A stretch of DNA of 64,000 bases, taken from the NCBI GenBank assembly GCA_024398135.1, contig CP073750.1, positions 3,472,001 through 3,536,000 on the forward strand, written 5' to 3'. Position 1 is the stretch's first letter. Each line of letters begins with the position of its first letter. This document shows positions 1 to 64,000 of the stretch, in pieces. The notes below the pieces were generated by a model, which saw only the letters and a program-made list of their open reading frames with translations, had not been told where the DNA came from and made no database searches. The position numbers and the translations under genes were made by a program. The DNA comes from a bacterium SCSIO 12643 (GTDB lineage Bacteria > Bacteroidota > Bacteroidia > Flavobacteriales_G > Salibacteraceae).

Positions 1-2
1 TG

Positions 3-98
3 TTAGAGATTATCGATAATTACAAGAGTACCGCTAAAAATAAAGGAGTAACTGTGGATCTGATCAATAGAGGAGACGAGCCAACAGCCGACTATTAA
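3..98 (+). CDS. 3' end of a gene cut by the window edge, possibly a SulP-type anion permease (STAS tail)
   Basis: Only the last 31 codons are inside the window, ending in TAA at 96-98. The visible peptide begins LEIIDNYKSTAKNKG and alternates helix and strand like the last part of a STAS domain, the cytoplasmic tail of SulP sulfate permeases. The neighbours support a sulfate role: a Usp gene follows after 34 nt, then the Rrf2-DUF2061-cysHDN cluster. The fragment is too short to be sure; any protein ending in a helix/strand pair would look the same. Confidence 0.45.
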   Translation, partial: LEIIDNYKSTAKNKGVTVDLINRGDEPTADY

Positions 99-132
99 GC
101 AATGGTCTTCGGACCTCATTGAAATCAAAGCT

Positions 133-984
133 TTGAAAAAAGAGAATCAATATAAATCATACGATTATATGGTGCTTATGGATTTTTCTGAAGCATCATA
201 TATCGCTTTGAAGTATGCGATTTCAATGGCAAAGGTGCAAAATGCATGTATCCATATATTTCATGTGATTGATCAGGATGAGAAAATCGCAGATGAGAAT
301 CTGGATTCTTTGACACAGATTATCGAAAAAGAACGGAAGTCAGTCACTATTTTGCAATCTTCCATATGTGAGATGATTCATACTGAGGGGATTGAGACGA
401 AATCTTTAGTAGAGTTTGGTGACCTTATATGGATGATTAAAGATCAAACACAGAAGATTAATCCAGATCTTGTTTTCGTAGGTAAAAAAGAAGGAAAAAA
501 TAAAAATGATAGTCGTTTAATTAAATATCTGCTAGACGATTACAAAGGTTCCATTTTGATTGTTCAAAAAGATCAACAATTTAAAGAGTCGTCACAAATT
601 GTTTTAGGGTGTAGTAAGCGAACACTTAGATCTTGTAACATTGATTTTGCTTTGGAGTTGGGAAAGCTTACCCGCAAAGCTTTGCATGCATTTCATATAC
701 AGAAAAGCAATTTTTATTCTAAATCGGAAGGTTTATCTGATGAGTGGAAACAGCTTGAGAAAAATAACCCCGAGATAAAATGTACCTATCATAAAGGGGC
801 GCAAATCATAGATGGAATGATCACTTTTATGCAACAAAATAAAAGTGATTTGGTATGCTTAGGGAGAGGTAAAAGAAGAGAATCTCTATGGAGTAAGGTC
901 TTTGACTCTTCAGGTTATTTGGATCAATTAGTGGATCGGATCAATATTCCAATATTAGTTTTAGAAACTAACCCTGAAATGTAA
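133..984 (+). CDS. Universal stress protein, tandem UspA domains
   Basis: 283 aa with two Usp folds in tandem (about residues 10-145 and 150-280), the usual arrangement for long Bacteroidota Usp proteins. The start of domain 1, YMVLMDFSEASYIALKYA, is the classic Usp beta1-alpha1 opening (DFSE, then A-x-x-Y-A). The ATP-loop signature G-2x-G-9x-G-S/T is degenerate in both domains (GKKEGKNKND and GRGKRRESLWSKVFDSS), so nucleotide binding is doubtful. The start used is TTG at 133; the first ATG, at 169, would cut into strand beta1 and looks too late. It follows the permease fragment closely and is probably co-transcribed with it. Function beyond a general cytoplasmic stress protein cannot be read from sequence. 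Confidence 0.85.
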   Translation: MKKENQYKSYDYMVLMDFSEASYIALKYAISMAKVQNACIHIFHVIDQDEKIADENLDSLTQIIEKERKSVTILQSSICEMIHTEGIETKSLVEFGDLIWMIKDQTQKINPDLVFVGKKEGKNKNDSRLIKYLLDDYKGSILIVQKDQQFKESSQIVLGCSKRTLRSCNIDFALELGKLTRKALHAFHIQKSNFYSKSEGLSDEWKQLEKNNPEIKCTYHKGAQIIDGMITFMQQNKSDLVCLGRGKRRESLWSKVFDSSGYLDQLVDRINIPILVLETNPEM

Positions 985-1075
985 AACAAGTTGTTTTGCC
1001 CTTATTTAGAAGCTTTCAAAGAGAATTTGCTGGAGATAAAGTAGCGAAAATTCCGCAATATATTTACATTCGCAT

Positions 1076-1483
1076 ATGCTTTCTCGAAAAACTAAATATG
1101 GATTAAAAGCACTGACCTACATTGCCCGACACCAGGAAAATGCTCCTGTGCAGATTTCTGTCATTGCTGAAAGTGAAAATATTTCGCATAAGTATTTAGA
1201 GAGTATTTTGTTGTCGCTTAAGAAAATGGGGTATGTAGGGTCCAAGAAGGGTAAAGGGGGAGGATACTACCTCCTAAAATCACCCGCTGAGATTGGTATG
1301 ACTGATTTAATTCGAAATTTGGAAGGCCCAATTGCCATGTTACCATGTGTAAGTTTAAATTACTATGAAAAATGTGATGATTGCCCGGATGAAGATGCGT
1401 GTTCTGTGCATTTACTGATGATTCAGGTTAGAGATAGTACCTTAAAAGTCCTTGGAAATAATACCCTGGCAGACATTATTTAA
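1076..1483 (+). CDS. Rrf2-family transcriptional regulator (IscR/CymR type)
   Basis: 135 aa. Residues 1-80 form the Rrf2 winged helix: the opening SRKTKYGLKALTYIA, the recognition-helix region HKYLESILLSLKKMGYV and the glycine-rich wing GKGGGYYLL are typical. Four cysteines follow at 91, 100, 103 and 109, a pattern close to the three-cysteine Fe-S ligand set of IscR, so a [2Fe-2S] cluster is plausible but unproven. It lies just before DUF2061-cysHDN and a candidate operator lies in between, so a role as sulfate/cysteine regulator (as CymR in Firmicutes) is the likeliest reading. A TACATTCG sequence at 1065-1072, one mismatch from the TAnnTTTG -7 element, lies only 3 nt before the ATG, suggesting a very short or absent leader. 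Confidence 0.9.
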   Translation: MLSRKTKYGLKALTYIARHQENAPVQISVIAESENISHKYLESILLSLKKMGYVGSKKGKGGGYYLLKSPAEIGMTDLIRNLEGPIAMLPCVSLNYYEKCDDCPDEDACSVHLLMIQVRDSTLKVLGNNTLADII

Positions 1484-1537
1484 CATTTTACTGGATAATT
1501 AATTTCTAAATTATAGTTCACTAATGGATTTCGTATA

Positions 1538-1575
1538 TACATTTGCATAATTATCCTAGTATTCCGATAGGGTAA
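1538..1575 (+). promoter_or_regulatory. Promoter -7 element plus inverted-repeat operator of the sulfate assimilation operon
   Basis: TACATTTG at 1538-1545 matches the Bacteroidota -7 element TAnnTTTG. Six nt downstream, where transcription should start, lies an inverted repeat: TTATCCTA (1551-1558), a 9-nt spacer, and TAGGGTAA (1568-1575), 7 of 8 positions complementary. A repressor bound there would block initiation. The size and spacing suit a dimeric winged-helix regulator, and the Rrf2 gene immediately upstream is the obvious candidate. No clear TTG -33 element is visible. Binding is an inference. Confidence 0.55.
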
Positions 1576-1599
1576 TAGTAATTTAAAAGAAAATCTGGG

Positions 1600-1863
1600 A
1601 TGGGCATAATTCAATTGAAAGGTGAACAGCGTAATTATCAATCCGATAGCACATCTGAAAAACCAATCCGAAGTGTAGTAAAATCAATAAGTTGGCGTGT
1701 AGTAGGTACAGTGGATACAGTATTGATCTCCTGGTTGATTACGGGCACACTTACATTGGCATTTTCCATCGGTGCAGTGGAGTTGGTGACGAAGATGTTG
1801 TTGTATTTCTTTCATGAAAGAGTTTGGGCATCTATAAAATGGGGGAAGTCAAATGGATATTAA
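1600..1863 (+). CDS. DUF2061 small membrane protein
   Basis: 87 aa. The core from about residue 28, SWRVVGTVDTVLISWLITG, followed by a second hydrophobic segment and FFHERVWASIKWG, is the DUF2061 signature: two short membrane helices and a conserved basic/aromatic end. The family is repeatedly found in front of cysH/cysD/cysN in Bacteroidota and Proteobacteria, but its biochemical role is not established. The gene overlaps cysH by 11 nt, so translational coupling and a shared function in sulfate assimilation are likely. The N-terminal 25 residues are polar and variable. Confidence 0.85.
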   Translation: MGIIQLKGEQRNYQSDSTSEKPIRSVVKSISWRVVGTVDTVLISWLITGTLTLAFSIGAVELVTKMLLYFFHERVWASIKWGKSNGY

Positions 1864-2461
1864 TGAGGTTAACAAAGAATTAAATCAGAAATCTCCGACT
1901 GAGATTATACAGTGGGCTCTGGGTTTAAACAAAAAGTCTGTGGTGACAACAAATTTTAGACCTTACGAAGGCGCTATTTTGCATGCGGTTAGTAGAGTCA
2001 AAAATGATATCGATGTGATTTGGTGTGATACAGGTTATAATACTTCTTATACTTACAAACATGCAGATGAACTAATTAGAACCTTAAACTTAAATGTTCA
2101 TATGTATGTCCCGCAACAAACTGAGGCTTATAGAAAAGCCTTGATGGGAATTCCGGAGGTGGATAGTGAAGAACATAAGGTATTTACAGACCAGGTGAAG
2201 TTAGAACCTTTTAGAAGAGCAATGGCCGTCCACCAACCTGAAGTTTGGTTTACCAATCTAAGAAAAAATCAAACTGCATTTAGAAATAGTATTGATGTGG
2301 TTTCTTTAAGTGCTGATGGAGTGATTAAAGTAAGCCCGTTTTACAATTATTCTGACGAAGAATTAGATGCGTATTTGGAAGCACATAATATTCCAAATGA
2401 AACAAGATATTACGATCCAACCAAAGTTTTGGAAAATAGAGAATGCGGGTTACACGCTTAA
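1853..2461 (+). CDS. cysH: Phosphoadenylyl-sulfate (PAPS) reductase family
   Basis: 202 aa, within the usual 200-245 aa of the family. It reduces activated sulfate to sulfite with thioredoxin. The end, RECGLHA with the catalytic Cys198, is diagnostic. The middle, WFTNLRKNQTAFRNSI, matches the E. coli PAPS-reductase type (WFAGLRREQ) rather than the APS-reductase type, and the two cysteine pairs that hold the [4Fe-4S] cluster of APS reductases are absent. A cluster-free enzyme normally uses PAPS, which needs an APS kinase (CysC); none is visible here and CysN is not fused to one. The ATG at 1853 lies inside the preceding gene; cysD follows after 9 nt. Confidence 0.93.
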   Translation: MDINEVNKELNQKSPTEIIQWALGLNKKSVVTTNFRPYEGAILHAVSRVKNDIDVIWCDTGYNTSYTYKHADELIRTLNLNVHMYVPQQTEAYRKALMGIPEVDSEEHKVFTDQVKLEPFRRAMAVHQPEVWFTNLRKNQTAFRNSIDVVSLSADGVIKVSPFYNYSDEELDAYLEAHNIPNETRYYDPTKVLENRECGLHA

Positions 2462-2470
2462 GCAAACAGG

Positions 2471-3373
2471 ATGAAGGAAGTTTTAAGAGAGAATGCTTTA
2501 GAAAGTGAAGCAATTCATATACTTAGAGAAGTTATAGCGCAGTTTGAAAAACCAGTGTTATTATTCTCAGGTGGTAAGGACTCAATTACTCTCGTAAGAT
2601 TGGCGCAAAAAGCGTTTTATCCAGCGAAGATACCATTTCCATTAATGCATATCGATACGGGGCATAATTTCCCGGAAACTATTGAATTTAGAGATCGATT
2701 GGTTGAAGAGTTGGGTGTTGAACTAATTGTAAGACATGTTCAGGACAATATTGATTCAGGAAAGGTAAAAGAAGAGTCAGGGAAATATGCAAGTAGAAAT
2801 ATGCTGCAAACGGAGACTTTATTAGATGCCATTGAAGAATTTGGATTTGATGCATGTATTGGAGGAGCCAGAAGAGATGAAGAAAAAGCAAGAGCCAAAG
2901 AGCGTGTGTTTTCTGTAAGAGATGATTTTGGTCAGTGGGATGAAAAGAATCAAAGACCGGAGGTATTCGATATGCTTAATGGTAGAATTGATTTAGGGCA
3001 AAATGTTCGTGTATTTCCAATTTCGAACTGGACCGAATTAGATGTGTGGAGTTATATAGAAAAAGAGAATATTGAGATACCTTCAATATACTTTGCGCAT
3101 AAGAGATCTATTTTCTGGAGAGATGGTTTGATTTGGTCAGCTGAGGATGATGTGGTGTATAGAGAAGAAGATGAGACCGTGGAAGAACAGGTGGTTCGTT
3201 TTAGAACTGTTGGAGATATGAGTTGTACCGCAGCAGTATTATCAGAAGCATATACGATTACAGATGTTGTGAGTGAAATTAGAAGTTCAAGAATATCTGA
3301 GCGAGGAGCGAGAATTGATGATAAACGTTCTGAAGCGGCCATGGAGAAAAGAAAAAAGCAGGGTTATTTTTAA
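2471..3373 (+). CDS. cysD: Sulfate adenylyltransferase subunit 2 (ATP sulfurylase, PP-loop subunit)
   Basis: 300 aa, full family length (about 300). CysD makes adenylyl sulfate from ATP and sulfate, driven by GTP hydrolysis on CysN. The PP-loop LLFSGGKDSITLVRLA has the SGGKDS core at residues 33-38. Later blocks typical of CysD are visible: MHIDTGHNFPETIEFRD, GARRDEEKARAKERVFS, NVRVFPISNWTELDVW and VGDMSCTAAV. It lies between cysH (9 nt upstream) and cysN (18 nt downstream) in one operon, presumably under the operator before DUF2061. Cytoplasmic; no unusual features. Confidence 0.97.
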   Translation: MKEVLRENALESEAIHILREVIAQFEKPVLLFSGGKDSITLVRLAQKAFYPAKIPFPLMHIDTGHNFPETIEFRDRLVEELGVELIVRHVQDNIDSGKVKEESGKYASRNMLQTETLLDAIEEFGFDACIGGARRDEEKARAKERVFSVRDDFGQWDEKNQRPEVFDMLNGRIDLGQNVRVFPISNWTELDVWSYIEKENIEIPSIYFAHKRSIFWRDGLIWSAEDDVVYREEDETVEEQVVRFRTVGDMSCTAAVLSEAYTITDVVSEIRSSRISERGARIDDKRSEAAMEKRKKQGYF

Positions 3374-3391
3374 TAAATAGTAGACGAAAAC

Positions 3392-4642
3392 ATGGAAGTA
3401 TTAAAGATAGCTACTGCGGGTAGCGTAGATGATGGAAAAAGTACGTTGATCGGACGTATTTTATATGATACGAAATCGTTGACAGAGGATAAGCTGGAAG
3501 CCATTCAGCTAAGTAGTGCCCGAAAAGGTTTAGATTATTTAGATTTCTCATTGGCAACAGATGGGTTGGTAGCAGAAAGAGAACAGGGGATTACCATTGA
3601 TGTGGCACATATCTATTTTTCAACGCCTCATAGAAGTTATATTATCGCTGATACACCAGGGCACATTGAGTATACTCGAAATATGGTGACGGGTGCTTCG
3701 ACTTCTCAGGCTTCTATCATTTTGGTGGATGCTAGAAATGGAGTGATTGAGCAAACCGCAAGACACTTTTATATCAATAATTTACTTAGAATTAAGAATA
3801 TAATTGTTGCGGTGAATAAAATGGATTTGGTAGATTTTTCAGAGGATAAATTCAATCAGATCAAAGAAGATATTAAGAAGCTGCAAAGTGCAGGTACGTA
3901 TAAAAATCAACAAATTACTTTTATTCCAATAAGTGCTCTGCATGGAGATAATGTAGTGGAGTCTTCTGAAAGAATTTCATGGTATTCAGGAGAAACGTTG
4001 ATGGACACTTTGGAAAATATGCAGGCAGAAGATATCTATGAGAAAGCTTCAGCAAGATTTCCAGTACAGACTGTGATTAGACCCAAAACGGAAGAATATC
4101 ATGATTTCCGAGGATATGCAGGTAAACTATATGGAGCACATTTATCGGTAGGTGATGCTGTTCAGGTCTTACCTTCAGGTACAAAGTCTACAGTTAAGGA
4201 GATTCATTTTTTTGATGATGCGTATCAAAAGGCAAAAGCCGGAAGCTCGATTACCATCACTTTAGTGGATGATATTAATGTGAGTAGAGGTGATATGATA
4301 GTTAAAGATGGAGAGTTGCCTCAAGTGAGCAAAGAACTCAAAGCTACAGTGTGTTGGATGGATAAATCAGCGTTAAGAGTAGGAGGTAAATATCATCTTC
4401 AACATGGAGTACATACGGTATTAGCGAAAATAGGTGGAGTACAATTATTAGACGGAGCAAATTTTGCTAAGAATGATATTAATGATCAGACTTTGACATT
4501 AAACCAGATTGGAGAGGTCCAATTGAAGCTAAACCAACCGATATATTTTGATCGTTTTAGTGATAATAAAGAAAATGGTTCGTTTATTTTAATTGATGCG
4601 CAAACCAATACCACCGCTGGAGTAGGATTTATTAGTGGATAA
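3392..4642 (+). CDS. cysN: Sulfate adenylyltransferase subunit 1 (GTPase)
   Basis: 416 aa, the length of a stand-alone CysN; the roughly 200-aa C-terminal APS kinase found in NodQ/CysNC fusions is absent. The GTPase motifs are complete: P-loop G10-SVDDGKS, switch-II DTPGH (87-91) and NKMD (142-145). The remainder matches the EF-Tu-like beta-barrel domains 2 and 3. CysN couples GTP hydrolysis to APS formation by CysD. It is the last gene of the sulfate operon: a strong terminator follows 45 nt after the stop codon. Confidence 0.97.
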   Translation: MEVLKIATAGSVDDGKSTLIGRILYDTKSLTEDKLEAIQLSSARKGLDYLDFSLATDGLVAEREQGITIDVAHIYFSTPHRSYIIADTPGHIEYTRNMVTGASTSQASIILVDARNGVIEQTARHFYINNLLRIKNIIVAVNKMDLVDFSEDKFNQIKEDIKKLQSAGTYKNQQITFIPISALHGDNVVESSERISWYSGETLMDTLENMQAEDIYEKASARFPVQTVIRPKTEEYHDFRGYAGKLYGAHLSVGDAVQVLPSGTKSTVKEIHFFDDAYQKAKAGSSITITLVDDINVSRGDMIVKDGELPQVSKELKATVCWMDKSALRVGGKYHLQHGVHTVLAKIGGVQLLDGANFAKNDINDQTLTLNQIGEVQLKLNQPIYFDRFSDNKENGSFILIDAQTNTTAGVGFISG

Positions 4643-4687
4643 TAGATAGAAGCTTTATTTGTTTGAGTCCTAAATAAAGTTTCAGAT

Positions 4688-4723
4688 AAAAAATCCAACT
4701 AACATCGTTAGTTGGATTTTTTT
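4688..4723 (+). terminator. Rho-independent terminator after cysN
   Basis: A perfect stem: ATCCAACTAAC at 4693-4703, loop ATC, and its complement at 4707-4717, extended by an A-run on the left pairing with a T-run on the right (16 bp in total). Seven T follow the GC part, so it ends the cysN transcript; the A-run makes it work from either side. Confidence 0.92.
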
Positions 4724-5012
4724 ATGTTTTAAAACGAAAACCTACTTTTTAAGACGTGATGCCAAAAAAAACTGTAAAAACTATTTTTTTGATATTTTGG
4801 GTTTAAAGTGTTGATGTTGATATGTTTATAAGACTTTTTTAGCTTTTGGGGAATTACAAAAAATACGTATTTACCCTGATACCAAAAGTGCGAACGCCAT
4901 AGTAAATTGCCGCGATTTTATTTGGTGTTGGAGTATCATAGAATAAGTATTTACCACACCATTAAATGAATTAAGAAATAACTGAACAGAACCGAACAAA
5001 CCTGGTGTGACT
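4724..5012 (+). promoter_or_regulatory. Long upstream region of the 5013 gene, with box copy A
   Basis: About 290 nt without a gene. It holds the first copy of a 27-nt box (4861-4887: palindrome AAATACGTATTT then ACCCTGATACCAAAA) and, about 80 nt further, a partial copy AATAAGTATTTACC at 4942-4955 (13 of 14 with the box). The stretch 4801-4832 resembles 5560-5587 upstream of copy B, so the two upstream regions look like diverged duplicates. No TAnnTTTG element stands out; the box may itself be a promoter or activator site. Confidence 0.55.
4861..4887 (+). repeat. 27-nt regulatory box, copy A
   Basis: Identical over 27 nt to 5627-5653 and matching 23 of 27 positions at 12521-12547. It starts with a perfect 12-nt palindrome (AAATACGTATTT) and ends in the conserved GATACCAAAA. 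It lies about 125 nt before the start at 5013. The length and placement suit a binding site for a dimeric regulator. Confidence 0.75.
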
Positions 5013-5474
5013 ATGACGGCACATGCATCTGATCTGAATAAAATACTCAGACATCTTAGAGACCACTATGATGATTCAGTCATGACAACGTTTTATGCGT
5101 TTTATGAATCTGGGTCGATCATTACGAATGCACAAAGAGAAAAACTGGAAAAATTACAGGAAAAACTAATAGCAGACCATAATGTCAAGATAATTTCAAA
5201 CAAAGGCGTATATGGGCCGGAAGGTTTTCCATTTTTAAGCTTAACGCATCAGGGGTTTGATTTTATTCAATCTGGAGGATATAAATTTTATTCATCTATT
5301 TCGAACAACCAAAAAAGAGCAGAACGTTGGATTCGGATTCGGTTTTTATACATAATTCTTCTAGGTATGTTGGCCATTGGATTAGCTTATGTAGCTGTTC
5401 AGAAAATTCTTGAAATTAGAGAGTTAGAAAAGGAGAATGAATTATTAAAAAAGGAATTAAGAAGACAAGAATAA
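5013..5474 (+). CDS. Unknown membrane-anchored protein: possible winged-helix domain, one TM helix, coiled coil
   Basis: 153 aa from the ATG at 5013 (a GTG at 5007 is also possible). Residues 1-90 are helical and then contain FPFLSLTHQGFDFIQSGGY, which resembles the last helix and wing of small winged-helix domains. Residues about 110-133 form one transmembrane helix, and the last 20 residues (EIRELEKENELLKKELRR) are a charged coiled coil. No signal peptide, so the N-terminal domain should be cytoplasmic. I do not recognise the family. It has its own upstream region carrying box copy A and shares that box with the next transcription unit, so it is probably co-regulated with the 5809-8098 genes. 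Confidence 0.7.
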   Translation: MTAHASDLNKILRHLRDHYDDSVMTTFYAFYESGSIITNAQREKLEKLQEKLIADHNVKIISNKGVYGPEGFPFLSLTHQGFDFIQSGGYKFYSSISNNQKRAERWIRIRFLYIILLGMLAIGLAYVAVQKILEIRELEKENELLKKELRRQE

Positions 5475-5808
5475 AACGTAAGTTATTTATTATTAAGTGA
5501 CTATAAGAATGCCGCTGTAGGATACATGTATATTTTTTGATTTTTTTGATGTCACTAGTGTTTAAGGTGTAAGTGGTTGTTTATTAGTGCTATATGTGCT
5601 TAAATGCGTAAAGTCACCAATATAAAAAATACGTATTTACCCTGATACCAAAAACAAAATAAGATGTTTAATTTTAAGGCAGCGAAAAAGAACCGAATTA
5701 AAAGATTTGTTTTTAATATCTAAAAACTAGACTTTTATGAAAATGACAGGATTCGTTTTAAATAAATTTTCAGTCATTTAAACTTAAAACAACCAAACAA
5801 ACATAACC
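5475..5808 (+). promoter_or_regulatory. Long upstream region of the 5809 gene, with box copy B
   Basis: About 330 nt without a convincing gene. It carries box copy B (5627-5653) and the upstream segment 5560-5587 that resembles 4801-4832. A 14-codon reading frame at 5737-5781 (ATG to TAA) could be a leader peptide but nothing else supports it. No terminator is visible after the 5013 gene, so read-through into 5809 is possible. Confidence 0.5.
5627..5653 (+). repeat. 27-nt regulatory box, copy B
   Basis: Exact copy of 4861-4887: AAATACGTATTT palindrome followed by ACCCTGATACCAAAA. It lies 155 nt before the start codon at 5809. Confidence 0.75.
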
Positions 5809-6315
5809 ATGGCGACAATTAATGAACTTACTGAAGACCAGTTTAAAAGTCTCTTAGACGAGTACTTTGCTCCGGCAAGTAAAAGGTCTAAAATGACTGA
5901 TGCAGAGATTAAAGATTTAGCTCAAAGGCTCAATCAAAAGATAAACGTGCCTATTATCAATGAAACAGGAGAAGAGAAAATTCTAATCAAAATTGTGATT
6001 AAAATTGATCGCTTTTTATATGATAATCTTCCGAATGAATTTTATGATTTGGTAAGAAGTCTGGATAAAGGTATTGACGATGAGGAAGCCAAACGCTTAA
6101 TCGTACGTCTATCTAAACTAGCCAATGAAAAAATAAATATTCCCTATTTACCTGAATCCGTTGAATATATAGCCATAAGGTTTGTAATAGGAGTTATTAT
6201 CAACGCAGCAAGAAAGCAATGGGATATGAGCAAGTCTAAAGAAATGGCTTTGGATATGAATATTCCAGCGCATAAAGAAGCATCAGTTGTTGAATTAAAC
6301 CACATGTTAGCTTAA
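5809..6315 (+). CDS. Unknown helical protein with an internal duplication
   Basis: 168 aa, no signal peptide. Two copies of a roughly 45-residue unit can be aligned by eye: residues 29-72 (MTDAEIKDLAQRLNQKINVP, then an amphipathic I/V-rich helix) and 89-134 (IDDEEAKRLIVRLSKLANEK, INIP, then a similar helix). Both have an acidic-start helix, the K-I-N-V/I-P turn and a hydrophobic helix; the second could insert in or touch a membrane. I do not recognise the family. It is 11 nt upstream of the serine-hydrolase gene and surely co-transcribed with it, so it may be a partner, inhibitor or sensor for that enzyme. That role is inference only. Confidence 0.75.
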   Translation: MATINELTEDQFKSLLDEYFAPASKRSKMTDAEIKDLAQRLNQKINVPIINETGEEKILIKIVIKIDRFLYDNLPNEFYDLVRSLDKGIDDEEAKRLIVRLSKLANEKINIPYLPESVEYIAIRFVIGVIINAARKQWDMSKSKEMALDMNIPAHKEASVVELNHMLA

Positions 6316-6326
6316 AAAGATCACCT

Positions 6327-7454
6327 ATGAAAGCACAATTATTTTTTGCAACAAATAGAAACCATCAGGGGAATGATAGGTGGAATCCAACGGGATATGG
6401 CCCAAAATTCAGTAGTGATGGACATTACAATTTGAGATTTGGAGAGTTGACATTAGATATAGATCAAAAGATTGTAGAAAAGCATTTGAACAAGAAATTC
6501 AAATCAGGAAGGGAAGGGGATGGAGAAAGTTTAGCTAATTATTTGACGAAACAAGCACGTCACGCTCATATTAAGGCTTACGAAGATCAAACCGGAAAAA
6601 CAGATCAAGAAATTACATTTGATGATAATTCTTCTACACGTTTTTTCAAGGGTTTAAAAAACTACATGGATCAGACTTCGGATGTCCTGGTATATATGCA
6701 TGGATTTAATGTGTCATGGGATGAGGCAGTAGGTGCAGCATTAGCTATGGAGTTTATGGTGAACCGTAACAATTCTGATGAGGATACAATGATCAAAGTA
6801 GTCTTGTTTTCCTGGCCATCAGATGGAAGTATGATGCCTTTTGCTGCGTACAAATCTGATAGAAGTGATGCACGGGATTCTGCGCAGTCCATTGCGAGAG
6901 GCATTTTAAAGTTGAGAGATTTTTTATATAAAATACATCGATCTTCAGATCAGGAATTACAACCATGTGGGCAATCCATTAGTTTATTGTGCCATTCCAT
7001 GGGAAATTACGTATTACAGAATGCACTAAAGAAAATTATTGGATATTCTAACTCCAGACAAATGCCAAGAGTATTTGATAACCTCTTTATGTGTGCCCCG
7101 GATGTCAATGACAATGTTTTTGAACATGATCAACCAATGGCACAGATTCATGAATTGAGCAATCATATTAGCGTATATTATAATAATGGAGATACAGCAA
7201 TGTATATCTCCGATTTTACTAAAGGAAATACCCAAAGATTAGGACACACAGGTACCGCACGACCACAACTCATACATAACAAAATACATCAAGTAGATTG
7301 TTCACCAATCGTAAAAGGACTGGTTGAGCATAGTTATTATTTATGGGCAACCGTGAATGATGATATTACCATGACCTTAAGAAATGTACCATTTGATGCG
7401 AAATCCAGAGAAAGAAAAAAGCTGGCGAATAGCAGAGAGTGGCAAATGGAATAA
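6327..7454 (+). CDS. Alpha/beta-hydrolase, DUF900-type esterase
   Basis: 375 aa. The sequence VLVYMHGFNVSWDEA (120-134), FSWPSDG (161-167), LLCHSMGNYVL (220-230) and FMCAPDVNDNVF (254-265) are the landmarks of the DUF900 alpha/beta-hydrolases. The predicted triad is Ser224 in C-H-S-M-G (the first Gly of GxSxG is Cys), Asp289 in NNGDT and His335 in VEHSYY. No signal peptide, so it acts in the cytoplasm; substrate unknown. DUF900 enzymes occur in general metabolism and, with partner genes, in some bacterial conflict systems, so the association with three orphan genes is worth attention. It forms a unit with 5809 and, after an 86-nt gap, probably 7541. Confidence 0.85.
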   Translation: MKAQLFFATNRNHQGNDRWNPTGYGPKFSSDGHYNLRFGELTLDIDQKIVEKHLNKKFKSGREGDGESLANYLTKQARHAHIKAYEDQTGKTDQEITFDDNSSTRFFKGLKNYMDQTSDVLVYMHGFNVSWDEAVGAALAMEFMVNRNNSDEDTMIKVVLFSWPSDGSMMPFAAYKSDRSDARDSAQSIARGILKLRDFLYKIHRSSDQELQPCGQSISLLCHSMGNYVLQNALKKIIGYSNSRQMPRVFDNLFMCAPDVNDNVFEHDQPMAQIHELSNHISVYYNNGDTAMYISDFTKGNTQRLGHTGTARPQLIHNKIHQVDCSPIVKGLVEHSYYLWATVNDDITMTLRNVPFDAKSRERKKLANSREWQME

Positions 7455-7540
7455 GGTTTAGGTCTATTTATAGACGAACGTTTAGTACCCGATTTAGTAG
7501 ATCATGCCGGGTTTAGGTTAAATCATTAAACGTAAGTATT

Positions 7541-8098
7541 ATGAGAAAAATTGTTATTATTAATCGCGCTCCTGAGTGGAATATGCGGATGGCTTCAGAA
7601 GCATTTACTGCAGGTTTTTTTGCACGTCTGGGTTATAAAATATCTAAGCCACATGGCATAGAGGACTCCCATTACAATTTCAAAATCACCTTAGATGAAA
7701 ATGAAATTAACGTTGCTGTAAAAGGAAGTCAGGATGGTTTGTGGCGACTTACACAAGATTATGTGACTCGCGGTAAACGAGATTATATTAAAGCTGCAGA
7801 GCGTTGGTTTTCCAGATTTGGACCACATACTATATTTAGTCTGGTACAGTTCAAGGATGTGGAAAAACTGGATGCACCACGGATATATCTGGCAACTCCT
7901 AAAGAAATATTTGAACGTCTCAAAAACTCATCATCCGGTAAAGGTGGTTGTAACCTATATGAGAATAAAGTATGGGTGAAGAAGGCCTCAGGATATGGAA
8001 CTACAGATAAGGTTCCGGAAAACTGGATGATGACTGAGAGTAGGATTAAAAGTTTATGTAAATCTGCTTCGTTATTATTAGAAAAACAAAACGCATAA
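7541..8098 (+). CDS. Unknown protein, possibly a degenerate PD-(D/E)XK-fold nuclease
   Basis: 185 aa, cytoplasmic. Residues 18-70 follow the shape of restriction-endonuclease-like folds: a helix and G-Y (FTAGFFARLGYKI), a loop with Asp42, then a strand ending in VAVKGSQDGLW with Lys61. In active enzymes the residue two before the Lys is D/E; here it is Ala59, so catalysis is uncertain. Later there is a second block with RIYLATPKEIFERL and a conserved-looking YGTTDKVPENW. I do not recognise a named family. The gene follows the hydrolase by 86 nt, a gap that holds small inverted repeats (GTCTAT/ATAGAC at 7462-7475), and ends the orphan module. Confidence 0.65.
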   Translation: MRKIVIINRAPEWNMRMASEAFTAGFFARLGYKISKPHGIEDSHYNFKITLDENEINVAVKGSQDGLWRLTQDYVTRGKRDYIKAAERWFSRFGPHTIFSLVQFKDVEKLDAPRIYLATPKEIFERLKNSSSGKGGCNLYENKVWVKKASGYGTTDKVPENWMMTESRIKSLCKSASLLLEKQNA

Positions 8099-8187
8099 TA
8101 CCAATTTAAAGGTATTTGAAAATGATCAATTAACTTCTAATATTGGGATTTCGTGAAAGGAACAATAATCAACCAATATCAAACCAG

Positions 8188-8859
8188 ATGAAGTTATCTG
8201 AATTTACCGAAGAAGATTTAAAAGAATTAGCTAAACAATTAAGCCAGCCTACTGGAGATATTGGTGTGAAGGTAGCCAATACCATGAATGAAACCAATAT
8301 ATCCATGACATTAAATGCGATAGGTCATTTGGATGTACAAAAAGGCATGCAGGTTTTGGAGATTGGTCATGGAAATTGTCGACATTTGCCCGAAGTGCTT
8401 AACCAGGCAGAAGCAATCCGATATTTTGGATTGGAAATATCGGATTTAATGTATGCCGAAGCTCAGGAAATCAACATCCAATTTATAAAACAAGGGAAAG
8501 CGGAATATCATTTATACGATGGGCAAACGATTCCTTTTGAATCGGATACTTTCCAAAGAATATTCTCAGTGAATACGATATACTTTTGGCAGAACCCAGT
8601 GGCTTTCTTTAAAGAAATATATAGAGTATTAAAACTCGAAGGTAAGGTCTGCATTTGCTTTGTCCATAAAGAATCAATGAAGACGTTACCGTTTACCAAA
8701 TGGGGGTTCGAGTTTTATGATCAGGACAAAATCAAAAATCTAATTGACCAAACGCAATTTGAGATTGAAGCGATTCCAGGTTTTGAAGAACAAGTAACTT
8801 CAAAAGTTGGTGAAAAGGTAAGTCGTAGATTTAATACTTTGATCTTAAGAAAGCGTTAG
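8188..8859 (+). CDS. Class I SAM-dependent methyltransferase
   Basis: 223 aa from ATG 8188; a TTG 45 nt upstream would only add a poorly folded tail. Motif I is VLEIGHGNCRHLP, motif II has the acidic residue in YFGLEIS, and later LYDGQTIPFESDTF and FKEIYRVLKLEGKVCICF correspond to motifs III-IV and the post-motif of Methyltransf_11 small-molecule enzymes. The second Gly of the usual GxGxG is present as G-H-G. Substrate unknown. The stop codon TAG overlaps the stop codon of the convergent gene by sharing the bases TTAG at 8856-8859. Confidence 0.88.
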   Translation: MKLSEFTEEDLKELAKQLSQPTGDIGVKVANTMNETNISMTLNAIGHLDVQKGMQVLEIGHGNCRHLPEVLNQAEAIRYFGLEISDLMYAEAQEINIQFIKQGKAEYHLYDGQTIPFESDTFQRIFSVNTIYFWQNPVAFFKEIYRVLKLEGKVCICFVHKESMKTLPFTKWGFEFYDQDKIKNLIDQTQFEIEAIPGFEEQVTSKVGEKVSRRFNTLILRKR

Positions 8860-9860
8860 ATCATAATTTTCCAAAAGTTGCCGTATTTCTGGGGGACTTT
8901 TTCGATAACCCCATTTGAAACCAGTACTTCTAAGTTTTTTTCAGTTTCATGATCAGATTGAGACAATACAAAAGCAATTTCCCTTGTAGCCATATAACTA
9001 TATTTCTTCAATAGTTCCAGTTCGTTTAATTTGATTTTTTTAGGTTCAATGGTCTCTCCATAAACTTTTTCAAGTGCAGTGATGTAATTTTCGTAAGACG
9101 ACATGCCTGAAATTTTGAGCCCGTTCCCTGTTTCATCAACAAAAATAAATGTTGGAAAACCACGTACACCAAGGTTTCTACCATCCTGAATTTCGGTATA
9201 AAAGGCCTGTGCTGTTAATGGATTATGATAATCCTGTAAAAATTGTGTAGAATCCCCACCACAATCGGTTACAGCTTTAATGAGGTGTACTTCTTTGGTG
9301 ATATTTTTTTTCTCTAGAAAAACCATTTCACGTATTCTTCTTAAAAATTGTAAAGCCAATACATCACTTTGTTTTTGCATGGCTTTTACGGCAATGGACG
9401 GAGGATAAGAAGAGGATAGAGGATCTTGTAACCAAACATCACCGTCAATACTCATTCCCGAGTTTTGACCTACTTCGTCCCAGTGATGCGATACATCCGA
9501 TGGTTTGGATATACCATTTGCTTTATCTGCAAAGCCTTCCCATCCTGGTAATAAACCTCCCATTTTATAGTCAACCTTTACAAAGTCACCATATTCTAAT
9601 TTGAACTTCTTTAATGCTGGTTCGATAGCCCAACAGGCAGAGCAAATAGGATCAGTGTAATAGATCAGAGTTACTTTCTTTGTTTGCGGAATTTGAATTT
9701 CTTCTACGTGATTTTCAACTACGGTATCACAGGTACCTGTTTCTACATCACAGCTGTAAGATTTAGATTGATTTGTCATAGATTTAGTATTTGTTATCGT
9801 GGTATTACAAGCGCTATTAAACGTGAGTAGTAGGAGTACATAAATCCGAAAAATGTTCAT
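8856..9860 (-). CDS. Lipoprotein DsbA-family thiol-disulfide oxidoreductase (FrnE/SpxH-like)
   Basis: 334 aa. An N-terminal hydrophobic stretch ends in FNSAC, a lipobox with Cys18, so the mature protein should be a periplasmic or outer-membrane lipoprotein. The thioredoxin core starts near residue 62, with YYTDPICSACWAIEP carrying the active-site C74-S-A-C77; GVRGFPTFIFV supplies the cis-Pro loop. DPxCxxCWAIEP is the motif of the FrnE/YjbH (SpxH) branch of DsbA proteins, which are normally cytoplasmic, so an exported version is unusual. About 70 C-terminal residues beyond the fold look like a small helical (winged-helix-like) add-on. It is divergent from an HxlR regulator, whose family senses redox stress, which fits a thiol-stress role. 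Confidence 0.85.
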   Translation of the reverse strand: MNIFRIYVLLLLTFNSACNTTITNTKSMTNQSKSYSCDVETGTCDTVVENHVEEIQIPQTKKVTLIYYTDPICSACWAIEPALKKFKLEYGDFVKVDYKMGGLLPGWEGFADKANGISKPSDVSHHWDEVGQNSGMSIDGDVWLQDPLSSSYPPSIAVKAMQKQSDVLALQFLRRIREMVFLEKKNITKEVHLIKAVTDCGGDSTQFLQDYHNPLTAQAFYTEIQDGRNLGVRGFPTFIFVDETGNGLKISGMSSYENYITALEKVYGETIEPKKIKLNELELLKKYSYMATREIAFVLSQSDHETEKNLEVLVSNGVIEKVPQKYGNFWKIMI

Positions 9861-9943
9861 CTATACATGTTTGTTACAAAACAATAATTTAGGTTTGTTT
9901 TATACAAGTAGTCATTTTTTTTAATCCTTAGGTCATTAAATCA

Positions 9944-9951
9944 TACTTTTG
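9944..9951 (+). promoter_or_regulatory. -7 promoter element of the HxlR regulator gene
   Basis: TACTTTTG matches TAnnTTTG and lies 27 nt before the ATG at 9979. No good TTG element is visible 19-22 nt upstream. The short divergent spacer (9861-9978) must also hold the promoter of the minus-strand lipoprotein gene, where I see no clear element. Confidence 0.5.
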
Positions 9952-9978
9952 TTGTTTTTCAAATAAATATAAGCTAAA

Positions 9979-10296
9979 ATGATTAAAAATAAATGTCCAA
10001 TGCGTGAAATTCTTAAGGTGATAGGTGGAAAATGGAAACCACTTATTCTTCAGGAATTGAATGGAGATATCAAGCGTTTTGGAGAATTTCAAAGGTCGAT
10101 CCCGGAGATCACCAAGCAAATGCTCACCAAAAGTTTACGTGAGCTGGAAAGTGAGGGGATTGTGCATAGAAAAGTATATCCGGTGGTTCCACCGAAGGTA
10201 GAATACTCGTTAACAGAATCAGGCAAGTCATTAATTCCAATTTTAGAATTGATGGCTACATGGGGGCAGGATAGATTGTCTCAAAAATCAAATTAG
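9979..10296 (+). CDS. HxlR-family winged-helix transcriptional regulator
   Basis: 105 aa, typical length. The opening KCPMREILKVIGGKWKPLIL is the family hallmark; Cys6 in the C-P motif corresponds to the redox-sensing cysteine of YodB/HypR-type members that sense quinones, diamide or hypochlorite. RFGEFQRSIPEITKQMLTKS is the recognition region and VPPKVEYSLTESGKSLIPIL the wing. It stands head to head with a DsbA-like lipoprotein and 26 nt before an NTF2-like gene, the arrangement expected for local control of both. Cytoplasmic DNA-binding protein. Confidence 0.93.
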   Translation: MIKNKCPMREILKVIGGKWKPLILQELNGDIKRFGEFQRSIPEITKQMLTKSLRELESEGIVHRKVYPVVPPKVEYSLTESGKSLIPILELMATWGQDRLSQKSN

Positions 10297-10322
10297 ATAA
10301 ACAGATTAGAATTAAAGAAACG

Positions 10323-10718
10323 ATGGAGAATCAAAACATTGAAATAATAAAGGATTTATATAAACATTTTGCGGCAGGAAATGGAGCAGAAATAGCCGCT
10401 ATATTCGCTGAGAATATTGAATGGGTTCAAATGAAGGGCTTTCCGGGAGGAGGTCATTTTATTGGATTTAATGATATTGCAAATAATGTATTTAAGGGTT
10501 TTGGAAAAAACTGGACGGATTGGAAAGCATCAGTAGATGAGTTTGTTGATGCAGGAGCAGATGTATTTGTATTTGGTAAATATTCGGGAACATATAAGGA
10601 TACTGGTAAATTTATGGAAGCTGAATTCGTTCATCGATATACCCTCATGGACGGGAAAGTGGAAAGGTTTAAGCAATATACTGATACAAAATTGGTTGCA
10701 GACGCAGTAAGCAGTTAA
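10323..10718 (+). CDS. NTF2/SnoaL-like protein
   Basis: 131 aa. The first helix plus strand (IEIIKDLYKHFAAGNGAEIA, then AEN-IEWV) and the following GGHFIGFNDIANNVF and FVHRYTLMDGKVERFKQYTD follow the cone-shaped NTF2/SnoaL fold, which serves as small isomerase, hydrolase or ligand-binding proteins. There is no signal peptide. It is 26 nt downstream of the HxlR gene, probably the same transcript, so it may help detoxify the compound that HxlR senses. The exact activity is not readable. Confidence 0.85.
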   Translation: MENQNIEIIKDLYKHFAAGNGAEIAAIFAENIEWVQMKGFPGGGHFIGFNDIANNVFKGFGKNWTDWKASVDEFVDAGADVFVFGKYSGTYKDTGKFMEAEFVHRYTLMDGKVERFKQYTDTKLVADAVSS

Positions 10719-10869
10719 AAACAGGTATTTTCCTATTGGTTTAAAAACAGGTAAATTTTCGCTTACCGGGTGTCGAAATCATAAATAAATTGCATGTCAT
10801 AATCAAAGTGATTGATATTTTCTAAGAATCTAAAAGCAGGAGTGAGCTATTTACATATTGGAAATTAAA

Positions 10870-11385
10870 ATGATAGAATTACAAGAATTTACACCCTTAG
10901 ATTTTGACACTTTTATATCCTGGATTAATAACGAGAAAGAGTTGTTTCAATTTGCCGGACCTATTTTTACTTTTCCATTGACGAGAGAACAATTAGAGAA
11001 TTATCTGAAGATGGATGATTTGGTTCCTTTTAAAGTGGTATGGAAAGAAACGAATGAAGTTATAGGGCATTGCGAATTAAACTATCAGAAAGGACATTAT
11101 AGGTTATCCAGAATTTTGATCGGTGATAAATCGTTTAGGGGGCAAAAAATCGGTGAGCAAATTGTGTTTAAAATGGCCGAGAAGTTTTTTGATGACCCAA
11201 AAGTCGATAAGGTTGATTTAAATGTTTTTGATTGGAATTTAGCAGCCATTAAATGTTATGAAAATGCGGGGTTTAAGATAAACCCGTTTTATATACGAAC
11301 GATGCGTGTGACAGGAGATACGTGGGTTAGACTCAATATGGATCTTACTAGAGAAAGATGGAATTCATTAAAAAGCAATTCTTAA
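10870..11385 (+). CDS. GNAT-family N-acetyltransferase
   Basis: 171 aa from ATG 10870; a TTG at 10858 in the same frame is less likely. The acetyl-CoA loop is RILIGDKSFRGQKIGEQIV (R-G-x-K-I-G for the Q/R-x-x-G-x-G/A motif A), followed by DLNVFDWNLAAIKCYENAGF, the usual motif-B end of RimJ-like enzymes. Acceptor unknown. The stop codon lies 1 nt from the stop of the convergent hydrolase gene, so no terminator separates them. Confidence 0.9.
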   Translation: MIELQEFTPLDFDTFISWINNEKELFQFAGPIFTFPLTREQLENYLKMDDLVPFKVVWKETNEVIGHCELNYQKGHYRLSRILIGDKSFRGQKIGEQIVFKMAEKFFDDPKVDKVDLNVFDWNLAAIKCYENAGFKINPFYIRTMRVTGDTWVRLNMDLTRERWNSLKSNS

Positions 11386-11386
11386 A

Positions 11387-12340
11387 TTAGAGCGTATCCA
11401 ACCAGTTTGAAATAGCTTTAAAACTTTCTTCAGGTTGTTCCACCCATGGGAAATGACCAGATTTAGGAAGTAATACTAAAGTCGAGTTTGGTAATTGAGC
11501 ATCTAGCTTTTTTGCAAGCTTAGGAGGATTGTTGGAATCAAATTCACCCTGTAATATAAATGTTGGACATTGAATTTCGTGATAGCGGTTTTGATAGGAA
11601 TGAACTCTGTCAAATAACTTTTGGCGTTCCTCTGATGTTGAAAATGGCGATTGACCATTTATAGTTTTACGTCTGCCAGTTTGAGAAATAAGGTTATAAA
11701 TGGGAATGACCTTTTGCGCACTAGCGGAATCATAACACCACCATTTTATAGGGGCATATGTTAAATCACGACCATTAGAATCCGTTAGAGTTTGAAACTC
11801 GATACGATATTCCCAATCATTAACAACCTGATTAAACCACTGGTTTTGACGTCTTGTATTTTCAAATTCTCGCAGTTCATATAGTTCAGACGGGTTCTGT
11901 TCAACAAAATGAGTACCGCTCAGGATCAATCCTTGAATATGTCCCGGGTATTCAATGGCATATTCCATGGCAATTTCGCTTTGATCAGAGTGTCCAAAAA
12001 TCCATATTTTATCTAATTCAAGGTGCTGTCTAAGTAGGTCAATTTCTTGAATCAAATGATCATATTCATAGTCAGTAACGTGCTTTGGTGCTTCAGATTT
12101 ACCGGTTCCTCGCGGGTCATAATATATCATGGTAAATTGATCTTCTAATTCAGAGAGCGTTTTTTCGTATCCGATTTTACCCGAGTTTAAATGTCCGACA
12201 AACATGGCCGGACCGATACCTTTAATTACGTAGTGAATATCTAAAGAATCAATTTGGGTATGGAAGTTTCCCGATTGAAGTAAGGGATCATTGTTACAAG
12301 CATATATTCCCAACAAGAGTAATAAATAGTAAAATTTCAT
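11387..12340 (-). CDS. Lipoprotein alpha/beta-hydrolase, proline-iminopeptidase-like
   Basis: 317 aa. LLLLLGIYAC is a lipoprotein signal with the lipobox Cys near residue 15, so the enzyme is probably anchored to the envelope. Fold markers: MIYYDPRGTGKSEAP (the oxyanion-side YDxRGxGxS of prolyl iminopeptidases), IWIFGHSDQSEIAMEYA with the nucleophile Ser in G-H-S-D-Q (the last Gly of GxSxG is Gln), the acid in LQGEFDSNNPP and the His in PKSGHFPWVEQPE. The Gln after the nucleophile elbow is unusual but not disabling. Substrate unknown; an aminopeptidase or esterase. Confidence 0.88.
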   Translation of the reverse strand: MKFYYLLLLLGIYACNNDPLLQSGNFHTQIDSLDIHYVIKGIGPAMFVGHLNSGKIGYEKTLSELEDQFTMIYYDPRGTGKSEAPKHVTDYEYDHLIQEIDLLRQHLELDKIWIFGHSDQSEIAMEYAIEYPGHIQGLILSGTHFVEQNPSELYELREFENTRRQNQWFNQVVNDWEYRIEFQTLTDSNGRDLTYAPIKWWCYDSASAQKVIPIYNLISQTGRRKTINGQSPFSTSEERQKLFDRVHSYQNRYHEIQCPTFILQGEFDSNNPPKLAKKLDAQLPNSTLVLLPKSGHFPWVEQPEESFKAISNWLDTL

Positions 12341-12698
12341 TGCGTAAGATCTGGAGTTACGAATTAAATAAAATCACAGGTTAAGCAAAAAAAATCGCTG
12401 GATTCAAATCTTAAATTTTACTAATTCTAGAAGTGTTTTTGATGAGCTAGTTGTAAGTATTTGGAATTTAGAGTCTAAATTCTCCGAATAGATGTTTTAT
12501 TCCGTAATTCTTAAAATAGAAAATACGTGTTTATACGGATACCAAAAGTCACTTTTAGATTTTAGATTGCGAACCATAATTACTTATGTGTGATGCCAAT
12601 TGACATTGGTTAGTTGGTGATTTAAGGCTGCCATTTCGTTTATCCTGCTCTTGTGTTCACAGATGGAGACGAAGGATGAAATTTGAAATAGTAGAATC
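12341..12698. other. Non-coding stretch holding box copy C and a small-RNA candidate
   Basis: About 400 nt between two minus-strand genes with no credible protein-coding frame on either strand. The part 12341-12520 shows nothing clear apart from the A+T-rich upstream region of the lipoprotein hydrolase. Box copy C lies at 12521-12547, and downstream of it a structured segment runs to a terminator at 12699-12740. Confidence 0.6.
12521..12547 (+). repeat. 27-nt regulatory box, copy C (diverged)
   Basis: Matches copies A and B at 23 of 27 positions; differences are at box positions 9, 14, 15 and 17, so the palindrome is AAATACGTGTTT here while the GATACCAAAA end is intact. No protein-coding gene follows in the + direction. 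Confidence 0.65.
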
Positions 12699-12740
12699 AA
12701 AACAAAGTGATGAATTGCCCCACATCACTTTGTTTTTTTT
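12548..12740 (+). ncRNA. Candidate small RNA between box C and a terminator
   Basis: The segment starts after a regulatory box that elsewhere precedes genes and ends at a strong + strand terminator with a run of eight T, although no + strand gene lies before it. Start codons inside open only frames of 5 to 8 codons, or one that runs through the terminator. An internal hairpin CCAAT-TGAC-ATTGG (12596-12609) is visible. Length would be roughly 150-190 nt. A decayed gene that left its promoter box and terminator is the alternative. Confidence 0.4.
12699..12740 (+). terminator. Bidirectional terminator before the SDR gene's 3' end
   Basis: A 14-bp perfect stem (12699-12712 with 12723-12736; core CAAAGTGATG) and a 10-nt loop. 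On the + strand it is followed by a run of eight T, on the minus strand only by four, so it fits a + strand transcript better but also serves the SDR gene that ends at 12745. Confidence 0.85.
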
Positions 12741-12744
12741 ATTT

Positions 12745-13476
12745 CTAAGGTTCTTGTCTTGTAGCTGCAATAACGATTTCTCTAATATTCACTCCCTGAG
12801 GTTGGTTGTATGCATACCACATGGTATCTGCAATATTTTGAGGAGAGAGTACACCTCCCATATCATCTTTCCATGATTTGTAATTGCTTTTGATATCATC
12901 TGAAGTTGTATGAGATAATAGTTCTGTTTCAACCGCTCCTGGTGCAATAGTTACCATTCTAATATTTGAAGAAGCAGCTTCTTCACGAGCGTTTTCTGTG
13001 ATGGCATGGACTCCAAATTTTGTCCCGCAATAAGCAGCATGATTTGGAAAGGTTTTACGACCAGCAATGGAACTGGTATTTATGATCGTTCCATGTTTTC
13101 TGTTTTTCATTTGAGGTAAAACTGCTTGCATTCCGTTTAAAACACCAATAATGTTGACATCAAACATGGTTTTCCATTCTTCGGGATTTTGATTGGCAAT
13201 GTCTCCCAAAAGCATCACACCCGCATTATTAATCATACAATCTACTGGGCCGAATTGTTCTTCGGCTTCTTTGATCGCTCGTTTTAATTCATCCATTTGT
13301 GTGACATCTACTTTTTTGCAAATGGTATTTGGGAGTTGAAGAGATTCGATTTTATCTATTCTTCTGGCCATAAGTAATAGAGGATGGCCGTTTTGAGAAA
13401 ATAATTGAGCTGTTGCAGCTCCAATTCCGGAACTTGCACCAGTGATGGCGATTAATGGTTTATGTTGCGTATCCAT
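12745..13476 (-). CDS. Short-chain dehydrogenase/reductase (classical SDR)
   Basis: 243 aa, the normal size. NAD(P) motif TGASSGIG at 12-19, NNAG near 83-86, catalytic Ser135/136, Tyr149 and Lys153 in AAYCGTKFG, and the PG pocket in APGAVETELL. It ends with a conserved NIREIVIAATRQEP-type tail seen in YdfG/serine-dehydrogenase-like SDRs, so a hydroxy-acid or 3-hydroxy substrate is possible. Basic residues (ARR) after beta2 favour NADP. It is divergent from a LysR gene whose product is the likely regulator, and is followed by a hairpin terminator. Confidence 0.93.
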   Translation of the reverse strand: MDTQHKPLIAITGASSGIGAATAQLFSQNGHPLLLMARRIDKIESLQLPNTICKKVDVTQMDELKRAIKEAEEQFGPVDCMINNAGVMLLGDIANQNPEEWKTMFDVNIIGVLNGMQAVLPQMKNRKHGTIINTSSIAGRKTFPNHAAYCGTKFGVHAITENAREEAASSNIRMVTIAPGAVETELLSHTTSDDIKSNYKSWKDDMGGVLSPQNIADTMWYAYNQPQGVNIREIVIAATRQEP

Positions 13477-13517
13477 AATTATTATTTTTGATAAAAGATT
13501 TGTAAGCTTTGATTTTA

Positions 13518-13542
13518 CAAAGTTAGATTACCATTTTATGGT
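13518..13542 (-). promoter_or_regulatory. SDR promoter with LysR-type inverted repeat
   Basis: On the minus strand TAACTTTG (13518-13525) matches TAnnTTTG, 42 nt before the SDR start codon. Five nt upstream of it lies the inverted repeat ACCAT-TTT-ATGGT (13530-13542), which sits between the -7 and -33 positions. The 107-nt divergent region between an SDR and a LysR gene is the usual place for a LysR binding site. Confidence 0.5.
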
Positions 13543-13583
13543 GGTGAAATACCAATTTTAAATGTTTATCATAATTAAAAATT

Positions 13584-14453
13584 ATGGATGTTAGATTGCT
13601 GAGATTTTTTATTGCGGTATATGAGCAGAAAAATTTAACCCGAGCCGCAGATATATGTTTTGTATCTCAACCCAATATTTCTAATGGGATTAAGCAGCTT
13701 GAAGCAGAATTAGGAAAAACATTGTTTGATCGGCATAAAAGAGGTGTTGGAATCAGGCCAGAAGCCCATTATTTGTATCCCATAGCCAGACGACTGGTAG
13801 GAGAGATGAACGGATTGTCGCAAATATTTGCCGAGTCCACATACAAAAACAAAGTGATTATTGGTGTCGCAGATAGTTTACCGCAAGAGCATAAGCAGCA
13901 GTTTTTTAGAAAAGCTTCAAAATTGTTAGATACGATTGAGTGGGATATCCAGCCCATTAGTAGAGAATGCGAAATGAATTTATTGGTAAGAGAGTGGAAG
14001 TATGCCGAAGATTTATTTCTTCCACTATGGAAAGAAGATTACGTATTGTGTATTCCGGACGGACACCATTTGTTAGGTAAAGAGGTTATTGAATTATCCG
14101 ATTTATCCAATGAACCATTTATTCATTGTCCACCTTGTGAAGCGCATCAGCAATGTTTATCCATTATCCAACCAGAAACAGGAGGATGGAATACCGTTGC
14201 TAATTGCGCCACAAAAACCGAAACATTGACCTGTTTAATGGCTGGATTGGGAATTACGTTTTTACCTGAAGGTTTTATTGATGGCTGGTATGGATTTGAG
14301 GTAAGACCATATAATGGACCAAGATATTTTCGCGAAGTAGGATTATCCTATCCAAGAAAAAGTTTGCGAAATACTGCGGTATCGGAATTAATCTCTTACT
14401 TTTCTAAAAATAAACTGAATAGCCAAAATTTTAGAAGCTTTGGAAATGGATAA
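13584..14453 (+). CDS. LysR-family transcriptional regulator
   Basis: 289 aa. Residues 1-60 are the LysR winged helix: MDVRLLRFFIAVYEQKNLTR, AADICFVSQPNISNGIKQLE, LGKTLFDRHKRGV. The rest is the two-lobed effector-binding domain. A cysteine-rich region, HCPPCEAHQQC and NCATKTETLTC at about 180-215, matches OxyR-like relatives with regulatory cysteines, but a redox role is only suggested. It is divergent from the SDR gene and overlaps the HD-hydrolase gene by 8 nt, so it may control both directions. Confidence 0.93.
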   Translation: MDVRLLRFFIAVYEQKNLTRAADICFVSQPNISNGIKQLEAELGKTLFDRHKRGVGIRPEAHYLYPIARRLVGEMNGLSQIFAESTYKNKVIIGVADSLPQEHKQQFFRKASKLLDTIEWDIQPISRECEMNLLVREWKYAEDLFLPLWKEDYVLCIPDGHHLLGKEVIELSDLSNEPFIHCPPCEAHQQCLSIIQPETGGWNTVANCATKTETLTCLMAGLGITFLPEGFIDGWYGFEVRPYNGPRYFREVGLSYPRKSLRNTAVSELISYFSKNKLNSQNFRSFGNG

Positions 14454-15078
14454 AACCATGAATTTAAAAGAAGTCTATATTCAACTTTGTTTAAACTATT
14501 TGAATGATAGGGATTTGATTAATCTGCAATGGACAAAAATTGAAAAGGCTTATACCGACTCCAAGAGATACTATCATGGATTAAGGCATATTGAACATAT
14601 TTGGATTGAATTAAATAAAGTGAAGGAGAATGTGAGGAATTGGAATGTGATTCTGTTTACCATGTTTTATCACGACATCGTGTATAAAGCACATAAGCAA
14701 AACAATGAAGAAGCCAGTGCTGAATTTGCTCAAAAGGTGATGCGAAAATTGTCTGTGGGTGAAGAAGATATAGATTTATGCTACCAGCAGATATTAGCCA
14801 CAAAATCACATATCAAAAGTACAGATTCCGATACGAATTATTTTGTAGATACGGATCTGGCAATACTTGGAAGTTCCGGGGAGATATATCAGAATTATAC
14901 TTTTCAGATTCGAAAAGAATATTCAATATATCCTGATATTTTATATAAACCAGGCAGAAGAAAAGTGATCCAACACTTTTTGAATCAGGAACAGATTTTT
15001 AAAACGGATTTTTTTAGAGATTTATATGAAAGTAAAGCGAGACAAAATCTGAGCAACGAATTAAATTCATTGAGTTGA
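14446..15078 (+). CDS. HD-superfamily metal-dependent phosphohydrolase (predicted)
   Basis: 210 aa. The motif series RYYHGLRHIEHIW, FTMFYHDIVYK and ATKSHIKST, then DTDLAILG, reproduces the H...HD...H...D metal ligands of the predicted metal-dependent HD phosphohydrolase family, which is about 200 aa long and whose natural substrate is unknown. The ATG at 14446 overlaps the LysR stop; ATG 14458 is an alternative with little effect on the protein. Translational coupling to the LysR gene is likely. Confidence 0.85.
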   Translation: MDKTMNLKEVYIQLCLNYLNDRDLINLQWTKIEKAYTDSKRYYHGLRHIEHIWIELNKVKENVRNWNVILFTMFYHDIVYKAHKQNNEEASAEFAQKVMRKLSVGEEDIDLCYQQILATKSHIKSTDSDTNYFVDTDLAILGSSGEIYQNYTFQIRKEYSIYPDILYKPGRRKVIQHFLNQEQIFKTDFFRDLYESKARQNLSNELNSLS

Positions 15079-15086
15079 AGAACAGT

Positions 15087-15635
15087 ATGATAAGTTCTGA
15101 GTTTTGGGTGAAGACTCATTTTACCCTTTTACTGATTTTAGTCTTAAATTCTGTAGCAAAGAATATATGGAACGTAGGATTGATATATGAAATAGAGTTT
15201 GTTTTTGATTTAGTTTTAATTGTTACAGGGTGGAGTTTATTTTGGAATTTCTTTAAACAAGTGTCTAAGTGGAAGTATTACTTCGGTACCTATGTGCTGG
15301 GTTCTTTGGTCGCAGTAGTGGCTTTGGTTTTTAGAGGAATTGTGGGAGCTCTGGTGCTAAGTTTTCTTTTATATCCGTTTTATCCAGATACATTAGCCTG
15401 GAAGAAAGACAATTTTCGTATTTATGAACCATATCAGGGTATGATGCAAAGTTGTTGTGTTTATACCGTGGCAGAAACCAAATGGGTTTGTTTTGAAAAA
15501 CGATATGATACGTTTATGAGTGAAGGTATAATTGATTTGACCACACTTGAATTAAAAGATTTTGAAGATAGAATAGAAGTTTTTTACCACTTAAAAAATG
15601 TTCCGGATAAGAAGAAAGATATCCTAATGAAATAA
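15087..15635 (+). CDS. Unknown integral membrane protein
   Basis: 182 aa from ATG 15087 (a TTG at 15075 would overlap the previous stop). Three to four hydrophobic helices fill residues about 10-105, including LILVLNSVAKNIW and YVLGSLVAVVALVFRGIVGA, followed by an 80-residue soluble part with a C-C pair (MMQSCCVYTVAETKWVC) and a charged end. I do not recognise the family. It follows the HD-hydrolase gene by 8 nt and is probably co-transcribed with it. Confidence 0.7.
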   Translation: MISSEFWVKTHFTLLLILVLNSVAKNIWNVGLIYEIEFVFDLVLIVTGWSLFWNFFKQVSKWKYYFGTYVLGSLVAVVALVFRGIVGALVLSFLLYPFYPDTLAWKKDNFRIYEPYQGMMQSCCVYTVAETKWVCFEKRYDTFMSEGIIDLTTLELKDFEDRIEVFYHLKNVPDKKKDILMK

Positions 15636-15724
15636 TAAAACCTTTTTAATTTTCGTATAGTAATGTCATTTTGGTATGACATATGTTTGTGGCCTTTTAA
15701 AATTTAAAATTTTGGAGTCTTAAA

Positions 15725-16792
15725 ATGAGGTTTGTTTATCACAGATTCTTTCTTGTTGTTTGCGCCATGCTGCTTACAATCACAGGGAAACCAAAGGATG
15801 TTGCAGATTCTGTAGACCAGGTTTTACATATCCCATTTTATCAAAGCTTGTCGGATTCGCTTACGCTAAGACTTTTGGTTGTAGACCGATTTAATTCTTT
15901 TGAGATACAAGATTATCGAACTGAAGAAACCGTAAGTTTTAAACCGAATAGTAATTTACGATTAGGCTTCGGGTTTAACTACAAAAAAGTAGGTTTGAAT
16001 ATCCTGTTCAATGTACCGGGTGTAAGTATTGGTGATGGATCCGGAGAATCTCAATATTTTGACTTTAATTTAACGCATTATGGGCGGAAATTTGGGTTTG
16101 ATATTGCCTACAATAAATATTCAGGATATTATTGGAGTAATCCCCAAAACATTTTACCGAAATATAATACGGAAGTATTAGGGTATCCTGTTCGACCAGA
16201 TTTAAGTACTGGAATTTTAGCGGTTTCTGGATACTTTAATGTCAATCATAAAAAGTTTTCGTACTTAAGTTCATTTGCGCAAAATGAGCGCCAATTAATA
16301 AGTGCAGGGTCTCCGATTATTGGAGCATATGCGAATGTTTTTGAGTTGGCATCAGTAGATTCTGCAACAGTTTTACCTCAGGCTGTGATTCCCCCAGATG
16401 AACCGGAATTGTATTTCTATGATGACTTACATTTTAAATCTATTCAAACCCGAAATGCTGGTTTAAGTGCCGGATATATCTATTCGTTTATCATCAAACG
16501 AAATTTCTTTATCACTTTGTCATTGCAAATGGGAATGGGGATAGAGAGTACGGATGTAAGTTATGATCAACAACCTACACGTTATTTGGATGGGTATAAC
16601 ATATTCGGAGTATCACGTGCAGCTATGGGCTATAATGGACCGCTATATTATGTTGGATTATCAGCATATACCACGAATTTTTTAACTGGTTCAACCGATA
16701 ATCTGAATGTGCAGTATAATCTGGGATCAATTCGATTGGTTCTGGCAAGAAGGTTTTCTGCAGGTTTTATTAGAAAGATGTTTAAGAAATAG
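15725..16792 (+). CDS. DUF4421 outer-membrane beta-barrel protein
   Basis: 355 aa. After an N-terminal signal sequence (FFLVVCAMLLTITG) come DSLTLRLLVVDRFNSFEI, SFKPNSNLRLGFGFNYKKVG and FDFNLTHYGRKFGFDIAY, the characteristic run of DUF4421, a Bacteroidota outer-membrane family predicted to form a barrel. Alternating amphipathic strands with glycine/aromatic ends continue to the C-terminus. Function unknown. It stands alone: the next gene starts 55 nt later. Confidence 0.85.
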   Translation: MRFVYHRFFLVVCAMLLTITGKPKDVADSVDQVLHIPFYQSLSDSLTLRLLVVDRFNSFEIQDYRTEETVSFKPNSNLRLGFGFNYKKVGLNILFNVPGVSIGDGSGESQYFDFNLTHYGRKFGFDIAYNKYSGYYWSNPQNILPKYNTEVLGYPVRPDLSTGILAVSGYFNVNHKKFSYLSSFAQNERQLISAGSPIIGAYANVFELASVDSATVLPQAVIPPDEPELYFYDDLHFKSIQTRNAGLSAGYIYSFIIKRNFFITLSLQMGMGIESTDVSYDQQPTRYLDGYNIFGVSRAAMGYNGPLYYVGLSAYTTNFLTGSTDNLNVQYNLGSIRLVLARRFSAGFIRKMFKK

Positions 16793-16846
16793 CGTCAAAG
16801 CCTTTAAATGATCAGAATAAAAAAATGCTATTTACGTTTCCCTTAA

Positions 16847-17455
16847 ATGAAGATCATTAAATGGATTTCCCTTGCTGTAATGTTGATCACTCTCAACTGG
16901 TTTATCATAGAAGGTCTGCTACGGGTGAATGGGGTTTACCGGATCTTTATTGAAGCTAAATTGGACAAAGAACTACAATCAGCTGATGTGATTTTAGGAT
17001 GTGATTCAAGTATGAATAAACGTCTTCAGAATTTAAATCAGGATTTGAAGTGTGATTTTGATTTGTTTTGGGATGGGAAAAGAATCCCTTATGAAGATAT
17101 TGAGAGATACAATCCTTATCCACCCATATTACATTTGATGGATTCCGAATATATCATTTATAAGAAAGGTGGAAGGTTGAGACAGATAACGATTTTAACC
17201 GGAGAAAGTGATGCTACACCATCTCTTTTGGTGAAGAAAGCGAGAGGCGAACAAACCGGTTTTGGCGATCATTTTGTGACCTATATTATATACAATGATC
17301 TGGAGGGAAATAGTTATGATTATGATGCCATAGATTGGTATTCATGGAAAGGTGGTAGCTATGATGGTTTTGAGGAACTATGGCAATTTCCCATGCTTCT
17401 TTTTGAGTTGTTGTTAATTGTAGGATATGTAAAATGGAGCGGTCATAAAGAATAA
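16847..17455 (+). CDS. Unknown protein with terminal membrane helices
   Basis: 202 aa. An N-terminal hydrophobic helix (IKWISLAVMLITLNWFIIEGLL, roughly residues 3-24) and a C-terminal one (PMLLFELLLIVGYVKW) enclose a 150-residue extracytoplasmic region with two cysteines (ILGCDSS and LKCDFD) that could form a disulfide. No recognised family or motif. It lies between two outer-membrane barrel genes, all on the same strand, which suggests but does not prove an envelope role. Confidence 0.65.
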   Translation: MKIIKWISLAVMLITLNWFIIEGLLRVNGVYRIFIEAKLDKELQSADVILGCDSSMNKRLQNLNQDLKCDFDLFWDGKRIPYEDIERYNPYPPILHLMDSEYIIYKKGGRLRQITILTGESDATPSLLVKKARGEQTGFGDHFVTYIIYNDLEGNSYDYDAIDWYSWKGGSYDGFEELWQFPMLLFELLLIVGYVKWSGHKE

Positions 17456-17523
17456 TTAAAAGTGTTAGTCTTTTGGTAAAAACATAAAATGATAAAATAG
17501 TACTTAATTTAAAAATCAAAAAA

Positions 17524-18162
17524 ATGAAGAAAGTACTTTTTGCCTGTCTAATTACTTTACAGTCGTTCACCCTTTTAGCCCAGTTTGGGAATGGTGAAGA
17601 ACAAAAAAAATTAAATTATGGAATTAGTCTGGGATTGAATTATTCCAATATATTATATGAAGAATTCTCTCCATCCGTATATACTCAAGTGGAACCATCG
17701 AATGGCATGGGGTTTAGGTTCGGAATAGTTGCGGACTATAAAATTTCGAAAATCATATCCATTGCACCAAAAGCGGAGTTATCATTTAATGGGGGAGAAA
17801 TTAGCGTTCAACATTTAAGCAATGGTAGTATTATTGGAAATAAGTCTTATGATATCATGCCCGTAAGCGCTGAAATAATGATGCATATCGTTTTTAAAAA
17901 AGGGAATAAAAACTGGAAGCCGTATTTCTTTATGGGACCTAACGTTAGATTACCCTTACGTCAATATAATTCTTCTCAGACATTTAAAAATAACATGGAT
18001 GTTGCTCTAGATTTTGGTATTGGTGGGCAAAGAACCTTTACCACTTTTCATTTTTTACCTGAGTTAAGGTATACATTTGGTTTATTAGATTTAGCCCCGG
18101 ATTCAAGATTAGAATCTGTGAACTTCCATAATATATCTGTAATATTTAGTATTTTGGGCTGA
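17524..18162 (+). CDS. Outer-membrane beta-barrel protein, PorT-like
   Basis: 212 aa. Signal peptide MKKVLFACLITLQSFTLLAQ with cleavage after AQ. The mature part opens with LNYGISLGLNYSNILY and shows about eight amphipathic strands, ending in a strand with a final glycine after a hydrophobic run (HNISVIFSILG), as in PorT/OMP_b-brl_2 family small barrels of Bacteroidota. PorT itself is a type IX secretion component; this protein is one of many paralogues and need not share that job. Confidence 0.8.
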   Translation: MKKVLFACLITLQSFTLLAQFGNGEEQKKLNYGISLGLNYSNILYEEFSPSVYTQVEPSNGMGFRFGIVADYKISKIISIAPKAELSFNGGEISVQHLSNGSIIGNKSYDIMPVSAEIMMHIVFKKGNKNWKPYFFMGPNVRLPLRQYNSSQTFKNNMDVALDFGIGGQRTFTTFHFLPELRYTFGLLDLAPDSRLESVNFHNISVIFSILG

Positions 18163-18182
18163 TAGGTGCTACACATTCAGGA

Positions 18183-18200
18183 TTTTGACCTAGATCAAAA
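18183..18200 (+). promoter_or_regulatory. FNR/CRP-like box
   Basis: TTTTGACCTAGATCAAAA is a near-perfect 18-nt palindrome. Its core TTGAC-N4-ATCAA differs from the FNR consensus TTGAT-N4-ATCAA at one position. A weak -7 element TAAGATTG (18221-18228, one mismatch from TAnnTTTG) would place the box centre at about -40, the position for class-II activation, ahead of a CxxCH lipoprotein gene starting at 18247. Confidence 0.55.
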
Positions 18201-18246
18201 GTTATCTAAATGTGGAGTCGTAAGATTGTAATCTAAATACCGTTCA

Positions 18247-19704
18247 ATGAATTTATACAATAGATTATTCCATTTGATGCTTTTCGTTTTTATAGGATTA
18301 GCTTTTACTCAATGTACATCCAATAAAGAAACCATCAAATCCTCAACAGGAGTAGAATTAAGTCAGATCTCATATGATACTTATGTAAAGCCCATAATCT
18401 ATAATTATTGTACGACTTGTCATGCGGGTAAAAGCCCAAGTGCGGGTTTGGATTTACAGACGTATGCAAATGTCAAAAATGCAGCTGAAAATAGAAATCT
18501 TTTAAAACGAATCAACGATCATAAGAATCCAATGCCGGTGGGAGGTTTAATGCCAAAGGAAGAGCGGTTGACCATTTTGAGATGGGCAAAGAATAATTTT
18601 TTAGAAAAAACTTCTACTGATTCTGCATCGAATGAAACTTCCGCTGATTATTCATTTGATCCTCCACAGATTACCCCAATAAATATCGAAAATCAGGGTT
18701 TTGCACTATTAGAGAATATGCAAGGTCATTGGGTGGGTAAAATGAATTTAATGGGAGAAAAAATGCCCTGGTTTGCGTTTGATTATCGCGCTATTGGTCC
18801 ATCTCAGGTGCATGGGATTTTTGAAGGCGGTACGATGGGGAATTTATTTACATCATTTTTTCTGGCAAATTTTAAGGGAACAAAAACAATTATGGCTCGT
18901 AACGGTGGTGTTTTAAATGGAATTTATCGGACCAGTTACTTTGTTTTAACAGAAGCTAAAGAAGGTCCGAATAGCAGTTATTATAAATTGGTTGATGCTT
19001 ATGGAGGGGCGCAAATCATGTGGATGGAATTAACTTTTACTGGAGATCAATTGAAGTTTAATTCTTATACGAGTAGAATGGGAACTTATCCTAAACCTAC
19101 TTTGCACATGAAGTTTGAAGGAACTAAAAAGCATTTGGAACTCGCAAAGCAAGCAGCTGATCAATTTAATTTTCCATCAAAAAAAGATGTGGTGGACTTT
19201 TCTAAAGGAATGCCCACACCCAATTGGGGCAATACTTATCCCGTTGTAACTTCTGCAAGTTATTTAGCACAAGATGATGGTGTAACCGATTATAGTGTAT
19301 TGGCCGAAATGGCTCAGGACCCATATAGAATGGAACAACTACCTGGGATTGCTTCGTTAAACCTAAAACTGCCTAGAAATGATGCTAGTAAAGGGAAAAA
19401 AGTAAGTATTTATTTGTCTAGACAACCATTAACCGATGCCCAGGGAAAGATTATTATGGAGTATGGTTATATCAAGCAAGATGTATTGGATGAAGTTTTA
19501 TTATTTCCAGAGCTAGCGCAATCGGAAACAGAATTTAAACTCACCTATTTGCACCCTGGAAAATACTATGTCACAGCTGTATTAGATGAAGATGGAAATA
19601 TGGTACCTTCTAAAGGGGATATCTCTAGTAAAAGTGCTTTGGTAGAGCTTCAACCGTTAGCCGAAGAAGATTTTACCATACCAACAATAAATAGTACCAA
19701 CTAA
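18247..19704 (+). CDS. Lipoprotein with an N-terminal c-type-cytochrome-like motif and a lipocalin-like middle domain
   Basis: 485 aa. Lipobox in IGLAFTQC (Cys23). Residues 45-115 resemble planctomycete-type cytochrome c modules: Y-VKPIIYNYCTTCHAGKSP with haem motif C55-T-T-C-H59, then ADLQTYAN-like spacing and MPVGGLMPKEERLTILRWAK, whose Met may be the second haem ligand. A middle region from about 155 (NMQGHWVGKMNLMGEKMPW, GPSQVHGIFEGGTMGN) looks like a DUF1579/lipocalin-type barrel, and the C-terminal 150 residues are beta-rich with YLHPGKYYVTAVLDEDGN. Exported, probably on the outer membrane. The upstream FNR-like box fits an electron-transfer role under low oxygen. The combination of domains is not one I know. 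Confidence 0.75.
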   Translation: MNLYNRLFHLMLFVFIGLAFTQCTSNKETIKSSTGVELSQISYDTYVKPIIYNYCTTCHAGKSPSAGLDLQTYANVKNAAENRNLLKRINDHKNPMPVGGLMPKEERLTILRWAKNNFLEKTSTDSASNETSADYSFDPPQITPINIENQGFALLENMQGHWVGKMNLMGEKMPWFAFDYRAIGPSQVHGIFEGGTMGNLFTSFFLANFKGTKTIMARNGGVLNGIYRTSYFVLTEAKEGPNSSYYKLVDAYGGAQIMWMELTFTGDQLKFNSYTSRMGTYPKPTLHMKFEGTKKHLELAKQAADQFNFPSKKDVVDFSKGMPTPNWGNTYPVVTSASYLAQDDGVTDYSVLAEMAQDPYRMEQLPGIASLNLKLPRNDASKGKKVSIYLSRQPLTDAQGKIIMEYGYIKQDVLDEVLLFPELAQSETEFKLTYLHPGKYYVTAVLDEDGNMVPSKGDISSKSALVELQPLAEEDFTIPTINSTN

Positions 19705-19757
19705 AGGATTGAACGGTTTTCAAATTCGAATAACTCCAGGTGCTGTTTTTAAGTTAA

Positions 19758-20210
19758 TCAGACCTGAACAATAGTACTGTATTTGATTTCTTCCAGAACA
19801 ATTTGACTGTCAATATCACCAATGTTTTTTATTGCTGTGATTTCATTTACTAAGAAGTTTCTATATTCTTTAATGTTTGAGAATCTCACTTTGGCTAAAA
19901 AATCATAAGATCCGGAAGTATGATATAGTTCAACAATATCTTTTAAATTACTTATCTCCTGAACGAATTTTTGCCGATGTTCAATTTGGTGTTCTTTAAT
20001 GGTGATGTTAAGAAACACAGTTAGCCCTTTATTTGCTTTTTCCGCATCAAGCAAAGCAACATATTTTTGAATAATCCCTGACCTTTCAAGTTTTTTAATC
20101 CTTTCGTATACCGGAGTAGGGGTTAATGAAAGCTTTTCCGCCATTTCTTTAGCGGTCAATTTCGCATCACTTTGGAGAAATTCTAGGATTTGCTTATCAA
20201 TTGCATCCAT
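19758..20210 (-). CDS. Lrp/AsnC-family transcriptional regulator
   Basis: 150 aa, normal length. N-terminal HTH: AIDKQILEFLQSDAKLTAKE and AEKLSLTPTPVYERIKKLER; C-terminal RAM (amino-acid binding) domain from about residue 65 with ELYHTSGSYDFLAKVRF, whose G-S-Y/D turn is the effector-site loop. It is divergent from the six-gene unit containing arginine decarboxylase, agmatinase and a deoxyhypusine-synthase-like enzyme; a perfect inverted repeat lies between them. Arginine or another amino acid is a plausible effector, by inference. Confidence 0.95.
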   Translation of the reverse strand: MDAIDKQILEFLQSDAKLTAKEMAEKLSLTPTPVYERIKKLERSGIIQKYVALLDAEKANKGLTVFLNITIKEHQIEHRQKFVQEISNLKDIVELYHTSGSYDFLAKVRFSNIKEYRNFLVNEITAIKNIGDIDSQIVLEEIKYSTIVQV

Positions 20211-20293
20211 TTTAATTGTTTTATTCTAAAAAATAAATCTAAAATAGTTTATTTTACTTATTTGATGTTATTGTGTAAATAATATTTCTAAAT

Positions 20294-20324
20294 TTTATTA
20301 CTTGCGTAATAAATTATACTTTTT
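20294..20324 (+). promoter_or_regulatory. Inverted repeat (candidate Lrp site) and -7-like element before the polyamine unit
   Basis: TTTATTAC-TTGC-GTAATAAA (20294-20313) is a perfect 8-bp inverted repeat with a 4-nt centre. TACTTTTT at 20317-20324 differs from TAnnTTTG only in the last base and ends 17 nt before the ATG at 20342. The palindrome therefore covers the spacer between the -33 and -7 positions of the polyamine unit, and lies 84 nt from the Lrp start codon. Confidence 0.5.
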
Positions 20325-20341
20325 AAAATGACATTAAGAAT

Positions 20342-20578
20342 ATGAAAAAGACGATTAAAGAATATTCTAAACTGTCGAAATTCGACAGAATGGAGTTGGA
20401 TGGTTTAATCTTAAATGGAGATACCCGAATGATTACGGTACCATTTAAAGGTGATTTGGTACGTGCATATAGATGTCGATTATCCGGGACAGAAGTTCTT
20501 GTTGTCATGGATGATGATTTTGAGGATTTTACACAAGACGAGGATTGGGGGTATGATGAAGAATATGGCACATACTAG
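20342..20578 (+). CDS. Small acidic protein, unknown
   Basis: 78 aa. A basic, ordered N-terminal half (MKKTIKEYSKLSKFDRMELD, then ITVPFKGDLVRAYRCRLSG) is followed by a strongly acidic, aromatic tail (DDDFEDFTQDEDWGYDEEYG). No membrane segment. The tail resembles those of DNA-mimic or chaperone-like proteins only in composition. I do not recognise it. It is the first gene of a compact six-gene unit (next gene 26 nt downstream) that ends with polyamine synthesis, and it stands directly behind the candidate Lrp site. Confidence 0.65.
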   Translation: MKKTIKEYSKLSKFDRMELDGLILNGDTRMITVPFKGDLVRAYRCRLSGTEVLVVMDDDFEDFTQDEDWGYDEEYGTY

Positions 20579-20604
20579 GTAGTAATTTTTATAAAAGTTG
20601 AAAT

Positions 20605-21030
20605 ATGAAAACAAACATTCCTTTTCATTTTGCATTTCCTGTGAATAACATAAAAGAAACAATCGATTTTTATGTAGGGGTATTGGGATGCAAGATAGGT
20701 AGATCAGCTTTACATTGGGTAGATTTTGATTTTTACGGGCATCAATTGACAGCTCATGAAAATTCGCAATTTGTGATGAAAATGGAACATAAATGGAGGA
20801 AGGATTCTAAATATCCCATTATTCATTTTGGAGCCATTTTAGAATGGAGCCAATGGCATGAATTAAAGGCTACGTTTATAGAAAGTAATATCTCATTTGT
20901 TGTAGAGCCACATGTTGCTTTTTTAGGAGAGGTAGGAGAACAAATGAGTATGTTTTTAGAAGATCCAAGTGGTTATGCAATTGAATTTAAGACATTTGAA
21001 TTTCCAGATAGAATATTTTTAAGTAAATGA
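20605..21030 (+). CDS. VOC (glyoxalase/dioxygenase-like) family protein
   Basis: 141 aa. The opening FHFAFPVNNIKETIDFYVGV, LGCKIGRS and the closing MSMFLEDPSGYAIEFKTF (with the metal-ligand-type Glu in the last strand) are the standard beta-alpha-beta-beta-beta modules of the VOC fold; His8 and the late Glu could bind a metal. Members of this size act as lyases, dioxygenases or resistance proteins. Cytoplasmic. It is 3 nt upstream of the P-loop kinase gene, so the two are co-expressed with the polyamine enzymes. Confidence 0.85.
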   Translation: MKTNIPFHFAFPVNNIKETIDFYVGVLGCKIGRSALHWVDFDFYGHQLTAHENSQFVMKMEHKWRKDSKYPIIHFGAILEWSQWHELKATFIESNISFVVEPHVAFLGEVGEQMSMFLEDPSGYAIEFKTFEFPDRIFLSK

Positions 21031-21033
21031 TAG

Positions 21034-21639
21034 ATGCGGGTAAATTCAATTATAATTACCGGGCCATTAGCTGTTGGAAAAAGTACCATTGCACTTGAAC
21101 TTTCTGAAAGGATAGGGTGGGGGAATTACCCGGTAGACAGATTAAAATGGTTTTATCGATTTAATAATGGCTATGATTTAGTAGCCGGAACAAGAGTGCT
21201 TAAGGAACATGGTTTCGGAGCATTGATTGATTATGCCAGTGAATTCTTTGGTCCAACTGAATTAAAGGATATCTTTAGTAGATTTCATGGAATTATAGAT
21301 TTGGGAGCAACAGATACTTACTGTTGCTCTCCAAAAAGATATACAGAGTTAAAGCAAATATTTGATGCTTTGAATAATGTATTTCTACTGCTACCGTCTA
21401 AAAACTCTCAGAAGTCGGAAAATATTTTAGCAAAAAGATTGAAAATTCGCTACGAAAATCATCCGTTTAAGGAGATGGTTTTACAGTCGTATTTGGATAA
21501 GAATATGGAATTTATAAACAGTTTTTCTCAATATTTACTGGCAAAACACATTGTTTATTTGGAGGATAAAACTATTGATGAAATATGTTCGGAGATTATT
21601 GAAAAAGTAAAATTTCAAACTCCAATTCATGCAATATAA
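21034..21639 (+). CDS. P-loop kinase-like NTPase (shikimate-kinase/AAA_17 type)
   Basis: 201 aa. Walker A is IIITGPLAVGKSTIALELSE near residues 6-22. An acidic strand end follows (IIDLGATDTY, near 88-97) in place of a classic Walker B, then a LID-like basic segment AKRLKIRYENHPFK that could close over the phosphates. The overall size and order fit small-molecule kinases of the shikimate/gluconate/chloramphenicol-phosphotransferase type. The substrate is unknown; its position between a VOC protein and arginine decarboxylase suggests a metabolite linked to that pathway. Confidence 0.75.
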   Translation: MRVNSIIITGPLAVGKSTIALELSERIGWGNYPVDRLKWFYRFNNGYDLVAGTRVLKEHGFGALIDYASEFFGPTELKDIFSRFHGIIDLGATDTYCCSPKRYTELKQIFDALNNVFLLLPSKNSQKSENILAKRLKIRYENHPFKEMVLQSYLDKNMEFINSFSQYLLAKHIVYLEDKTIDEICSEIIEKVKFQTPIHAI

Positions 21640-21652
21640 AGAATTGTAATAA

Positions 21653-23056
21653 ATGAAAAATACCTACTTTGACTTAATAGAGCAGAGTTATTACTTTCCT
21701 CAGGAAGGTTTTGATTTAAGAGATGAGTCTCTAACCTTTCATGGTGTATCGCTCAAATATCTGATTAAAAAATATGGAACTCCTTTTCGATTTATTTATC
21801 TCCCTAAGATTGGCGATCAAATAAAAAAAGCGCGTAATTTATTTCAGATCGCTATAAAAAATAATGGATACAAGGGTAAATATCATTTTTGTTATTGTAC
21901 AAAATGTAATCACTTTCATCATGTGATAAAAGAAGCTTTAAAACATAAAGTTAATCTTGAGACTTCATCGGAATTTGACATAGACCTAATTTTAAGATTG
22001 AATGCCGAAGGTTTGTTTAGTAAGGATAGAATTATTGTCCATAATGGATATAAAACAGATGGATATTTAAGAAAGATTATTGAACTCCAAAAAAAAGGAT
22101 TTAAAAACTCAATTATCGTATTGGATAGTGAAAATGAGTTTGACCGACTCGAAAAAATAAAGGTGGATCATGTGGTTAAGATCGCATTTAGAATGGCGAT
22201 TAATGAGGAAGCACAATCTGCTTATTATACTTCACGTCTGGGGATGAGGCCTAATGATATTTTGAATTTATATGCACAAAAGGTGAAGAAAAATAAGAAA
22301 ATGGAATTGAAGATGTTACATTTTTTTGTTGATTCGGGAATTAAGGACACGTTATATTATTGGGGAGAGTTCCAAAAAGCTTTGAAGTTATATGTAGAAC
22401 TCAAGACAGATTGTAATTCTTTAAACGCTTTTAACCTGGGAGGAGGTTTTCCTATCAGAAATCATTTAGGTTTTGAGTATAAATATGAATACATCATTAA
22501 CGAGATTGTTCTTAATATTAAAAATGCATGTGCTAAAGAAGGGGTTCTTGAACCTGATATATTTACTGAATTTGGAAAATTTACCGTAGGTGAGGCAGGC
22601 GCAATAATTTTTGAAGTTCTGGAAGAAAAAAAGCAAAATGATACTGAGTCTTGGTATATCATAAATAATAGTTTAATGAATACAATACCTGATGCCTGGT
22701 CAATACATGAAAAGTTTATTTTACTTCCAATCAATAAATGGAATAATGAGTACCAACGCGTTAATATAGGCGGGATAAGTTGTGATCATTCTGATTATTA
22801 TAATTCTGAAGATTTAAATCAAGAGGTATTGTTGCCTAAGCATTCAAATAAAGATAAAGAACCTTTATTCATAGGTTTTTTTCATACCGGAGCATATCAG
22901 GATTCAATTAGCGGCTATGGAGGTATTAAGCATTGTTTAATACCCTCTCCCAAACATGTGATTATAGACCGAGACGATAAAGGAAATTTTGTAGACTATG
23001 TGTATAGAGAAGAACAGTCTGCAGATGAGATGTTTAATATTTTAGGATATAAATAG
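21653..23056 (+). CDS. speA: Biosynthetic arginine decarboxylase, Bacteroidota type
   Basis: 467 aa. It converts arginine to agmatine with PLP (fold III). The opening YFDLIEQSYYFPQEGF and the series KYHFCYCTKCNHFHH (PLP lysine K84), LETSSEFDIDLI, YYTSRLGM, NLGGGFPIRN (glycine loop about 261-270), FTEFGKFTVGEAG, and IGFFHTGAYQDSISGYGGIK are those of the short Bacteroidota arginine decarboxylases of about 460 aa, which lack the long inserts of E. coli SpeA. It abuts the agmatinase gene with no gap. The pathway continues agmatine to putrescine. Confidence 0.93.
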   Translation: MKNTYFDLIEQSYYFPQEGFDLRDESLTFHGVSLKYLIKKYGTPFRFIYLPKIGDQIKKARNLFQIAIKNNGYKGKYHFCYCTKCNHFHHVIKEALKHKVNLETSSEFDIDLILRLNAEGLFSKDRIIVHNGYKTDGYLRKIIELQKKGFKNSIIVLDSENEFDRLEKIKVDHVVKIAFRMAINEEAQSAYYTSRLGMRPNDILNLYAQKVKKNKKMELKMLHFFVDSGIKDTLYYWGEFQKALKLYVELKTDCNSLNAFNLGGGFPIRNHLGFEYKYEYIINEIVLNIKNACAKEGVLEPDIFTEFGKFTVGEAGAIIFEVLEEKKQNDTESWYIINNSLMNTIPDAWSIHEKFILLPINKWNNEYQRVNIGGISCDHSDYYNSEDLNQEVLLPKHSNKDKEPLFIGFFHTGAYQDSISGYGGIKHCLIPSPKHVIIDRDDKGNFVDYVYREEQSADEMFNILGYK

Positions 23057-23917
23057 ATGAAAACTAGAGTTTTTGGAGGAATTCCTGAAGAACTGGCAAC
23101 ATTTGAAAATGCAAAAAATTTGCTTTTATCGATACCATATGACGGGACAAGTACCTGGGGAAAAGGGGCTGATAAAGGCTTTGACGCTTTTTTGGATGCG
23201 GCTGAAAATATGGAATTATATGATATAGAAACCGATTCGGAAGTGTATAAAACAGGAATACATATTTTACCTGAAATCACAGAAAATCGATGGCCAGAAT
23301 CAGTAACGGATGTTGTATTTGGAAAAACGACCGAGTTATTGAAAACAGATAAATTCTTAACTTTTTTTGGAGGAGAACATTCCATTAGTATTGGAGTTAT
23401 TAAAGCATTTAAAAATAAGTTTAAAGATTTGACGGTATTGCAATTAGATGCTCATGCAGATCTTAGAGAAAGTTATAATGGATCGGAATATAATCATGCC
23501 TGCGCTATGCATTTAGCAAGTAAAACAACGAATTTGGTTCAGGTAGGAATAAGAAGTATGGATAGTTCCGAATTAGGGTTCATGGATAAATCCAGGTGTT
23601 TTTTTGCAGAAGACATGTACAGAAACAACGATTGGCAGGAGGATTCAATATCCTTATGTGGGGACAATGTATACATTACTATTGATTTGGATGTTTTTGA
23701 TCCATCCATTATGCCATCCACCGGAACACCCGAACCTGGAGGATTACTTTGGAATTCTACGATAGAATATTTGAAAACCGTTTTTCAGAAAAAAAATGTG
23801 GTAGGATTTGATATTGTAGAGCTAGCGCCAATTGAAAATCTTCATGCACCCAATTTTTTGGTTGCAAAATTATATTACAAACTACTTTCTTATAAATACA
23901 AATACAATCATGGATAA
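23057..23917 (+). CDS. speB: Agmatinase (ureohydrolase)
   Basis: 286 aa, typical size. It hydrolyses agmatine to putrescine and urea with two Mn ions. The metal ligands are all visible: His108 in FFGGEHSISIG, Asp131, His133 and Asp135 in LDAHADLRESY, and Asp210 and Asp212 in ITIDLDVFDPS; STGTPEPGG follows as in family members. ATG begins directly after the speA stop codon, and the gene overlaps the next by 8 nt, so the three are translationally coupled. Confidence 0.96.
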   Translation: MKTRVFGGIPEELATFENAKNLLLSIPYDGTSTWGKGADKGFDAFLDAAENMELYDIETDSEVYKTGIHILPEITENRWPESVTDVVFGKTTELLKTDKFLTFFGGEHSISIGVIKAFKNKFKDLTVLQLDAHADLRESYNGSEYNHACAMHLASKTTNLVQVGIRSMDSSELGFMDKSRCFFAEDMYRNNDWQEDSISLCGDNVYITIDLDVFDPSIMPSTGTPEPGGLLWNSTIEYLKTVFQKKNVVGFDIVELAPIENLHAPNFLVAKLYYKLLSYKYKYNHG

Positions 23918-24884
23918 AGGACCAATTAGTCAGTTTATGCATAGGCATTTTAAGCACTTTAATGCAGCCAGTTTAGTTGATGCAGCTCAGGGATATGAGC
24001 AGCAATTGTTAAAAGGAAATAAAATGATGGTTACTCTTGCTGGGGCCATGAGTACAGCGGAGTTGGGTAAATCATTTGCGGAAATGATTCGCCAAAACAA
24101 GGTGCATATTATATCATGTACCGGAGCTAATCTGGAAGAAGATATAATGAATTTAGTTGCTCATTCCAAATATGAGAGGATTCCAGAGTACCGCGATTTA
24201 ACATCAAAGGATGAATGGGAACTATTAGAGAAAGGATTAAATAGAGTAACAGATACTTGTATTCCTGAAGAAGAGGCTTTTCGAAGATTACAAAAACACA
24301 TTTTTGATATTTGGAAGGATTCTGAATTGAATGGCGAGAGATATTTTCCACACGAATTTATGTATAAGCTGCTGTTATCGGGGGTATTGGAACAGTATTA
24401 TGAAATTGATCCGGAAGATTCATGGATGCTTGCTGCCGCTGAAAAAAATATTCCTATCATAGTTCCCGGGTGGGAAGACTCGACCATGGGAAATATTTTT
24501 GCTTCACATTGTATTAAAGGAGAGTTACAACCATCCACTGTAAAATCAGGGATAGAGTATATGACTTTTCTGGCAAGTTGGTATAAATCGAATACATCTG
24601 ATCATGGCGTAGGTTTTTTTCAAATTGGTGGTGGTATAGCAGGAGATTTTCCAATATGTGTAGTTCCTATGCTATCACAAGATTTGGAATTAGAGGATAC
24701 TCCTTTTTGGAGTTATTTTTGTCAGATTTCTGATTCTACCACCAGTTACGGATCATATTCCGGAGCAGTTCCCAATGAAAAAATCACGTGGGGTAAACTG
24801 GGCATTACAACCCCTAAATACATCATTGAATCTGATGCAACAATTGTAGCTCCTTTAATATTTGCTTACCTACTGGACTGGTGA
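23910..24884 (+). CDS. Deoxyhypusine-synthase-like protein (possible homospermidine synthase)
   Basis: 324 aa from ATG 23910, which overlaps the speB stop; a longer frame upstream runs inside speB and is ignored. The core ITWGKLGITTP carries Lys296, matching the catalytic lysine of deoxyhypusine synthase (SWGKI), and TLAGAMSTAELGKSFAEMI, IISCTGANLEEDIMN and SGAVPNEKITWGKL preserve the NAD- and spermidine-site framework. Bacteria lack eIF5A, so bacterial members act on free polyamines; some make homospermidine from putrescine. Following speA and speB, the product of which is putrescine, this use is likely here. Protein modification cannot be excluded. Confidence 0.9.
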   Translation: MDKGPISQFMHRHFKHFNAASLVDAAQGYEQQLLKGNKMMVTLAGAMSTAELGKSFAEMIRQNKVHIISCTGANLEEDIMNLVAHSKYERIPEYRDLTSKDEWELLEKGLNRVTDTCIPEEEAFRRLQKHIFDIWKDSELNGERYFPHEFMYKLLLSGVLEQYYEIDPEDSWMLAAAEKNIPIIVPGWEDSTMGNIFASHCIKGELQPSTVKSGIEYMTFLASWYKSNTSDHGVGFFQIGGGIAGDFPICVVPMLSQDLELEDTPFWSYFCQISDSTTSYGSYSGAVPNEKITWGKLGITTPKYIIESDATIVAPLIFAYLLDW

Positions 24885-24898
24885 TTGCATTTGACAGA

Positions 24899-24955
24899 AT
24901 GTTTCATAAGAGTTCAACTGTATTTTAAATGAAGTTTAGAATTCTTATGAAACAT
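24899..24955 (+). other. Long hairpin after the polyamine operon
   Basis: ATGTTTCATAAGA (24899-24911) is the perfect reverse complement of 24943-24955; four further inner pairs (one G-U) give a 17-bp stem, and the loop holds another AACT/AGTT pairing. No T-run follows, so it is not a classic intrinsic terminator; it could stabilise the 3' end of the transcript or be a binding site. Confidence 0.5.
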
Positions 24956-25005
24956 ATTAAATGAATTCATAAATAATTTATCTTCACCGCTATTAAAATA
25001 GCATT

Positions 25006-25629
25006 ATGAAGATCATTAGCTCGAAACCTTTTTTAGTTCTTGTTTATGTTTTAATTGGTTGTGTTTGTAGTATTCAAGCACAGTCCATTGAGGAATCTGT
25101 AGAATTTCAGGAAACATTAAACAAAGAGTATGCAGATACGGAAACCTCTCCTTTAACCCCTAAAGCCTTAAAGAAATTCAAAGGTTTAGAGTTTTTTCCG
25201 GTAAGTAAAAAGTATATAGTTACGGCTAAATTTGAGAGAGTTCAGGATGCAGAACCTTTTAAAATGGCTACTACAACAGATAGAGAACCGGTATATCAGT
25301 TGTTTGGTATTGCCACATTTGAGATAGATGGGAAAACGTATACGTTAAACATTTATCAAAGTCACAAATTGCGTGAAATGGAGGAGTACAAAAATCATTT
25401 GTTTCTTCCTTTTACAGATTTAACCTGTGGTGTAGAATCATATGGGGGAGGAAGATTCATTGATTTAGAGATTCCAGAAGGTGATGAAATTATTATTGAC
25501 TTCAATCAGGCGTATAACCCATACTGTGCTTATAATCACAAATATTCGTGTCCTATACCTCCAGCCGAAAATGATTTAAAAGTGGAGATCAGAGCTGGGG
25601 TGATGCATGACAATCAAAAACATAAATAG
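25006..25629 (+). CDS. DUF1684 secreted protein
   Basis: 207 aa. Signal peptide with a hydrophobic core VLVYVLIGCVCSIQAQ and cleavage after QAQ. DUF1684 hallmarks: FFPVSKKYIVTAKFE, YQLFGIATFEIDGKTYTLNI, LFLPFTDLTCGVESYGGGRF and the strongly conserved IDFNQAYNPYCAYNHKYSCP, PIPPAENDLKVEIRAG end. The family is probably a small ligand-binding barrel; no activity is established. The GNAT gene starts 2 nt after its stop, so they form a pair. Confidence 0.9.
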   Translation: MKIISSKPFLVLVYVLIGCVCSIQAQSIEESVEFQETLNKEYADTETSPLTPKALKKFKGLEFFPVSKKYIVTAKFERVQDAEPFKMATTTDREPVYQLFGIATFEIDGKTYTLNIYQSHKLREMEEYKNHLFLPFTDLTCGVESYGGGRFIDLEIPEGDEIIIDFNQAYNPYCAYNHKYSCPIPPAENDLKVEIRAGVMHDNQKHK

Positions 25630-25631
25630 AT

Positions 25632-26165
25632 ATGAAAGATATAGATCAGTATATGTCTTTCGAAACAGAAAGATTGATTGTGCGTCCAACAAGTCTGGAG
25701 GATGCTTCGTTTTTATTGGAATTGATGAATACACCGAAGTGGATTCAGTTTATTGGCGATCGGAAAGTGCATACAGAAGAAGATGCGAAACGGTATATTG
25801 AAGAACGGATGTTTCCACAATTAGAACGTTTGGGTTACTCAAACAATACGGTTATTCGTAAATCAGATATGATAAAAGTAGGCTCCTGCGGTTTGTATGA
25901 TCGTGAAGGATTGGAAGGTGTAGACATTGGTTTCGCCTTTTTACCTCAATTTGAGGGTAAAGGTTATGCATTTGAAAGTTCAGATATGCTTAAGAATTTA
26001 GCAATAGAGAAATGGAATTTAAAGAAAATTGGAGCGATCACTCTGGAAGATAATAAAAGCTCGCAACGTTTATTGGAGCGATTAGGTTTGAAATTTCAAA
26101 AGTTGATGCGGTTGGAAGGAGACTCTGAGGAATTGATGTATTATCTCTGGGAGGCTAAAAAATAA
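25632..26165 (+). CDS. GNAT-family N-acetyltransferase, RimJ/RimL type
   Basis: 177 aa. Opening FETERLIVRPTSLEDASFL and the acetyl-CoA loop FAFLPQFEGKGYAFES (E-G-K-G-Y-A) are typical of RimJ/RimL-like acetyltransferases; ITLEDNKSSQRLLERLGLKF is the motif-B end. It could modify a protein N-terminus or a small amine. Start codon ATG lies 2 nt after the DUF1684 stop. Confidence 0.93.
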   Translation: MKDIDQYMSFETERLIVRPTSLEDASFLLELMNTPKWIQFIGDRKVHTEEDAKRYIEERMFPQLERLGYSNNTVIRKSDMIKVGSCGLYDREGLEGVDIGFAFLPQFEGKGYAFESSDMLKNLAIEKWNLKKIGAITLEDNKSSQRLLERLGLKFQKLMRLEGDSEELMYYLWEAKK

Positions 26166-26242
26166 TCGGATTAAAAAGTAGAATAATTTGAGACAATGTA
26201 GCCACTTTATTGCGCTATATTCGTCTTGAAATAAAACAAAAT

Positions 26243-27628
26243 ATGAGCAGATTTTTATTAGTGTTGATTGTAAGTGTATTAGGTTATCAAACGCTCAATG
26301 CACAGAATTTAAATGGAAAGAAATTACTAAAAAGTGTTCAGAAATTAGAGCAAAATAAACAGTATGGTGAGGGGATCCAATTGATTCAATCAAATATAGA
26401 TTCTACTGATAAAATGTTTAATCAGATCGTATTGAAACTGGTTGAACTACAAGTAAAATTAAGACTTTTAGATTTAGCTAAAATTAACTTAAGTGGAATC
26501 AAAAACGTTTCTGATGTTGCAGTTGAAGCGAAATCAAAAGAACTTTCTTCAGAAATTGAAGCACAAAAGAATAAGTATAATACTGAAGTGGCTCTAGGGC
26601 GTAAACATGTTTATGACAGGGAATTTGCAAAAGCAAATGAAGCATTTCAGGAAGCTTTAAAATATGATACTGGAAATTATGAAGTCTGGTTTAGAATGGG
26701 GGAGCAGGAGCACTATACCGGTTCTGTTCAAAAAGCAGAAGAATTATATAAAAAGTCCCTGAAAAAGCACTTTGATAAGGAAGAAGGTAAATCACATGTA
26801 TATGTGCATTTGGCTGAAGTATATATTATCCAGAGAAATTTCGAATCAGCTGTAGAAATGTGTGATGTGGCGTTAAAAATCAATAAAAAGGAAGATGAAG
26901 CATTGTTTATTAGAGGACAAGCGCTGTATTTCCAAGGAGATTATGCCAGAGCTTCTATCAATTTTACCGGGTTTATTAAATCTAATCCGAAAAGCATTTT
27001 AGCATATAATATGCGTGGAAATTGCTATATGGAAATGGAAAGATATAGTTCAGCTATTGTAGATTATTCTGAAACCTTGAAGTTAGATTCAAATATGCAT
27101 GATGCGCTAAGTAACAGGGGGAGGTGTTACTATTTCTTGAAGCAATACGATAAAGCGATTAAAGATTTTGATAAGATGACCGAATCTTATGATGGGAATT
27201 ATAAAGCTTTAAATGCATTGGGATTATGTTATTACCAAAAAGGAAATTATAAAAAAGCGGTATATTATTTTGAACAGGTAACCACTATATCCTCTATAGA
27301 GGCGTACAAGTTTAATTTGGCGATTTCATATTACAGAAATAATCAGTTTAAACTGGCATTGAGATACTTCAATGAACTTGGAGAATCAAGGAGGAATCAA
27401 CCAAATTATAATGTAGGACACACCTGGGTGTTAATCTCATTAAAGCAATATGAGAAAGCCAGAACCTGGTTGGATGCTTCTATGAAGATGAATCCTCATG
27501 TCAAGGAGTACTACGAACTAAGTGCAGAATTATACACCAAAGTTGGAGAAAAAGAAAAGGCGGAAAAGGAGCTTAAAATTGCGCATAAGATTTCGGGAGA
27601 TGCTTTGAACTTTGACCCGGTCTTTTAG
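26243..27628 (+). CDS. Secreted TPR-repeat protein
   Basis: 461 aa from ATG 26243. A signal peptide (FLLVLIVSVLGYQTLNAQ) precedes about nine TPR units, clear examples being YEVWFRMGEQEHYTGSVQKA, ALFIRGQALYFQGDYARASI, AYNMRGNCYMEMERYSSAIV and ALNALGLCYYQKGNYKKAVY. It probably acts as a periplasmic or outer-membrane scaffold. A TTG 33 nt upstream is in frame but lies inside the probable -7 element TATATTCG (26216-26223), so the ATG is the better start. The gene converges on mnmA with only 4 nt between the stops. Confidence 0.88.
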   Translation: MSRFLLVLIVSVLGYQTLNAQNLNGKKLLKSVQKLEQNKQYGEGIQLIQSNIDSTDKMFNQIVLKLVELQVKLRLLDLAKINLSGIKNVSDVAVEAKSKELSSEIEAQKNKYNTEVALGRKHVYDREFAKANEAFQEALKYDTGNYEVWFRMGEQEHYTGSVQKAEELYKKSLKKHFDKEEGKSHVYVHLAEVYIIQRNFESAVEMCDVALKINKKEDEALFIRGQALYFQGDYARASINFTGFIKSNPKSILAYNMRGNCYMEMERYSSAIVDYSETLKLDSNMHDALSNRGRCYYFLKQYDKAIKDFDKMTESYDGNYKALNALGLCYYQKGNYKKAVYYFEQVTTISSIEAYKFNLAISYYRNNQFKLALRYFNELGESRRNQPNYNVGHTWVLISLKQYEKARTWLDASMKMNPHVKEYYELSAELYTKVGEKEKAEKELKIAHKISGDALNFDPVF

Positions 27629-27632
27629 ATGA

Positions 27633-28823
27633 TCAAGAGATCACTCCTGAGCCAATAAGTTCATTATCATGATACCAGGCCGCAAATTGTCCAGCAGCTA
27701 CCCCTCGTTCATCTTCATCAAAAATGATATAGATACCTTCTGGCTCACAGTGTAGTGTTGCACCAACTAAAGGTTGTCTGTAACGGATACGTACCGAATA
27801 CTTTTTTTGTTCGCCAACGGCCATTTTTAGATCTTCCCGAACCCAATGCACTTCATCATTCGGAATGAATAGTCCGGGTCTTAATAAGCCTGGATGATGA
27901 TCCCCTTGTCCGGTATAAATATGATTCGTTTGGGTATTCGTTGCAATTACATAAAGTGCTTCTTTGGTTCCGCCTACTCCAAGACCTTTTCTTTGACCAA
28001 TAGTATAATAATGTGCTCCATTATGTTGACCAACAATTTTTCCATTCTCTGGTGCATATACATGTGGAGAAGTCAACGCAATCAATCGTTCTTTTTCATC
28101 TTCGAATTCGCTTTTTACACTATAAGGCGTATAATCAGCATCTATTTCTATAATATCACCCGATTTGGGTTTCAATTGTTGTTTTAAGAAATCCGGAAGT
28201 TTGACTTTCCCAATAAAACATAAACCCTGAGAATCTTTTTTATCAGCTGTGATTAGATCCTGAGCCGCAGCAATAGCACGTACTTCACTTTTTTGAAGAT
28301 GCCCAATTGGAAACAATGCTTTTGATAACTGATCCTGATTTAACTGGCATAGAAAGTAACTCTGGTCTTTATTTTGATCAGCTCCAGCGAGTAGTTGATA
28401 AACCTTTTGTCCATCGACTTCAATTTCTCCCTTTTGACAATAATGACCGGTGGCCACGAAATCTGCACCCAGTTTTAACGCGGCATCCAGAAAAATATCG
28501 AATTTGATTTCACGATTACACAACACATCCGGATTCGGTGTACGTCCTTTTTCATATTCGTTAAACATGTAATCTACAATACGGTCTTTGTATTGCGTAC
28601 TTAAATCAATAGTTTGATAAGGAATACCCAGTTTTTCAGCAACTTGTAAGGCATCATTACTGTCATCAATCCAGGGACATTCGTCACTGATGGTTACAGA
28701 GGTATCATGCCAGTTTTTCATAAATATTCCGATCACTTCATAACCTTGCTCAATCAATAAATGTGCAGCAACACTTGAATCAACACCACCTGATAAACCG
28801 ACTACGACTCTTTTTTTCTCCAT
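27633..28823 (-). CDS. mnmA: tRNA-specific 2-thiouridylase MnmA
   Basis: 396 aa from the ATG at 28823; an upstream in-frame ATG at 28850 adds nine residues not seen in the family. MnmA thiolates uridine 34 of tRNA-Lys, -Glu and -Gln. The PP-loop is [18 protein letters not shown], the first catalytic cysteine lies in [12 protein letters not shown] and the second in [24 protein letters not shown] and [14 protein letters not shown] belong to the central and C-terminal beta domains. An insert-like sequence ([11 protein letters not shown]) after the first strand is seen in Bacteroidota members. Housekeeping gene. Confidence 0.98.
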
Positions 28824-29287
28824 GATTACCTCCGAAAATAGTGGGCGCAAAATTATTCATTTTAAGAATAGAAGGCGTTATGAATGTGTTATAGAATATT
28901 GAATAATTTAAATGACAGAAGTACTTAAATGAGTGACTGTAGAAGGAAAAAAATGCACTGGACATTTATGTTATAGACCTGTTTTTTTGATGTTATGATT
29001 TTGTTTAATAGCGCTTTAAAGATGTTGTATAGTCAAAGTAAAGTTGGTTTTGCTGAAGAGGTTAGAGATTATAGAAGCTTGATGTTTTACGTTTGACGAT
29101 GTTGGTTTGGAATTAATTAATATTTGATTCTGAATAGTCTCACATAATGTTAGAAGACATAAGTAAGCTCGTGTTATTTTGCTGTGATAGTGAATCATAG
29201 CGCACCTACAACTGGACCGAGTTCTAACACGCAAAAAAAATTATTTTTATACCTGAAATAGATTATATTTGGGATAATCAGTGTTTT
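28824..29287. other. Non-coding region between mnmA and the repeat adhesin
   Basis: About 460 nt with no credible gene. It must hold the minus-strand mnmA promoter, which I could not pinpoint. An 8-bp inverted repeat, TGTTAGAA (29148-29155) and TTCTAACA (29222-29229), brackets a 66-nt interval. Just before the adhesin gene TATATTTG (29264-29271) matches the -7 consensus, 16 nt ahead of the ATG. Confidence 0.5.
29264..29271 (+). promoter_or_regulatory. -7 promoter element of the adhesin gene
   Basis: TATATTTG is an exact match to TAnnTTTG; transcription would start near 29277, giving a leader of only about 10 nt before the ATG at 29288. No clear TTG element lies 19-22 nt upstream. Confidence 0.55.
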
Positions 29288-31813
29288 ATGAAAAGGATAT
29301 TATTAACTACAACTATTATACTTAGCTACACATTGGGTTTTGCGCAATGTGTAAACAATTCATTGAACCTTGGAAATGATACCACATTATGTGTAGGTGA
29401 TAGTTTAACCATTCAGGCTCCAGGTAGTTATTTAAGTTATTCCTGGAATACGGGATCTGTTAATTCCTCTATTACGGTGGGTACTACCGGACCATATATT
29501 TGTACGGTTCAAGAGTTTGATACCACCAATCTCGTGGTGAATGGGGATTTCTCTGCTGGTAATACAGGATTTTCAAGTAATTACATTTACGGTACTGGTG
29601 GAACATGGGGGTTGTTGTCAAATCCGGGACAGTATGCAATTAGTACCAATGCCAATTTAACGCATAATAACTTTGTTAATTGTACCGATCATACGACAGG
29701 AACCGGAAATTATATGATCATGAATGGTTCTTCGGTTCCGAATACCAATGTATGGTGTCAGACCGTTACAGTATCACCTTCAACAGCATACGTGTTTTCG
29801 GCCTGGTTTACTTCGGTTGTATCATCGAACCCTGCAAGTTTAAATTTCACCATTAATGGTAATACGATTGGCTCAGTGTTTAACTTGAGTGCAACAACGT
29901 GTAACTGGCAAAATTACTTTCAGGTTTGGACTTCTGGGCCTACGCAAACTACAGCAACTATTTGTATCACCAATCAAAATATTGCAGGAGGAGGGAATGA
30001 TTTTGCGATTGATGATATTTGGTTTTCAAAAATTTGTCAATCTGTAGATACTTTGGTAGCTACGTTTGACCCTTATCCAAATGTAAACCTAGGAAATGAT
30101 ACTGTGATTTGTCCAGGGAATAGTTTGGTTTTGGATGCTACTGATGATCCGGGATATAACTATGTATGGAATGATGGAACCAACTCAGCTATTAATACGG
30201 TAACAACTACTGATAGCAATTTGGTGGTGAGTGTGAGTAATGGAAACTGTACTTCAGAAGATACCATTATTGTAACGGTTTCAGCGCAACCGGTAGTAGA
30301 TCTGGGAGATGATTCGATTTTATGTCCCGGAGATACGCTCCCATTAGATGCATTTTGGCCCGGAGCTACTTATTTATGGCAGGATAACAGTACTTTGAGT
30401 ACATTTAATGCCACACAAACCGGACAGCATTGGGTCCAGGTCACGGATAACTGTGGTACCTCGACCGATACAATTAATGTGAATTATGTGGTGTTTCCAT
30501 TGGCTTCTCTGGGCAATGATACGACTTTGTGTGATGGGCAAACTTTAACTTTAGATGCAACACATGCCAATGCCAGTTACATTTGGAATGATAATTCAAC
30601 GAATCCAACATTAGATGTGACTCAAACCGGACAATATAGGGTATCTGTAACGGTTGATAATTGCCTGGATGCGGATACCATACAAGTTACATTTGATCCG
30701 ATGCCAGTAGTGAATTTGGGGAATGATACCGCTTTATGTCAGGGGCAATCTTTTGTATTACATGCAAATAATCCCAATGCGACTTACCTCTGGTATGATA
30801 ATTCTACTAATCCGATTCATTTTGTAGCATTTGCAGGAACTTATTGGGTACAGGTATCCATTAATGATTGTCATGCTTCAGATACGATCAATGTTTCGGT
30901 ATTACCAACACCAACTGTAGATTTAGGAAGAGATACGGCTATCTGTGAAGGGGATCAATTTGAAGTGAATATTGCACAGCAGGGAGGGGCCTATTTGTGG
31001 CATGATGGTTCTACGGATTCTGTTTTTACCATAACGCAACAAGGACAATATTGGGCAGAGATAACCAATAATTGTGGTACAGCATCAGATACATTGAATG
31101 TAAATGAGAAGCCAAAACCTGTGGTAGATTTAGGAAACGACACCACTTTGTGTGATGGCGAAACTTATGTACTGGATGTGACCACACCAAGTGCAATATA
31201 TCAGTGGCAGGATAATTCGAATAGTCCTACGTATAATGTAACACAGACGGGGAAATATGTAGTGAGTGTAACATTAGTGGGGTGTTCAGCAGAAGATTCG
31301 GTAAACATTAATTTTGATGCTTCTCCAAAAGTAAATTTGGGTAGTGATACGACCATCTGTTTTAATAAAACCATAGTATTAGATGCTACCAATAACAATG
31401 CGACATATTTATGGAATGATGGTTCAACGCTGCCGACATTAACTGTTGTGAACACTGGATTACAATCAGTGATGGTGACCATTGGAAATTGTAATGCAAC
31501 GGATTCTATTTGGATAGATCATGAAGTATGCGGAGTATTTGTAGAAATGCCGAATATTATTACTCCTAATGGAGATGGCTATAATGATGTTTTTATTCCA
31601 ATTAGCTTTTTAGGCATCAAAGAGGTTACCACAATAATTTATAATCGATGGGGGAATGAAGTCTTTATTACAAAAGACCCTCAAGTGAAATGGGATGGTA
31701 AGGATAAAAGAAATGAAATTGTTCCGTCAGGAGTGTATTACTGGACCATGCAGATTGAAGGATTGGATGGGGAGAAAGTCACAAAGAATGGACATGTTAC
31801 AGTAACGGAATAG
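29288..31813 (+). CDS. Secreted repeat adhesin with type IX secretion (gliding-associated, CHU_C) sorting domain
   Basis: 841 aa. Signal peptide ends FAQ near residue 18. Eight copies of an Ig/PKD-like unit of roughly 80 aa each begin with a signature such as VNLGNDTTLC, contain a YLW.D.ST core and end in VTQTGxYWVxVT plus NC; the two conserved cysteines per unit probably form a disulfide. A 160-residue jelly-roll-like domain (NLVVNGDFSAGNTGFSSNY to NDFAIDDIWFSKIC) sits between units 1 and 2. The last 90 residues, MPNIITPNGDGYNDVFIPIS, IIYNRWGNEVF and SGVYYWTMQIEGLDG, are the CHU_C/type B sorting signal that sends proteins to the surface through type IX secretion. Likely an adhesin or glycan-binding protein. 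Confidence 0.93.
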   Translation: MKRILLTTTIILSYTLGFAQCVNNSLNLGNDTTLCVGDSLTIQAPGSYLSYSWNTGSVNSSITVGTTGPYICTVQEFDTTNLVVNGDFSAGNTGFSSNYIYGTGGTWGLLSNPGQYAISTNANLTHNNFVNCTDHTTGTGNYMIMNGSSVPNTNVWCQTVTVSPSTAYVFSAWFTSVVSSNPASLNFTINGNTIGSVFNLSATTCNWQNYFQVWTSGPTQTTATICITNQNIAGGGNDFAIDDIWFSKICQSVDTLVATFDPYPNVNLGNDTVICPGNSLVLDATDDPGYNYVWNDGTNSAINTVTTTDSNLVVSVSNGNCTSEDTIIVTVSAQPVVDLGDDSILCPGDTLPLDAFWPGATYLWQDNSTLSTFNATQTGQHWVQVTDNCGTSTDTINVNYVVFPLASLGNDTTLCDGQTLTLDATHANASYIWNDNSTNPTLDVTQTGQYRVSVTVDNCLDADTIQVTFDPMPVVNLGNDTALCQGQSFVLHANNPNATYLWYDNSTNPIHFVAFAGTYWVQVSINDCHASDTINVSVLPTPTVDLGRDTAICEGDQFEVNIAQQGGAYLWHDGSTDSVFTITQQGQYWAEITNNCGTASDTLNVNEKPKPVVDLGNDTTLCDGETYVLDVTTPSAIYQWQDNSNSPTYNVTQTGKYVVSVTLVGCSAEDSVNINFDASPKVNLGSDTTICFNKTIVLDATNNNATYLWNDGSTLPTLTVVNTGLQSVMVTIGNCNATDSIWIDHEVCGVFVEMPNIITPNGDGYNDVFIPISFLGIKEVTTIIYNRWGNEVFITKDPQVKWDGKDKRNEIVPSGVYYWTMQIEGLDGEKVTKNGHVTVTE

Positions 31814-31847
31814 CAAAGCATTTTTGAATTTCAACCGCAGTTGGTGG

Positions 31848-32459
31848 TCACTTTCTTTTAGCGATCTCTTTCAAAATTCGATTGAAAGCTCCAATTGTAC
31901 CATCATGAATTATTTTTTTTGTAGTAGGTCGTTTCATATAAGAATTTCCACTAAAAGTATTGTGTTTTGTTAAAACTTGTAACTCACCATTTTGGGCATA
32001 CAGTTTCATTTCAATTTCGGCATCATAGTATTTCATAATTGGAGTATAAGTCGAGGAATAAGCAACAGGGATAAACCTTATTTTGCTAACAATTATTCCA
32101 TCAAGACCATTTGCATTACAAATGTTTGTAATTTGTTGGTTATTAGCGTTGTTAAATGAGAGCTTAAAATGAATTTCGTTTCCATTTTTATAACCGTTGG
32201 TTTTTAAAGCATTGCTTAAAGTTTCAGAATAAATATTTGATGTGTTGGAACGAACCTGAAAAGAAACCAAATTATTATGAATAAATGTTGTGTCAAAATT
32301 TAATGTAACAAAGCCAACTTTCTCCAGACTAATTTTATGATCTACACAATAAAGAGTTCTGGACCCAACTGCCGCACAAGAAGAAAATAAAACTACGATT
32401 ACGGAAATTTTAAAGCATTCTAATATTATTTTATAATATTCGGTATTGCGCTTCCTCAT
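31848..32459 (-). CDS. Putative lipoprotein, unknown
   Basis: 203 aa. A basic N-terminus and hydrophobic stretch end in LFSSC, a lipobox near residue 28. The rest is mixed alpha/beta with SETLSNALKTNGYKNGNEIH and NANGLDGIIVSKIRF, reminiscent of small periplasmic proteins whose C-terminal half measures or binds something, but no family is recognised. It lies downstream of a terminator on the minus strand and has no operon partner. Confidence 0.6.
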   Translation of the reverse strand: MRKRNTEYYKIILECFKISVIVVLFSSCAAVGSRTLYCVDHKISLEKVGFVTLNFDTTFIHNNLVSFQVRSNTSNIYSETLSNALKTNGYKNGNEIHFKLSFNNANNQQITNICNANGLDGIIVSKIRFIPVAYSSTYTPIMKYYDAEIEMKLYAQNGELQVLTKHNTFSGNSYMKRPTTKKIIHDGTIGAFNRILKEIAKRK

Positions 32460-32522
32460 ATTCTGTTGATTAGGATAGTAGGTTAGTTTTAATAAGTATG
32501 AATATACTAATAAATAAGCATA

Positions 32523-32558
32523 AAAAAACCGTCCTCAATTCTTTGGGGACGGTTTTTT
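32523..32558 (-). terminator. Rho-independent terminator after the YceI-like gene
   Basis: AAAAAACCGTCC (32523-32534) pairs perfectly with 32547-32558 around a 12-nt loop that can pair further. Read on the minus strand the stem is followed by a T-run, so it ends the transcript of the gene at 32576-33244; it also works on the + strand. Confidence 0.92.
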
Positions 32559-32575
32559 CTTTTCAAAGAATATGT

Positions 32576-33244
32576 TTACTCACAAGACTTAGCTAGAGTA
32601 GTGGTGATTTCCACTTCAACTTCGCTCCACAATTGGCTTACACCGTCATCTCCGGTATGTAAAACTTCACAAGCTTTGTTTAAAGAAGCCACTGCATTTT
32701 CTGCAGCCCATTTAGAAAGATCTAAGGTCGCAGAAAGTGTCAATACGGTACCTTCCAAAGTATACGTTGCGTTTTCCTGTTTGGTTTCACCATTCATAGT
32801 AATGTTGATGATGGCTGCACCTTTCCCGTCAACTGCTTCACTGATTTTATCAATTCCACCTTCGATAGTCATTGGATCAACCATTTGATCAAAGAAGAAT
32901 TCTACGAGCTTAGGATCTCTGGTTTCATTTCCAGAATTAACCGTAGCAGTTTCAATAGTGAAAGTTGCATTTTCAAAAACAGCTGATTCGCTTTTAGAGT
33001 CTACCGTGTTTTCTACAGCGAAGTTATCAAACGTTCCGCCTACAGCAACTTTAGCAGAAGTTTTAAAAGCTGTCCAGGTCAACTTGGTGGTACTTGCATC
33101 GTAAGAAAAAGTACACACTTTAGCAGTAGATTTTTCTACAGGAGCACTTGCTGGTTCAGACTGATCCTGATTGGTTTCATTAGATCCGCAAGAAGCAAAA
33201 AATAGCGTTGCGAATGCAATAAGTGATATGTTTATTGTTTTCAT
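32576..33244 (-). CDS. YceI-like lipoprotein
   Basis: 222 aa. The signal sequence ends FFASC (lipobox Cys near 19), followed by a polar linker rich in Glu, Ser and Pro. The fold from about residue 44, FSYDASTTKLTWTAFKTSAK, VGGTFDNF, FTIETATVNSGNETRDPKLV and YTLEGTVLTLSATLDLSKW, follows YceI, a lipocalin-like barrel that binds polyprenyl-type lipids. It is anchored in the envelope. A consensus -7 element lies on the minus strand just upstream, so it is transcribed independently of the oxygenase gene. Confidence 0.85.
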   Translation of the reverse strand: MKTINISLIAFATLFFASCGSNETNQDQSEPASAPVEKSTAKVCTFSYDASTTKLTWTAFKTSAKVAVGGTFDNFAVENTVDSKSESAVFENATFTIETATVNSGNETRDPKLVEFFFDQMVDPMTIEGGIDKISEAVDGKGAAIINITMNGETKQENATYTLEGTVLTLSATLDLSKWAAENAVASLNKACEVLHTGDDGVSQLWSEVEVEITTTLAKSCE

Positions 33245-33269
33245 GTTTTTATTATTGATTGTTGTCCAA

Positions 33270-33277
33270 CAAATTTA
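33270..33277 (-). promoter_or_regulatory. -7 promoter element of the YceI-like gene
   Basis: On the minus strand TAAATTTG matches TAnnTTTG exactly and ends 25 nt before the start codon at 33244. It lies between the YceI-like gene and the stop of the oxygenase gene. Confidence 0.55.
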
Positions 33278-33281
33278 GTTT

Positions 33282-34235
33282 CTATTTTAATCCTATTTCA
33301 ATAAGTCTTTCTGTAAGATATTCACCGGCTGTGATATCATCGTATTTTTTGGGATGTGCTTCGTCAATAGTTTCCGGTAAACAATTTAACGGCATTTCAG
33401 AAATCGGATGTAAGAAGAATGGAACCGAATATCTGCTTGTCCCCATTTTAGCTTCCGGTGGATTAATCACGCGATGCGTTGTTGAACGCAGTTTATTATT
33501 CGTTAATCTTTGAAGCATATCGCCCACATTCACCACAATATGATTTTCAATTGCGGTCACATTTTTCCATTCACCTTGTTTGTTAAGTACTTGCAGTCCA
33601 TCTGCAGAAGCGCCCACCAAAAGAGTGATCAGGTTAATATCTTCATGCTCTCCTGCGCGGACAGCCTTGGTCTCCAATGTTTTTACCGGAGGGTAGTGGA
33701 TAGGTCTTAAAATGCTGTTGCCATTATGTACGAATTGATCAAAATAGTTTTTCTCCAATCCTAAATATAGCGCAATAGCACGAAGCATATGTTTACCTGT
33801 ATTTTCAAGAGTTTGATACGTTTCTTTTCCGGTTGCTAAATATCCGGGTAATTCTTTTACATCTAAATTATCAGGATATTCCGCTTTTCTTTTTTCATCG
33901 TCTTCAACGAATTGTCCGAAATGCCAAAACTCTTTTAAATCTCCTTCGGTCATTCCCTTAGCATGTTCTTTACCAAATGAAGTGTAACCTCTTTGCCCAG
34001 CTAATTCAGGAATTTCGTAAGCTTTTTTCACCTCTTCAGGAAGTTCAAAAAACTTTTTGTTCATATCATACATTCTATCAATCAATTCATCAGAAACCTG
34101 ATGATTTCTAACTGCTACAAAGCCAATTTCTTCGTAAGCATTTCCCAATTCAGCAACAAATTTGTTGATTCTATCTTGATCACCTGATAAAAAATCAGCT
34201 AAATCAACAGAAGGAATTCCTTGTGGTGTACTCAT
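33282..34235 (-). CDS. Isopenicillin-N-synthase-like 2-oxoglutarate/Fe(II)-dependent oxygenase
   Basis: 317 aa. N-terminal DIOX_N domain (GIPSVDLADFL, YEEIGFVAVRNHQVSDEL) and C-terminal cupin core. The Fe(II) triad is His197 and Asp199 in AGEHEDINLITLL and His254 in STTHRV; R268-Y-S270 provides the 2-oxoglutarate (R-x-S) site. Members without a biosynthetic cluster are common in Bacteroidota and their substrates are unknown. It is preceded on the same strand by the M48 gene with 8 nt between them, so the two are co-transcribed. Confidence 0.93.
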   Translation of the reverse strand: MSTPQGIPSVDLADFLSGDQDRINKFVAELGNAYEEIGFVAVRNHQVSDELIDRMYDMNKKFFELPEEVKKAYEIPELAGQRGYTSFGKEHAKGMTEGDLKEFWHFGQFVEDDEKRKAEYPDNLDVKELPGYLATGKETYQTLENTGKHMLRAIALYLGLEKNYFDQFVHNGNSILRPIHYPPVKTLETKAVRAGEHEDINLITLLVGASADGLQVLNKQGEWKNVTAIENHIVVNVGDMLQRLTNNKLRSTTHRVINPPEAKMGTSRYSVPFFLHPISEMPLNCLPETIDEAHPKKYDDITAGEYLTERLIEIGLK

Positions 34236-34243
34236 AATTCTAA

Positions 34244-35050
34244 CTATTTTGGAATACTATTTTGTAGTATTTTAAACTCTGGGTGTTCCCGATATTCTGT
34301 ATTGTATTGATACCGTTTTGCCCATTTTCGTATTTTGTGTATTCTATTTTCTGTATCCGGATGTGTACTCAAAATAGGAGGGATTCTCACATCTTTTCCA
34401 CTGGCTACCAGTTCTTCAAAGAACTCGGCTAAAGCACTACTGGAATAATTAGTTCCAGTTCCTAAATATTTGACAGAATATTTATCCGCCATTCTCTCTT
34501 GATCTCTACCTAGTCCTAATCCCAATATTTTATTTCCCACTTCTACAGCAATAAAAACCCCAAATGAGGCCCCAGCTGCTGCGGCTCCGGCAATAATGAT
34601 GGCTTGTCGTCCCACACCTCTGGAAAGCTTTTTTACCGAATGGCGTAATTCGGCATGTGCAATTTCATGACCAATTACAGCTGCCAATTGATCTTCATTT
34701 TTAGCCATTTTGATTAATCCCGTATACACAAAGATATAACCTCCAGGGGTACAAAAAGCATTTACAATTTCATCATCATGAATAATAGTAATGGAATCGT
34801 ATGCAAAAAACTCTTTATGTTGAATTTCAGGAGAGCTCAGGATATTATCCACGATACGCTGTAATTGCTTATAGCTTTCCGGATAATCGGATTTACTTAA
34901 TAAAGGAAACCTTTTAGGATCTGAATGAATTTTGTTGGATGTTAATGCGCCCAATTGTACATCTTTTGACTTGGGGATTGCTTTATAACATGAATTTAAT
35001 CCCAGTGAAAGTAAGATTGCAATGATTGGTAGAAAGCTTTTAAAACGCAT
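34244..35050 (-). CDS. M48-family zinc metallopeptidase, lipoprotein
   Basis: 268 aa. Lipobox in LGLNSC (Cys21). The zinc motif is VIGHEIAHAELRHS, His128-E-I-A-H132, with the third ligand Glu expected in the later GRDQERMADKYSVKYL segment, a strongly conserved M48 block. VNAFCTPGGYIFVYTGLI is the substrate-strand region. It is a periplasmic quality-control protease of the BepA/LoiP type. It forms a pair with the oxygenase gene downstream. Confidence 0.94.
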   Translation of the reverse strand: MRFKSFLPIIAILLSLGLNSCYKAIPKSKDVQLGALTSNKIHSDPKRFPLLSKSDYPESYKQLQRIVDNILSSPEIQHKEFFAYDSITIIHDDEIVNAFCTPGGYIFVYTGLIKMAKNEDQLAAVIGHEIAHAELRHSVKKLSRGVGRQAIIIAGAAAAGASFGVFIAVEVGNKILGLGLGRDQERMADKYSVKYLGTGTNYSSSALAEFFEELVASGKDVRIPPILSTHPDTENRIHKIRKWAKRYQYNTEYREHPEFKILQNSIPK

Positions 35051-35113
35051 GAATTATCTGGTTCTTGATCAACTCAGCAAAGAAATAAAAAAATCAACGC
35101 AAAAGACCGTATT

Positions 35114-35127
35114 TACTGAATTCAGTA
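35114..35127. other. 14-nt perfect palindrome
   Basis: TACTGAATTCAGTA lies 2 nt beyond the stop codon of the flavoprotein gene and 64 nt upstream of the M48 start codon, in the 79-nt gap between two minus-strand genes. It may be an operator for the M48-oxygenase pair or chance. Confidence 0.35.
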
Positions 35128-35129
35128 TG

Positions 35130-36341
35130 CTAAAAATCAAGGTTTATCGCACGAGCAGCCCAAGCACTCATGGAAAAACATCCCTGAAGTAAAAATCCTC
35201 CTGTTGGCGCATCCCAATTTACCATTTCTCCCAGGCACATTAAATGCGGATGTTTTTTTAGTTTGAGTTCTGTATCCAATGCATGAATATCAATGCCTCC
35301 CACAGTAGAAATGGCTTCTTCAATGGGACGTAATGAATGAATAGGAATTTCTAAAGCTTTTATTTTTTCTGAGAATTTTGAAGGTGAGATATACTCTTCT
35401 TTGGACATAAAAGTCTTCACCAGAGCTAGAATATGACTATTCAATTTTAAAGTCTTTCCGTAATTGGAAGGTTTTTGATTTCGAATTTTACGCTGAATGT
35501 CTTGTGTACTTAATGAGGGCTTGAAATCAATTTGAATTGTAGCTGTTGATTTCTGCGTTAGGGTGTTTCGCACAGATGTTGAAATGGGGTATATCGCATT
35601 GCCTTCCAAACCATATTCTGAAATAACTGCTTCACCTTTTATTTGCTGAGAGCCGTGAGTGATTTTTATGTTTTTAAGTGGTTTGCCAATATGAAATTCT
35701 GAAATAGAAGTTGGCCAGTCAACGTTTAAACCACAGTTTGACACAGCAAATGGGAGGGTGCTGACGCCTATGTTTTTGAAATACGAGAGCCAAAGTCCAT
35801 CTGACCCGGTGACTTTCCAGGAAGCACCACCCAAACAAAAAAGATAATGATCGGCCTGAATTTCAAATTCTTCTTTTGGGCTTTTTACAACCGGTTTTAC
35901 GTTTTCTGAAAAGCCAATAAACTCCTGTTCATATTTAAAAGTAACACCTCGAGATAGTAGATGCCTTTTGATTTGTCTAAGTACATCAGCTGGAGAGATT
36001 CCCTTCTCCGGAAAGATTCTGGAACTGGAACCAACATAGGTGTCAATTCCCAGTTTGGAGTACCAGGCTCTTAAAGCTTTTACATCAAAGTGGTTGAGCA
36101 TAGGAGCTAAAAATTCTGATGGAGTGTATTTCTGAATTAGTTCTTCGATTTCGATTTGATGGGAAATATTAAAACCGCCTTTACCCGCAACTAAAAATTT
36201 GCGTCCAATGGTTTTACCTTTTTCATAAATGATTACTTCATGATTCTGGCTTAGAATATCAGCAGCTACAAAACAGGCAGAACCTCCTCCTATGATCGCG
36301 ATTTTTTTGATAGGCTTTTTGAGCAAATGTAAGATTCCCAA
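35130..36341 (-). CDS. HI0933/TIGR03862-type flavoprotein (NAD(P)/FAD-dependent oxidoreductase)
   Basis: 403 aa. The FAD-binding start IAIIGGGSACFVAADIL, then EKGKTIGRKFLVAGKGGFNIS (the family's G-R-K-x-x-x-x-G-x-G-G-x-N motif), SSSRIFPEKGISPADVLR and the C-terminal GGIDIHALDTELKLKKHPHL and GEMVNWDAPTGGFLLQGCFS are those of the HI0933 flavoproteins, and the length and the FPEKGISPADVLR block fit the TIGR03862 subgroup. Substrate unknown; members of the wider family include ring reductases of bile acids. The Ser-Ala-Cys in place of the more usual G-A-A-G after the third Gly is mild variation. Confidence 0.88.
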   Translation of the reverse strand: MGILHLLKKPIKKIAIIGGGSACFVAADILSQNHEVIIYEKGKTIGRKFLVAGKGGFNISHQIEIEELIQKYTPSEFLAPMLNHFDVKALRAWYSKLGIDTYVGSSSRIFPEKGISPADVLRQIKRHLLSRGVTFKYEQEFIGFSENVKPVVKSPKEEFEIQADHYLFCLGGASWKVTGSDGLWLSYFKNIGVSTLPFAVSNCGLNVDWPTSISEFHIGKPLKNIKITHGSQQIKGEAVISEYGLEGNAIYPISTSVRNTLTQKSTATIQIDFKPSLSTQDIQRKIRNQKPSNYGKTLKLNSHILALVKTFMSKEEYISPSKFSEKIKALEIPIHSLRPIEEAISTVGGIDIHALDTELKLKKHPHLMCLGEMVNWDAPTGGFLLQGCFSMSAWAARAINLDF

Positions 36342-36351
36342 ACGTTCTACT

Positions 36352-37353
36352 TTACCTTAAGGTAAATTTCATCCTTACCGGTAAATGATCGGAAATGGTT
36401 CCGGCTTCGGAAACTACTCTAGCATCAATAAATTGAATGAATTTAGGGTTGTAAAAGAAGTAATCAATTCTTTTGCTTGGAGATGCGCTACTAAATGTGA
36501 AATATCGATTTTCATTTTGCTGATTCTCTGAAAGGCCAATAGCCATTTCCATTTGATAGTCGGCCAATAACGTTTGAATTACATGGTCATCTTGCCAGGG
36601 ATCAGATGCATTTGGAGGAGTACTATTAAAATCACCACAAAGGATTACCGGATATTTTTCAGAATATACATGAAAAAGCTCGAGTAATTTTTTGACCTGA
36701 ATATTTCTGGTATTAGAATGAAAGGCTTCCAGATGAACGTTTATGATCACAAGTGGCTGTTTGTTGATTTCAACAACTGAAAGTTGGGCCAGACGATCTA
36801 AATAAAACGCATTGTAATAAAATGGATTCTCTTCAGGTTTGGCGAGAACATGTATTTCATTCTTAAGAATAGGATACACGCTTAAAACAGCCTGTCCGGA
36901 AACCACTTTACCAAAATGTAGACTGAATGGCCAGTAGGGGAATGGAACATAAGTTTTGTCCCAGTTGATAGCTTGTGCCGCATATGGGAATTGATTTTTT
37001 TGACTAATCTCAAGCATCTGATTGACATGAAAACTCCGATGTGCGTCAAAATCAATTTCCTGAAAAGCAATAATATCTGGCTGAAGTTGCTGAATGAGCC
37101 GAGTGGCAGAATTCAAATTTTGTGAAAAGAAAGTATCTGTTCTTTCCAAAGGAAGGTTGTTAGTCATTCCGGATAGGTAGCCCAGATTATAAGTAAGAAT
37201 AGAAAAAGTATCCTTTTGAGTGAGGGAAGTATCATCAAACTTGTAAATTTTATTATAGGTCTCAATAGATAGAGTAGCGCTGCTTCCCCAGAAGTAGAAA
37301 AAAATAACTCCGGCTAATAGAGCGGTGAAAAATACCAGGAATATACGCTTCAT
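36352..37353 (-). CDS. Endonuclease/exonuclease/phosphatase (EEP) family protein
   Basis: 333 aa from the ATG at 37353; the open frame runs 68 codons further upstream but across the padR promoter, so the extension is not used. After one N-terminal membrane helix (IFLVFFTALLAGVIFFYFWG) the EEP motifs appear in order: FSILTYNLGYLSG, PDIIAFQEIDFDAH, VIINVHLEAFHS, VILCGDFNSTPP, SKRIDYFFYNP and ISDHLPVRM (catalytic Asn, Glu, Asp-x-Asn and His). The anchor places it in the periplasm, as a nuclease, phosphodiesterase or sphingomyelinase-like enzyme. Confidence 0.92.
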   Translation of the reverse strand: MKRIFLVFFTALLAGVIFFYFWGSSATLSIETYNKIYKFDDTSLTQKDTFSILTYNLGYLSGMTNNLPLERTDTFFSQNLNSATRLIQQLQPDIIAFQEIDFDAHRSFHVNQMLEISQKNQFPYAAQAINWDKTYVPFPYWPFSLHFGKVVSGQAVLSVYPILKNEIHVLAKPEENPFYYNAFYLDRLAQLSVVEINKQPLVIINVHLEAFHSNTRNIQVKKLLELFHVYSEKYPVILCGDFNSTPPNASDPWQDDHVIQTLLADYQMEMAIGLSENQQNENRYFTFSSASPSKRIDYFFYNPKFIQFIDARVVSEAGTISDHLPVRMKFTLR

Positions 37354-37441
37354 AATCAGAATTTCAACAAAAATAAGTATTTGAAGAAGTATATGTGGAA
37401 GATAGAATGTTATGCGAAGTTTCTCAAATTGTAAAAAAAAA

Positions 37442-37494
37442 TACCTAAGAAATTTAGGTAAATATTGTATACTTAAGATTCTTATGTATATTTG
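37442..37494 (+). promoter_or_regulatory. padR promoter (TTG-N19-TATATTTG) with inverted-repeat operator
   Basis: TTG at 37465-37467 and TATATTTG at 37487-37494 are spaced by 19 nt, a textbook Bacteroidota promoter. The -7 element ends 4 nt before the ATG at 37499, so the mRNA should be leaderless. Immediately upstream of the TTG, TACCTAA (37442-37448) and TTAGGTA (37454-37460) form a perfect 7-bp inverted repeat with 5-nt spacer, a likely PadR autoregulatory site. Confidence 0.7.
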
Positions 37495-37498
37495 CCTT

Positions 37499-37843
37499 AT
37501 GTATTCATCAGAACTTATAAAAGGAACACTTAAAACGATTGTACTGAACCTTCTCAAGGAGAAAGGCAGAATGTACGGTTATGAAATTGCCCACACGGTT
37601 AAAGAACTAACAGAAGGCAAAATTGAACTCACCGAAGGAGCTTTGTATCCAACTTTGCACGCGTTAGAAAAAAACGGGGAACTCGAAACTGAGAAAGAAT
37701 ATATAGGTAAAAGAGTACGTAAGTACTACTCGTTGACGCAGCAGGGAAAGATGACGGCTAATGAACGTGTGAATGAATTTTCCGATTTCATTAAAACAAT
37801 GTCCTATCTGCTAGATTTAGAAACAAAACTGGGTAATGCATAA
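37499..37843 (+). CDS. PadR-family transcriptional regulator
   Basis: 114 aa from ATG 37499; a longer frame from 37412 runs through the promoter and is rejected. Signature: SELIKGTLKTIVLNLLKEKG, RMYGYEIAHTVKELTEGKIE, LTEGALYPTLHALEKNGELE, KRVRKYYSLTQQGK. It is a small PadR-s2 type repressor. It overlaps the next gene by 8 nt, the standard pairing with a HAAS-domain membrane protein, so it probably responds to that partner. Autoregulation through the upstream inverted repeat is likely. Confidence 0.95.
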   Translation: MYSSELIKGTLKTIVLNLLKEKGRMYGYEIAHTVKELTEGKIELTEGALYPTLHALEKNGELETEKEYIGKRVRKYYSLTQQGKMTANERVNEFSDFIKTMSYLLDLETKLGNA

Positions 37844-38615
37844 CGTAACAGACGAAGAGGTTGATTTTATTCTGGATGATATAAAAGCGCGTGGGGTTGT
37901 ACTTGAAGATCTGCAATACAACTTACTAGATCACATGTGTTGTATCATTGAGAATGAAATGCCGGAAAGTGAGAACTTTTATAAGTTCTATGAATCTATG
38001 CTTCCTCGTTTTTTCAAAACGGAATTGAAAGAACTTCAGGAGGAGGTAGATATTTTATTACAGTTCAAACATTATTACGCCATGAAAAAGACGTTGAAAA
38101 TAGTAGGAATCATTGCATCCGTACTGATTCTTTTAGGATCGATATTAAAAATATTACATAAACCGGGAGCCTCCGTTGCGCTAATTTTAGGAGGAATGTT
38201 ATTTAGTTTCCTGTTCCTCCCATTGATGATTATTCTAAAATTCAGGGATGAAGAAAATGCTGTGGATAAGTGGGTTTTATCTACAGGTTTTTTACTGGCT
38301 ATAGGTATGTCGGTAGGGATCATATTTAAGTTAATGCGATGGGATTACGCACAAGTATTAATGGTGGGTGGAGTTGTCCTATTTGTATTTGTATATGTGC
38401 CTCTGTACTTTTTTACCAGAATACAAAGGCCTGAACTAAAGTTTAACACCATTGTGAACTCTGTGTTGATGATGTGTTGTGGAGGAATGCTTTTCGCATT
38501 ATTTAACTTAAATCATATCCAATCAAAGGATACGAATCATAAAATCAAGAAAAGTCAAACCTCTGAAATTTCGAACCTAACAGAACGCACCTTATTCACC
38601 TTTATGGTAGAATAA
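37836..38615 (+). CDS. HAAS-domain membrane protein, PadR partner
   Basis: 259 aa. Residues 1-75, EVDFILDDIKARGVVLEDLQ, YNLLDHMCCIIENEMPES and the following amphipathic helices, are a HAAS-type domain, which in Bacteroidota and Firmicutes sits N-terminal to membrane helices and is encoded next to padR. Six hydrophobic segments follow (about 85-105, 112-132, 147-167, 174-195, 205-225). It is thought to transmit membrane signals to PadR. The start codon lies inside padR. Confidence 0.8.
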   Translation: MHNVTDEEVDFILDDIKARGVVLEDLQYNLLDHMCCIIENEMPESENFYKFYESMLPRFFKTELKELQEEVDILLQFKHYYAMKKTLKIVGIIASVLILLGSILKILHKPGASVALILGGMLFSFLFLPLMIILKFRDEENAVDKWVLSTGFLLAIGMSVGIIFKLMRWDYAQVLMVGGVVLFVFVYVPLYFFTRIQRPELKFNTIVNSVLMMCCGGMLFALFNLNHIQSKDTNHKIKKSQTSEISNLTERTLFTFMVE

Positions 38616-38620
38616 TATGA

Positions 38621-38649
38621 AAACCATCGAATCAATAATTCGGTGGTTT
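38621..38649 (+). terminator. Hairpin after the HAAS gene, weak terminator
   Basis: AAACCATCGAAT (38621-38632), loop CAATA, then ATTCGGTGGTTT (38638-38649): 12 pairs with one G-U. It begins 5 nt after the stop codon. Only a short T-run follows, so termination may be partial. Confidence 0.55.
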
Positions 38650-38672
38650 CCATTAAAATAAATGTTGGTTTT

Positions 38673-39962
38673 ATGAATACGTATAAGACGCTATTAACTC
38701 TTATTACGATCCTTTTTGTGACTATTGTTAGAATAGACTCATATGCATGTAGTATGTACAAGATAACCTTTGATGGTAAAACAATGGTGGGATGCAACGA
38801 AGATGCGTGGAGAATTAACTCTAGAATATGGTTTTTAAAAGCGAATAAGAGTACTGAATATGGAGCGGGTTTTACCGGCTCCAGACAAGTTGGGGTGAAT
38901 CAGTTTGCACCTCAATCCGGGATGAATGAAGTTGGGCTGGTATTTTCTCGTTTAGGCTCATATCATCCAAAACAAAATCTGCCTTTAGGTAAAAAAAAGA
39001 AAATCACAAACGAGGTCGACTTTTTGACAGATATCCTTCAAAAATGTGCGACTGTAGACGAGGTTAAAAAGTATATAGAACAATATGATCATAGTATTTT
39101 TATTGATGATGTCTTTATGTACATAGATCGTACAGGAAAATACCTGGTGGTAGAGCCGTATAAGCTCATAATCGGGGATGACCGGAATTATGTGTTGTCC
39201 AATTTCTGTCCTTCAATAACCGATGATCAGGATGCTCGAAGATTGGAGCGTTATAGAAACGGAGCGGATTATTTAAAGTCACATTCTGTAAATGCTTCGC
39301 TGGATTTTTGCAGGTCACTTTCAGATACTATGCATGTGTGTAGAAGCAGGAATGGTGATGGAACTTTGTTGACTTCTATTTGGGATATTCAAAAAGGGAA
39401 TATCAACCTCTATTTTTATCATGATTATGATTCTACTGTTCAGTTTAATTTAGCTGAAGAATTAGAAAAAGGAAATCACATCATTGATGTAGAGACTTTA
39501 TTTCCAATAAATTCTGAATTTAAAAGATTAGCTAGTTATAAAACACCGTTTAATACTCCGATTTTAAGAATTCTCCTAGCAGCATTAGGAGGTATATTAC
39601 CATTTATATCACTACTGTTTATAATTGGATTTGTAAGAAACAAAAAGGTGTTAGATGAATCTAAAGTATTGATATTGATTATCATTCTAAATGTTGTATT
39701 GGCATTATACTTTTTTGTTTTAACCACAAATATTGGGATCTATTATTTTGATGCGCCATATGAACATCATGGATCGAAAGCCATTACCATATCGTCCTAT
39801 ATTCCATATGTATTTTCGTTATTCATTGTACCTGTAGGAATATTAACATTTAGATTTTTCAGAGCTCAAAAGAATGCCAAGTGGACCAAAGGGTTATTAC
39901 TCTTTAACAATATGATTTATGTGGCCGCTGTTTTGGCTTTCGTATATTGGGGACTGCTTTGA
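38673..39962 (+). CDS. Choloylglycine-hydrolase-like (Ntn) amidase fused to four membrane helices
   Basis: 429 aa from ATG 38673. A signal-like helix ends at DSYAC; the Cys there, followed by SMYKITFDGKTMVGCNEDAW, is placed as the N-terminal nucleophile of linear amide C-N hydrolases of the penicillin-acylase/bile-salt-hydrolase (C45/C59-like) type, in which the mature chain starts with Cys and N-E/D-D/W follows. The central part (MNEVGLVFSRLGSYHPKQNL, DRTGKYLVVEPYKL, VLSNF) fits the Ntn alpha-beta-beta-alpha core. From about 300 on, four transmembrane helices are present. Targets may be N-acyl amides, as in AHL acylases. The same Cys could instead be a lipobox. Confidence 0.78.
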   Translation: MNTYKTLLTLITILFVTIVRIDSYACSMYKITFDGKTMVGCNEDAWRINSRIWFLKANKSTEYGAGFTGSRQVGVNQFAPQSGMNEVGLVFSRLGSYHPKQNLPLGKKKKITNEVDFLTDILQKCATVDEVKKYIEQYDHSIFIDDVFMYIDRTGKYLVVEPYKLIIGDDRNYVLSNFCPSITDDQDARRLERYRNGADYLKSHSVNASLDFCRSLSDTMHVCRSRNGDGTLLTSIWDIQKGNINLYFYHDYDSTVQFNLAEELEKGNHIIDVETLFPINSEFKRLASYKTPFNTPILRILLAALGGILPFISLLFIIGFVRNKKVLDESKVLILIIILNVVLALYFFVLTTNIGIYYFDAPYEHHGSKAITISSYIPYVFSLFIVPVGILTFRFFRAQKNAKWTKGLLLFNNMIYVAAVLAFVYWGLL

Positions 39963-40064
39963 TATATGATGGTTTTTAGAGAATTATAAAAAATATTCTT
40001 GGATGTTGTAATAAATGGATTGTTTAAGCATCTAAAGGATAAATAATTTATAAAACTCAAGAAA

Positions 40065-40262
40065 ATGGAGCAAAAACAAAAAGCGATAATTCTACTGGTA
40101 GTAGGAATTTTACTAGTTGGATTAATTCAAATGTTTAATTATTTGACAGAGGTCACAGATTGGGTTGTGGGAATAGTTTTGGGAACCGGAATAGGTCTGT
40201 TAGCTGTTTCTGTAATCAAGTTACAAAAGCTCCGTAAAATTGCAGGTGCTAAAACCGAGTAG
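40065..40262 (+). CDS. Small two-helix membrane protein
   Basis: 65 aa. Two hydrophobic helices (AIILLVVGILLVGLIQMF and VVGIVLGTGIGLLAVSVIKL) and a short basic tail LQKLRKIAGAKTE. No recognised family. It lies 32 nt upstream of an ECF sigma-factor gene on the same strand and may be part of that unit. Confidence 0.7.
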   Translation: MEQKQKAIILLVVGILLVGLIQMFNYLTEVTDWVVGIVLGTGIGLLAVSVIKLQKLRKIAGAKTE

Positions 40263-40294
40263 TTAGTTTAATATCAATTGATCTTATTCTGAGA

Positions 40295-40798
40295 ATGCCT
40301 CATAAAGAGCAATATTTTAAGACCGTCCTGTCACAATCTAAAGACAAAATTTACAGATTGTGTTTGGGCTATACAGGTAATCGCATGGATGCAGATGACC
40401 TGTTTCAGGATATCAGTATAAAAATATGGCAAAATTTGAGTTCGTTTAGAGCGGAAAGTCACATTGATACCTGGATTTATAGAATTGCAACAAATACAGC
40501 TCTGTTATATGTCAGGAAAAAGAAGAGGATACATAAAACGAGTGATATTACTCGTGAAGAATCTGATTTAGTGGATGCGGAGGTACATGGTTTAGGTGAT
40601 TCTGAGGATAATCTGGGGCAATTATATAAATCTATTTCATCCTTAAAAGAGATGGATCGGATTATCATTAGTCTGGTTTTAGAGGGACATAGTTATCTTG
40701 AGATTGCAGAGATTACCGGGATGAGTATGTCCAATGTAGGAGTGAAAATCAATAGGATAAAAAAAGCTTTAGCGGTTAAAATGAGAAGTTATGGATAA
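40295..40798 (+). CDS. ECF-type RNA polymerase sigma factor
   Basis: 167 aa. Region 2: KDKIYRLCLGYTGNRMDADD, LFQDISIKIWQNLSSFRAES, then DTWIYRIATNTALLYVRKKK. Region 4: SLKEMDRIIISLVLEGHSYL and EIAEITGMSMSNVGVKINR with the recognition helix. Regions 1.1 and 3 are absent. It overlaps the next gene by 8 nt; that gene's membrane protein is the natural candidate for its anti-sigma factor. Confidence 0.95.
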   Translation: MPHKEQYFKTVLSQSKDKIYRLCLGYTGNRMDADDLFQDISIKIWQNLSSFRAESHIDTWIYRIATNTALLYVRKKKRIHKTSDITREESDLVDAEVHGLGDSEDNLGQLYKSISSLKEMDRIIISLVLEGHSYLEIAEITGMSMSNVGVKINRIKKALAVKMRSYG

Positions 40799-41369
40799 GG
40801 AATTAATGCAATGGCAAGAACTTTGGAAACAAGGAAATGCTGAAGAAATAGTTCTGGATGACTTGGTTCGCAAAATGAATAAACTGGAGCGAGTGACAAG
40901 GATTCAAAAAATTTTTGTACCCACTATGTTTCTTTTTTCCTCTTTTATGATGTTCTGGAGATTGTCTTCTAGTTGGTATAATATTATTGCTATATCTATG
41001 ATTATTGTTGGTTTTTTAGTACTGGTGATCCCATTGTATCTTAGTCAAATTAGAGTAATAGAAGGTGTTGGGGCTTTGAATAATCGTGAATTGGTTCAAG
41101 CACAAATAAGAAAGTTGAAATTCAGGCTACGCATTTCAAATCAGTTTTTCCTGATATTTATCTTATTGTTCACCGGTGCTTTAAATATTGCTTTTTGGGG
41201 AGTAGAATCTGAGGTGCCCAAATGGATTTTGCATATGATGACGTTTGTTTTATTTCTGATATTGTTACTGGCAAGAAAAATAAAACAGAAGTCATTTTAT
41301 AGACACATTACTCCAATGATAAATCAATTGGAACGCTTATACCAAGAGGGCGATTTCGATCAGGATTGA
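40791..41369 (+). CDS. Four-helix membrane protein, candidate anti-sigma factor
   Basis: 192 aa. A cytoplasmic start with MQWQELWKQGN, as seen in Bacteroidota proteins encoded after ECF sigma factors, then four hydrophobic segments near 43-60, 65-85, 118-137 and 145-162. There is no zinc (HxxxCxxC) anti-sigma motif. Overlap with the sigma-factor gene argues for joint function. Family not recognised. Confidence 0.7.
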   Translation: MDKELMQWQELWKQGNAEEIVLDDLVRKMNKLERVTRIQKIFVPTMFLFSSFMMFWRLSSSWYNIIAISMIIVGFLVLVIPLYLSQIRVIEGVGALNNRELVQAQIRKLKFRLRISNQFFLIFILLFTGALNIAFWGVESEVPKWILHMMTFVLFLILLLARKIKQKSFYRHITPMINQLERLYQEGDFDQD

Positions 41370-41489
41370 ATTACCGGAGGAATACATCTGACACAGATCA
41401 GGAATTAAATACTTTAATTTCAATAAATTCGTTACGGATTAAAACTTTCATAGTAAAGGTTTCGTATATAATTAAAGTATGTTCTGATC

Positions 41490-42074
41490 ATGAAAAAGTT
41501 CGCCTCCATATGTTTTTTTTCGTGTTTAATTGTTTTCAATTTAAATGCGCAGTCTGATACCACCAAAAAGTGGGGGATTGATGTAAAGAAAATAACAGAA
41601 TACGATTTTGCATTTATTCGTTATTGGGAGTATTTAGATCCATTGAGTGTGATCATATCAAAAGACTCAATAGTTGTAAATAATAATAAGGAGTATCCAG
41701 TGATGATTCCAACGGGACTGCCCTTAAATCAGGAGGTTATTTATGAAACCAAACGAGATAAAATAAACTACACACTTAAGGTAAAGAGAGTAAACTATAC
41801 CAACGTAGAATTCGAAATTATTGGAAAGCGTAAAAAGAAAATTGTTTTAGAGCGAAAAGGAACAGCAGTTCTGGTTCCGTCATTTCATTTAGGAGCAGCG
41901 GGAGTATATGAAAAAAGTGAAGAAGAAGTCTATCGAATGGATAAGTATATGATAAGCTCAAAAGAATATACCGAACAGAGTTTGTTAATTCCAGATGGAA
42001 CTATTGAAGTCATAGACTATACGGAAGTGATAGATTCAAAAGAGTTGATTTTGAATTTTATAATCACCAGATAA
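41490..42074 (+). CDS. Secreted protein, unknown
   Basis: 194 aa. Signal peptide MKKFASICFFSCLIVFNLNA with cleavage before QSD. The mature part is rich in Lys, Glu and Val with probable beta strands (EVIYETKRDKINYTLKVKRV, VEFEIIGKRKKKIVLERKG) and lacks cysteines after the signal. No family recognised. It sits 120 nt downstream of the sigma-factor pair, with no clear promoter of its own. Confidence 0.65.
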   Translation: MKKFASICFFSCLIVFNLNAQSDTTKKWGIDVKKITEYDFAFIRYWEYLDPLSVIISKDSIVVNNNKEYPVMIPTGLPLNQEVIYETKRDKINYTLKVKRVNYTNVEFEIIGKRKKKIVLERKGTAVLVPSFHLGAAGVYEKSEEEVYRMDKYMISSKEYTEQSLLIPDGTIEVIDYTEVIDSKELILNFIITR

Positions 42075-42168
42075 CCTCCCCCTGATTTTTTTAGCAAGTT
42101 ACTTAATTGATTAAGAGCTCCTCTCATATTTTGTTTATATGTTGATCCGATGTTTGATGATGTGTGGT

Positions 42169-42176
42169 TACATTTG
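42169..42176 (+). promoter_or_regulatory. -7 promoter element of the helicase-nuclease gene
   Basis: TACATTTG matches TAnnTTTG and ends 24 nt before the ATG at 42201. No TTG occurs at the 19-22 nt distance, so strength is uncertain. Confidence 0.5.
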
Positions 42177-42200
42177 AAAGCATATTTATTGCTATAGCTT

Positions 42201-45002
42201 ATGCATATCCCTAACATTATTCAGTATTATCATGATTGTTACAGATCTGATAATAGAGAATTAGTAATCTTTGATTTTTTAAATCGTAAAGTAGAGAATA
42301 AAGTCTTTTTTGATGGGAAAGAAGAATTACTTAATAACCTTTATCCTATAAAATCATTTCCAAAACTAAAGGCAGAAAATATAATCAAGAAATTAAAGCT
42401 TTATAGTAAAGAAAAAGAGTTGCTTTATGGTTCTTTTTTTATCTGCGGACAATATGTTGATCAAAGAGGAATAAAAAATAGATTATGTGCTCCACTATTT
42501 TATTATCCTGCCGAAGTTACTTACAAAGATGAATTTTACTACGCATCCATAAATGCAACGCATCAGAAATTAAACTATCCGTTAATTCAAATGTTAATGG
42601 AAGGTGAACAAGGAGAGATTTTCAATGATCCATTGTTTCAAAACCTTTCTAAATCTCATATCACATTTGGGGATATGAGTAAGCTTAAGAGAATCTGTAA
42701 TAAGTATTTTCCTCAGCTGAATACAGATTATGTCTTAAGTTACCCGGATAATGTGAGTATAAAGACGGTTAAATCAAAGATTCAGCAGGTTATTACTAAA
42801 GATTCTGATGAATTGTTTCTGTTCCCAACAAGTATTATGGGAATAGTTTCTAAATCCACAAACACCAGAGGCGTATTAAATGAATTAACAGAATTGTATC
42901 ATCAACAGGATTTTTCTATTCCCTTAAAATCCATATTTGATACGGATCAGATACAACCGGAATATAAACCATATCAGCGTACGGAGTTACCCATGATTTT
43001 AAGTGCAGCGCAAAGTGCTATTTTAAAATCTGCTTCAAGTAATCCACTCACCACGATTATTGGCCCACCCGGAACAGGAAAGACCTATACCATAGGAGCT
43101 ATAGCTATGGATCATATGAGTAGAGGTGAGTCTGTTTTAATTGCATCGAGAACAGATGAGGCTGTAGATGTGATCATGCATAAAATATCGGATTTGGTTG
43201 GAATTGATAGATGTGTGGTTCGAGGCGGAAGGAAACGCACATATTCTACGTCATTAAATAGATTTCTGAAGGCATTGTTGACCAGAGTGCGAAAACTTCG
43301 CTATTTACAGAAAGAATTTGATGTTAATCTGAAGGGTGGGTTTTATGAGCTAGTAGAGAAAACTGAAGAGATTAGGGTAGGTACTGTGTATCGAAGAGAT
43401 TGGATAGAAGAGTTGGAAAATCAAATTGTTGATGCGATAGATATTGAGCTTAAATGGGGCCGACACCTGAGCGAAGAGGATAAAACAATATGGAACAAGT
43501 TAAAAACGCGGTATCTAAAGTTTAGAAATTCTGTGCAAACTCCTCTTTGGGAGCACAGTGAAAAACTTCATCAATATGACCAATCTCAAATTCAGAAGGT
43601 AAGATTGTTAATTCGACAGAAGTATATAATTCAGATACTAGAAGTTTTGCAAAACAATTGGGGAGATCTGAAATCATTTTATGAGGCCATTAAATTGGCA
43701 AGTGATACAGAGAGGTTATCCAGATTTCAAGATATACACTTTAAGGCCATTCTTAAAGCATTTCCAATTTGGCTCACCAGTCTTACCGAAGTTAAAAATG
43801 TATTGCCTTTTGAAAAGGAGTTATTTGATGTGGTCATTATAGATGAAGCTACACAATGTGATATAGCGAGTTGCTTGCCAATGATACAGAGAGCAAAGCG
43901 AGTAGTTATTGCAGGAGACCCCAATCAGTTGAGACATGTCTCATTTTTATCCAGAGGAATGCAGGAGCTATATAAAGAAAAGTACCGACTGCAGAATTTT
44001 GATTCGAGCATGTTGAATTATCGTGATAAAAGTATACTTGATTTAGTGATGTCATCATTGAACTCCGGAGATCAGGTGGCTATGCTGGATGAGCATTTTA
44101 GGAGTAAATCATCTATTATTCATTTTAGCAATAAACATTTTTACGATGACGGGCTAAAAGTGATGACTTCACGGCCTGATGAACGAGAAGAAAGTTTGGT
44201 AATTGTTCAGTGTAATGGACATAGAACAAAGGATGGGGTGAATAGGGAAGAAATTAAACAATTGCTGGAGGATGTTGTGGTTTTAATCCAATCAGAGAAA
44301 GATATCGATACTGATCAATGTACTACCATTGGAATTCTTTCACCGTTTAGATCCCAAGTAGAAGCAATTGAGGGAGGTTTGCACGGTCGCGTTTCTATAG
44401 AAGAAATCGAAAAGCATAAGTTAAGAATAGGAACAGCCTATAGTTTTCAAGGAGATGAAAGAGATGTCATGTTTTTATCTTTTGTGGTGGATCCAAATAG
44501 TCATCATTCAGCTTTGATTCATATCAATAAAGAAGACGTTTTTAATGTAGCGATTACACGTGCCAGAAATAAACAATACGTGTATGTTTCTGTTACACCT
44601 AAAGACTTGAAGACAAACTCTGTACTTTATTCCTATCTTGCAAAAGGTCATAAGACGATACATTCAGAATCGGATAATAATTTACATGATCGGTTTTTAG
44701 CAGAAGTAAGAGATTATATCCAGGAAATAGGAATTCTTACGAGTTGGGAAGGTTTTATGATAGCAGGTACAACTTTAGATTTACTGGTGAAATCAAACGA
44801 TACGTATGTGGCTATTGATTTGATAGGTTATCCTGGTGAATACGAACATTCTTTTGGAGTTGAACGATATCGGATACTAAATAGAGCAGGAGTTCGCATA
44901 TTTCCATTGTCCTATTCTGATTGGTATTTTGATAGAGAGGTAGTTCAGGAAACGTTAAAGAATGTGTTGTTCAGGAAAACAAAAATCAGGATCGAAGAAT
45001 GA
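42201..45002 (+). CDS. Solitary SF1 (UPF1/Dna2-like) helicase fused to a Vsr/MTES-type nuclease
   Basis: 933 aa. Residues 1-265 are a unique N-terminal region. SF1B helicase motifs follow: Walker A GPPGTGKT (288-295), VLIASRTDEAVDVIMHKI (motif Ia), VVIIDEATQCD (548-551 acidic), GDPNQLRHV (572-), LDEHFRSKSSII, IGTAYSFQGDERDVMFLSFV and NVAITRARNKQYVYVS (motif VI). The last 110 residues form a restriction-endonuclease-like domain of the MTES_1575/Vsr type: HDRFLAEV, TTLDLLV (Asp860), VAIDLIGYPGEYEHSFGVER (Asp873, His883) and ILNRAGVRIFPLSYSDW. In this type the second acidic position is usually E-C-D-G; here it is D-L-I-G. Such helicase-nucleases are common in phage-defence loci (for example the Hhe-like architecture), but there is no defence neighbour here. 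Confidence 0.85.
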   Translation: MHIPNIIQYYHDCYRSDNRELVIFDFLNRKVENKVFFDGKEELLNNLYPIKSFPKLKAENIIKKLKLYSKEKELLYGSFFICGQYVDQRGIKNRLCAPLFYYPAEVTYKDEFYYASINATHQKLNYPLIQMLMEGEQGEIFNDPLFQNLSKSHITFGDMSKLKRICNKYFPQLNTDYVLSYPDNVSIKTVKSKIQQVITKDSDELFLFPTSIMGIVSKSTNTRGVLNELTELYHQQDFSIPLKSIFDTDQIQPEYKPYQRTELPMILSAAQSAILKSASSNPLTTIIGPPGTGKTYTIGAIAMDHMSRGESVLIASRTDEAVDVIMHKISDLVGIDRCVVRGGRKRTYSTSLNRFLKALLTRVRKLRYLQKEFDVNLKGGFYELVEKTEEIRVGTVYRRDWIEELENQIVDAIDIELKWGRHLSEEDKTIWNKLKTRYLKFRNSVQTPLWEHSEKLHQYDQSQIQKVRLLIRQKYIIQILEVLQNNWGDLKSFYEAIKLASDTERLSRFQDIHFKAILKAFPIWLTSLTEVKNVLPFEKELFDVVIIDEATQCDIASCLPMIQRAKRVVIAGDPNQLRHVSFLSRGMQELYKEKYRLQNFDSSMLNYRDKSILDLVMSSLNSGDQVAMLDEHFRSKSSIIHFSNKHFYDDGLKVMTSRPDEREESLVIVQCNGHRTKDGVNREEIKQLLEDVVVLIQSEKDIDTDQCTTIGILSPFRSQVEAIEGGLHGRVSIEEIEKHKLRIGTAYSFQGDERDVMFLSFVVDPNSHHSALIHINKEDVFNVAITRARNKQYVYVSVTPKDLKTNSVLYSYLAKGHKTIHSESDNNLHDRFLAEVRDYIQEIGILTSWEGFMIAGTTLDLLVKSNDTYVAIDLIGYPGEYEHSFGVERYRILNRAGVRIFPLSYSDWYFDREVVQETLKNVLFRKTKIRIEE

Positions 45003-45043
45003 CCCTGTAACATTCATCACATCATTCACTTCAATTGGGATCT

Positions 45044-45051
45044 TAGATTTG
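45044..45051 (+). promoter_or_regulatory. -7 promoter element of the DUF2490 gene
   Basis: TAGATTTG matches TAnnTTTG and lies 10 nt before the presumed start at 45062, giving a very short leader. Confidence 0.5.
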
Positions 45052-45061
45052 CAGGTCACAA

Positions 45062-45844
45062 TTGAATGATGTGAAGAGAGGAATTCAACTACAAAATATT
45101 GTAAAATTAAAGAAGCCATTAAAAATTTGGTTGTTAGGTATTATTGTATTCCTGGGAATGGGAAGGGTTGGATTCGGACAACAAATTAGCTATACCAATC
45201 AACAGTGGTTTCAGTACTATAATAAGTTGAAGTTTAATGATCACTGGCTTTTACTTTCTGATGCCGGTTACAGATTTAGAAATGGATTTCAGCAGAAATC
45301 ACAGTATTTAATTCGTGCGGCCGCAGGATATAAATTGAACAAGAATTTGAGGTTTGCGGCTGGAATGGCGCATTTAGGATTCTATGGTACTGAAAAACTA
45401 AGAATGGTGGAGTTTCGGCCACATCAACAGTTTACCATATTTCATGAAGGAAAACGATCCAAATTCAAACACCGATTTAGATTAGAAGAACGCTATTTTG
45501 AGACCATCAAAACGGAACATGTGGATAAGGTTTATCGATTTAATCTAAGATGGCGATATCGTATTTTATGGAATTATTTGTTGAATCCAAATGCATCTAA
45601 AAGCACCAGTTTTTGGTTTCACCTGGGAGATGAAATATTATTGAATGCTGGAACTGGTATAGGTCATAGAGTATTTGATCAAAATAGATTTTTAATAGGA
45701 GGTAGTGCCAGATTTAACTCTATGTTGGTATTTTCGTTTACATACAATTATCAGTGGAGATCATCTGTAATACCTGATAACTACGTTCAGGATTCAATCT
45801 TTTGGTTTGGAATAAAGCAAACCCTAAAAGCAAATAAGGATTAA
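45062..45844 (+). CDS. DUF2490 outer-membrane protein
   Basis: 260 aa from TTG 45062; no in-frame ATG exists early and the GTG at 45071 is an alternative. The long basic N-terminus precedes a signal helix (WLLGIIVFLGMGRVGFGQ). The family pattern is clear: QWFQYYNKLKFNDHWLLLSD, HRFRLEERYFETIK, YRFNLRWRYRI and FWFGIKQTLK at the end, with alternating strands of a beta barrel of about 12 strands. DUF2490 proteins are outer-membrane barrels of Bacteroidota without a known cargo. Confidence 0.85.
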   Translation: MNDVKRGIQLQNIVKLKKPLKIWLLGIIVFLGMGRVGFGQQISYTNQQWFQYYNKLKFNDHWLLLSDAGYRFRNGFQQKSQYLIRAAAGYKLNKNLRFAAGMAHLGFYGTEKLRMVEFRPHQQFTIFHEGKRSKFKHRFRLEERYFETIKTEHVDKVYRFNLRWRYRILWNYLLNPNASKSTSFWFHLGDEILLNAGTGIGHRVFDQNRFLIGGSARFNSMLVFSFTYNYQWRSSVIPDNYVQDSIFWFGIKQTLKANKD

Positions 45845-45861
45845 AGACTTATTTTCGGAGG

Positions 45862-46320
45862 GTGGAAACTCCAGTCCAAATCACATATCGTACAGCTTCT
45901 ATCGAAGATATTCCGGCCATTTTAATCGTGCGAAATTCAGTTTTGGAAAATAGATTATCCGATCCTAATTCAATTACGCATGAAGATTGTGCGCATTTCA
46001 TGAAAAATCGAGGGAAGACCTGGGTGGCAGAGTTTGCGAATCAAATTGTTGGTTTCGCAATGATAGATACCATCGATGATAGGGTTTGGGCTTTATTTAT
46101 ACTTCCGCAATATGAAAAACTAGGCATAGGAAAACAACTTCATCATATGATGTTAGATTGGTTCTTTGGTTTAGACAAAGAATCGGTTTGGTTAGGGACG
46201 ACACCAAATACAAGAGCAGAAGGTTTTTATCGTAAATTGGGATGGCAATATTCCGGAAAATATGGTAACGATGAAATCAAATTTAGAATGTCTCGGAATG
46301 ATTGGGATCTCAATAAATAG
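45862..46320 (+). CDS. GNAT-family N-acetyltransferase
   Basis: 152 aa from GTG 45862. YRTASIEDIPAILIVRNSVL and the acetyl-CoA loop ALFILPQYEKLGIGKQLHHM (Q-x-x-G-I-G) are typical; GTTPNTRAEGFYRKLGWQ is the motif-B end. Substrate unknown. It ends 6 nt before the start of the MFS transporter gene, so the two are co-transcribed. Confidence 0.92.
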   Translation: METPVQITYRTASIEDIPAILIVRNSVLENRLSDPNSITHEDCAHFMKNRGKTWVAEFANQIVGFAMIDTIDDRVWALFILPQYEKLGIGKQLHHMMLDWFFGLDKESVWLGTTPNTRAEGFYRKLGWQYSGKYGNDEIKFRMSRNDWDLNK

Positions 46321-46326
46321 TTAGGA

Positions 46327-47601
46327 TTGGAAAACGATATTGAAAATAAGCTAAAACAGAGGAGGTATTTGGTATTAATCACTTTAATGATTACCGGAGA
46401 GATTGTTTTTTTACTGCCTTTTGTAGTCATAAGAATTTTTAGACCTACCTTCTTAAAGGTTTTTGAAATCAGTAATTTAGAGTTAGGTTCCGCATTTTCT
46501 GTTTATGGAATTATAGCAATGATTTCTTATTTCTGGGGAGGTCCTATTGCAGATCGATTTACGGCAAAAAAACTGATCATCATATCGCTACTTTTAACGG
46601 CAATGGGAGGACTGTATATGGCTTTAATACCTTCAATAAGTGGTATGGTGGTATTATATGCATTTTGGGGAATGAGTACGATACTCTTATACTGGGCTGC
46701 ATCCATAAAGGCGATTCGAACATTTGGTGGGGAGCAAACTCAAGGCTGGGCATTTGGGATGGTTGATGGAGGAAGAGGGTTGATAGCTGCAATTTTAGGA
46801 TCAGTTTCGGTCTTATTGTTTGATACTTTTTTGACAGTTGAAGCGGAACAGGCCACACTAACGGATTTATCTAAAGCATTGAGTCAGATCATTTATCTAT
46901 TTATTGGTTTGGTAGTTTTTAGCGTGTTTTTGGTATGGATGGTTTTTCCACAAGAAAAAGAATCAAAAAACATCGGACCTAAATTATCTCTTAAAGGTGT
47001 ATTAGCAGCGTTAAAACATCGAACAATCTGGTTGCAAGGGTTTATTATTTTATGTGCATATGTGGGCTATAAAACCACTGATGACTTCTCTTTATATGCT
47101 AGTGATGTATTGGGGTATGACGATGTGAAAGCTGCACGTTTAGCTACGTTGTCATTTTGGGTCAGACCAATTGCAGCATTTGGAATTGGGTGGTTAGGAG
47201 ATAAATGGAAAGCCTCACGTGCGGTTAATATTTCTTTTGCGGTAATTGTATTGGGAAGTGTGATTTTAGCAAGTGGTAGATTAAAGGATAGTATTGGGTT
47301 GTGGATTATTGTTACGATAGCACTAACGAGTATCGGAATATATGGCTTAAGAGGAGTCTATTTTGCACTATTCAAAGAAGCCGATGTACCAATAAAGTAT
47401 ATTGGTAGTGCTGCCGGAGTTGTTTCGTTAATTGGATATACACCGGATGTATTTTTTGGACCTTTGATGGGATACATTTTGGATCGTTCTCCTGGGATAG
47501 CTGGACATCAGCATTTATTTATGGTCCTCACAGGTTTTGCTTTATTAGGATGGATTGCTTCCATACTGTTTCAAAAAAATGTGGCAAAACAGTCTACTTA
47601 A
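46327..47601 (+). CDS. MFS transporter
   Basis: 424 aa from TTG 46327. Twelve hydrophobic helices. The A-motif-like loop between helices 2 and 3 is GGPIADRFTAKKLIIISLLL, and a second one after helix 8 is GWLGDKWKASRAV. The central loop (about 205-225) is short. The subgroup resembles Bacteroidota nitrate/sugar-phosphate-like MFS proteins, but the substrate cannot be told. Pairing with a GNAT gene hints at small-molecule efflux. Confidence 0.9.
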   Translation: MENDIENKLKQRRYLVLITLMITGEIVFLLPFVVIRIFRPTFLKVFEISNLELGSAFSVYGIIAMISYFWGGPIADRFTAKKLIIISLLLTAMGGLYMALIPSISGMVVLYAFWGMSTILLYWAASIKAIRTFGGEQTQGWAFGMVDGGRGLIAAILGSVSVLLFDTFLTVEAEQATLTDLSKALSQIIYLFIGLVVFSVFLVWMVFPQEKESKNIGPKLSLKGVLAALKHRTIWLQGFIILCAYVGYKTTDDFSLYASDVLGYDDVKAARLATLSFWVRPIAAFGIGWLGDKWKASRAVNISFAVIVLGSVILASGRLKDSIGLWIIVTIALTSIGIYGLRGVYFALFKEADVPIKYIGSAAGVVSLIGYTPDVFFGPLMGYILDRSPGIAGHQHLFMVLTGFALLGWIASILFQKNVAKQST

Positions 47602-47644
47602 TTGTGGAACAGGAATTGATATAGTCGAGTCAAAAATTGGTACT

Positions 47645-48847
47645 ATGCGTTTGTATTCAGGATTACTATTATTTGTAGGGTTTATTACCATGGCTGCGAT
47701 TCCGGCAGATAGTGAGGTAAAAAAAGTAGCTCTAAATAACAATTCATTTGCGTTTGATTTATATAAAGAAATCGTAAAAGGAGAACAGGGAAATATATTT
47801 TTCTCACCGTTTAGTATTTCAACAGCTATGGCTATGACGTATGCAGGTGCAGATGGAAGTACAGCTGAAGAAATAGCTCAGGCCATGCATTTTGGTCCGA
47901 ATACTCCAGAATTCCATACGAGTTATGGGAATTATTTATCGACATTAGATAAAAATGCAGAAGGTAACATCCAGTTAAGAATCGCGAATAAACTTTGGGG
48001 AGAACAGCATTATGCTTTTGTACCTCAGTTTTTAGATTTAAATAAAGAGGCCTATCGCTCATCCCTTCAAAAAGTTGATTTTGTAAAAGGCTGGGAGGCT
48101 AGTCGTGTTCAAATTAATGATTGGGTAGCACGTAAAACGGAAGACCGAATCAAAGACTTAATTCCTCCAGGAGCGCTTACCACAGATACACGTCTGGTAC
48201 TCACTAATGCAATTTATTTTAAAGGAGATTGGTTATATGAATTTAAGAAAAAGGATACCAAACCTCGTAAGTTTTATCAAACCCAAAAATCATATTCCAC
48301 AGTGGATTTTATGAATTATAAAGGCGGATTCAATTATTATGAAAATGACATGTTTAAGATGCTGCGTTTACCCTATAAAGGAAGACAACAAAGTATGATT
48401 ATAGTTCTCCCGCATAAACATGAGTATTTTGAAAAAATGGAAGGACTACAAAACTCTAAACTATTACAGCGCGCTTTATACTCCAATATGCCTGAGGTAA
48501 TTGTATCGATTCCAAAATTTAAGATGACCAAACCTTTAGGACTTAAAGGTCATTTAAAGACCTTGGGAATGGTGCATGCATTTAAAGATGGAGCTAATTT
48601 CAGCAAAATGACTCCAAGTAATGACCTGTATGTATCGGATGTTTTGCATAAAGCTTTTGTTGAAATAGATGAAAAAGGTACCGAAGCGGCTGCAGCCACA
48701 GCAGTAATAATCGCTACGGAAAGTATGGTGCCATCTCAACCGAAAAAGCCAAAAGAATTTATTGCGGATCGTCCTTTTCTGTTTTACATTATTGATGATA
48801 AAACACAATCCATATTATTTATGGGAAGAGTTATGAATCCATTATAA
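47645..48847 (+). CDS. Secreted serpin (serine-protease inhibitor)
   Basis: 400 aa from ATG 47645; the open frame starts earlier inside the MFS gene. Signal peptide (LYSGLLLFVGFITMAAIPAD). Serpin landmarks: NNSFAFDLYKEIVKGEQGNI, FFSPFSISTAMAMTYAGADG, LVLTNAIYFKGDWLYEF, VSIPKFKMTK, VLHKAFVEIDEKGTEAAAAT and RPFLFYIIDDKTQSILFMGR. The hinge EKGTEAAAATA fits the inhibitory P17-P8 consensus, so it should be an active inhibitor. Counting as in alpha-1-antitrypsin the P1-P1' bond is Glu-Ser (ATESMV). Bacterial serpins are thought to protect the cell from host or self proteases. Confidence 0.95.
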   Translation: MRLYSGLLLFVGFITMAAIPADSEVKKVALNNNSFAFDLYKEIVKGEQGNIFFSPFSISTAMAMTYAGADGSTAEEIAQAMHFGPNTPEFHTSYGNYLSTLDKNAEGNIQLRIANKLWGEQHYAFVPQFLDLNKEAYRSSLQKVDFVKGWEASRVQINDWVARKTEDRIKDLIPPGALTTDTRLVLTNAIYFKGDWLYEFKKKDTKPRKFYQTQKSYSTVDFMNYKGGFNYYENDMFKMLRLPYKGRQQSMIIVLPHKHEYFEKMEGLQNSKLLQRALYSNMPEVIVSIPKFKMTKPLGLKGHLKTLGMVHAFKDGANFSKMTPSNDLYVSDVLHKAFVEIDEKGTEAAAATAVIIATESMVPSQPKKPKEFIADRPFLFYIIDDKTQSILFMGRVMNPL

Positions 48848-48886
48848 TTATTGATCAAATTATTCATGTGTTATTTAATGAATTCG

Positions 48887-49471
48887 ATGAAACCATGGGG
48901 ATTCTTAATATTATTTATATTGATTATATCAGGGTGTGCAACCTTTTCAAAGAAAGAGTTTAGATCGCGCTTTTTAAAAGTTGAACTTTCAAACAGAAAT
49001 CAATTTAATGGGAAATACAGTTTTTATGCTAAAAGGTCATTAGGTTTAATGATTCATGATAGTATAATGAATAAAATCAATTTGTATCAAGAAATTGTAA
49101 ATGAGCCACAAGGTATTCATGATGTGGTTTTGCAAAATTTGGATGATGAGAAAGATTATTTTGTCAAAATAGAATGGTATCATCAGGATTCAGTTTTAAT
49201 AGCGCTGTATGAAGAAGATCAAATGATCAGGGATACGGCATTATCTGGGATATGGAAAAAGGGTGTGTTTTATATGGATAATCGATTTTTAGAATGCAAT
49301 GGAATTCCATATTTGTTGGGAGGATGTAATCATAATAAACGAAGATTAGTATTTACATCGGAAAGTAATCTTATTGTGAATACAGCTGTGTCAAATGAAG
49401 GCGCATTTTTATTTTTAATAGGCTCGGGATATCGAATGAATCGATATATAGAGTTTGAGAAACTCAATTAA
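48887..49471 (+). CDS. Putative lipoprotein, unknown
   Basis: 194 aa from ATG 48887 (earlier in-frame starts at 48851, 48866 and 48878 only lengthen the signal). LFILIISGC is a lipobox. The mature protein has GKYSFYAKRSLGLMIHDSIM and DYFVKIEWYHQDSVLIALYE, an alpha/beta arrangement without recognised family. It follows the serpin gene by 39 nt on the same strand. Confidence 0.65.
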   Translation: MKPWGFLILFILIISGCATFSKKEFRSRFLKVELSNRNQFNGKYSFYAKRSLGLMIHDSIMNKINLYQEIVNEPQGIHDVVLQNLDDEKDYFVKIEWYHQDSVLIALYEEDQMIRDTALSGIWKKGVFYMDNRFLECNGIPYLLGGCNHNKRRLVFTSESNLIVNTAVSNEGAFLFLIGSGYRMNRYIEFEKLN

Positions 49472-49524
49472 GTTCGTCTGTTAATTGTTAAAAATTTTAG
49501 CAGGTTTTTAATGCTTTTCTACCC

Positions 49525-49559
49525 CTGACATATTCTGACATTTGTTGCATATATGTTTG
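49525..49559 (+). promoter_or_regulatory. VOC gene promoter with a 10-bp-spaced direct repeat
   Basis: CTGACAT occurs at 49525-49531 and again at 49535-49541, one helical turn apart. TATGTTTG at 49552-49559 matches TAnnTTTG, 30 nt before the ATG. The repeat may be the site of the WYL regulator encoded downstream. Confidence 0.5.
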
Positions 49560-49589
49560 CGTTAAGTTTAACAATTAAAACATAATCAA

Positions 49590-49967
49590 ATGATTAACGC
49601 AGTAAGCTGGTTTGAAATTCCAGTAAAAGATTACAACCGAGCAAAGCAATTCTACAGTACAGTTTTAGGTGCTGATGTAACCGATCACCCCATGCCAGAT
49701 TCTAAAGTACAATATGGTATTTTACCCTATGATCAAGAAAAAAATGGCGTAGGTGGAGCTTTAATTCAGGCAGAAGGGCAAAACCCAACTATGGATGGTA
49801 TGACCTTATATATTTCAGGAGGTGATGATTTAGCCAAACCATTAAGTCGAGTAGAATCTGCAGGAGGAAAAATCATTCAACCCAAAACGGATATAGGCGA
49901 AAATGGATTTATGGCGCAGTTTATCGATACAGAAGGAAATAGATTGGCTTTACATTCAATGAACTAA
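49590..49967 (+). CDS. VOC family (glyoxalase/bleomycin-resistance-like) protein
   Basis: 125 aa. NAVSWFEIPVKDYNRAKQFY and LGADVTDHPMPDSKVQYGIL open the fold; GFMAQFIDTEGNRLALHS closes it. It has the PhnB-like arrangement seen in Bacteroidota proteins encoded beside YafY/WYL regulators. Cytoplasmic, metal-dependent if His/Glu ligands are kept; activity unknown. Confidence 0.9.
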   Translation: MINAVSWFEIPVKDYNRAKQFYSTVLGADVTDHPMPDSKVQYGILPYDQEKNGVGGALIQAEGQNPTMDGMTLYISGGDDLAKPLSRVESAGGKIIQPKTDIGENGFMAQFIDTEGNRLALHSMN

Positions 49968-50029
49968 TCCTCGTTAAACAAAAACAAAGGTAGTGGATCC
50001 TGAACCGGTGCATTATCTTTGTTTACTCC

Positions 50030-50725
50030 ATGTCTCAACTATCCAGACTCATATCTATTTTAACACTGTTGAAATCCAAAAGGATGCTCACAGCTACAGA
50101 ACTTTCAGAGAAGTTTGACGTCAGTGTGCGTACTATTTATCGTGATATGAGAAAGCTGGAAGAGTCCGGAGTTCCTATTATTACTTTGGAAGGAAAGGGG
50201 TATACCATTATGGATGGATATACTGTGGCTCCGGTTCAATTTACAGAAAAGCAGGCAAATGCTTTGATCACAGCACAGCATTTGGTTAAACAAACCAATG
50301 ATTCTTCATTTATTGAGGATTTTGAAGAAGCATTAATTAAGATTAAATCTGTGTTTCGTGGCGACATTCAGGAAAAAAGTGAATTCTTAAGTCGCAAAAT
50401 CCATGTGTTTGATACGAAGGAAGGGAACATTGCCAGTAATGCATTATCCGAATTACAACTGGCCATTACCCAGTTTAATCTCGTGGAGATCAATTATCAA
50501 AAATTGGATGATCCTGAACCGATATTAAGAAAAGTAGAGCCGTTTGCGATGTATTCATCAGATCATAAGTGGATCATGTTGGCCTGGTGTCACTTACGTA
50601 AAGATAATAGAGCATTCAGAGTAGATAGGATTAAAGATTTTAGAATTTTACCGGAAAAATTTGAAGATCGAAAATTTGATTTTCCAACTTATTTCATGTC
50701 TAGCCCATATAACCCACATAAATAA
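50030..50725 (+). CDS. HTH_11/WYL-domain transcriptional regulator (YafY-like)
   Basis: 231 aa. N-terminal winged helix: SRLISILTLLKSKRMLTATE, LSEKFDVSVRTIYRDMRKLE and ESGVPIITLEGKGYTIMDGY. The WYL ligand domain follows from about residue 135, ending KVEPFAMYSSDHKWIMLAWC and RAFRVDRIKDFRI. TATCTTTG at 50014-50021 is a -7 element 8 nt before the ATG, so the leader is nearly absent. The adjacent VOC gene is the probable target. Confidence 0.93.
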   Translation: MSQLSRLISILTLLKSKRMLTATELSEKFDVSVRTIYRDMRKLEESGVPIITLEGKGYTIMDGYTVAPVQFTEKQANALITAQHLVKQTNDSSFIEDFEEALIKIKSVFRGDIQEKSEFLSRKIHVFDTKEGNIASNALSELQLAITQFNLVEINYQKLDDPEPILRKVEPFAMYSSDHKWIMLAWCHLRKDNRAFRVDRIKDFRILPEKFEDRKFDFPTYFMSSPYNPHK

Positions 50726-50765
50726 CCCTCAATAATTAGACAACATTTTAAAATTGATTTCATAG

Positions 50766-51869
50766 ATGGCTGAGTTATTTAAGCACATTTACAATGATGT
50801 ATTCTTTAATAGATTTACAGATTCCATTACCAAACTCGTATCCGATTTCGAGAAAGAAAAGTTTATAAATGCAATTTATAGTGATGAATGGGAGCAAAAG
50901 GAATTAAAGCAGCGGATGCGCCATATTTCTTTGACTTTGAATGAATACTTACCGGGAACTTATTCGGATAAGTTGGAGGTTATATTGAAATCAATTCCGC
51001 AATTGATCCATGATGGATTTAAAGCTGATAATTTGGAATTCATGTTTTATCCCGATTATGTTGAGGTATTTGGGCTAGAAGAACCCGAAATTTCTATTCC
51101 GGCATTTGAGGAAATTACGCAATATGTAAGTTGCGAGTTTGCTGTGCGTCCGTTTTTAATTCAATATCCCGATATGATGATTTTGCAGATGAAAAAGTGG
51201 GCAGCACACTCACATGCATCTGTACGTAGGTTGGCATCAGAAGGTTGTAGACCAAGATTACCCTGGGCTATGGTATTACCTTTCTTGAAACAAGATCCGG
51301 AACCTGTTCTACCAATTCTGGAAGCTCTTAAATCAGATCCATCAGAATATGTGCGTAGAAGCGTAGCCAATAATTTGAACGATATTTCAAAAGATCATCC
51401 TTTAACAGTTATCTCTATTGCTAAATCGTGGCAGGGGAAATCAAAAGAAACTGATAAGTTGATTAAACATGCTTGTAGGACTCTTCTAAAACAAGGGGAT
51501 TCCGAGGTAATGCAGTTATTTGGTTTTGGATCAACAACTCATATATCCATTATGGACTTCACTGTACATACGCCCCATGTTCAGATTGGAGATCATTTGG
51601 AGTTTAGTTTTAAACTCAAAAATAATGACACGAGTGATGCTTTGATTCGTCTGGAATATGGCGTTTATTATCAAAAAGCCAATGGCAGTTTGTCTCGTAA
51701 AGTCTATAAGATTTCAGAGAAAGAATATGCGCAACAATCAGAGACTTCAATAACCAGAAAGCAGTCTTTTAAATTGATTACGACAAGAAAATTTCACAAG
51801 GGCCTCCATCAGGTTTCTTTGATTATGAATGGAAAAGAATCTGAAAAATTGGATTTTGAGTTGAAGTAG
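50766..51869 (+). CDS. alkC: AlkC-like DNA alkylation-repair glycosylase
   Basis: 367 aa. Helical HEAT-like repeats with the AlkC motif HASVRRLASEGCRPRLPWAM and DPEPVLPILEALKSDPSEYV, RRSVANNLNDISKDHP, followed by a C-terminal Ig-like domain (about 260-367), an addition typical of AlkC. AlkC excises 3-methyladenine and 3-methylcytosine from DNA by base recognition without extrusion. Stands alone; 40 nt after the WYL regulator. Confidence 0.93.
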   Translation: MAELFKHIYNDVFFNRFTDSITKLVSDFEKEKFINAIYSDEWEQKELKQRMRHISLTLNEYLPGTYSDKLEVILKSIPQLIHDGFKADNLEFMFYPDYVEVFGLEEPEISIPAFEEITQYVSCEFAVRPFLIQYPDMMILQMKKWAAHSHASVRRLASEGCRPRLPWAMVLPFLKQDPEPVLPILEALKSDPSEYVRRSVANNLNDISKDHPLTVISIAKSWQGKSKETDKLIKHACRTLLKQGDSEVMQLFGFGSTTHISIMDFTVHTPHVQIGDHLEFSFKLKNNDTSDALIRLEYGVYYQKANGSLSRKVYKISEKEYAQQSETSITRKQSFKLITTRKFHKGLHQVSLIMNGKESEKLDFELK

Positions 51870-51907
51870 CTTTAATTTGAAAATGAATTAACCGACATCT
51901 TCTGACC

Positions 51908-52075
51908 ATGAACGATGAGAAATTGTTATGTAAGTATTGCGATTCTGATAATGTAATTAAAAAGAAGCAGGCTTCTTATGCAGTCATGTTTTCATTTTTA
52001 TTTTTTGGTTTCCCTTTACCTTTTTTAAAACGAACATTTTATTGCTACGACTGTTATAAAGAATGGAAAGAATAA
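51908..52075 (+). CDS. 55-aa double-CxxC zinc-ribbon-like protein with a central hydrophobic segment
   Basis: ATG at 51908, TAA at 52073-52075, giving 55 residues. CKYC at residues 8-11 and CYDC at 46-49 make a four-cysteine set that could bind zinc; between them lie about 16 hydrophobic residues (AVMFSFLFFGFPLPF) and then KRTFY. Similar small ribbon proteins occur in Bacteroidota. It precedes the next gene by 7 nt and is probably co-transcribed with it; the two may act together. Confidence 0.65.
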   Translation: MNDEKLLCKYCDSDNVIKKKQASYAVMFSFLFFGFPLPFLKRTFYCYDCYKEWKE

Positions 52076-52082
52076 CTCAGTG

Positions 52083-52553
52083 ATGCGAATAAGCTCTTTT
52101 ACACAAGATGAAAAGTTATTGGAGATTAAGGCGGATAGAGCCCCAATAGCTATATTGATTATAATGTCAATTATTGCAGTTTTGACAGCGATCATACCGA
52201 TATTAAGTATTGTCTATACAGGAATATCCGGAGAAGGCCTTCATTTGGGAAACTTCATATTACTATTTGTTTTTGGTTTTATTGATTTTTTCCTGGTTAG
52301 AATAATCTTATGGAATTGCTATGGGAGAGAGAGGTTTGAGTTAAAATCAGAATCTTTAGAGTATTATGCAGATTATGGTTGGTTTAAGGGAGAAAAAAGA
52401 GAATTATTACTAGATGGTTTGAAATTTGAAATTATATTTGAGAATGAATCTGTTGGAAGACTATCAATATCTAATGGAAATGAAGTGATAGATTCTGTTT
52501 TAACATTATCAATTCCAGATTTAAATAAAATCATTAGTGAATGGAAAATTTGA
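52083..52553 (+). CDS. Unknown membrane protein with PH-like C-terminal domain
   Basis: 156 aa. Two hydrophobic helices (about 22-45 and 57-78, PIAILIIMSIIAVLTAIIPI and FILLFVFGFIDFFLVRIILW) followed by an 80-residue soluble domain with strand pattern RERFELKSESLEYYADYGWF and KRELLLDGLKFEIIFE, similar in layout to bacterial PH domains. No recognised family. Starts at ATG 52083, 7 nt after the zinc-ribbon stop. Confidence 0.65.
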   Translation: MRISSFTQDEKLLEIKADRAPIAILIIMSIIAVLTAIIPILSIVYTGISGEGLHLGNFILLFVFGFIDFFLVRIILWNCYGRERFELKSESLEYYADYGWFKGEKRELLLDGLKFEIIFENESVGRLSISNGNEVIDSVLTLSIPDLNKIISEWKI

Positions 52554-52580
52554 TTACTTCCCAACATTAACCGAGCATAA

Positions 52581-53507
52581 ATGAGAATCGCTTTTTTTGC
52601 CAGTAGTCAATTGGCTTTACCTACATTACATCAATTATTAACTTATCAGGTGGTTTGCGGAATATGTGTTCCCGCAAAGGAATATGAAGGGAAACAACAT
52701 TTTAGAGATTTGGCCAAAATGGCCAATATGGAGCTGTTGGAAATTAAGCCCAATGAAACCAACTCAAAACTAAAAAGGTGGATACAAAAGCTAAAACCCG
52801 ATTATGGATTTGTATTGACATTCTCATATAAACTTCCAGAAGTTATTTTGAATAGTGCAGCTGGAGGATTTTATAATATCCATTTTGGAGCGCTTCCTCA
52901 ATATCGTGGTCCGGAACCTTTATTCTGGCAGATGAAAAATCAAGAAGAAGCGGTAGATATTACGATTCATCAGATGGATGCAGATTGGGATACAGGGGCA
53001 ATCGTCATGGTAGATAAAGTTCCAATAAACAATACCGACATATATGGAGGAATGCAGGTTAAACTGTCACAAATGGCGGTAATGACTGTAATGAATTTTA
53101 TAAATGCTTTAGGGCAGGGTATGATTGTTCCAAGAGCTCAGGAAGGAAAGGGAAACTATTACAAAAAGCCATTGTATCATGATGTTCTGATAGATTGGGA
53201 GCAGCAGGACGCGCAGTCTGTTGAAGCATTGGTTCGAGCGACTAATCCATGGAATAAAGGAGCCATTAGTCATATCCGGGGAATTACGGTGAAAATTATT
53301 GCCGTGAGAGAAGTTGAGATGACTCCTTCGGAGAATAGTGCTCCGGGAACATTAATTTATCCGGACTCAGAATCTGGTGCTTGTGTCGTTACTACTGATC
53401 AGAAAGTATTGAGCTTGGATATCTTTTATTTGGAAGAGGGATTTATGACGGGAATACAATTCAAGCAAATGGGAATCCCAGCAGGAGAAAGGTTTACAAA
53501 GGGATAA
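52581..53507 (+). CDS. Formyltransferase-family protein (methionyl-tRNA formyltransferase-like)
   Basis: 308 aa. The 10-formyl-THF site is visible: GFYNIHFGALPQYRGPEPLF (Asn-x-His of N-H-D catalytic triad) and TIHQMDADWDTGAIV (Asp), with a C-terminal domain ending PLYHDVLIDWEQQDAQSVEA, LVRATNPWNKGAISHIRG as in Fmt. It differs from canonical Fmt in the substrate loop, so a paralogue with a different acceptor (an amino sugar, as in ArnA-type enzymes) is possible. Ends 31 nt before a terminator. Confidence 0.85.
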   Translation: MRIAFFASSQLALPTLHQLLTYQVVCGICVPAKEYEGKQHFRDLAKMANMELLEIKPNETNSKLKRWIQKLKPDYGFVLTFSYKLPEVILNSAAGGFYNIHFGALPQYRGPEPLFWQMKNQEEAVDITIHQMDADWDTGAIVMVDKVPINNTDIYGGMQVKLSQMAVMTVMNFINALGQGMIVPRAQEGKGNYYKKPLYHDVLIDWEQQDAQSVEALVRATNPWNKGAISHIRGITVKIIAVREVEMTPSENSAPGTLIYPDSESGACVVTTDQKVLSLDIFYLEEGFMTGIQFKQMGIPAGERFTKG

Positions 53508-53538
53508 TCTTTAAATACTGGTATAGAACAATAAAATT

Positions 53539-53570
53539 AAAAGACAGTAGTATTAATTACTGTCTTTTTT
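53539..53570 (+). terminator. Terminator ending exactly at the next start codon
   Basis: AAAAGACAGTA (53539-53549) pairs with TACTGTCTTTT (53558-53568) over 11 bp with an 8-nt loop, followed by a T-run to 53570. The ATG of the next gene is at 53571. Confidence 0.85.
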
Positions 53571-54275
53571 ATGCGATTGAATTTGATCATATTGTTTGTG
53601 ATAATCACATGTAGTCAGCTAACTTATGCGCAAAGTCAGGTGGAAGAATTGGTGATTCAATATAGTAATCAAGGTTCGTATTCATCAGACCCGGTTTGGA
53701 AGCGTTATCCCACTGATACGTTACTGGTCTGTATTAACTATCAAAGTAATTCATTGTATTCCGCGTATTTGAAGCTATTAGAACAAATTGAAAAACAACC
53801 AAACAAACCCGATCAACATACCCGCGTGATTCGTAGTTTGGACAGTGATTTAGAGATACGAATCCATTGGGATAAAGCGTATACCATATACGCATATGAT
53901 TCTGTTGAAATGAGGTCTTTCTACTCGACCAGAGACTCTCTTGGAAATTTAATGTGCACAAATTATTCTGATGACGTAATCGAAACCATTAGTTATTATG
54001 ATAATGAGGGACGTATAGTGGATGTTACGTTTTATGATTGTAGGGGGAGATTGACTTTTGGAAAAATAGAGGGGCGTGCCGCATGTTTGATGTATAAAAG
54101 GTGGGAAGATTCTTTGTATACATATGAAAGCCAGTATTACTATGATACTGCATATGTATTGGATAAAGATTATGCTATTTATACCGTTAAGAAGTTAAAA
54201 AATACGGATGAATCATTGGAAACGGTTCGAAACGGTCAGAATAAAATAGTATGGAGTCGTGGTGGCTTCAAATGA
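53571..54275 (+). CDS. Secreted protein, unknown
   Basis: 234 aa. Good signal peptide (LIILFVIITCSQLTYAQ, cleaved before SQV). The mature part is acidic/aromatic with YDSVEMRSFYSTRDSLGNLM, CTNYSDDVIETISYYDNEGR and a C-x-G-R (FYDCRGRLTF) region; YDN-EGR and YYDTAYVLDKDY repeats recall MORN/YD-type beta repeats of Bacteroidota secreted proteins. No family identified. The start codon abuts a terminator, so it depends on read-through or on an unseen internal promoter. Confidence 0.65.
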   Translation: MRLNLIILFVIITCSQLTYAQSQVEELVIQYSNQGSYSSDPVWKRYPTDTLLVCINYQSNSLYSAYLKLLEQIEKQPNKPDQHTRVIRSLDSDLEIRIHWDKAYTIYAYDSVEMRSFYSTRDSLGNLMCTNYSDDVIETISYYDNEGRIVDVTFYDCRGRLTFGKIEGRAACLMYKRWEDSLYTYESQYYYDTAYVLDKDYAIYTVKKLKNTDESLETVRNGQNKIVWSRGGFK

Positions 54276-54332
54276 TCTATTATCTTTACCAAACTTAATT
54301 GAATATAAACCGAACTACTAATTATTACTAAA

Positions 54333-55316
54333 ATGGAATCCAACAAATTAGCTCTGGATATCAAACAAATATCTCTTGATTTATTAGAAAAACATGGCCA
54401 ACCGCAGGAAGTAAAACAACTTTTGGATACGGTTCATGCTCATTTTAGAGAGGCCACGGAAATGGCGCTGTATACAAATCATATGCAACATTTGGCTGCA
54501 GTGAAGACTGCGAGTGGTATGGCGTTATCACTTAATCATGCAGCGGAATGTTTAATTGATTATCATCGGACAGCACAATTCCTTAGAGGAATAGTGACAG
54601 CGATTCAACAAAAGCAAAAAGATAATCCTGGAGAAACTATTCATATATTTTATGCAGGTTGTGGACCATATGCACCATTCGTCACGTTAGTCGCCTCTTT
54701 GTTTAAGGTAGATGAAGTTAAATTTACTTTATTGGAAATTAATAGAAAATCAATGGATCTTGCCCGGAAGTTGATTGGTTCAATGAATTTGGAAGCATAT
54801 GTTGATGATTACTTTATATCTGATGCGGTTACCTATCAGGTTCAAAACCCAGAGAAGTATCACATTCTTTTTAGTGAAACATTAGATGCATTGTTATATC
54901 GTGAGTCGTATGTGCCTATTTTGATGAATATGCTCCCACAGTTTTCTGAGAAGATCACTTTGATACCGGAAAATGTGATTCTGAAATTAAGCTTTGCTCA
55001 TCCAGTAAATGGCGAAATAGAAGAAGAAAAGGGGACTGTTTTTAATGCAAGGAATGAGGTAAGTGCCTATACGAATGAGAAAAGTACAAGTGATGAATTT
55101 CCGGAAGTTATTTTCGATTTGGAATCGCATGATCTAAAAAAGAACCTGGTTTTAGATACAGAAGTGCATGTGTATAAGGATATTAAATTAGATCGCGGAG
55201 CCTCTTCATTAACTCTGTCATATAAGATGGATATTGATCCAAACAAAGCCTATAATAGAATGGTATTTGCATATACACTTAAACCACAGGTTCAATTAAA
55301 CTGTGATTTTGAATAG
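54333..55316 (+). CDS. Rossmann-fold methyltransferase, PRMT-like
   Basis: 327 aa. An N-terminal helical part (1-95) precedes motif I in IHIFYAGCGPYAPFVTLVAS, an acidic LLEINRKSMDLARKLI, and FSETLDALLYRESYVPILMN, which looks like the double-E loop of protein arginine methyltransferases. No CxxC or zinc sites. The C-terminal 110 residues are beta-rich. The acceptor is unknown. It lies 170 nt upstream of an iron-type TonB-receptor operon; a role in metallophore handling is conceivable but not shown. Confidence 0.7.
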   Translation: MESNKLALDIKQISLDLLEKHGQPQEVKQLLDTVHAHFREATEMALYTNHMQHLAAVKTASGMALSLNHAAECLIDYHRTAQFLRGIVTAIQQKQKDNPGETIHIFYAGCGPYAPFVTLVASLFKVDEVKFTLLEINRKSMDLARKLIGSMNLEAYVDDYFISDAVTYQVQNPEKYHILFSETLDALLYRESYVPILMNMLPQFSEKITLIPENVILKLSFAHPVNGEIEEEKGTVFNARNEVSAYTNEKSTSDEFPEVIFDLESHDLKKNLVLDTEVHVYKDIKLDRGASSLTLSYKMDIDPNKAYNRMVFAYTLKPQVQLNCDFE

Positions 55317-55426
55317 TTATGGGATAACACTTTTAGTATTAAAATTTTATGCGTGAAATAGGTATTATTGTGCTTATAATTTGTTCTACCTATAAGTAGG
55401 TATTTTCAACTATTATGACAATTATT

Positions 55427-55485
55427 ATTTGGAATCATTCTAAATAGAAATTTCATTTGCCAGCTAATTTAGAATTAATCTAAAT
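55427..55485 (+). promoter_or_regulatory. Two Fur-like palindromes around the TonB-receptor promoter
   Basis: ATTTGGAATCATTCTAAAT (55427-55445) and ATTTAGAATTAATCTAAAT (55467-55485) are 19-nt inverted repeats with centres 40 bp apart. Between them TTCATTTG (55452-55459) is one base from the TAnnTTTG -7 element. The two sites would flank the core promoter and the transcription start, as expected for iron-dependent repression by a Fur- or DtxR-type protein of the receptor gene starting at 55490. Confidence 0.65.
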
Positions 55486-55489
55486 AAAA

Positions 55490-57856
55490 GTGGGCAAAAT
55501 AGGAATTATTACCAGAGTATTTTTTTGTACTTGTTTATGCGTTTGTTTGGCTTCTCATGTGTGGTCGCAAGCTTCTCTAAGCGGAGTGATTACGGATGAA
55601 AATAATCAAAATCTCCCGGGAGCATTAATTCAACTTAGCGAAAAAAAATATACGACATCGGATCTTTCCGGAAAATACAAAATCGAGAATATTGAGCCGG
55701 GTAATTATACGATCTCTGTAAGTTACATGGGATTTCAAACGCTGCAGAAAACCATTACATTTTCTTCCGGAGAAAAGAAGGTTACAAATTTTAGATTAAA
55801 GGAAAACTCTCAACAACTCAATACGGTTGTGGTGACTGGGAAGTCATCCGCGGAAGAAAAAAGAGAAGTTGGATATGCGGTTGATGTATTAGAAACCCGA
55901 GAGTTGAAGAATATAGTTTCTGACGTGAATCAGGTGATTAAAATGACTCCTGGGATTCACATTAGAGAATCCGGAGGATTAGGTTCTGGTTTTAAATTAT
56001 CAGTCAACGGTCTTTCAGGAAATCAAATCCGATTTTTTATCGATTATATCCCAATGGAGAATTTTGGTTCTGCGCTAAGCATGAACAATATTCCCGTAAA
56101 TCTGATAGATAGAGTTGAGGTTTATAAAGGTGTCGTTCCAATTTCTTTAGGAGCAGATGCTTTAGGTGGTGCAATACATATTTTGTCCGGGTATAAGAAA
56201 AAGATATTTTTGGATGCATCCTATTCTTATGGCTCCTTTAATACGCATAGAGCATCAGTAAATACTCAGTATACCGACCAAAAGAAAAAGTATTATGTAA
56301 AAGCGAGTACCTTTTTTAATCATTCGGACAATGATTATACCATGAAATCGGTTCCGGTATATGATTTAGAGTTAGGGAATAAGATAGATGACATAGAAAC
56401 CAGAAGATTCCATGATCAATACACTTCAGGAATGGTTTCAGGTGAAATAGGAATATTTGATAAAAAGGTTGCCGATGATTGGTCAGTGAAATTCACCTAT
56501 GCAGAAAACAAAAACAACTATCAGCATCCGGATAATAATATCTTAAGACCATTTGGGCAATTTCATACCCGAAACAAAACGTTTTTAGCATCGACTCAAT
56601 ACAATAAGCAATTTAAAAAATTACATGTTCGAGGCTATGTTTTAGGAGGGCTTATTCAAGATGATATTATAGACACCAGCACATATAAATACAATTGGGC
56701 TGGAGATCGTATTCAAAGATTGCCTAATGATCCTAAAGGCGAAATTATGGAAAGAAGATCTCATTTTATTCAACAGAATAAAGTGATTCGAGGTCAATTG
56801 AATTTACAATATGCCATAGATAGTGTACAAACGATTGATGTGAGTATTTCCCAGAACTTTTTAGAACGGTCCGGAGAAGATTTAGTGGATGAGTTAAATC
56901 AATCATTTTCTTCACCGAATACGATCTATAAACATATTTATGGCGGAGCTTATACCATTAAAAATAAGCAGAGAACTTTAGAAGGAAGTACATTTATCAA
57001 ACAGTATGCATACTCTGGGAAAATTGTTGTTCAGGATAATGAAAATAAAGATGTAATTACCAATGTAGATCTAAGTCATACGGGTTACGGAGCAGTGTTT
57101 TCCTGGAAACCTAATTTATACTGGACAGTGAAATCTTCTTATGAAAGAGCGTATAGATTTCCTGAGGGCTATGAGATTTTGGGAGATGGAATTTATGTCA
57201 CCCCAAATCCTGCATTGAAGCCTGAGTCTAGTCACAACATTAATTTAGGAATGAGATTTAAGAAGTATGTCGAAAAATCTCTATGGGTTCAGGAATTGAA
57301 ATTATTTTTTAGAAAATCTGAAGATTTTATTCGATTTAACCCGATAGGTCCATTTGGTTCTTATGAGAACCTTAGAAATGTAAATACCCTTGGTGCAGAA
57401 TATGCACTTCAATATACCTACGATGAGTGGATTCAATTCCAGTTGAATGGAACCTATCAACATATTACGGATCAATCCGAATTTGATGAAGGATTACCAA
57501 ATGCGAACTATCAAAGTAGAATTCCCAATATCCCTTATTTGTTTGGGAATACAAGAATTGGAGTAAGTCCATTTAAATCATGGACACATCGAAAAATCAC
57601 TTTTTATTATGGAATTAATTATGTCCATGAGTTTTATCTCACCTGGAAGAACTCGGGAAACAGTGCGGATAAAAATATTATTCCAAGACAACTCACACAT
57701 AATGTGGATATAGAATATGCAATGAAAGATGGAATGTATAATTTGTCTTTAAACGTAAGCAATTTGACGGATGCTTTAGTCTATGACAATTTTAATATTC
57801 AAAAGCCTGGACGTGCAGTATATCTAAAGTTCCGAATGTTTTTAGCAAAGAAATAA
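55490..57856 (+). CDS. TonB-dependent outer-membrane receptor with CarboxypepD_reg-like N-terminus
   Basis: 788 aa from GTG 55490. Signal peptide (VFFCTCLCVCLASHVWSQ), then a carboxypeptidase-regulatory-like domain (SGVITDENNQNLPGALIQLS to NFRLKENSQQ, about 30-105), a plug with QLNTVVVTGKSSAEEKREVG (the TonB-box region is near) and DRVEVYKGVVPISLGADALG, and a barrel to residue 788 ending in FRMFLAKK. The FecA-like subgroup and the operon context (DUF4374, PepSY) point to uptake of an iron-siderophore complex. Second Fur-like box ends 5 nt before the start codon. Confidence 0.95.
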   Translation: MGKIGIITRVFFCTCLCVCLASHVWSQASLSGVITDENNQNLPGALIQLSEKKYTTSDLSGKYKIENIEPGNYTISVSYMGFQTLQKTITFSSGEKKVTNFRLKENSQQLNTVVVTGKSSAEEKREVGYAVDVLETRELKNIVSDVNQVIKMTPGIHIRESGGLGSGFKLSVNGLSGNQIRFFIDYIPMENFGSALSMNNIPVNLIDRVEVYKGVVPISLGADALGGAIHILSGYKKKIFLDASYSYGSFNTHRASVNTQYTDQKKKYYVKASTFFNHSDNDYTMKSVPVYDLELGNKIDDIETRRFHDQYTSGMVSGEIGIFDKKVADDWSVKFTYAENKNNYQHPDNNILRPFGQFHTRNKTFLASTQYNKQFKKLHVRGYVLGGLIQDDIIDTSTYKYNWAGDRIQRLPNDPKGEIMERRSHFIQQNKVIRGQLNLQYAIDSVQTIDVSISQNFLERSGEDLVDELNQSFSSPNTIYKHIYGGAYTIKNKQRTLEGSTFIKQYAYSGKIVVQDNENKDVITNVDLSHTGYGAVFSWKPNLYWTVKSSYERAYRFPEGYEILGDGIYVTPNPALKPESSHNINLGMRFKKYVEKSLWVQELKLFFRKSEDFIRFNPIGPFGSYENLRNVNTLGAEYALQYTYDEWIQFQLNGTYQHITDQSEFDEGLPNANYQSRIPNIPYLFGNTRIGVSPFKSWTHRKITFYYGINYVHEFYLTWKNSGNSADKNIIPRQLTHNVDIEYAMKDGMYNLSLNVSNLTDALVYDNFNIQKPGRAVYLKFRMFLAKK

Positions 57857-57878
57857 ATCAAAATAAATACAAATAATA

Positions 57879-59105
57879 ATGAGTGATTTAAGACAATGGG
57901 CAATTATTGGTGCCGTGATTATTTTAGGATTTTCTTCATGTAAGAAAGATGACGAGCAACCACCTTCGGCTCAGCCTTCATCAGGAATAACAATGTCATT
58001 AAAGACAACCGGGGGAGATGAAACAGAGTTTATTGTAAATTCTGATGAAGTGATGACAAAGGACATTACAGCCGTTGGAAATGGTATTGAACAAACCGGA
58101 TGGAGATTTTATTATCCGGTAGGTAAAACGTTATTCGCATCTGGTTATAGTAATGATAATCAATGTGCAGGATACGCAGATAATGGAAAAGGTGTAGTGG
58201 CGAAAAAAGGGGAGTTCATTTTTGAGAATTCATTAGAAATGTTCGGTCATTCTGATGATGATCAAACATTCCTGGCTATGGAAATTCCACGTGCCGGATT
58301 TGCCAACAGAAGATTACACTTTATTGATGTAAACTCTGTTTTTGTAAAGAAGATTGTGGGTACAAAAATTTGGGAAAGTACCTCGGATTCATTGGTGGCA
58401 TGGCCAACAGCTATTGAAGTAAGAGGAGATAAAATGTTTATACCTTTTCATAAAATGGATGCAAAAGGATGGTTTACGACTCCAAGTCCGGATTCAGCAT
58501 TTATCGCAATTTATGACTATCCAAACGTTGGGGCTGCACCTGTGAAAATTATTAGTGATGCAAGAACATCAAATATTGGTGTAAATGGTGCTACTACAGG
58601 TTTAATTGAAACTGAAAATGGTGATCTGTATTCATTCTCTTGTGGCGCTGAAATGGCAGGATTCGCTCCAAAATCAACAAAGCCTTCAGGAATCTTAAGA
58701 ATTAAAAGTGGATCGACCGATTTTGATGCATCTTACTTTTTTGATGTAGAAGCAGCAACTAACGGTGGGAAATTATTCTGGTTTGATTACGTAGGAGGTA
58801 ATAAAGCAATTGCCAGAATTTTGATGGATGATAATGGAGGTCCATGGGAAGCTTACGCGAGAAATGTATTTAATCAGAAATTAGTGATTATTGATTTAGT
58901 AAGTCAAACCATCACTGATGTGGCTAATGTACCATTACATGCAAAACGTTATTCTTCACCGGTATTGGTAGAAGATGGGAAAACATTTGTAAGTATTGAA
59001 ACTGCTGCTGATGCATATGTTTATGAAATAGACATTGAAAATGCTACGGGCGAAAAAGGAGCCAAAATTGTTGGTAAAACAATCAAAGGATTTTATAAAC
59101 TTTAA
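57879..59105 (+). CDS. DUF4374 lipoprotein of an iron-uptake operon
   Basis: 408 aa. Lipobox in LGFSSC (Cys21). The mature protein has a repeated blade-like pattern (VAWPTAIEVRGDKMFIPFHK, TTGLIETENGDLYSFSCGAE, KLFWFDYVGGNKAIARI, GKTFVSIETAADAYVYEID), as expected for the seven-bladed propeller of DUF4374. This family is encoded in Bacteroidota next to TonB receptors and PepSY proteins and is taken to bind an iron-siderophore complex at the cell surface. It starts 22 nt after the receptor stop. Confidence 0.92.
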   Translation: MSDLRQWAIIGAVIILGFSSCKKDDEQPPSAQPSSGITMSLKTTGGDETEFIVNSDEVMTKDITAVGNGIEQTGWRFYYPVGKTLFASGYSNDNQCAGYADNGKGVVAKKGEFIFENSLEMFGHSDDDQTFLAMEIPRAGFANRRLHFIDVNSVFVKKIVGTKIWESTSDSLVAWPTAIEVRGDKMFIPFHKMDAKGWFTTPSPDSAFIAIYDYPNVGAAPVKIISDARTSNIGVNGATTGLIETENGDLYSFSCGAEMAGFAPKSTKPSGILRIKSGSTDFDASYFFDVEAATNGGKLFWFDYVGGNKAIARILMDDNGGPWEAYARNVFNQKLVIIDLVSQTITDVANVPLHAKRYSSPVLVEDGKTFVSIETAADAYVYEIDIENATGEKGAKIVGKTIKGFYKL

Positions 59106-59124
59106 CCACCCTCTGTTGTGTAGT

Positions 59125-59156
59125 AATGAGGTTCTGTAATCAGGACCTCATTTTTT
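59125..59156 (+). terminator. Intrinsic terminator between DUF4374 and the PepSY gene
   Basis: AATGAGGT (59125-59132) pairs with ACCTCATT (59145-59152); two more inner pairs give a 10-bp stem and an 8-nt loop, followed by six T to 59156. The PepSY ATG is at 59166, so the operon is probably attenuated here. Confidence 0.85.
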
Positions 59157-59165
59157 ATTTGGCAT

Positions 59166-60290
59166 ATGAATAATTGGATCAGTAGAAATAGAAAACAAAT
59201 TTTACAAGTACATAAGATACTGGGATTGGTAACAGGAATAGTTGTATTTATTGTATCGATTACCGGGTGTTTATGGGTATTTCAAGAAGAAATAAAAGAC
59301 CTGACAACAGAAAAAATGGTTATTGAGCCCAATGATAATCCGATTTTAACTGCGACTCAGGCTAAAATGATTGCGCAGGAAACGATTCCTGATAAATCTA
59401 TTCACGGTGTGTTATATTCTGTTGAAAATGATCCAATAGAAGTTATTTTTTACGAAGCAGAACCCGAATTTTATCAAAGTGTATTTATCCATCCATATAG
59501 TTATGAAGTACTACGAGTGGAGGATCATAAATCTGGTTTTTTAGCATTTGTATTGGAAGGGCATATGCGTTTGTGGTTGCCCAAAGCTATTGGTGCCAGA
59601 TTGGTGCAGTACTCCGTATTATTATTTCTAATTATATTGATAAGTGGTTTGTTCTTGTGGTGGCCAAAGAATAAAAAAGTACTCAAAAAACGTTTGAAAT
59701 TTGATTGGAAAGAGACCACCAAATGGAGACGGAAGAATTTTGATTTACATTCAGTTGTTGGGTTTTATGTAGGTTCATTGGCATTTGTTTTAGCATTTAC
59801 TGGATGTGTAATGGCTTTTGACTGGTTTTATTATATCACATATAAAACGACCGGAGGAAGTAAAGACCCTAGATTTGTAATTCCCAACAATAATGTAATA
59901 GATGAGAGTAAAACGTATCAGGTAACTTTGGACGACCTGGTTCCAAGATTGAAAAAAGAATATCCGGAAGCAATAAGTTTTGAATTACATTATCCACATA
60001 GTGATACTACTTGTGTTTATGTGGAAACAACATATAATCAGGGAATTCATTACAATGTAGATTATCTCTTTTTTGATCAAAATACGCTTGAAGAAATAGA
60101 AACGCCTAGTATTTATGGAAAATATCAGAATGCAGGTTTTGCAGATTCCATTATTAGAATGAACTACGATATCCATGTGGGAGAAATAGGAGGAATCTGG
60201 GGAAAGATCATTGCATTTCTGGCCAGTTTAATAACAGCTACTTTACCTGTGAGTGGGACCTTATTGTGGTATGGGAAGAAGAAGAAATAA
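59166..60290 (+). CDS. PepSY-domain membrane protein (iron-reductase-like)
   Basis: 374 aa. Four transmembrane helices: LGLVTGIVVFIVSITGCLWVF, YSVLLFLIILISGLFLWW, VVGFYVGSLAFVLAFTGCVM and IIAFLASLITATLPVSGTLL. The pattern HKILGLVTGI, then LEGHMRLWLPKAIGARLVQY and DLHSVVGFYVG, contains the His residues that bind haem in PepSY/PiuB-type reductases. These proteins are thought to reduce Fe(III) from siderophores in the periplasm. Follows DUF4374; the operon order is the common one. Confidence 0.92.
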   Translation: MNNWISRNRKQILQVHKILGLVTGIVVFIVSITGCLWVFQEEIKDLTTEKMVIEPNDNPILTATQAKMIAQETIPDKSIHGVLYSVENDPIEVIFYEAEPEFYQSVFIHPYSYEVLRVEDHKSGFLAFVLEGHMRLWLPKAIGARLVQYSVLLFLIILISGLFLWWPKNKKVLKKRLKFDWKETTKWRRKNFDLHSVVGFYVGSLAFVLAFTGCVMAFDWFYYITYKTTGGSKDPRFVIPNNNVIDESKTYQVTLDDLVPRLKKEYPEAISFELHYPHSDTTCVYVETTYNQGIHYNVDYLFFDQNTLEEIETPSIYGKYQNAGFADSIIRMNYDIHVGEIGGIWGKIIAFLASLITATLPVSGTLLWYGKKKK

Positions 60291-60338
60291 GCGTGAATAT
60301 ATTTTAATAGTTTTTTAATAGTGTTGATTTGAAGGGCT

Positions 60339-60346
60339 TACATTTG
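60339..60346 (+). promoter_or_regulatory. -7 promoter element of the dihydrouridine synthase gene
   Basis: TACATTTG matches TAnnTTTG, ending 16 nt before the ATG at 60363. It marks the start of a four-gene unit reaching to 63279. Confidence 0.55.
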
Positions 60347-60362
60347 TGACATACAAAAGCCA

Positions 60363-61328
60363 ATGAATCATAAACTTTTATCTTCTCCTTTACAGGGATT
60401 TACAGATTATAGATTTCGGAATGCGTTCCATGAAATATTTGGTGGAATCGATACATTTTATGCGCCCTATATTCGATTGTATGGTAAATTGGAAATCAAG
60501 AATAGCTACCAAATAGACCTGCAACCTGAAAATAATAGAGTACCTGAATTGATTCCTCAGGTGATGACAAATGATGTTGAGGAGTTTCTTTTGGTGATCC
60601 GATATGTTCAAAGTTTAGGTTATAAAGAATTGAATTGGAATTTGGGATGCCCTTATCCCATGGCGACAAAAAAGGGGATGGGTTCAGGATTAATCGCAAA
60701 CCCGGAACGTATTGATCAGATATTGAGTCGGGCGCATGTGGAAACTGATATTGTAATTTCCATGAAAATGCGAATGGGATATTTAGACCCTAAAGAAATT
60801 TTGGATGTATTTCCTATTTTAGAAAAATATCCAATTAAAAATGTAGCCATTCACGCAAGAATAGGGAAACAGCTATACAAAGGAGGCGTTGATTTAGATT
60901 CATTTCAAAATTGTGTGGATCAATCACCACATCAATTATATTACAATGGGGATATAACTTCGGTAGATAGATTTAACGAAATGAAGGAAAGGTTTCCTTC
61001 TATTCATCATTGGATGATTGGCAGAGGTTTAATTGCTGATCCGTTTTTACCTCAAATGATTAAAAATCAAACAACGCAGTATCCTAACAATAGAGTAGAG
61101 TGTTTACGAGAGTTTCATGATACATTGTTTGATCAATATGGGATGTCATTATCTGGCGCAAGTCATTTACTGTCTAAGATGAGAAATTTTTGGGAGTATT
61201 ATGCGTTGACCTTTGCGAATCCTCAAAAGGCATTCAAGCGAATCAAAAAGGCTAAAAACATAGGCGCATATCGCATAGCGGTAAATGAGAATTTGTTAAT
61301 TGAAAAGAATGAGGAGATAGTTACTTAA
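60363..61328 (+). CDS. tRNA-dihydrouridine synthase (Dus family)
   Basis: 321 aa. It reduces uridines in tRNA with FMN/NADPH. SSPLQGFTDYRFRNAF is the FMN-binding start, NWNLGCPYPMATKKGMGSGL carries the catalytic Cys, and MRMGYLDPKE, AIHARIGKQLYKG and LYYNGDITSVDRFNEM are the phosphate and FMN strands; the C-terminal helical recognition domain follows. It resembles DusC-like Bacteroidota members that are shorter than DusB. Substrate position not determinable. Confidence 0.94.
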   Translation: MNHKLLSSPLQGFTDYRFRNAFHEIFGGIDTFYAPYIRLYGKLEIKNSYQIDLQPENNRVPELIPQVMTNDVEEFLLVIRYVQSLGYKELNWNLGCPYPMATKKGMGSGLIANPERIDQILSRAHVETDIVISMKMRMGYLDPKEILDVFPILEKYPIKNVAIHARIGKQLYKGGVDLDSFQNCVDQSPHQLYYNGDITSVDRFNEMKERFPSIHHWMIGRGLIADPFLPQMIKNQTTQYPNNRVECLREFHDTLFDQYGMSLSGASHLLSKMRNFWEYYALTFANPQKAFKRIKKAKNIGAYRIAVNENLLIEKNEEIVT

Positions 61329-61344
61329 TAATTAAATCAAGATC

Positions 61345-61887
61345 ATGGGAAAAAGGATTCCGGAATTAACCAATGAACTCATACGGTTTATTGAGCAACA
61401 AAAGATGTTTTTTGTTGGGACGGCAAGAAGTGAAGGAACAGTAAATATTTCTCCGAAAGCGATGGATTCTCTTCGAGTAATTGATAAAAACACTATTGTA
61501 TGGTTGAATCTGACAGGAAGCGGAAATGAAACGGCAACTCATTTATTAGAGAATGATAGAATGACCATAATGTTTATGGCTTTTGATGGGAAACCATTAA
61601 TCCTAAGACTTTATGGGAACGCTAAAGCATATCATCCCAGAGATGAAAAATATCAAGAATGTATTTTAATGTTTCCTGATGATCCGGGAGCCAGGCAAAT
61701 TATCGTAATGCAAGTCAATTTGGTTCAAAGTTCATGTGGTTATGCAGTTCCGTTTATGGAGTTTAAAGAAGATCGAAATATTTTGAAATCGTGGTCGGAA
61801 AAACAAGGGCGAGATCGTATCAAAGAATATTGGAAAGAGAAGAATTCCATTAGCCTGGATGGTTTTCATACCGGAATTATTGAATAA
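61345..61887 (+). CDS. Pyridoxamine-5'-phosphate-oxidase-like FMN protein
   Basis: 180 aa. The split-barrel start FIEQQKMFFVGTARSEGTVN, ISPKAMDSLRVID and IVWLNLTGSGNETATHLLEN are hallmarks of the PNPOx-like (DUF1697-adjacent) flavin proteins, with R/K and SGNET phosphate contacts. IMFMAFDGKPLILRLYGNAK continues the barrel. These proteins often use F420 or haem and act on small toxic compounds. It is 16 nt after the dus gene. Confidence 0.85.
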   Translation: MGKRIPELTNELIRFIEQQKMFFVGTARSEGTVNISPKAMDSLRVIDKNTIVWLNLTGSGNETATHLLENDRMTIMFMAFDGKPLILRLYGNAKAYHPRDEKYQECILMFPDDPGARQIIVMQVNLVQSSCGYAVPFMEFKEDRNILKSWSEKQGRDRIKEYWKEKNSISLDGFHTGIIE

Positions 61888-61904
61888 CATTATTAAATCG
61901 TCAT

Positions 61905-62831
61905 ATGAAAATTTTAATCGTTGGAATTGGTGGAGTAGGTGGTTTTTTTGGAGGGAAATTGGCCCATAAATATCAGGATAATACAGATGTAGAAATTTTC
62001 TTTTTAGCCAGAGGAGCACATTTAAACCAAATTCAGAAGAACGGATTACGTATCAAACATCTGGGTGAAGAGCTTATATGTCACCCGGATAAAGCTTCAG
62101 ATAATCCAAAGGATTTTGGTAAGGTGGATCTCATTATATACTGCACAAAAGCCTATGGGGTGGAAGCGGTGGCAGAACAACTCGTACCAAATATGCATGC
62201 GGGTACCAGAGTTTTGACTTTGCTGAATGGAGTAGATAGCTATGAAAAATTAGTTGACAAATACCCAGACCATAATGTGATTAATGGGTGTGTTTATATT
62301 TTATCAAGAATAGAGTCACCAGGAGTTATTGAGAATTTTGGACAGAAACATCAATTGTTTTTTGGGTATGACCATTCTAATATTTCAACATTGAAACCTT
62401 TGGAAGAAATATTTCAAAATGCCGGAATTACAGCTAAACTGACGGATTCAATATCAGAAATAACCTGGGCTAAGTTTATTTTCATTTCCGCTGTGGCTAC
62501 TTCTACTTCATATTATGACATCGCCTTAGGAGAAATTCTGGCTGATCAAGATAAAAGAGCAGTTTTAGTTCAATTGATCAGGGAGGTAAAAGAAGTGGGG
62601 CTTAAAAAAGAAATCATCATTGCAGAGGATATTGAAAAAGATATTTTAAATAAACTTGAGAAGCTTCCATTTGAAACAACATCGTCTATGCAAAGAGATT
62701 TTAGGCAGCAAAAACAAACAGAAGTGCAGTCCTTGACGGAATATGTGATTTTGGAAGGAGAAAAATTAAATATTGCTACACCAACGTATAAAGAATTATA
62801 TAAAAGTTTAATAACTCGAACGAAAGAATAA
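61905..62831 (+). CDS. panE: 2-dehydropantoate 2-reductase family (ketopantoate reductase, PanE-like)
   Basis: 308 aa. The Rossmann motif ILIVGIGGVGGFFGGKL, then LARGAHLNQIQKNGLRIK and TLLNGVDSYEKL, are typical. Catalytic Lys in WAKFIFISAVA and Glu in the C-terminal helical domain (REVKEVGLK) are present, and SSMQRDFRQQKQTEVQSLTE matches the NADPH/pantoate end. It makes pantoate for coenzyme A, though paralogues with other substrates exist. Starts 17 nt after the previous gene and ends 1 nt before the next. Confidence 0.9.
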   Translation: MKILIVGIGGVGGFFGGKLAHKYQDNTDVEIFFLARGAHLNQIQKNGLRIKHLGEELICHPDKASDNPKDFGKVDLIIYCTKAYGVEAVAEQLVPNMHAGTRVLTLLNGVDSYEKLVDKYPDHNVINGCVYILSRIESPGVIENFGQKHQLFFGYDHSNISTLKPLEEIFQNAGITAKLTDSISEITWAKFIFISAVATSTSYYDIALGEILADQDKRAVLVQLIREVKEVGLKKEIIIAEDIEKDILNKLEKLPFETTSSMQRDFRQQKQTEVQSLTEYVILEGEKLNIATPTYKELYKSLITRTKE

Positions 62832-62832
62832 A

Positions 62833-63279
62833 ATGAAAAGATTAAATCGATTAACCTTTATTGGAGCAATCATCATTGGATTGAGTGCTTGTCAGGAAGA
62901 AAGTAAAACACCTGCTGTAACACAGGATTCTGATCAGGAAAAAATGGAGAAGATTATGAACGTGGCTCCACAAAAGATTTGGAAAGCTAATATTGAAACC
63001 ACTCAGGGATTCACAAAAATGTATGAAATGGTTTCCGAATTTTCTGATTTTGAAAATGTAGAAGCGTATACGCAGTTAAAGGAAAATTTAATGGTAGAGT
63101 ATAAGTTGATCTTTAAAAATTGTACCATGAAAGGAGAAGCACATGAGCGGTTGCATGATTATATCATGCCTTTCAGTGGTTGGTTTAAAGGATTATCGTC
63201 TGGAGAATTAGAAACGTGTAAATCTTCTTATGACGCTATAAAACTACAATTGGAAGATTATTCGAATCATTTTGAATAA
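62833..63279 (+). CDS. Small lipoprotein, unknown
   Basis: 148 aa. FIGAIIIGLSAC is a lipobox. The mature protein is a helical bundle (EKMEKIMNVAPQKIWKANIE, AYTQLKENLMVEYKLIFKNC, EAHERLHDYIMPFSGWF) with two cysteines (KNC and ETC) and HERLH, reminiscent of a small metal- or haem-binding four-helix domain such as those of cytochrome-c'-like folds; there is no CxxCH. Co-transcribed with panE (1-nt gap). Family not recognised. Confidence 0.65.
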   Translation: MKRLNRLTFIGAIIIGLSACQEESKTPAVTQDSDQEKMEKIMNVAPQKIWKANIETTQGFTKMYEMVSEFSDFENVEAYTQLKENLMVEYKLIFKNCTMKGEAHERLHDYIMPFSGWFKGLSSGELETCKSSYDAIKLQLEDYSNHFE

Positions 63280-63292
63280 ATCTAAAAATACA

Positions 63293-63321
63293 AAAAAGGC
63301 CGATCATTGATCGGCCTTTTT
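63293..63321 (+). terminator. Bidirectional terminator between convergent genes
   Basis: GGCCGATC (63298-63305), loop ATT, GATCGGCC (63309-63316), with A5 before and T5 after: a GC-rich perfect stem serving the lipoprotein gene on the + strand and the incomplete gene from the right edge on the minus strand. Confidence 0.93.
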
Positions 63322-63339
63322 ATTTATATAAACTAGAAT

Positions 63340-64000
63340 TTATCTTTTTGCGTTTCCAGTAGGATTTGTTGCAGAAGCGTTGTTATTCATATTATAAACC
63401 GTATGACCCATGGCCCCTGCTGGCACAGGTCCAACTAAAGGTTTTAATAAGAACGGAGCTGCACTGTTGTCTGGTTTAGGTTCTACAGAAATAACTACAG
63501 TTTTTCCAGCTAAATCCGTTGGGAAAGTTAAACCGCTTGGCGCATTGATTAGGAAATCTTCCCCTGGAAATGGAGGCCCAGGTGCTACAGTTTCACTATA
63601 TGGTGCAGAATCATCAGCACCACTAACAGATGTGAATTTTCCTGTGGTTACAGGTTGACCATCAATAACTGCCCATCCTTCATATTCCCATCCAGCTGGT
63701 AAAGTAGGTAAGGATAATGTGGCTCCTGGTCCTGCGTTAGGATCTAACCACCAAACTCCACTGTTTTCATTTGTATTCATTCCTCCATCTGTTGGAGTTG
63801 CCAATATATAGCCTCCGGTAGCCGAAGTAAAATCATTCCCAATAGCTTTGCTATGTGATACCGTTAAATCAGCAGTATTGCCGCTAAAGTTTCCTCCTAA
63901 TAAGTGTACATCGCTTGGATTTGGGTCACTGTCTGGTACTGGTTCGATGGTTAATACATATTCAGTTGCACTGTTCAAATTACTGAGTCCAACTGAAAAT
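63340..64000 (-). CDS. C-terminal part of a secreted beta-rich protein, cut by the window edge
   Basis: At least 220 codons; the frame stays open to position 64000 and continues beyond it. The fragment has VLTIEPVPDSDPNPSDVHLL, GSNTADLTVS-like serine/threonine-rich strands, GVWWLDPNAGPGATLSLPTL, PAGWEYEGWAVIDGQPVTTG and GEDFLINAPSGLTFPTDLAG. The P-x-G-W-x-Y-E-G-W-x-V-I-D-G-x-P run recalls the extracytoplasmic domain of RskA-like anti-sigma factors and related secreted proteins, but no family is clear. It converges on the 62833 gene at a shared terminator. Confidence 0.7.
   Translation of the reverse strand, partial: FSVGLSNLNSATEYVLTIEPVPDSDPNPSDVHLLGGNFSGNTADLTVSHSKAIGNDFTSATGGYILATPTDGGMNTNENSGVWWLDPNAGPGATLSLPTLPAGWEYEGWAVIDGQPVTTGKFTSVSGADDSAPYSETVAPGPPFPGEDFLINAPSGLTFPTDLAGKTVVISVEPKPDNSAAPFLLKPLVGPVPAGAMGHTVYNMNNNASATNPTGNAKR

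Follow-up and report, generated by a model that had tools for sequence, protein, structure and literature searches.

A recurrent box at about twenty promoters of bacterium SCSIO 12643, a candidate activator operator of phage-defence, secreted-protein and small-RNA genes

The regulator NarL recognises the heptamer TACYYMT, and FixJ recognises TACGTA. The joint switching of many unrelated phage-defence systems in bacteria is poorly known; the sole genome-wide case in the literature searched is the Gac/Rsm pathway of Pseudomonas, which controls 4 of 7, 10 of 14 and 6 of 7 of the phage-defence systems detected in three species (PMC11888443). At the level of the promoter, a map of transcription start sites in F. 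psychrophilum gives TAnnTTTG as the sigma-A −7 element of flavobacteria, located at −12 to −5; the text of that study contains neither an ACGTA motif nor a mention of LuxR (PMC9723704).

The window analysed here is a stretch of 64,000 nucleotides from bacterium SCSIO 12643 (assembly GCA_024398135.1, contig CP073750.1, positions 3,472,001 to 3,536,000). An earlier note on this DNA had described three copies of a 27-nt box, and the copies are exactly as claimed: A and B are identical at 27 of 27 nt, and C matches them at 23 of 27 positions (Table 1). All three are present, but the genome (4.1 Mb) holds 19 strong sites in total and a few weaker ones. Furthermore, the ending GATACCAAAA ascribed to the box holds for one class of sites, class I, a second class carrying TACGTATTTACCACATTTTTT there. 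The proposal that the A and B regions are diverged duplicates is weak, the upstream similarity being equalled by 26 of 1000 shuffled pairs. Behind each of the three boxes lies a −7 element at fixed distance, a feature absent from the note.

Searched with up to 3 mismatches across the 4.12-Mb genome, the box pattern gave 10 matches against zero for its reversed control, so the box recurs far beyond chance. Further pattern searches separated two promoter classes, class I with AAA-TACGTRTTTAYNCNGATA and class II with AAA-TACGTRKTTACCACATTTTTT; the pattern matches at 382740 and 3672875 lie inside genes and were discarded. A sequence profile was then built from 19 sites. Recovery of all 19 was expected, the profile having been trained on them, and the informative point is the discrete gap below: the 19 sites score E<1e-7, the next match 0.03. 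Under this gap, real-looking sites (1209251, 90795-90841, 3189187, 2704007-2704031 and 4066405) are mixed with intragenic noise, and two low-ranking matches, 2571729 and 453232, were discarded as lying inside genes. Copies scattered inside coding sequences were looked for and do not occur: credible ORFs contain none of the 19 sites, in spite of an ORF coverage of about 90% in the window, and one site overlaps a 74-codon antisense frame. A co-directional gene start follows 66-297 nt downstream of 17 of the 19; the two exceptions, box C and 3984785, both lead into non-coding stretches.

The promoter architecture is equally regular. Counting from the T of TACGT, 12 of the 15 class I sites have TAnnTT at +39 and 14 of the 15 retain three or more of its four bases, and all four class II sites have it at +38; the bases between box and −7 element carry little information. 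Because exact TAnnTT at +39 was also found in 9 of 10 sites picked by the box alone, the fixed spacing does not stem from the search pattern. The minus-strand site 90841, outside the training set, carries TAATTTTA at +38 and lies upstream of a gene for a DNA/RNA non-specific endonuclease. At many sites a second, distal copy, TACGTAGTTACCACA or TACGTATAAACCACA, stands exactly 24 nt upstream. With the −7 element at −12 to −5, the box comes to lie at about −51 to −34, its centre near −42, and the distal copy near −67. This layout matches class II activation, in which the activator overlaps the −33 region. Two features of activator-dependent sigma-A promoters, intergenic sites oriented towards gene starts and a fixed −7 spacing, are found, and with them the earlier suggestion of a binding site or promoter co-regulating unrelated units is well supported. 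Separately, 40-90 nt past the class II box a conserved leader, AAACGTTTRTAGTCGTTTGTAATTA, was noted (genome 3159459-3159504, 3164012-3164057 and the leaders at the 3647254 and 3760916 loci), which may represent an additional promoter or else an RNA element.

Table 1. Boxes, promoter elements and genes (window positions; genome positions where so marked).
Feature	Position	Strand	Remarks
Box A, class I, AAATACGTATTTACCCTGATACCAAAA	4861..4887	+	profile E=9e-9
−7 element of box A, TAAATTGC	4903..4910	+	39 nt past T of TACGT
Weaker extra box TAAGTATTTACCACA, between promoter A and gene	4944..4958	+	1 mismatch vs TACGTRTTTACCACA
Gene behind box A, 155 aa	5007..5474	+	one predicted membrane segment (by eye), no confident family
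Box B, same sequence as box A	5627..5653	+	profile E=1.6e-10
−7 element of box B, TAATTTTA	5669..5676	+	
168-aa orphan, first gene of operon B	5809..6315	+	
DUF900 alpha/beta hydrolase, 375 aa, operon B	6327..7454	+	PF05990 E=7.5e-30
185-aa orphan	7541..8098	+	
Class I-like methyltransferase, 238 aa	8143..8859	+	PF08241 E=1.8e-13; start codon uncertain, ATG at 8188
Box C, class I variant, AAATACGTGTTTATACGGATACCAAAA	12521..12547	+	profile E=3e-10
−7 element of box C, TAGATTGC	12563..12570	+	
Putative small RNA, ~165 nt, with terminal 14-bp hairpin and T-run	12576..12740	+	MFE -50.6 kcal/mol, z=-4.3, no shuffle as stable
First kinase-regulator operon	genome 1206719-1209121	minus	regulator 1206719-1207381
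Second kinase-regulator operon	genome 4066478-4069321	plus	regulator about 4068539-4069321
Two small proteins, ATPase-TOPRIM-like protein, AbiH	genome, site 4012582		PADLOC 2.5e-30 (ATPase-TOPRIM-like); Pfam 1.2e-30 (AbiH)
NACHT-SNaCT9 protein, TmtA	genome, site 3761542		PADLOC 3.8e-294 (TmtA)
Vsr, cytosine methylase (Dcm) matching DrmMII, HATPase protein	genome, sites 3970887, 3970175		2.5e-172 (DrmMII)
Type II methylase, UvrD/PD-(D/E)XK helicase-nuclease protein	genome, site 3940908		5e-125 (methylase)
615-aa protein	genome, site 442340		C-terminus restriction-type-nuclease-like by eye
Lipase-like protein	genome, site 3647894		
Proteins with T9SS sorting tails	genome, sites 295919, 491967, 3159390		
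Metallophosphatase, DUF302 protein, sulfatase	genome, sites 81604-86517		

The genes behind the boxes are diverse. The window's genes had been taken for orphans, which is true in part; operon B holds a recognisable hydrolase and methyltransferase, and targets elsewhere include recognisable phage-defence operons, among them one with TmtA, which from its name we take to be of Tiamat type. No relative of operon B's 168-aa orphan was found in viral contigs, and the plasmid relatives of the DUF900 hydrolase are distant only. Weak matches of the same orphan to Cas10b/Cmr2 models (PADLOC 6e-4, NCBIfam 2e-3), far under the cut-off, are probably due to chance. PADLOC matches at E<=1e-15 were obtained for 6 of 44 target proteins and for at most 4 of 101 random genes, corresponding to a one-sided Fisher p=0.044 with several of the 44 genes sharing operons. 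The families hit among the random genes (ShosA, PsyrA, mad2 and PDC-M51A) suggest by their names housekeeping look-alikes. The enrichment of defence genes among the box targets is suggestive only, and would give the regulon a defence emphasis.

Some of these loci show copying or possible insertion. Site 4017697 heads a copy of the 295919 unit (4.4 kb, two genes of T9SS-sorted proteins, 78% DNA identity), and the box promoter is kept in both copies (genome 4013306-4017714 and 291523-295936). Three paralogous orphans of 90-95 aa with no Pfam match occur on the minus strand at genome 3163491, 3647254 and 3760916, each adjoining a class II promoter, or intergenic DNA related to it, and followed by unrelated cargo genes; these loci look like an insertion hotspot.

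Box C had been placed ahead of a candidate RNA, and folding makes a structured RNA with a terminator plausible. The 171-nt stretch behind it (z=-4.3) closes with a 14-bp hairpin at 12699-12736 and a T-run to 12739; a consensus terminator scan missed the hairpin, probably because its 10-nt loop exceeds the limit of the scan. A search of Rfam returned sub-threshold matches only, and among 120 relatives no DNA homologue was found beyond short chance matches. Behind 3984785, the stretch at genome 3984833-3984944, which runs towards the next gene in convergent orientation, forms a long hairpin (z=-2.8) with no clear terminator and is possibly a second box-driven small RNA. Tandem boxes 23 nt apart at genome 2704008-2704079, with TAGTTTTT at +39 and no co-directional gene ahead, may also head a small RNA.

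A survey of relatives gave a patchy picture. The box, and with it the set, is absent from both same-genus genomes examined, and most genomes of the family lack the box too; across 395 genomes of the class, repeated matches occur only in the window's genome and in G079 and G118, from one genus of a different family. Most copies of the G079 box, TACGTAYTTATACGGATA, are followed at 39 nt by a TTNTTTTG/TAnnTTTT-type element, and the genes downstream begin like signal peptides. A scan of public genomes with the box gave three matches (two in Nostoc, one in Flavobacterium), which were judged to be chance, their flanks being unlike the promoter layout.

The most palindromic form of the box, TACGTATAAACACGTAT, occurs at three genome positions, 491952, 1209279 and 4066409. 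At the latter two it lies upstream of operons with equal layout, encoding a small protein, a membrane protein, a histidine kinase and a LuxR-type response regulator, with the regulators 31% and the kinases 29% identical between the two. In the first operon PF00072 (8e-24), PF00196 (GerE, 5e-14) and the kinase domain HATPase_c (4e-7) were detected, so that a kinase is paired with a regulator of receiver and GerE HTH domains as in NarL/FixJ-type systems, and the closest solved relative of this regulator is VraR. A box ahead of a regulator's own operon is the usual sign of autoregulation, to which the boxes before both operons point indirectly. On the minus strand, that of the first operon, a clean −7 element is missing at the standard spacing, so the boxes could repress there; in the second, the element at the −7 position is TCTATTTG, which is imperfect.

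Taken together, the box is probably the operator of an activator for a regulon of about 20 promoters, and the activator most likely one or both of these paralogous LuxR/NarL-type response regulators, upstream of whose four-gene operons boxes are found. It would bind TACGTRTTTAYNCNGATA or TACGTRKTTACCACA, centred near −42 in the place of a −33 element and often also at a second site, 24 nt further upstream near −67, and would bring ordinary sigma-A RNA polymerase to the TAnnTTTG −7 element at fixed distance. One regulon would then unite the small operons of the window and one or more structured small RNAs with phage-defence operons, secreted proteins sorted by the T9SS, and hydrolases, nucleases among them. 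The analysis directly shows the promoter family with its boxes, spacing, intergenic placement and targets, and the boxes ahead of the two kinase-regulator operons; we infer activation rather than repression, as well as the regulator and the signal behind it. A dedicated regulator, as first suggested, is well supported.

That the box serves an activator of different identity, another LuxR-type protein or a member of a different family (Crp, AraC or OmpR type), is conceivable though rather improbable. Over the Pfam cut-off, 22 GerE matches are found in the genome, which holds about 20 other LuxR-type regulators, and the case for the kinase-operon pair draws entirely on the boxes upstream of both operons. 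Yet two of the three exact palindromic copies precede operons of just this kind, and a patchy distribution among relatives is common to the box and the first regulator. Against the main reading stand the absence of the set from both same-genus genomes and the first regulator's closest relatives in other genomes, which are 32-43% identical and show no box in the 1.5-kb flanks examined, though these flanks may not reach the operon promoters. The two kinase/LuxR-regulator operons provide the best candidates.

A repressor operator, with promoters blocked until a signal releases the repressor, is unlikely. It would be in line with the perfect palindrome AAATACGTATTT, the overlap with the −33 region and the boxes lacking a standard −7 element at the first kinase operon, but the fixed spacing of 38-39 nt, the missing −33 consensus of the promoters' own and the tandem copies 24 nt apart fit an activator better. 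The alternative sigma factor entertained in the earlier note is disfavoured to the point of being very improbable. Its upstream element might be seen in GATACC, which class I carries at the −33 position at fixed distance from the −7 element. A −35 and a −10 that both depart from sigma-A in all members were not found: the −7 element is of the sigma-A type TAnnTT(T)G known from F. psychrophilum (PMC9723704), class II retains TACGTATTTACC without GATACC, and a second copy 24 nt upstream is activator-like and unlike a sigma element. Scarcely credible, finally, is an origin of the copies from a dispersed mobile repeat or from duplication of intergenic regions, of which they would be remnants, a reading that finds some footing in class II (3159390, 3647894 and 3761542 share up to ~150 nt, partly through the spacers, and two adjoin the same 90-94 aa orphan gene) and in the 4.4-kb copies at 295919 and 4017697, but is largely refuted for class I, where sites resemble one another in box, distal copy and −7 element only and the bases between are random.

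On the activator reading, a further and tentative proposal can be made: a two-component system, consisting of two self-controlling paralogous kinase/LuxR-regulator operons, may directly activate, by way of a single operator, several phage-defence operons together with secreted effectors and a small RNA, as a transcriptional counterpart of the Pseudomonas Gac/Rsm pathway. If so, the box would be a pointer to unrecognised defence or antagonism genes, and listing the genes behind it could reveal unknown ones, for instance in the orphan operons of the window. The sharp operator and the candidate kinase-regulator pair make the question testable in Bacteroidota.

Compared with described systems, the set shares with flavobacterial sigma-A promoters the TAnnTTTG-type −7 element, and differs in that the box occupies the −33 region (PMC9723704). 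With NarL/FixJ-type regulons it has in common a candidate with receiver and LuxR-type HTH, TAC-containing half-sites and sites overlapping the −35/−33 region; the exact box, in contrast, was not found in the literature searched by motif, and its binding by the candidates is putative. The closest known concept is the Gac/Rsm defence regulon of Pseudomonas (PMC11888443), to which the proposed regulon would be similar in outline, with a two-component pathway and LuxR-type regulator, variable defence and antagonism genes and a small RNA. GacA, however, acts post-transcriptionally via RsmA-binding small RNAs, whereas the present set has a putative direct operator at each promoter.
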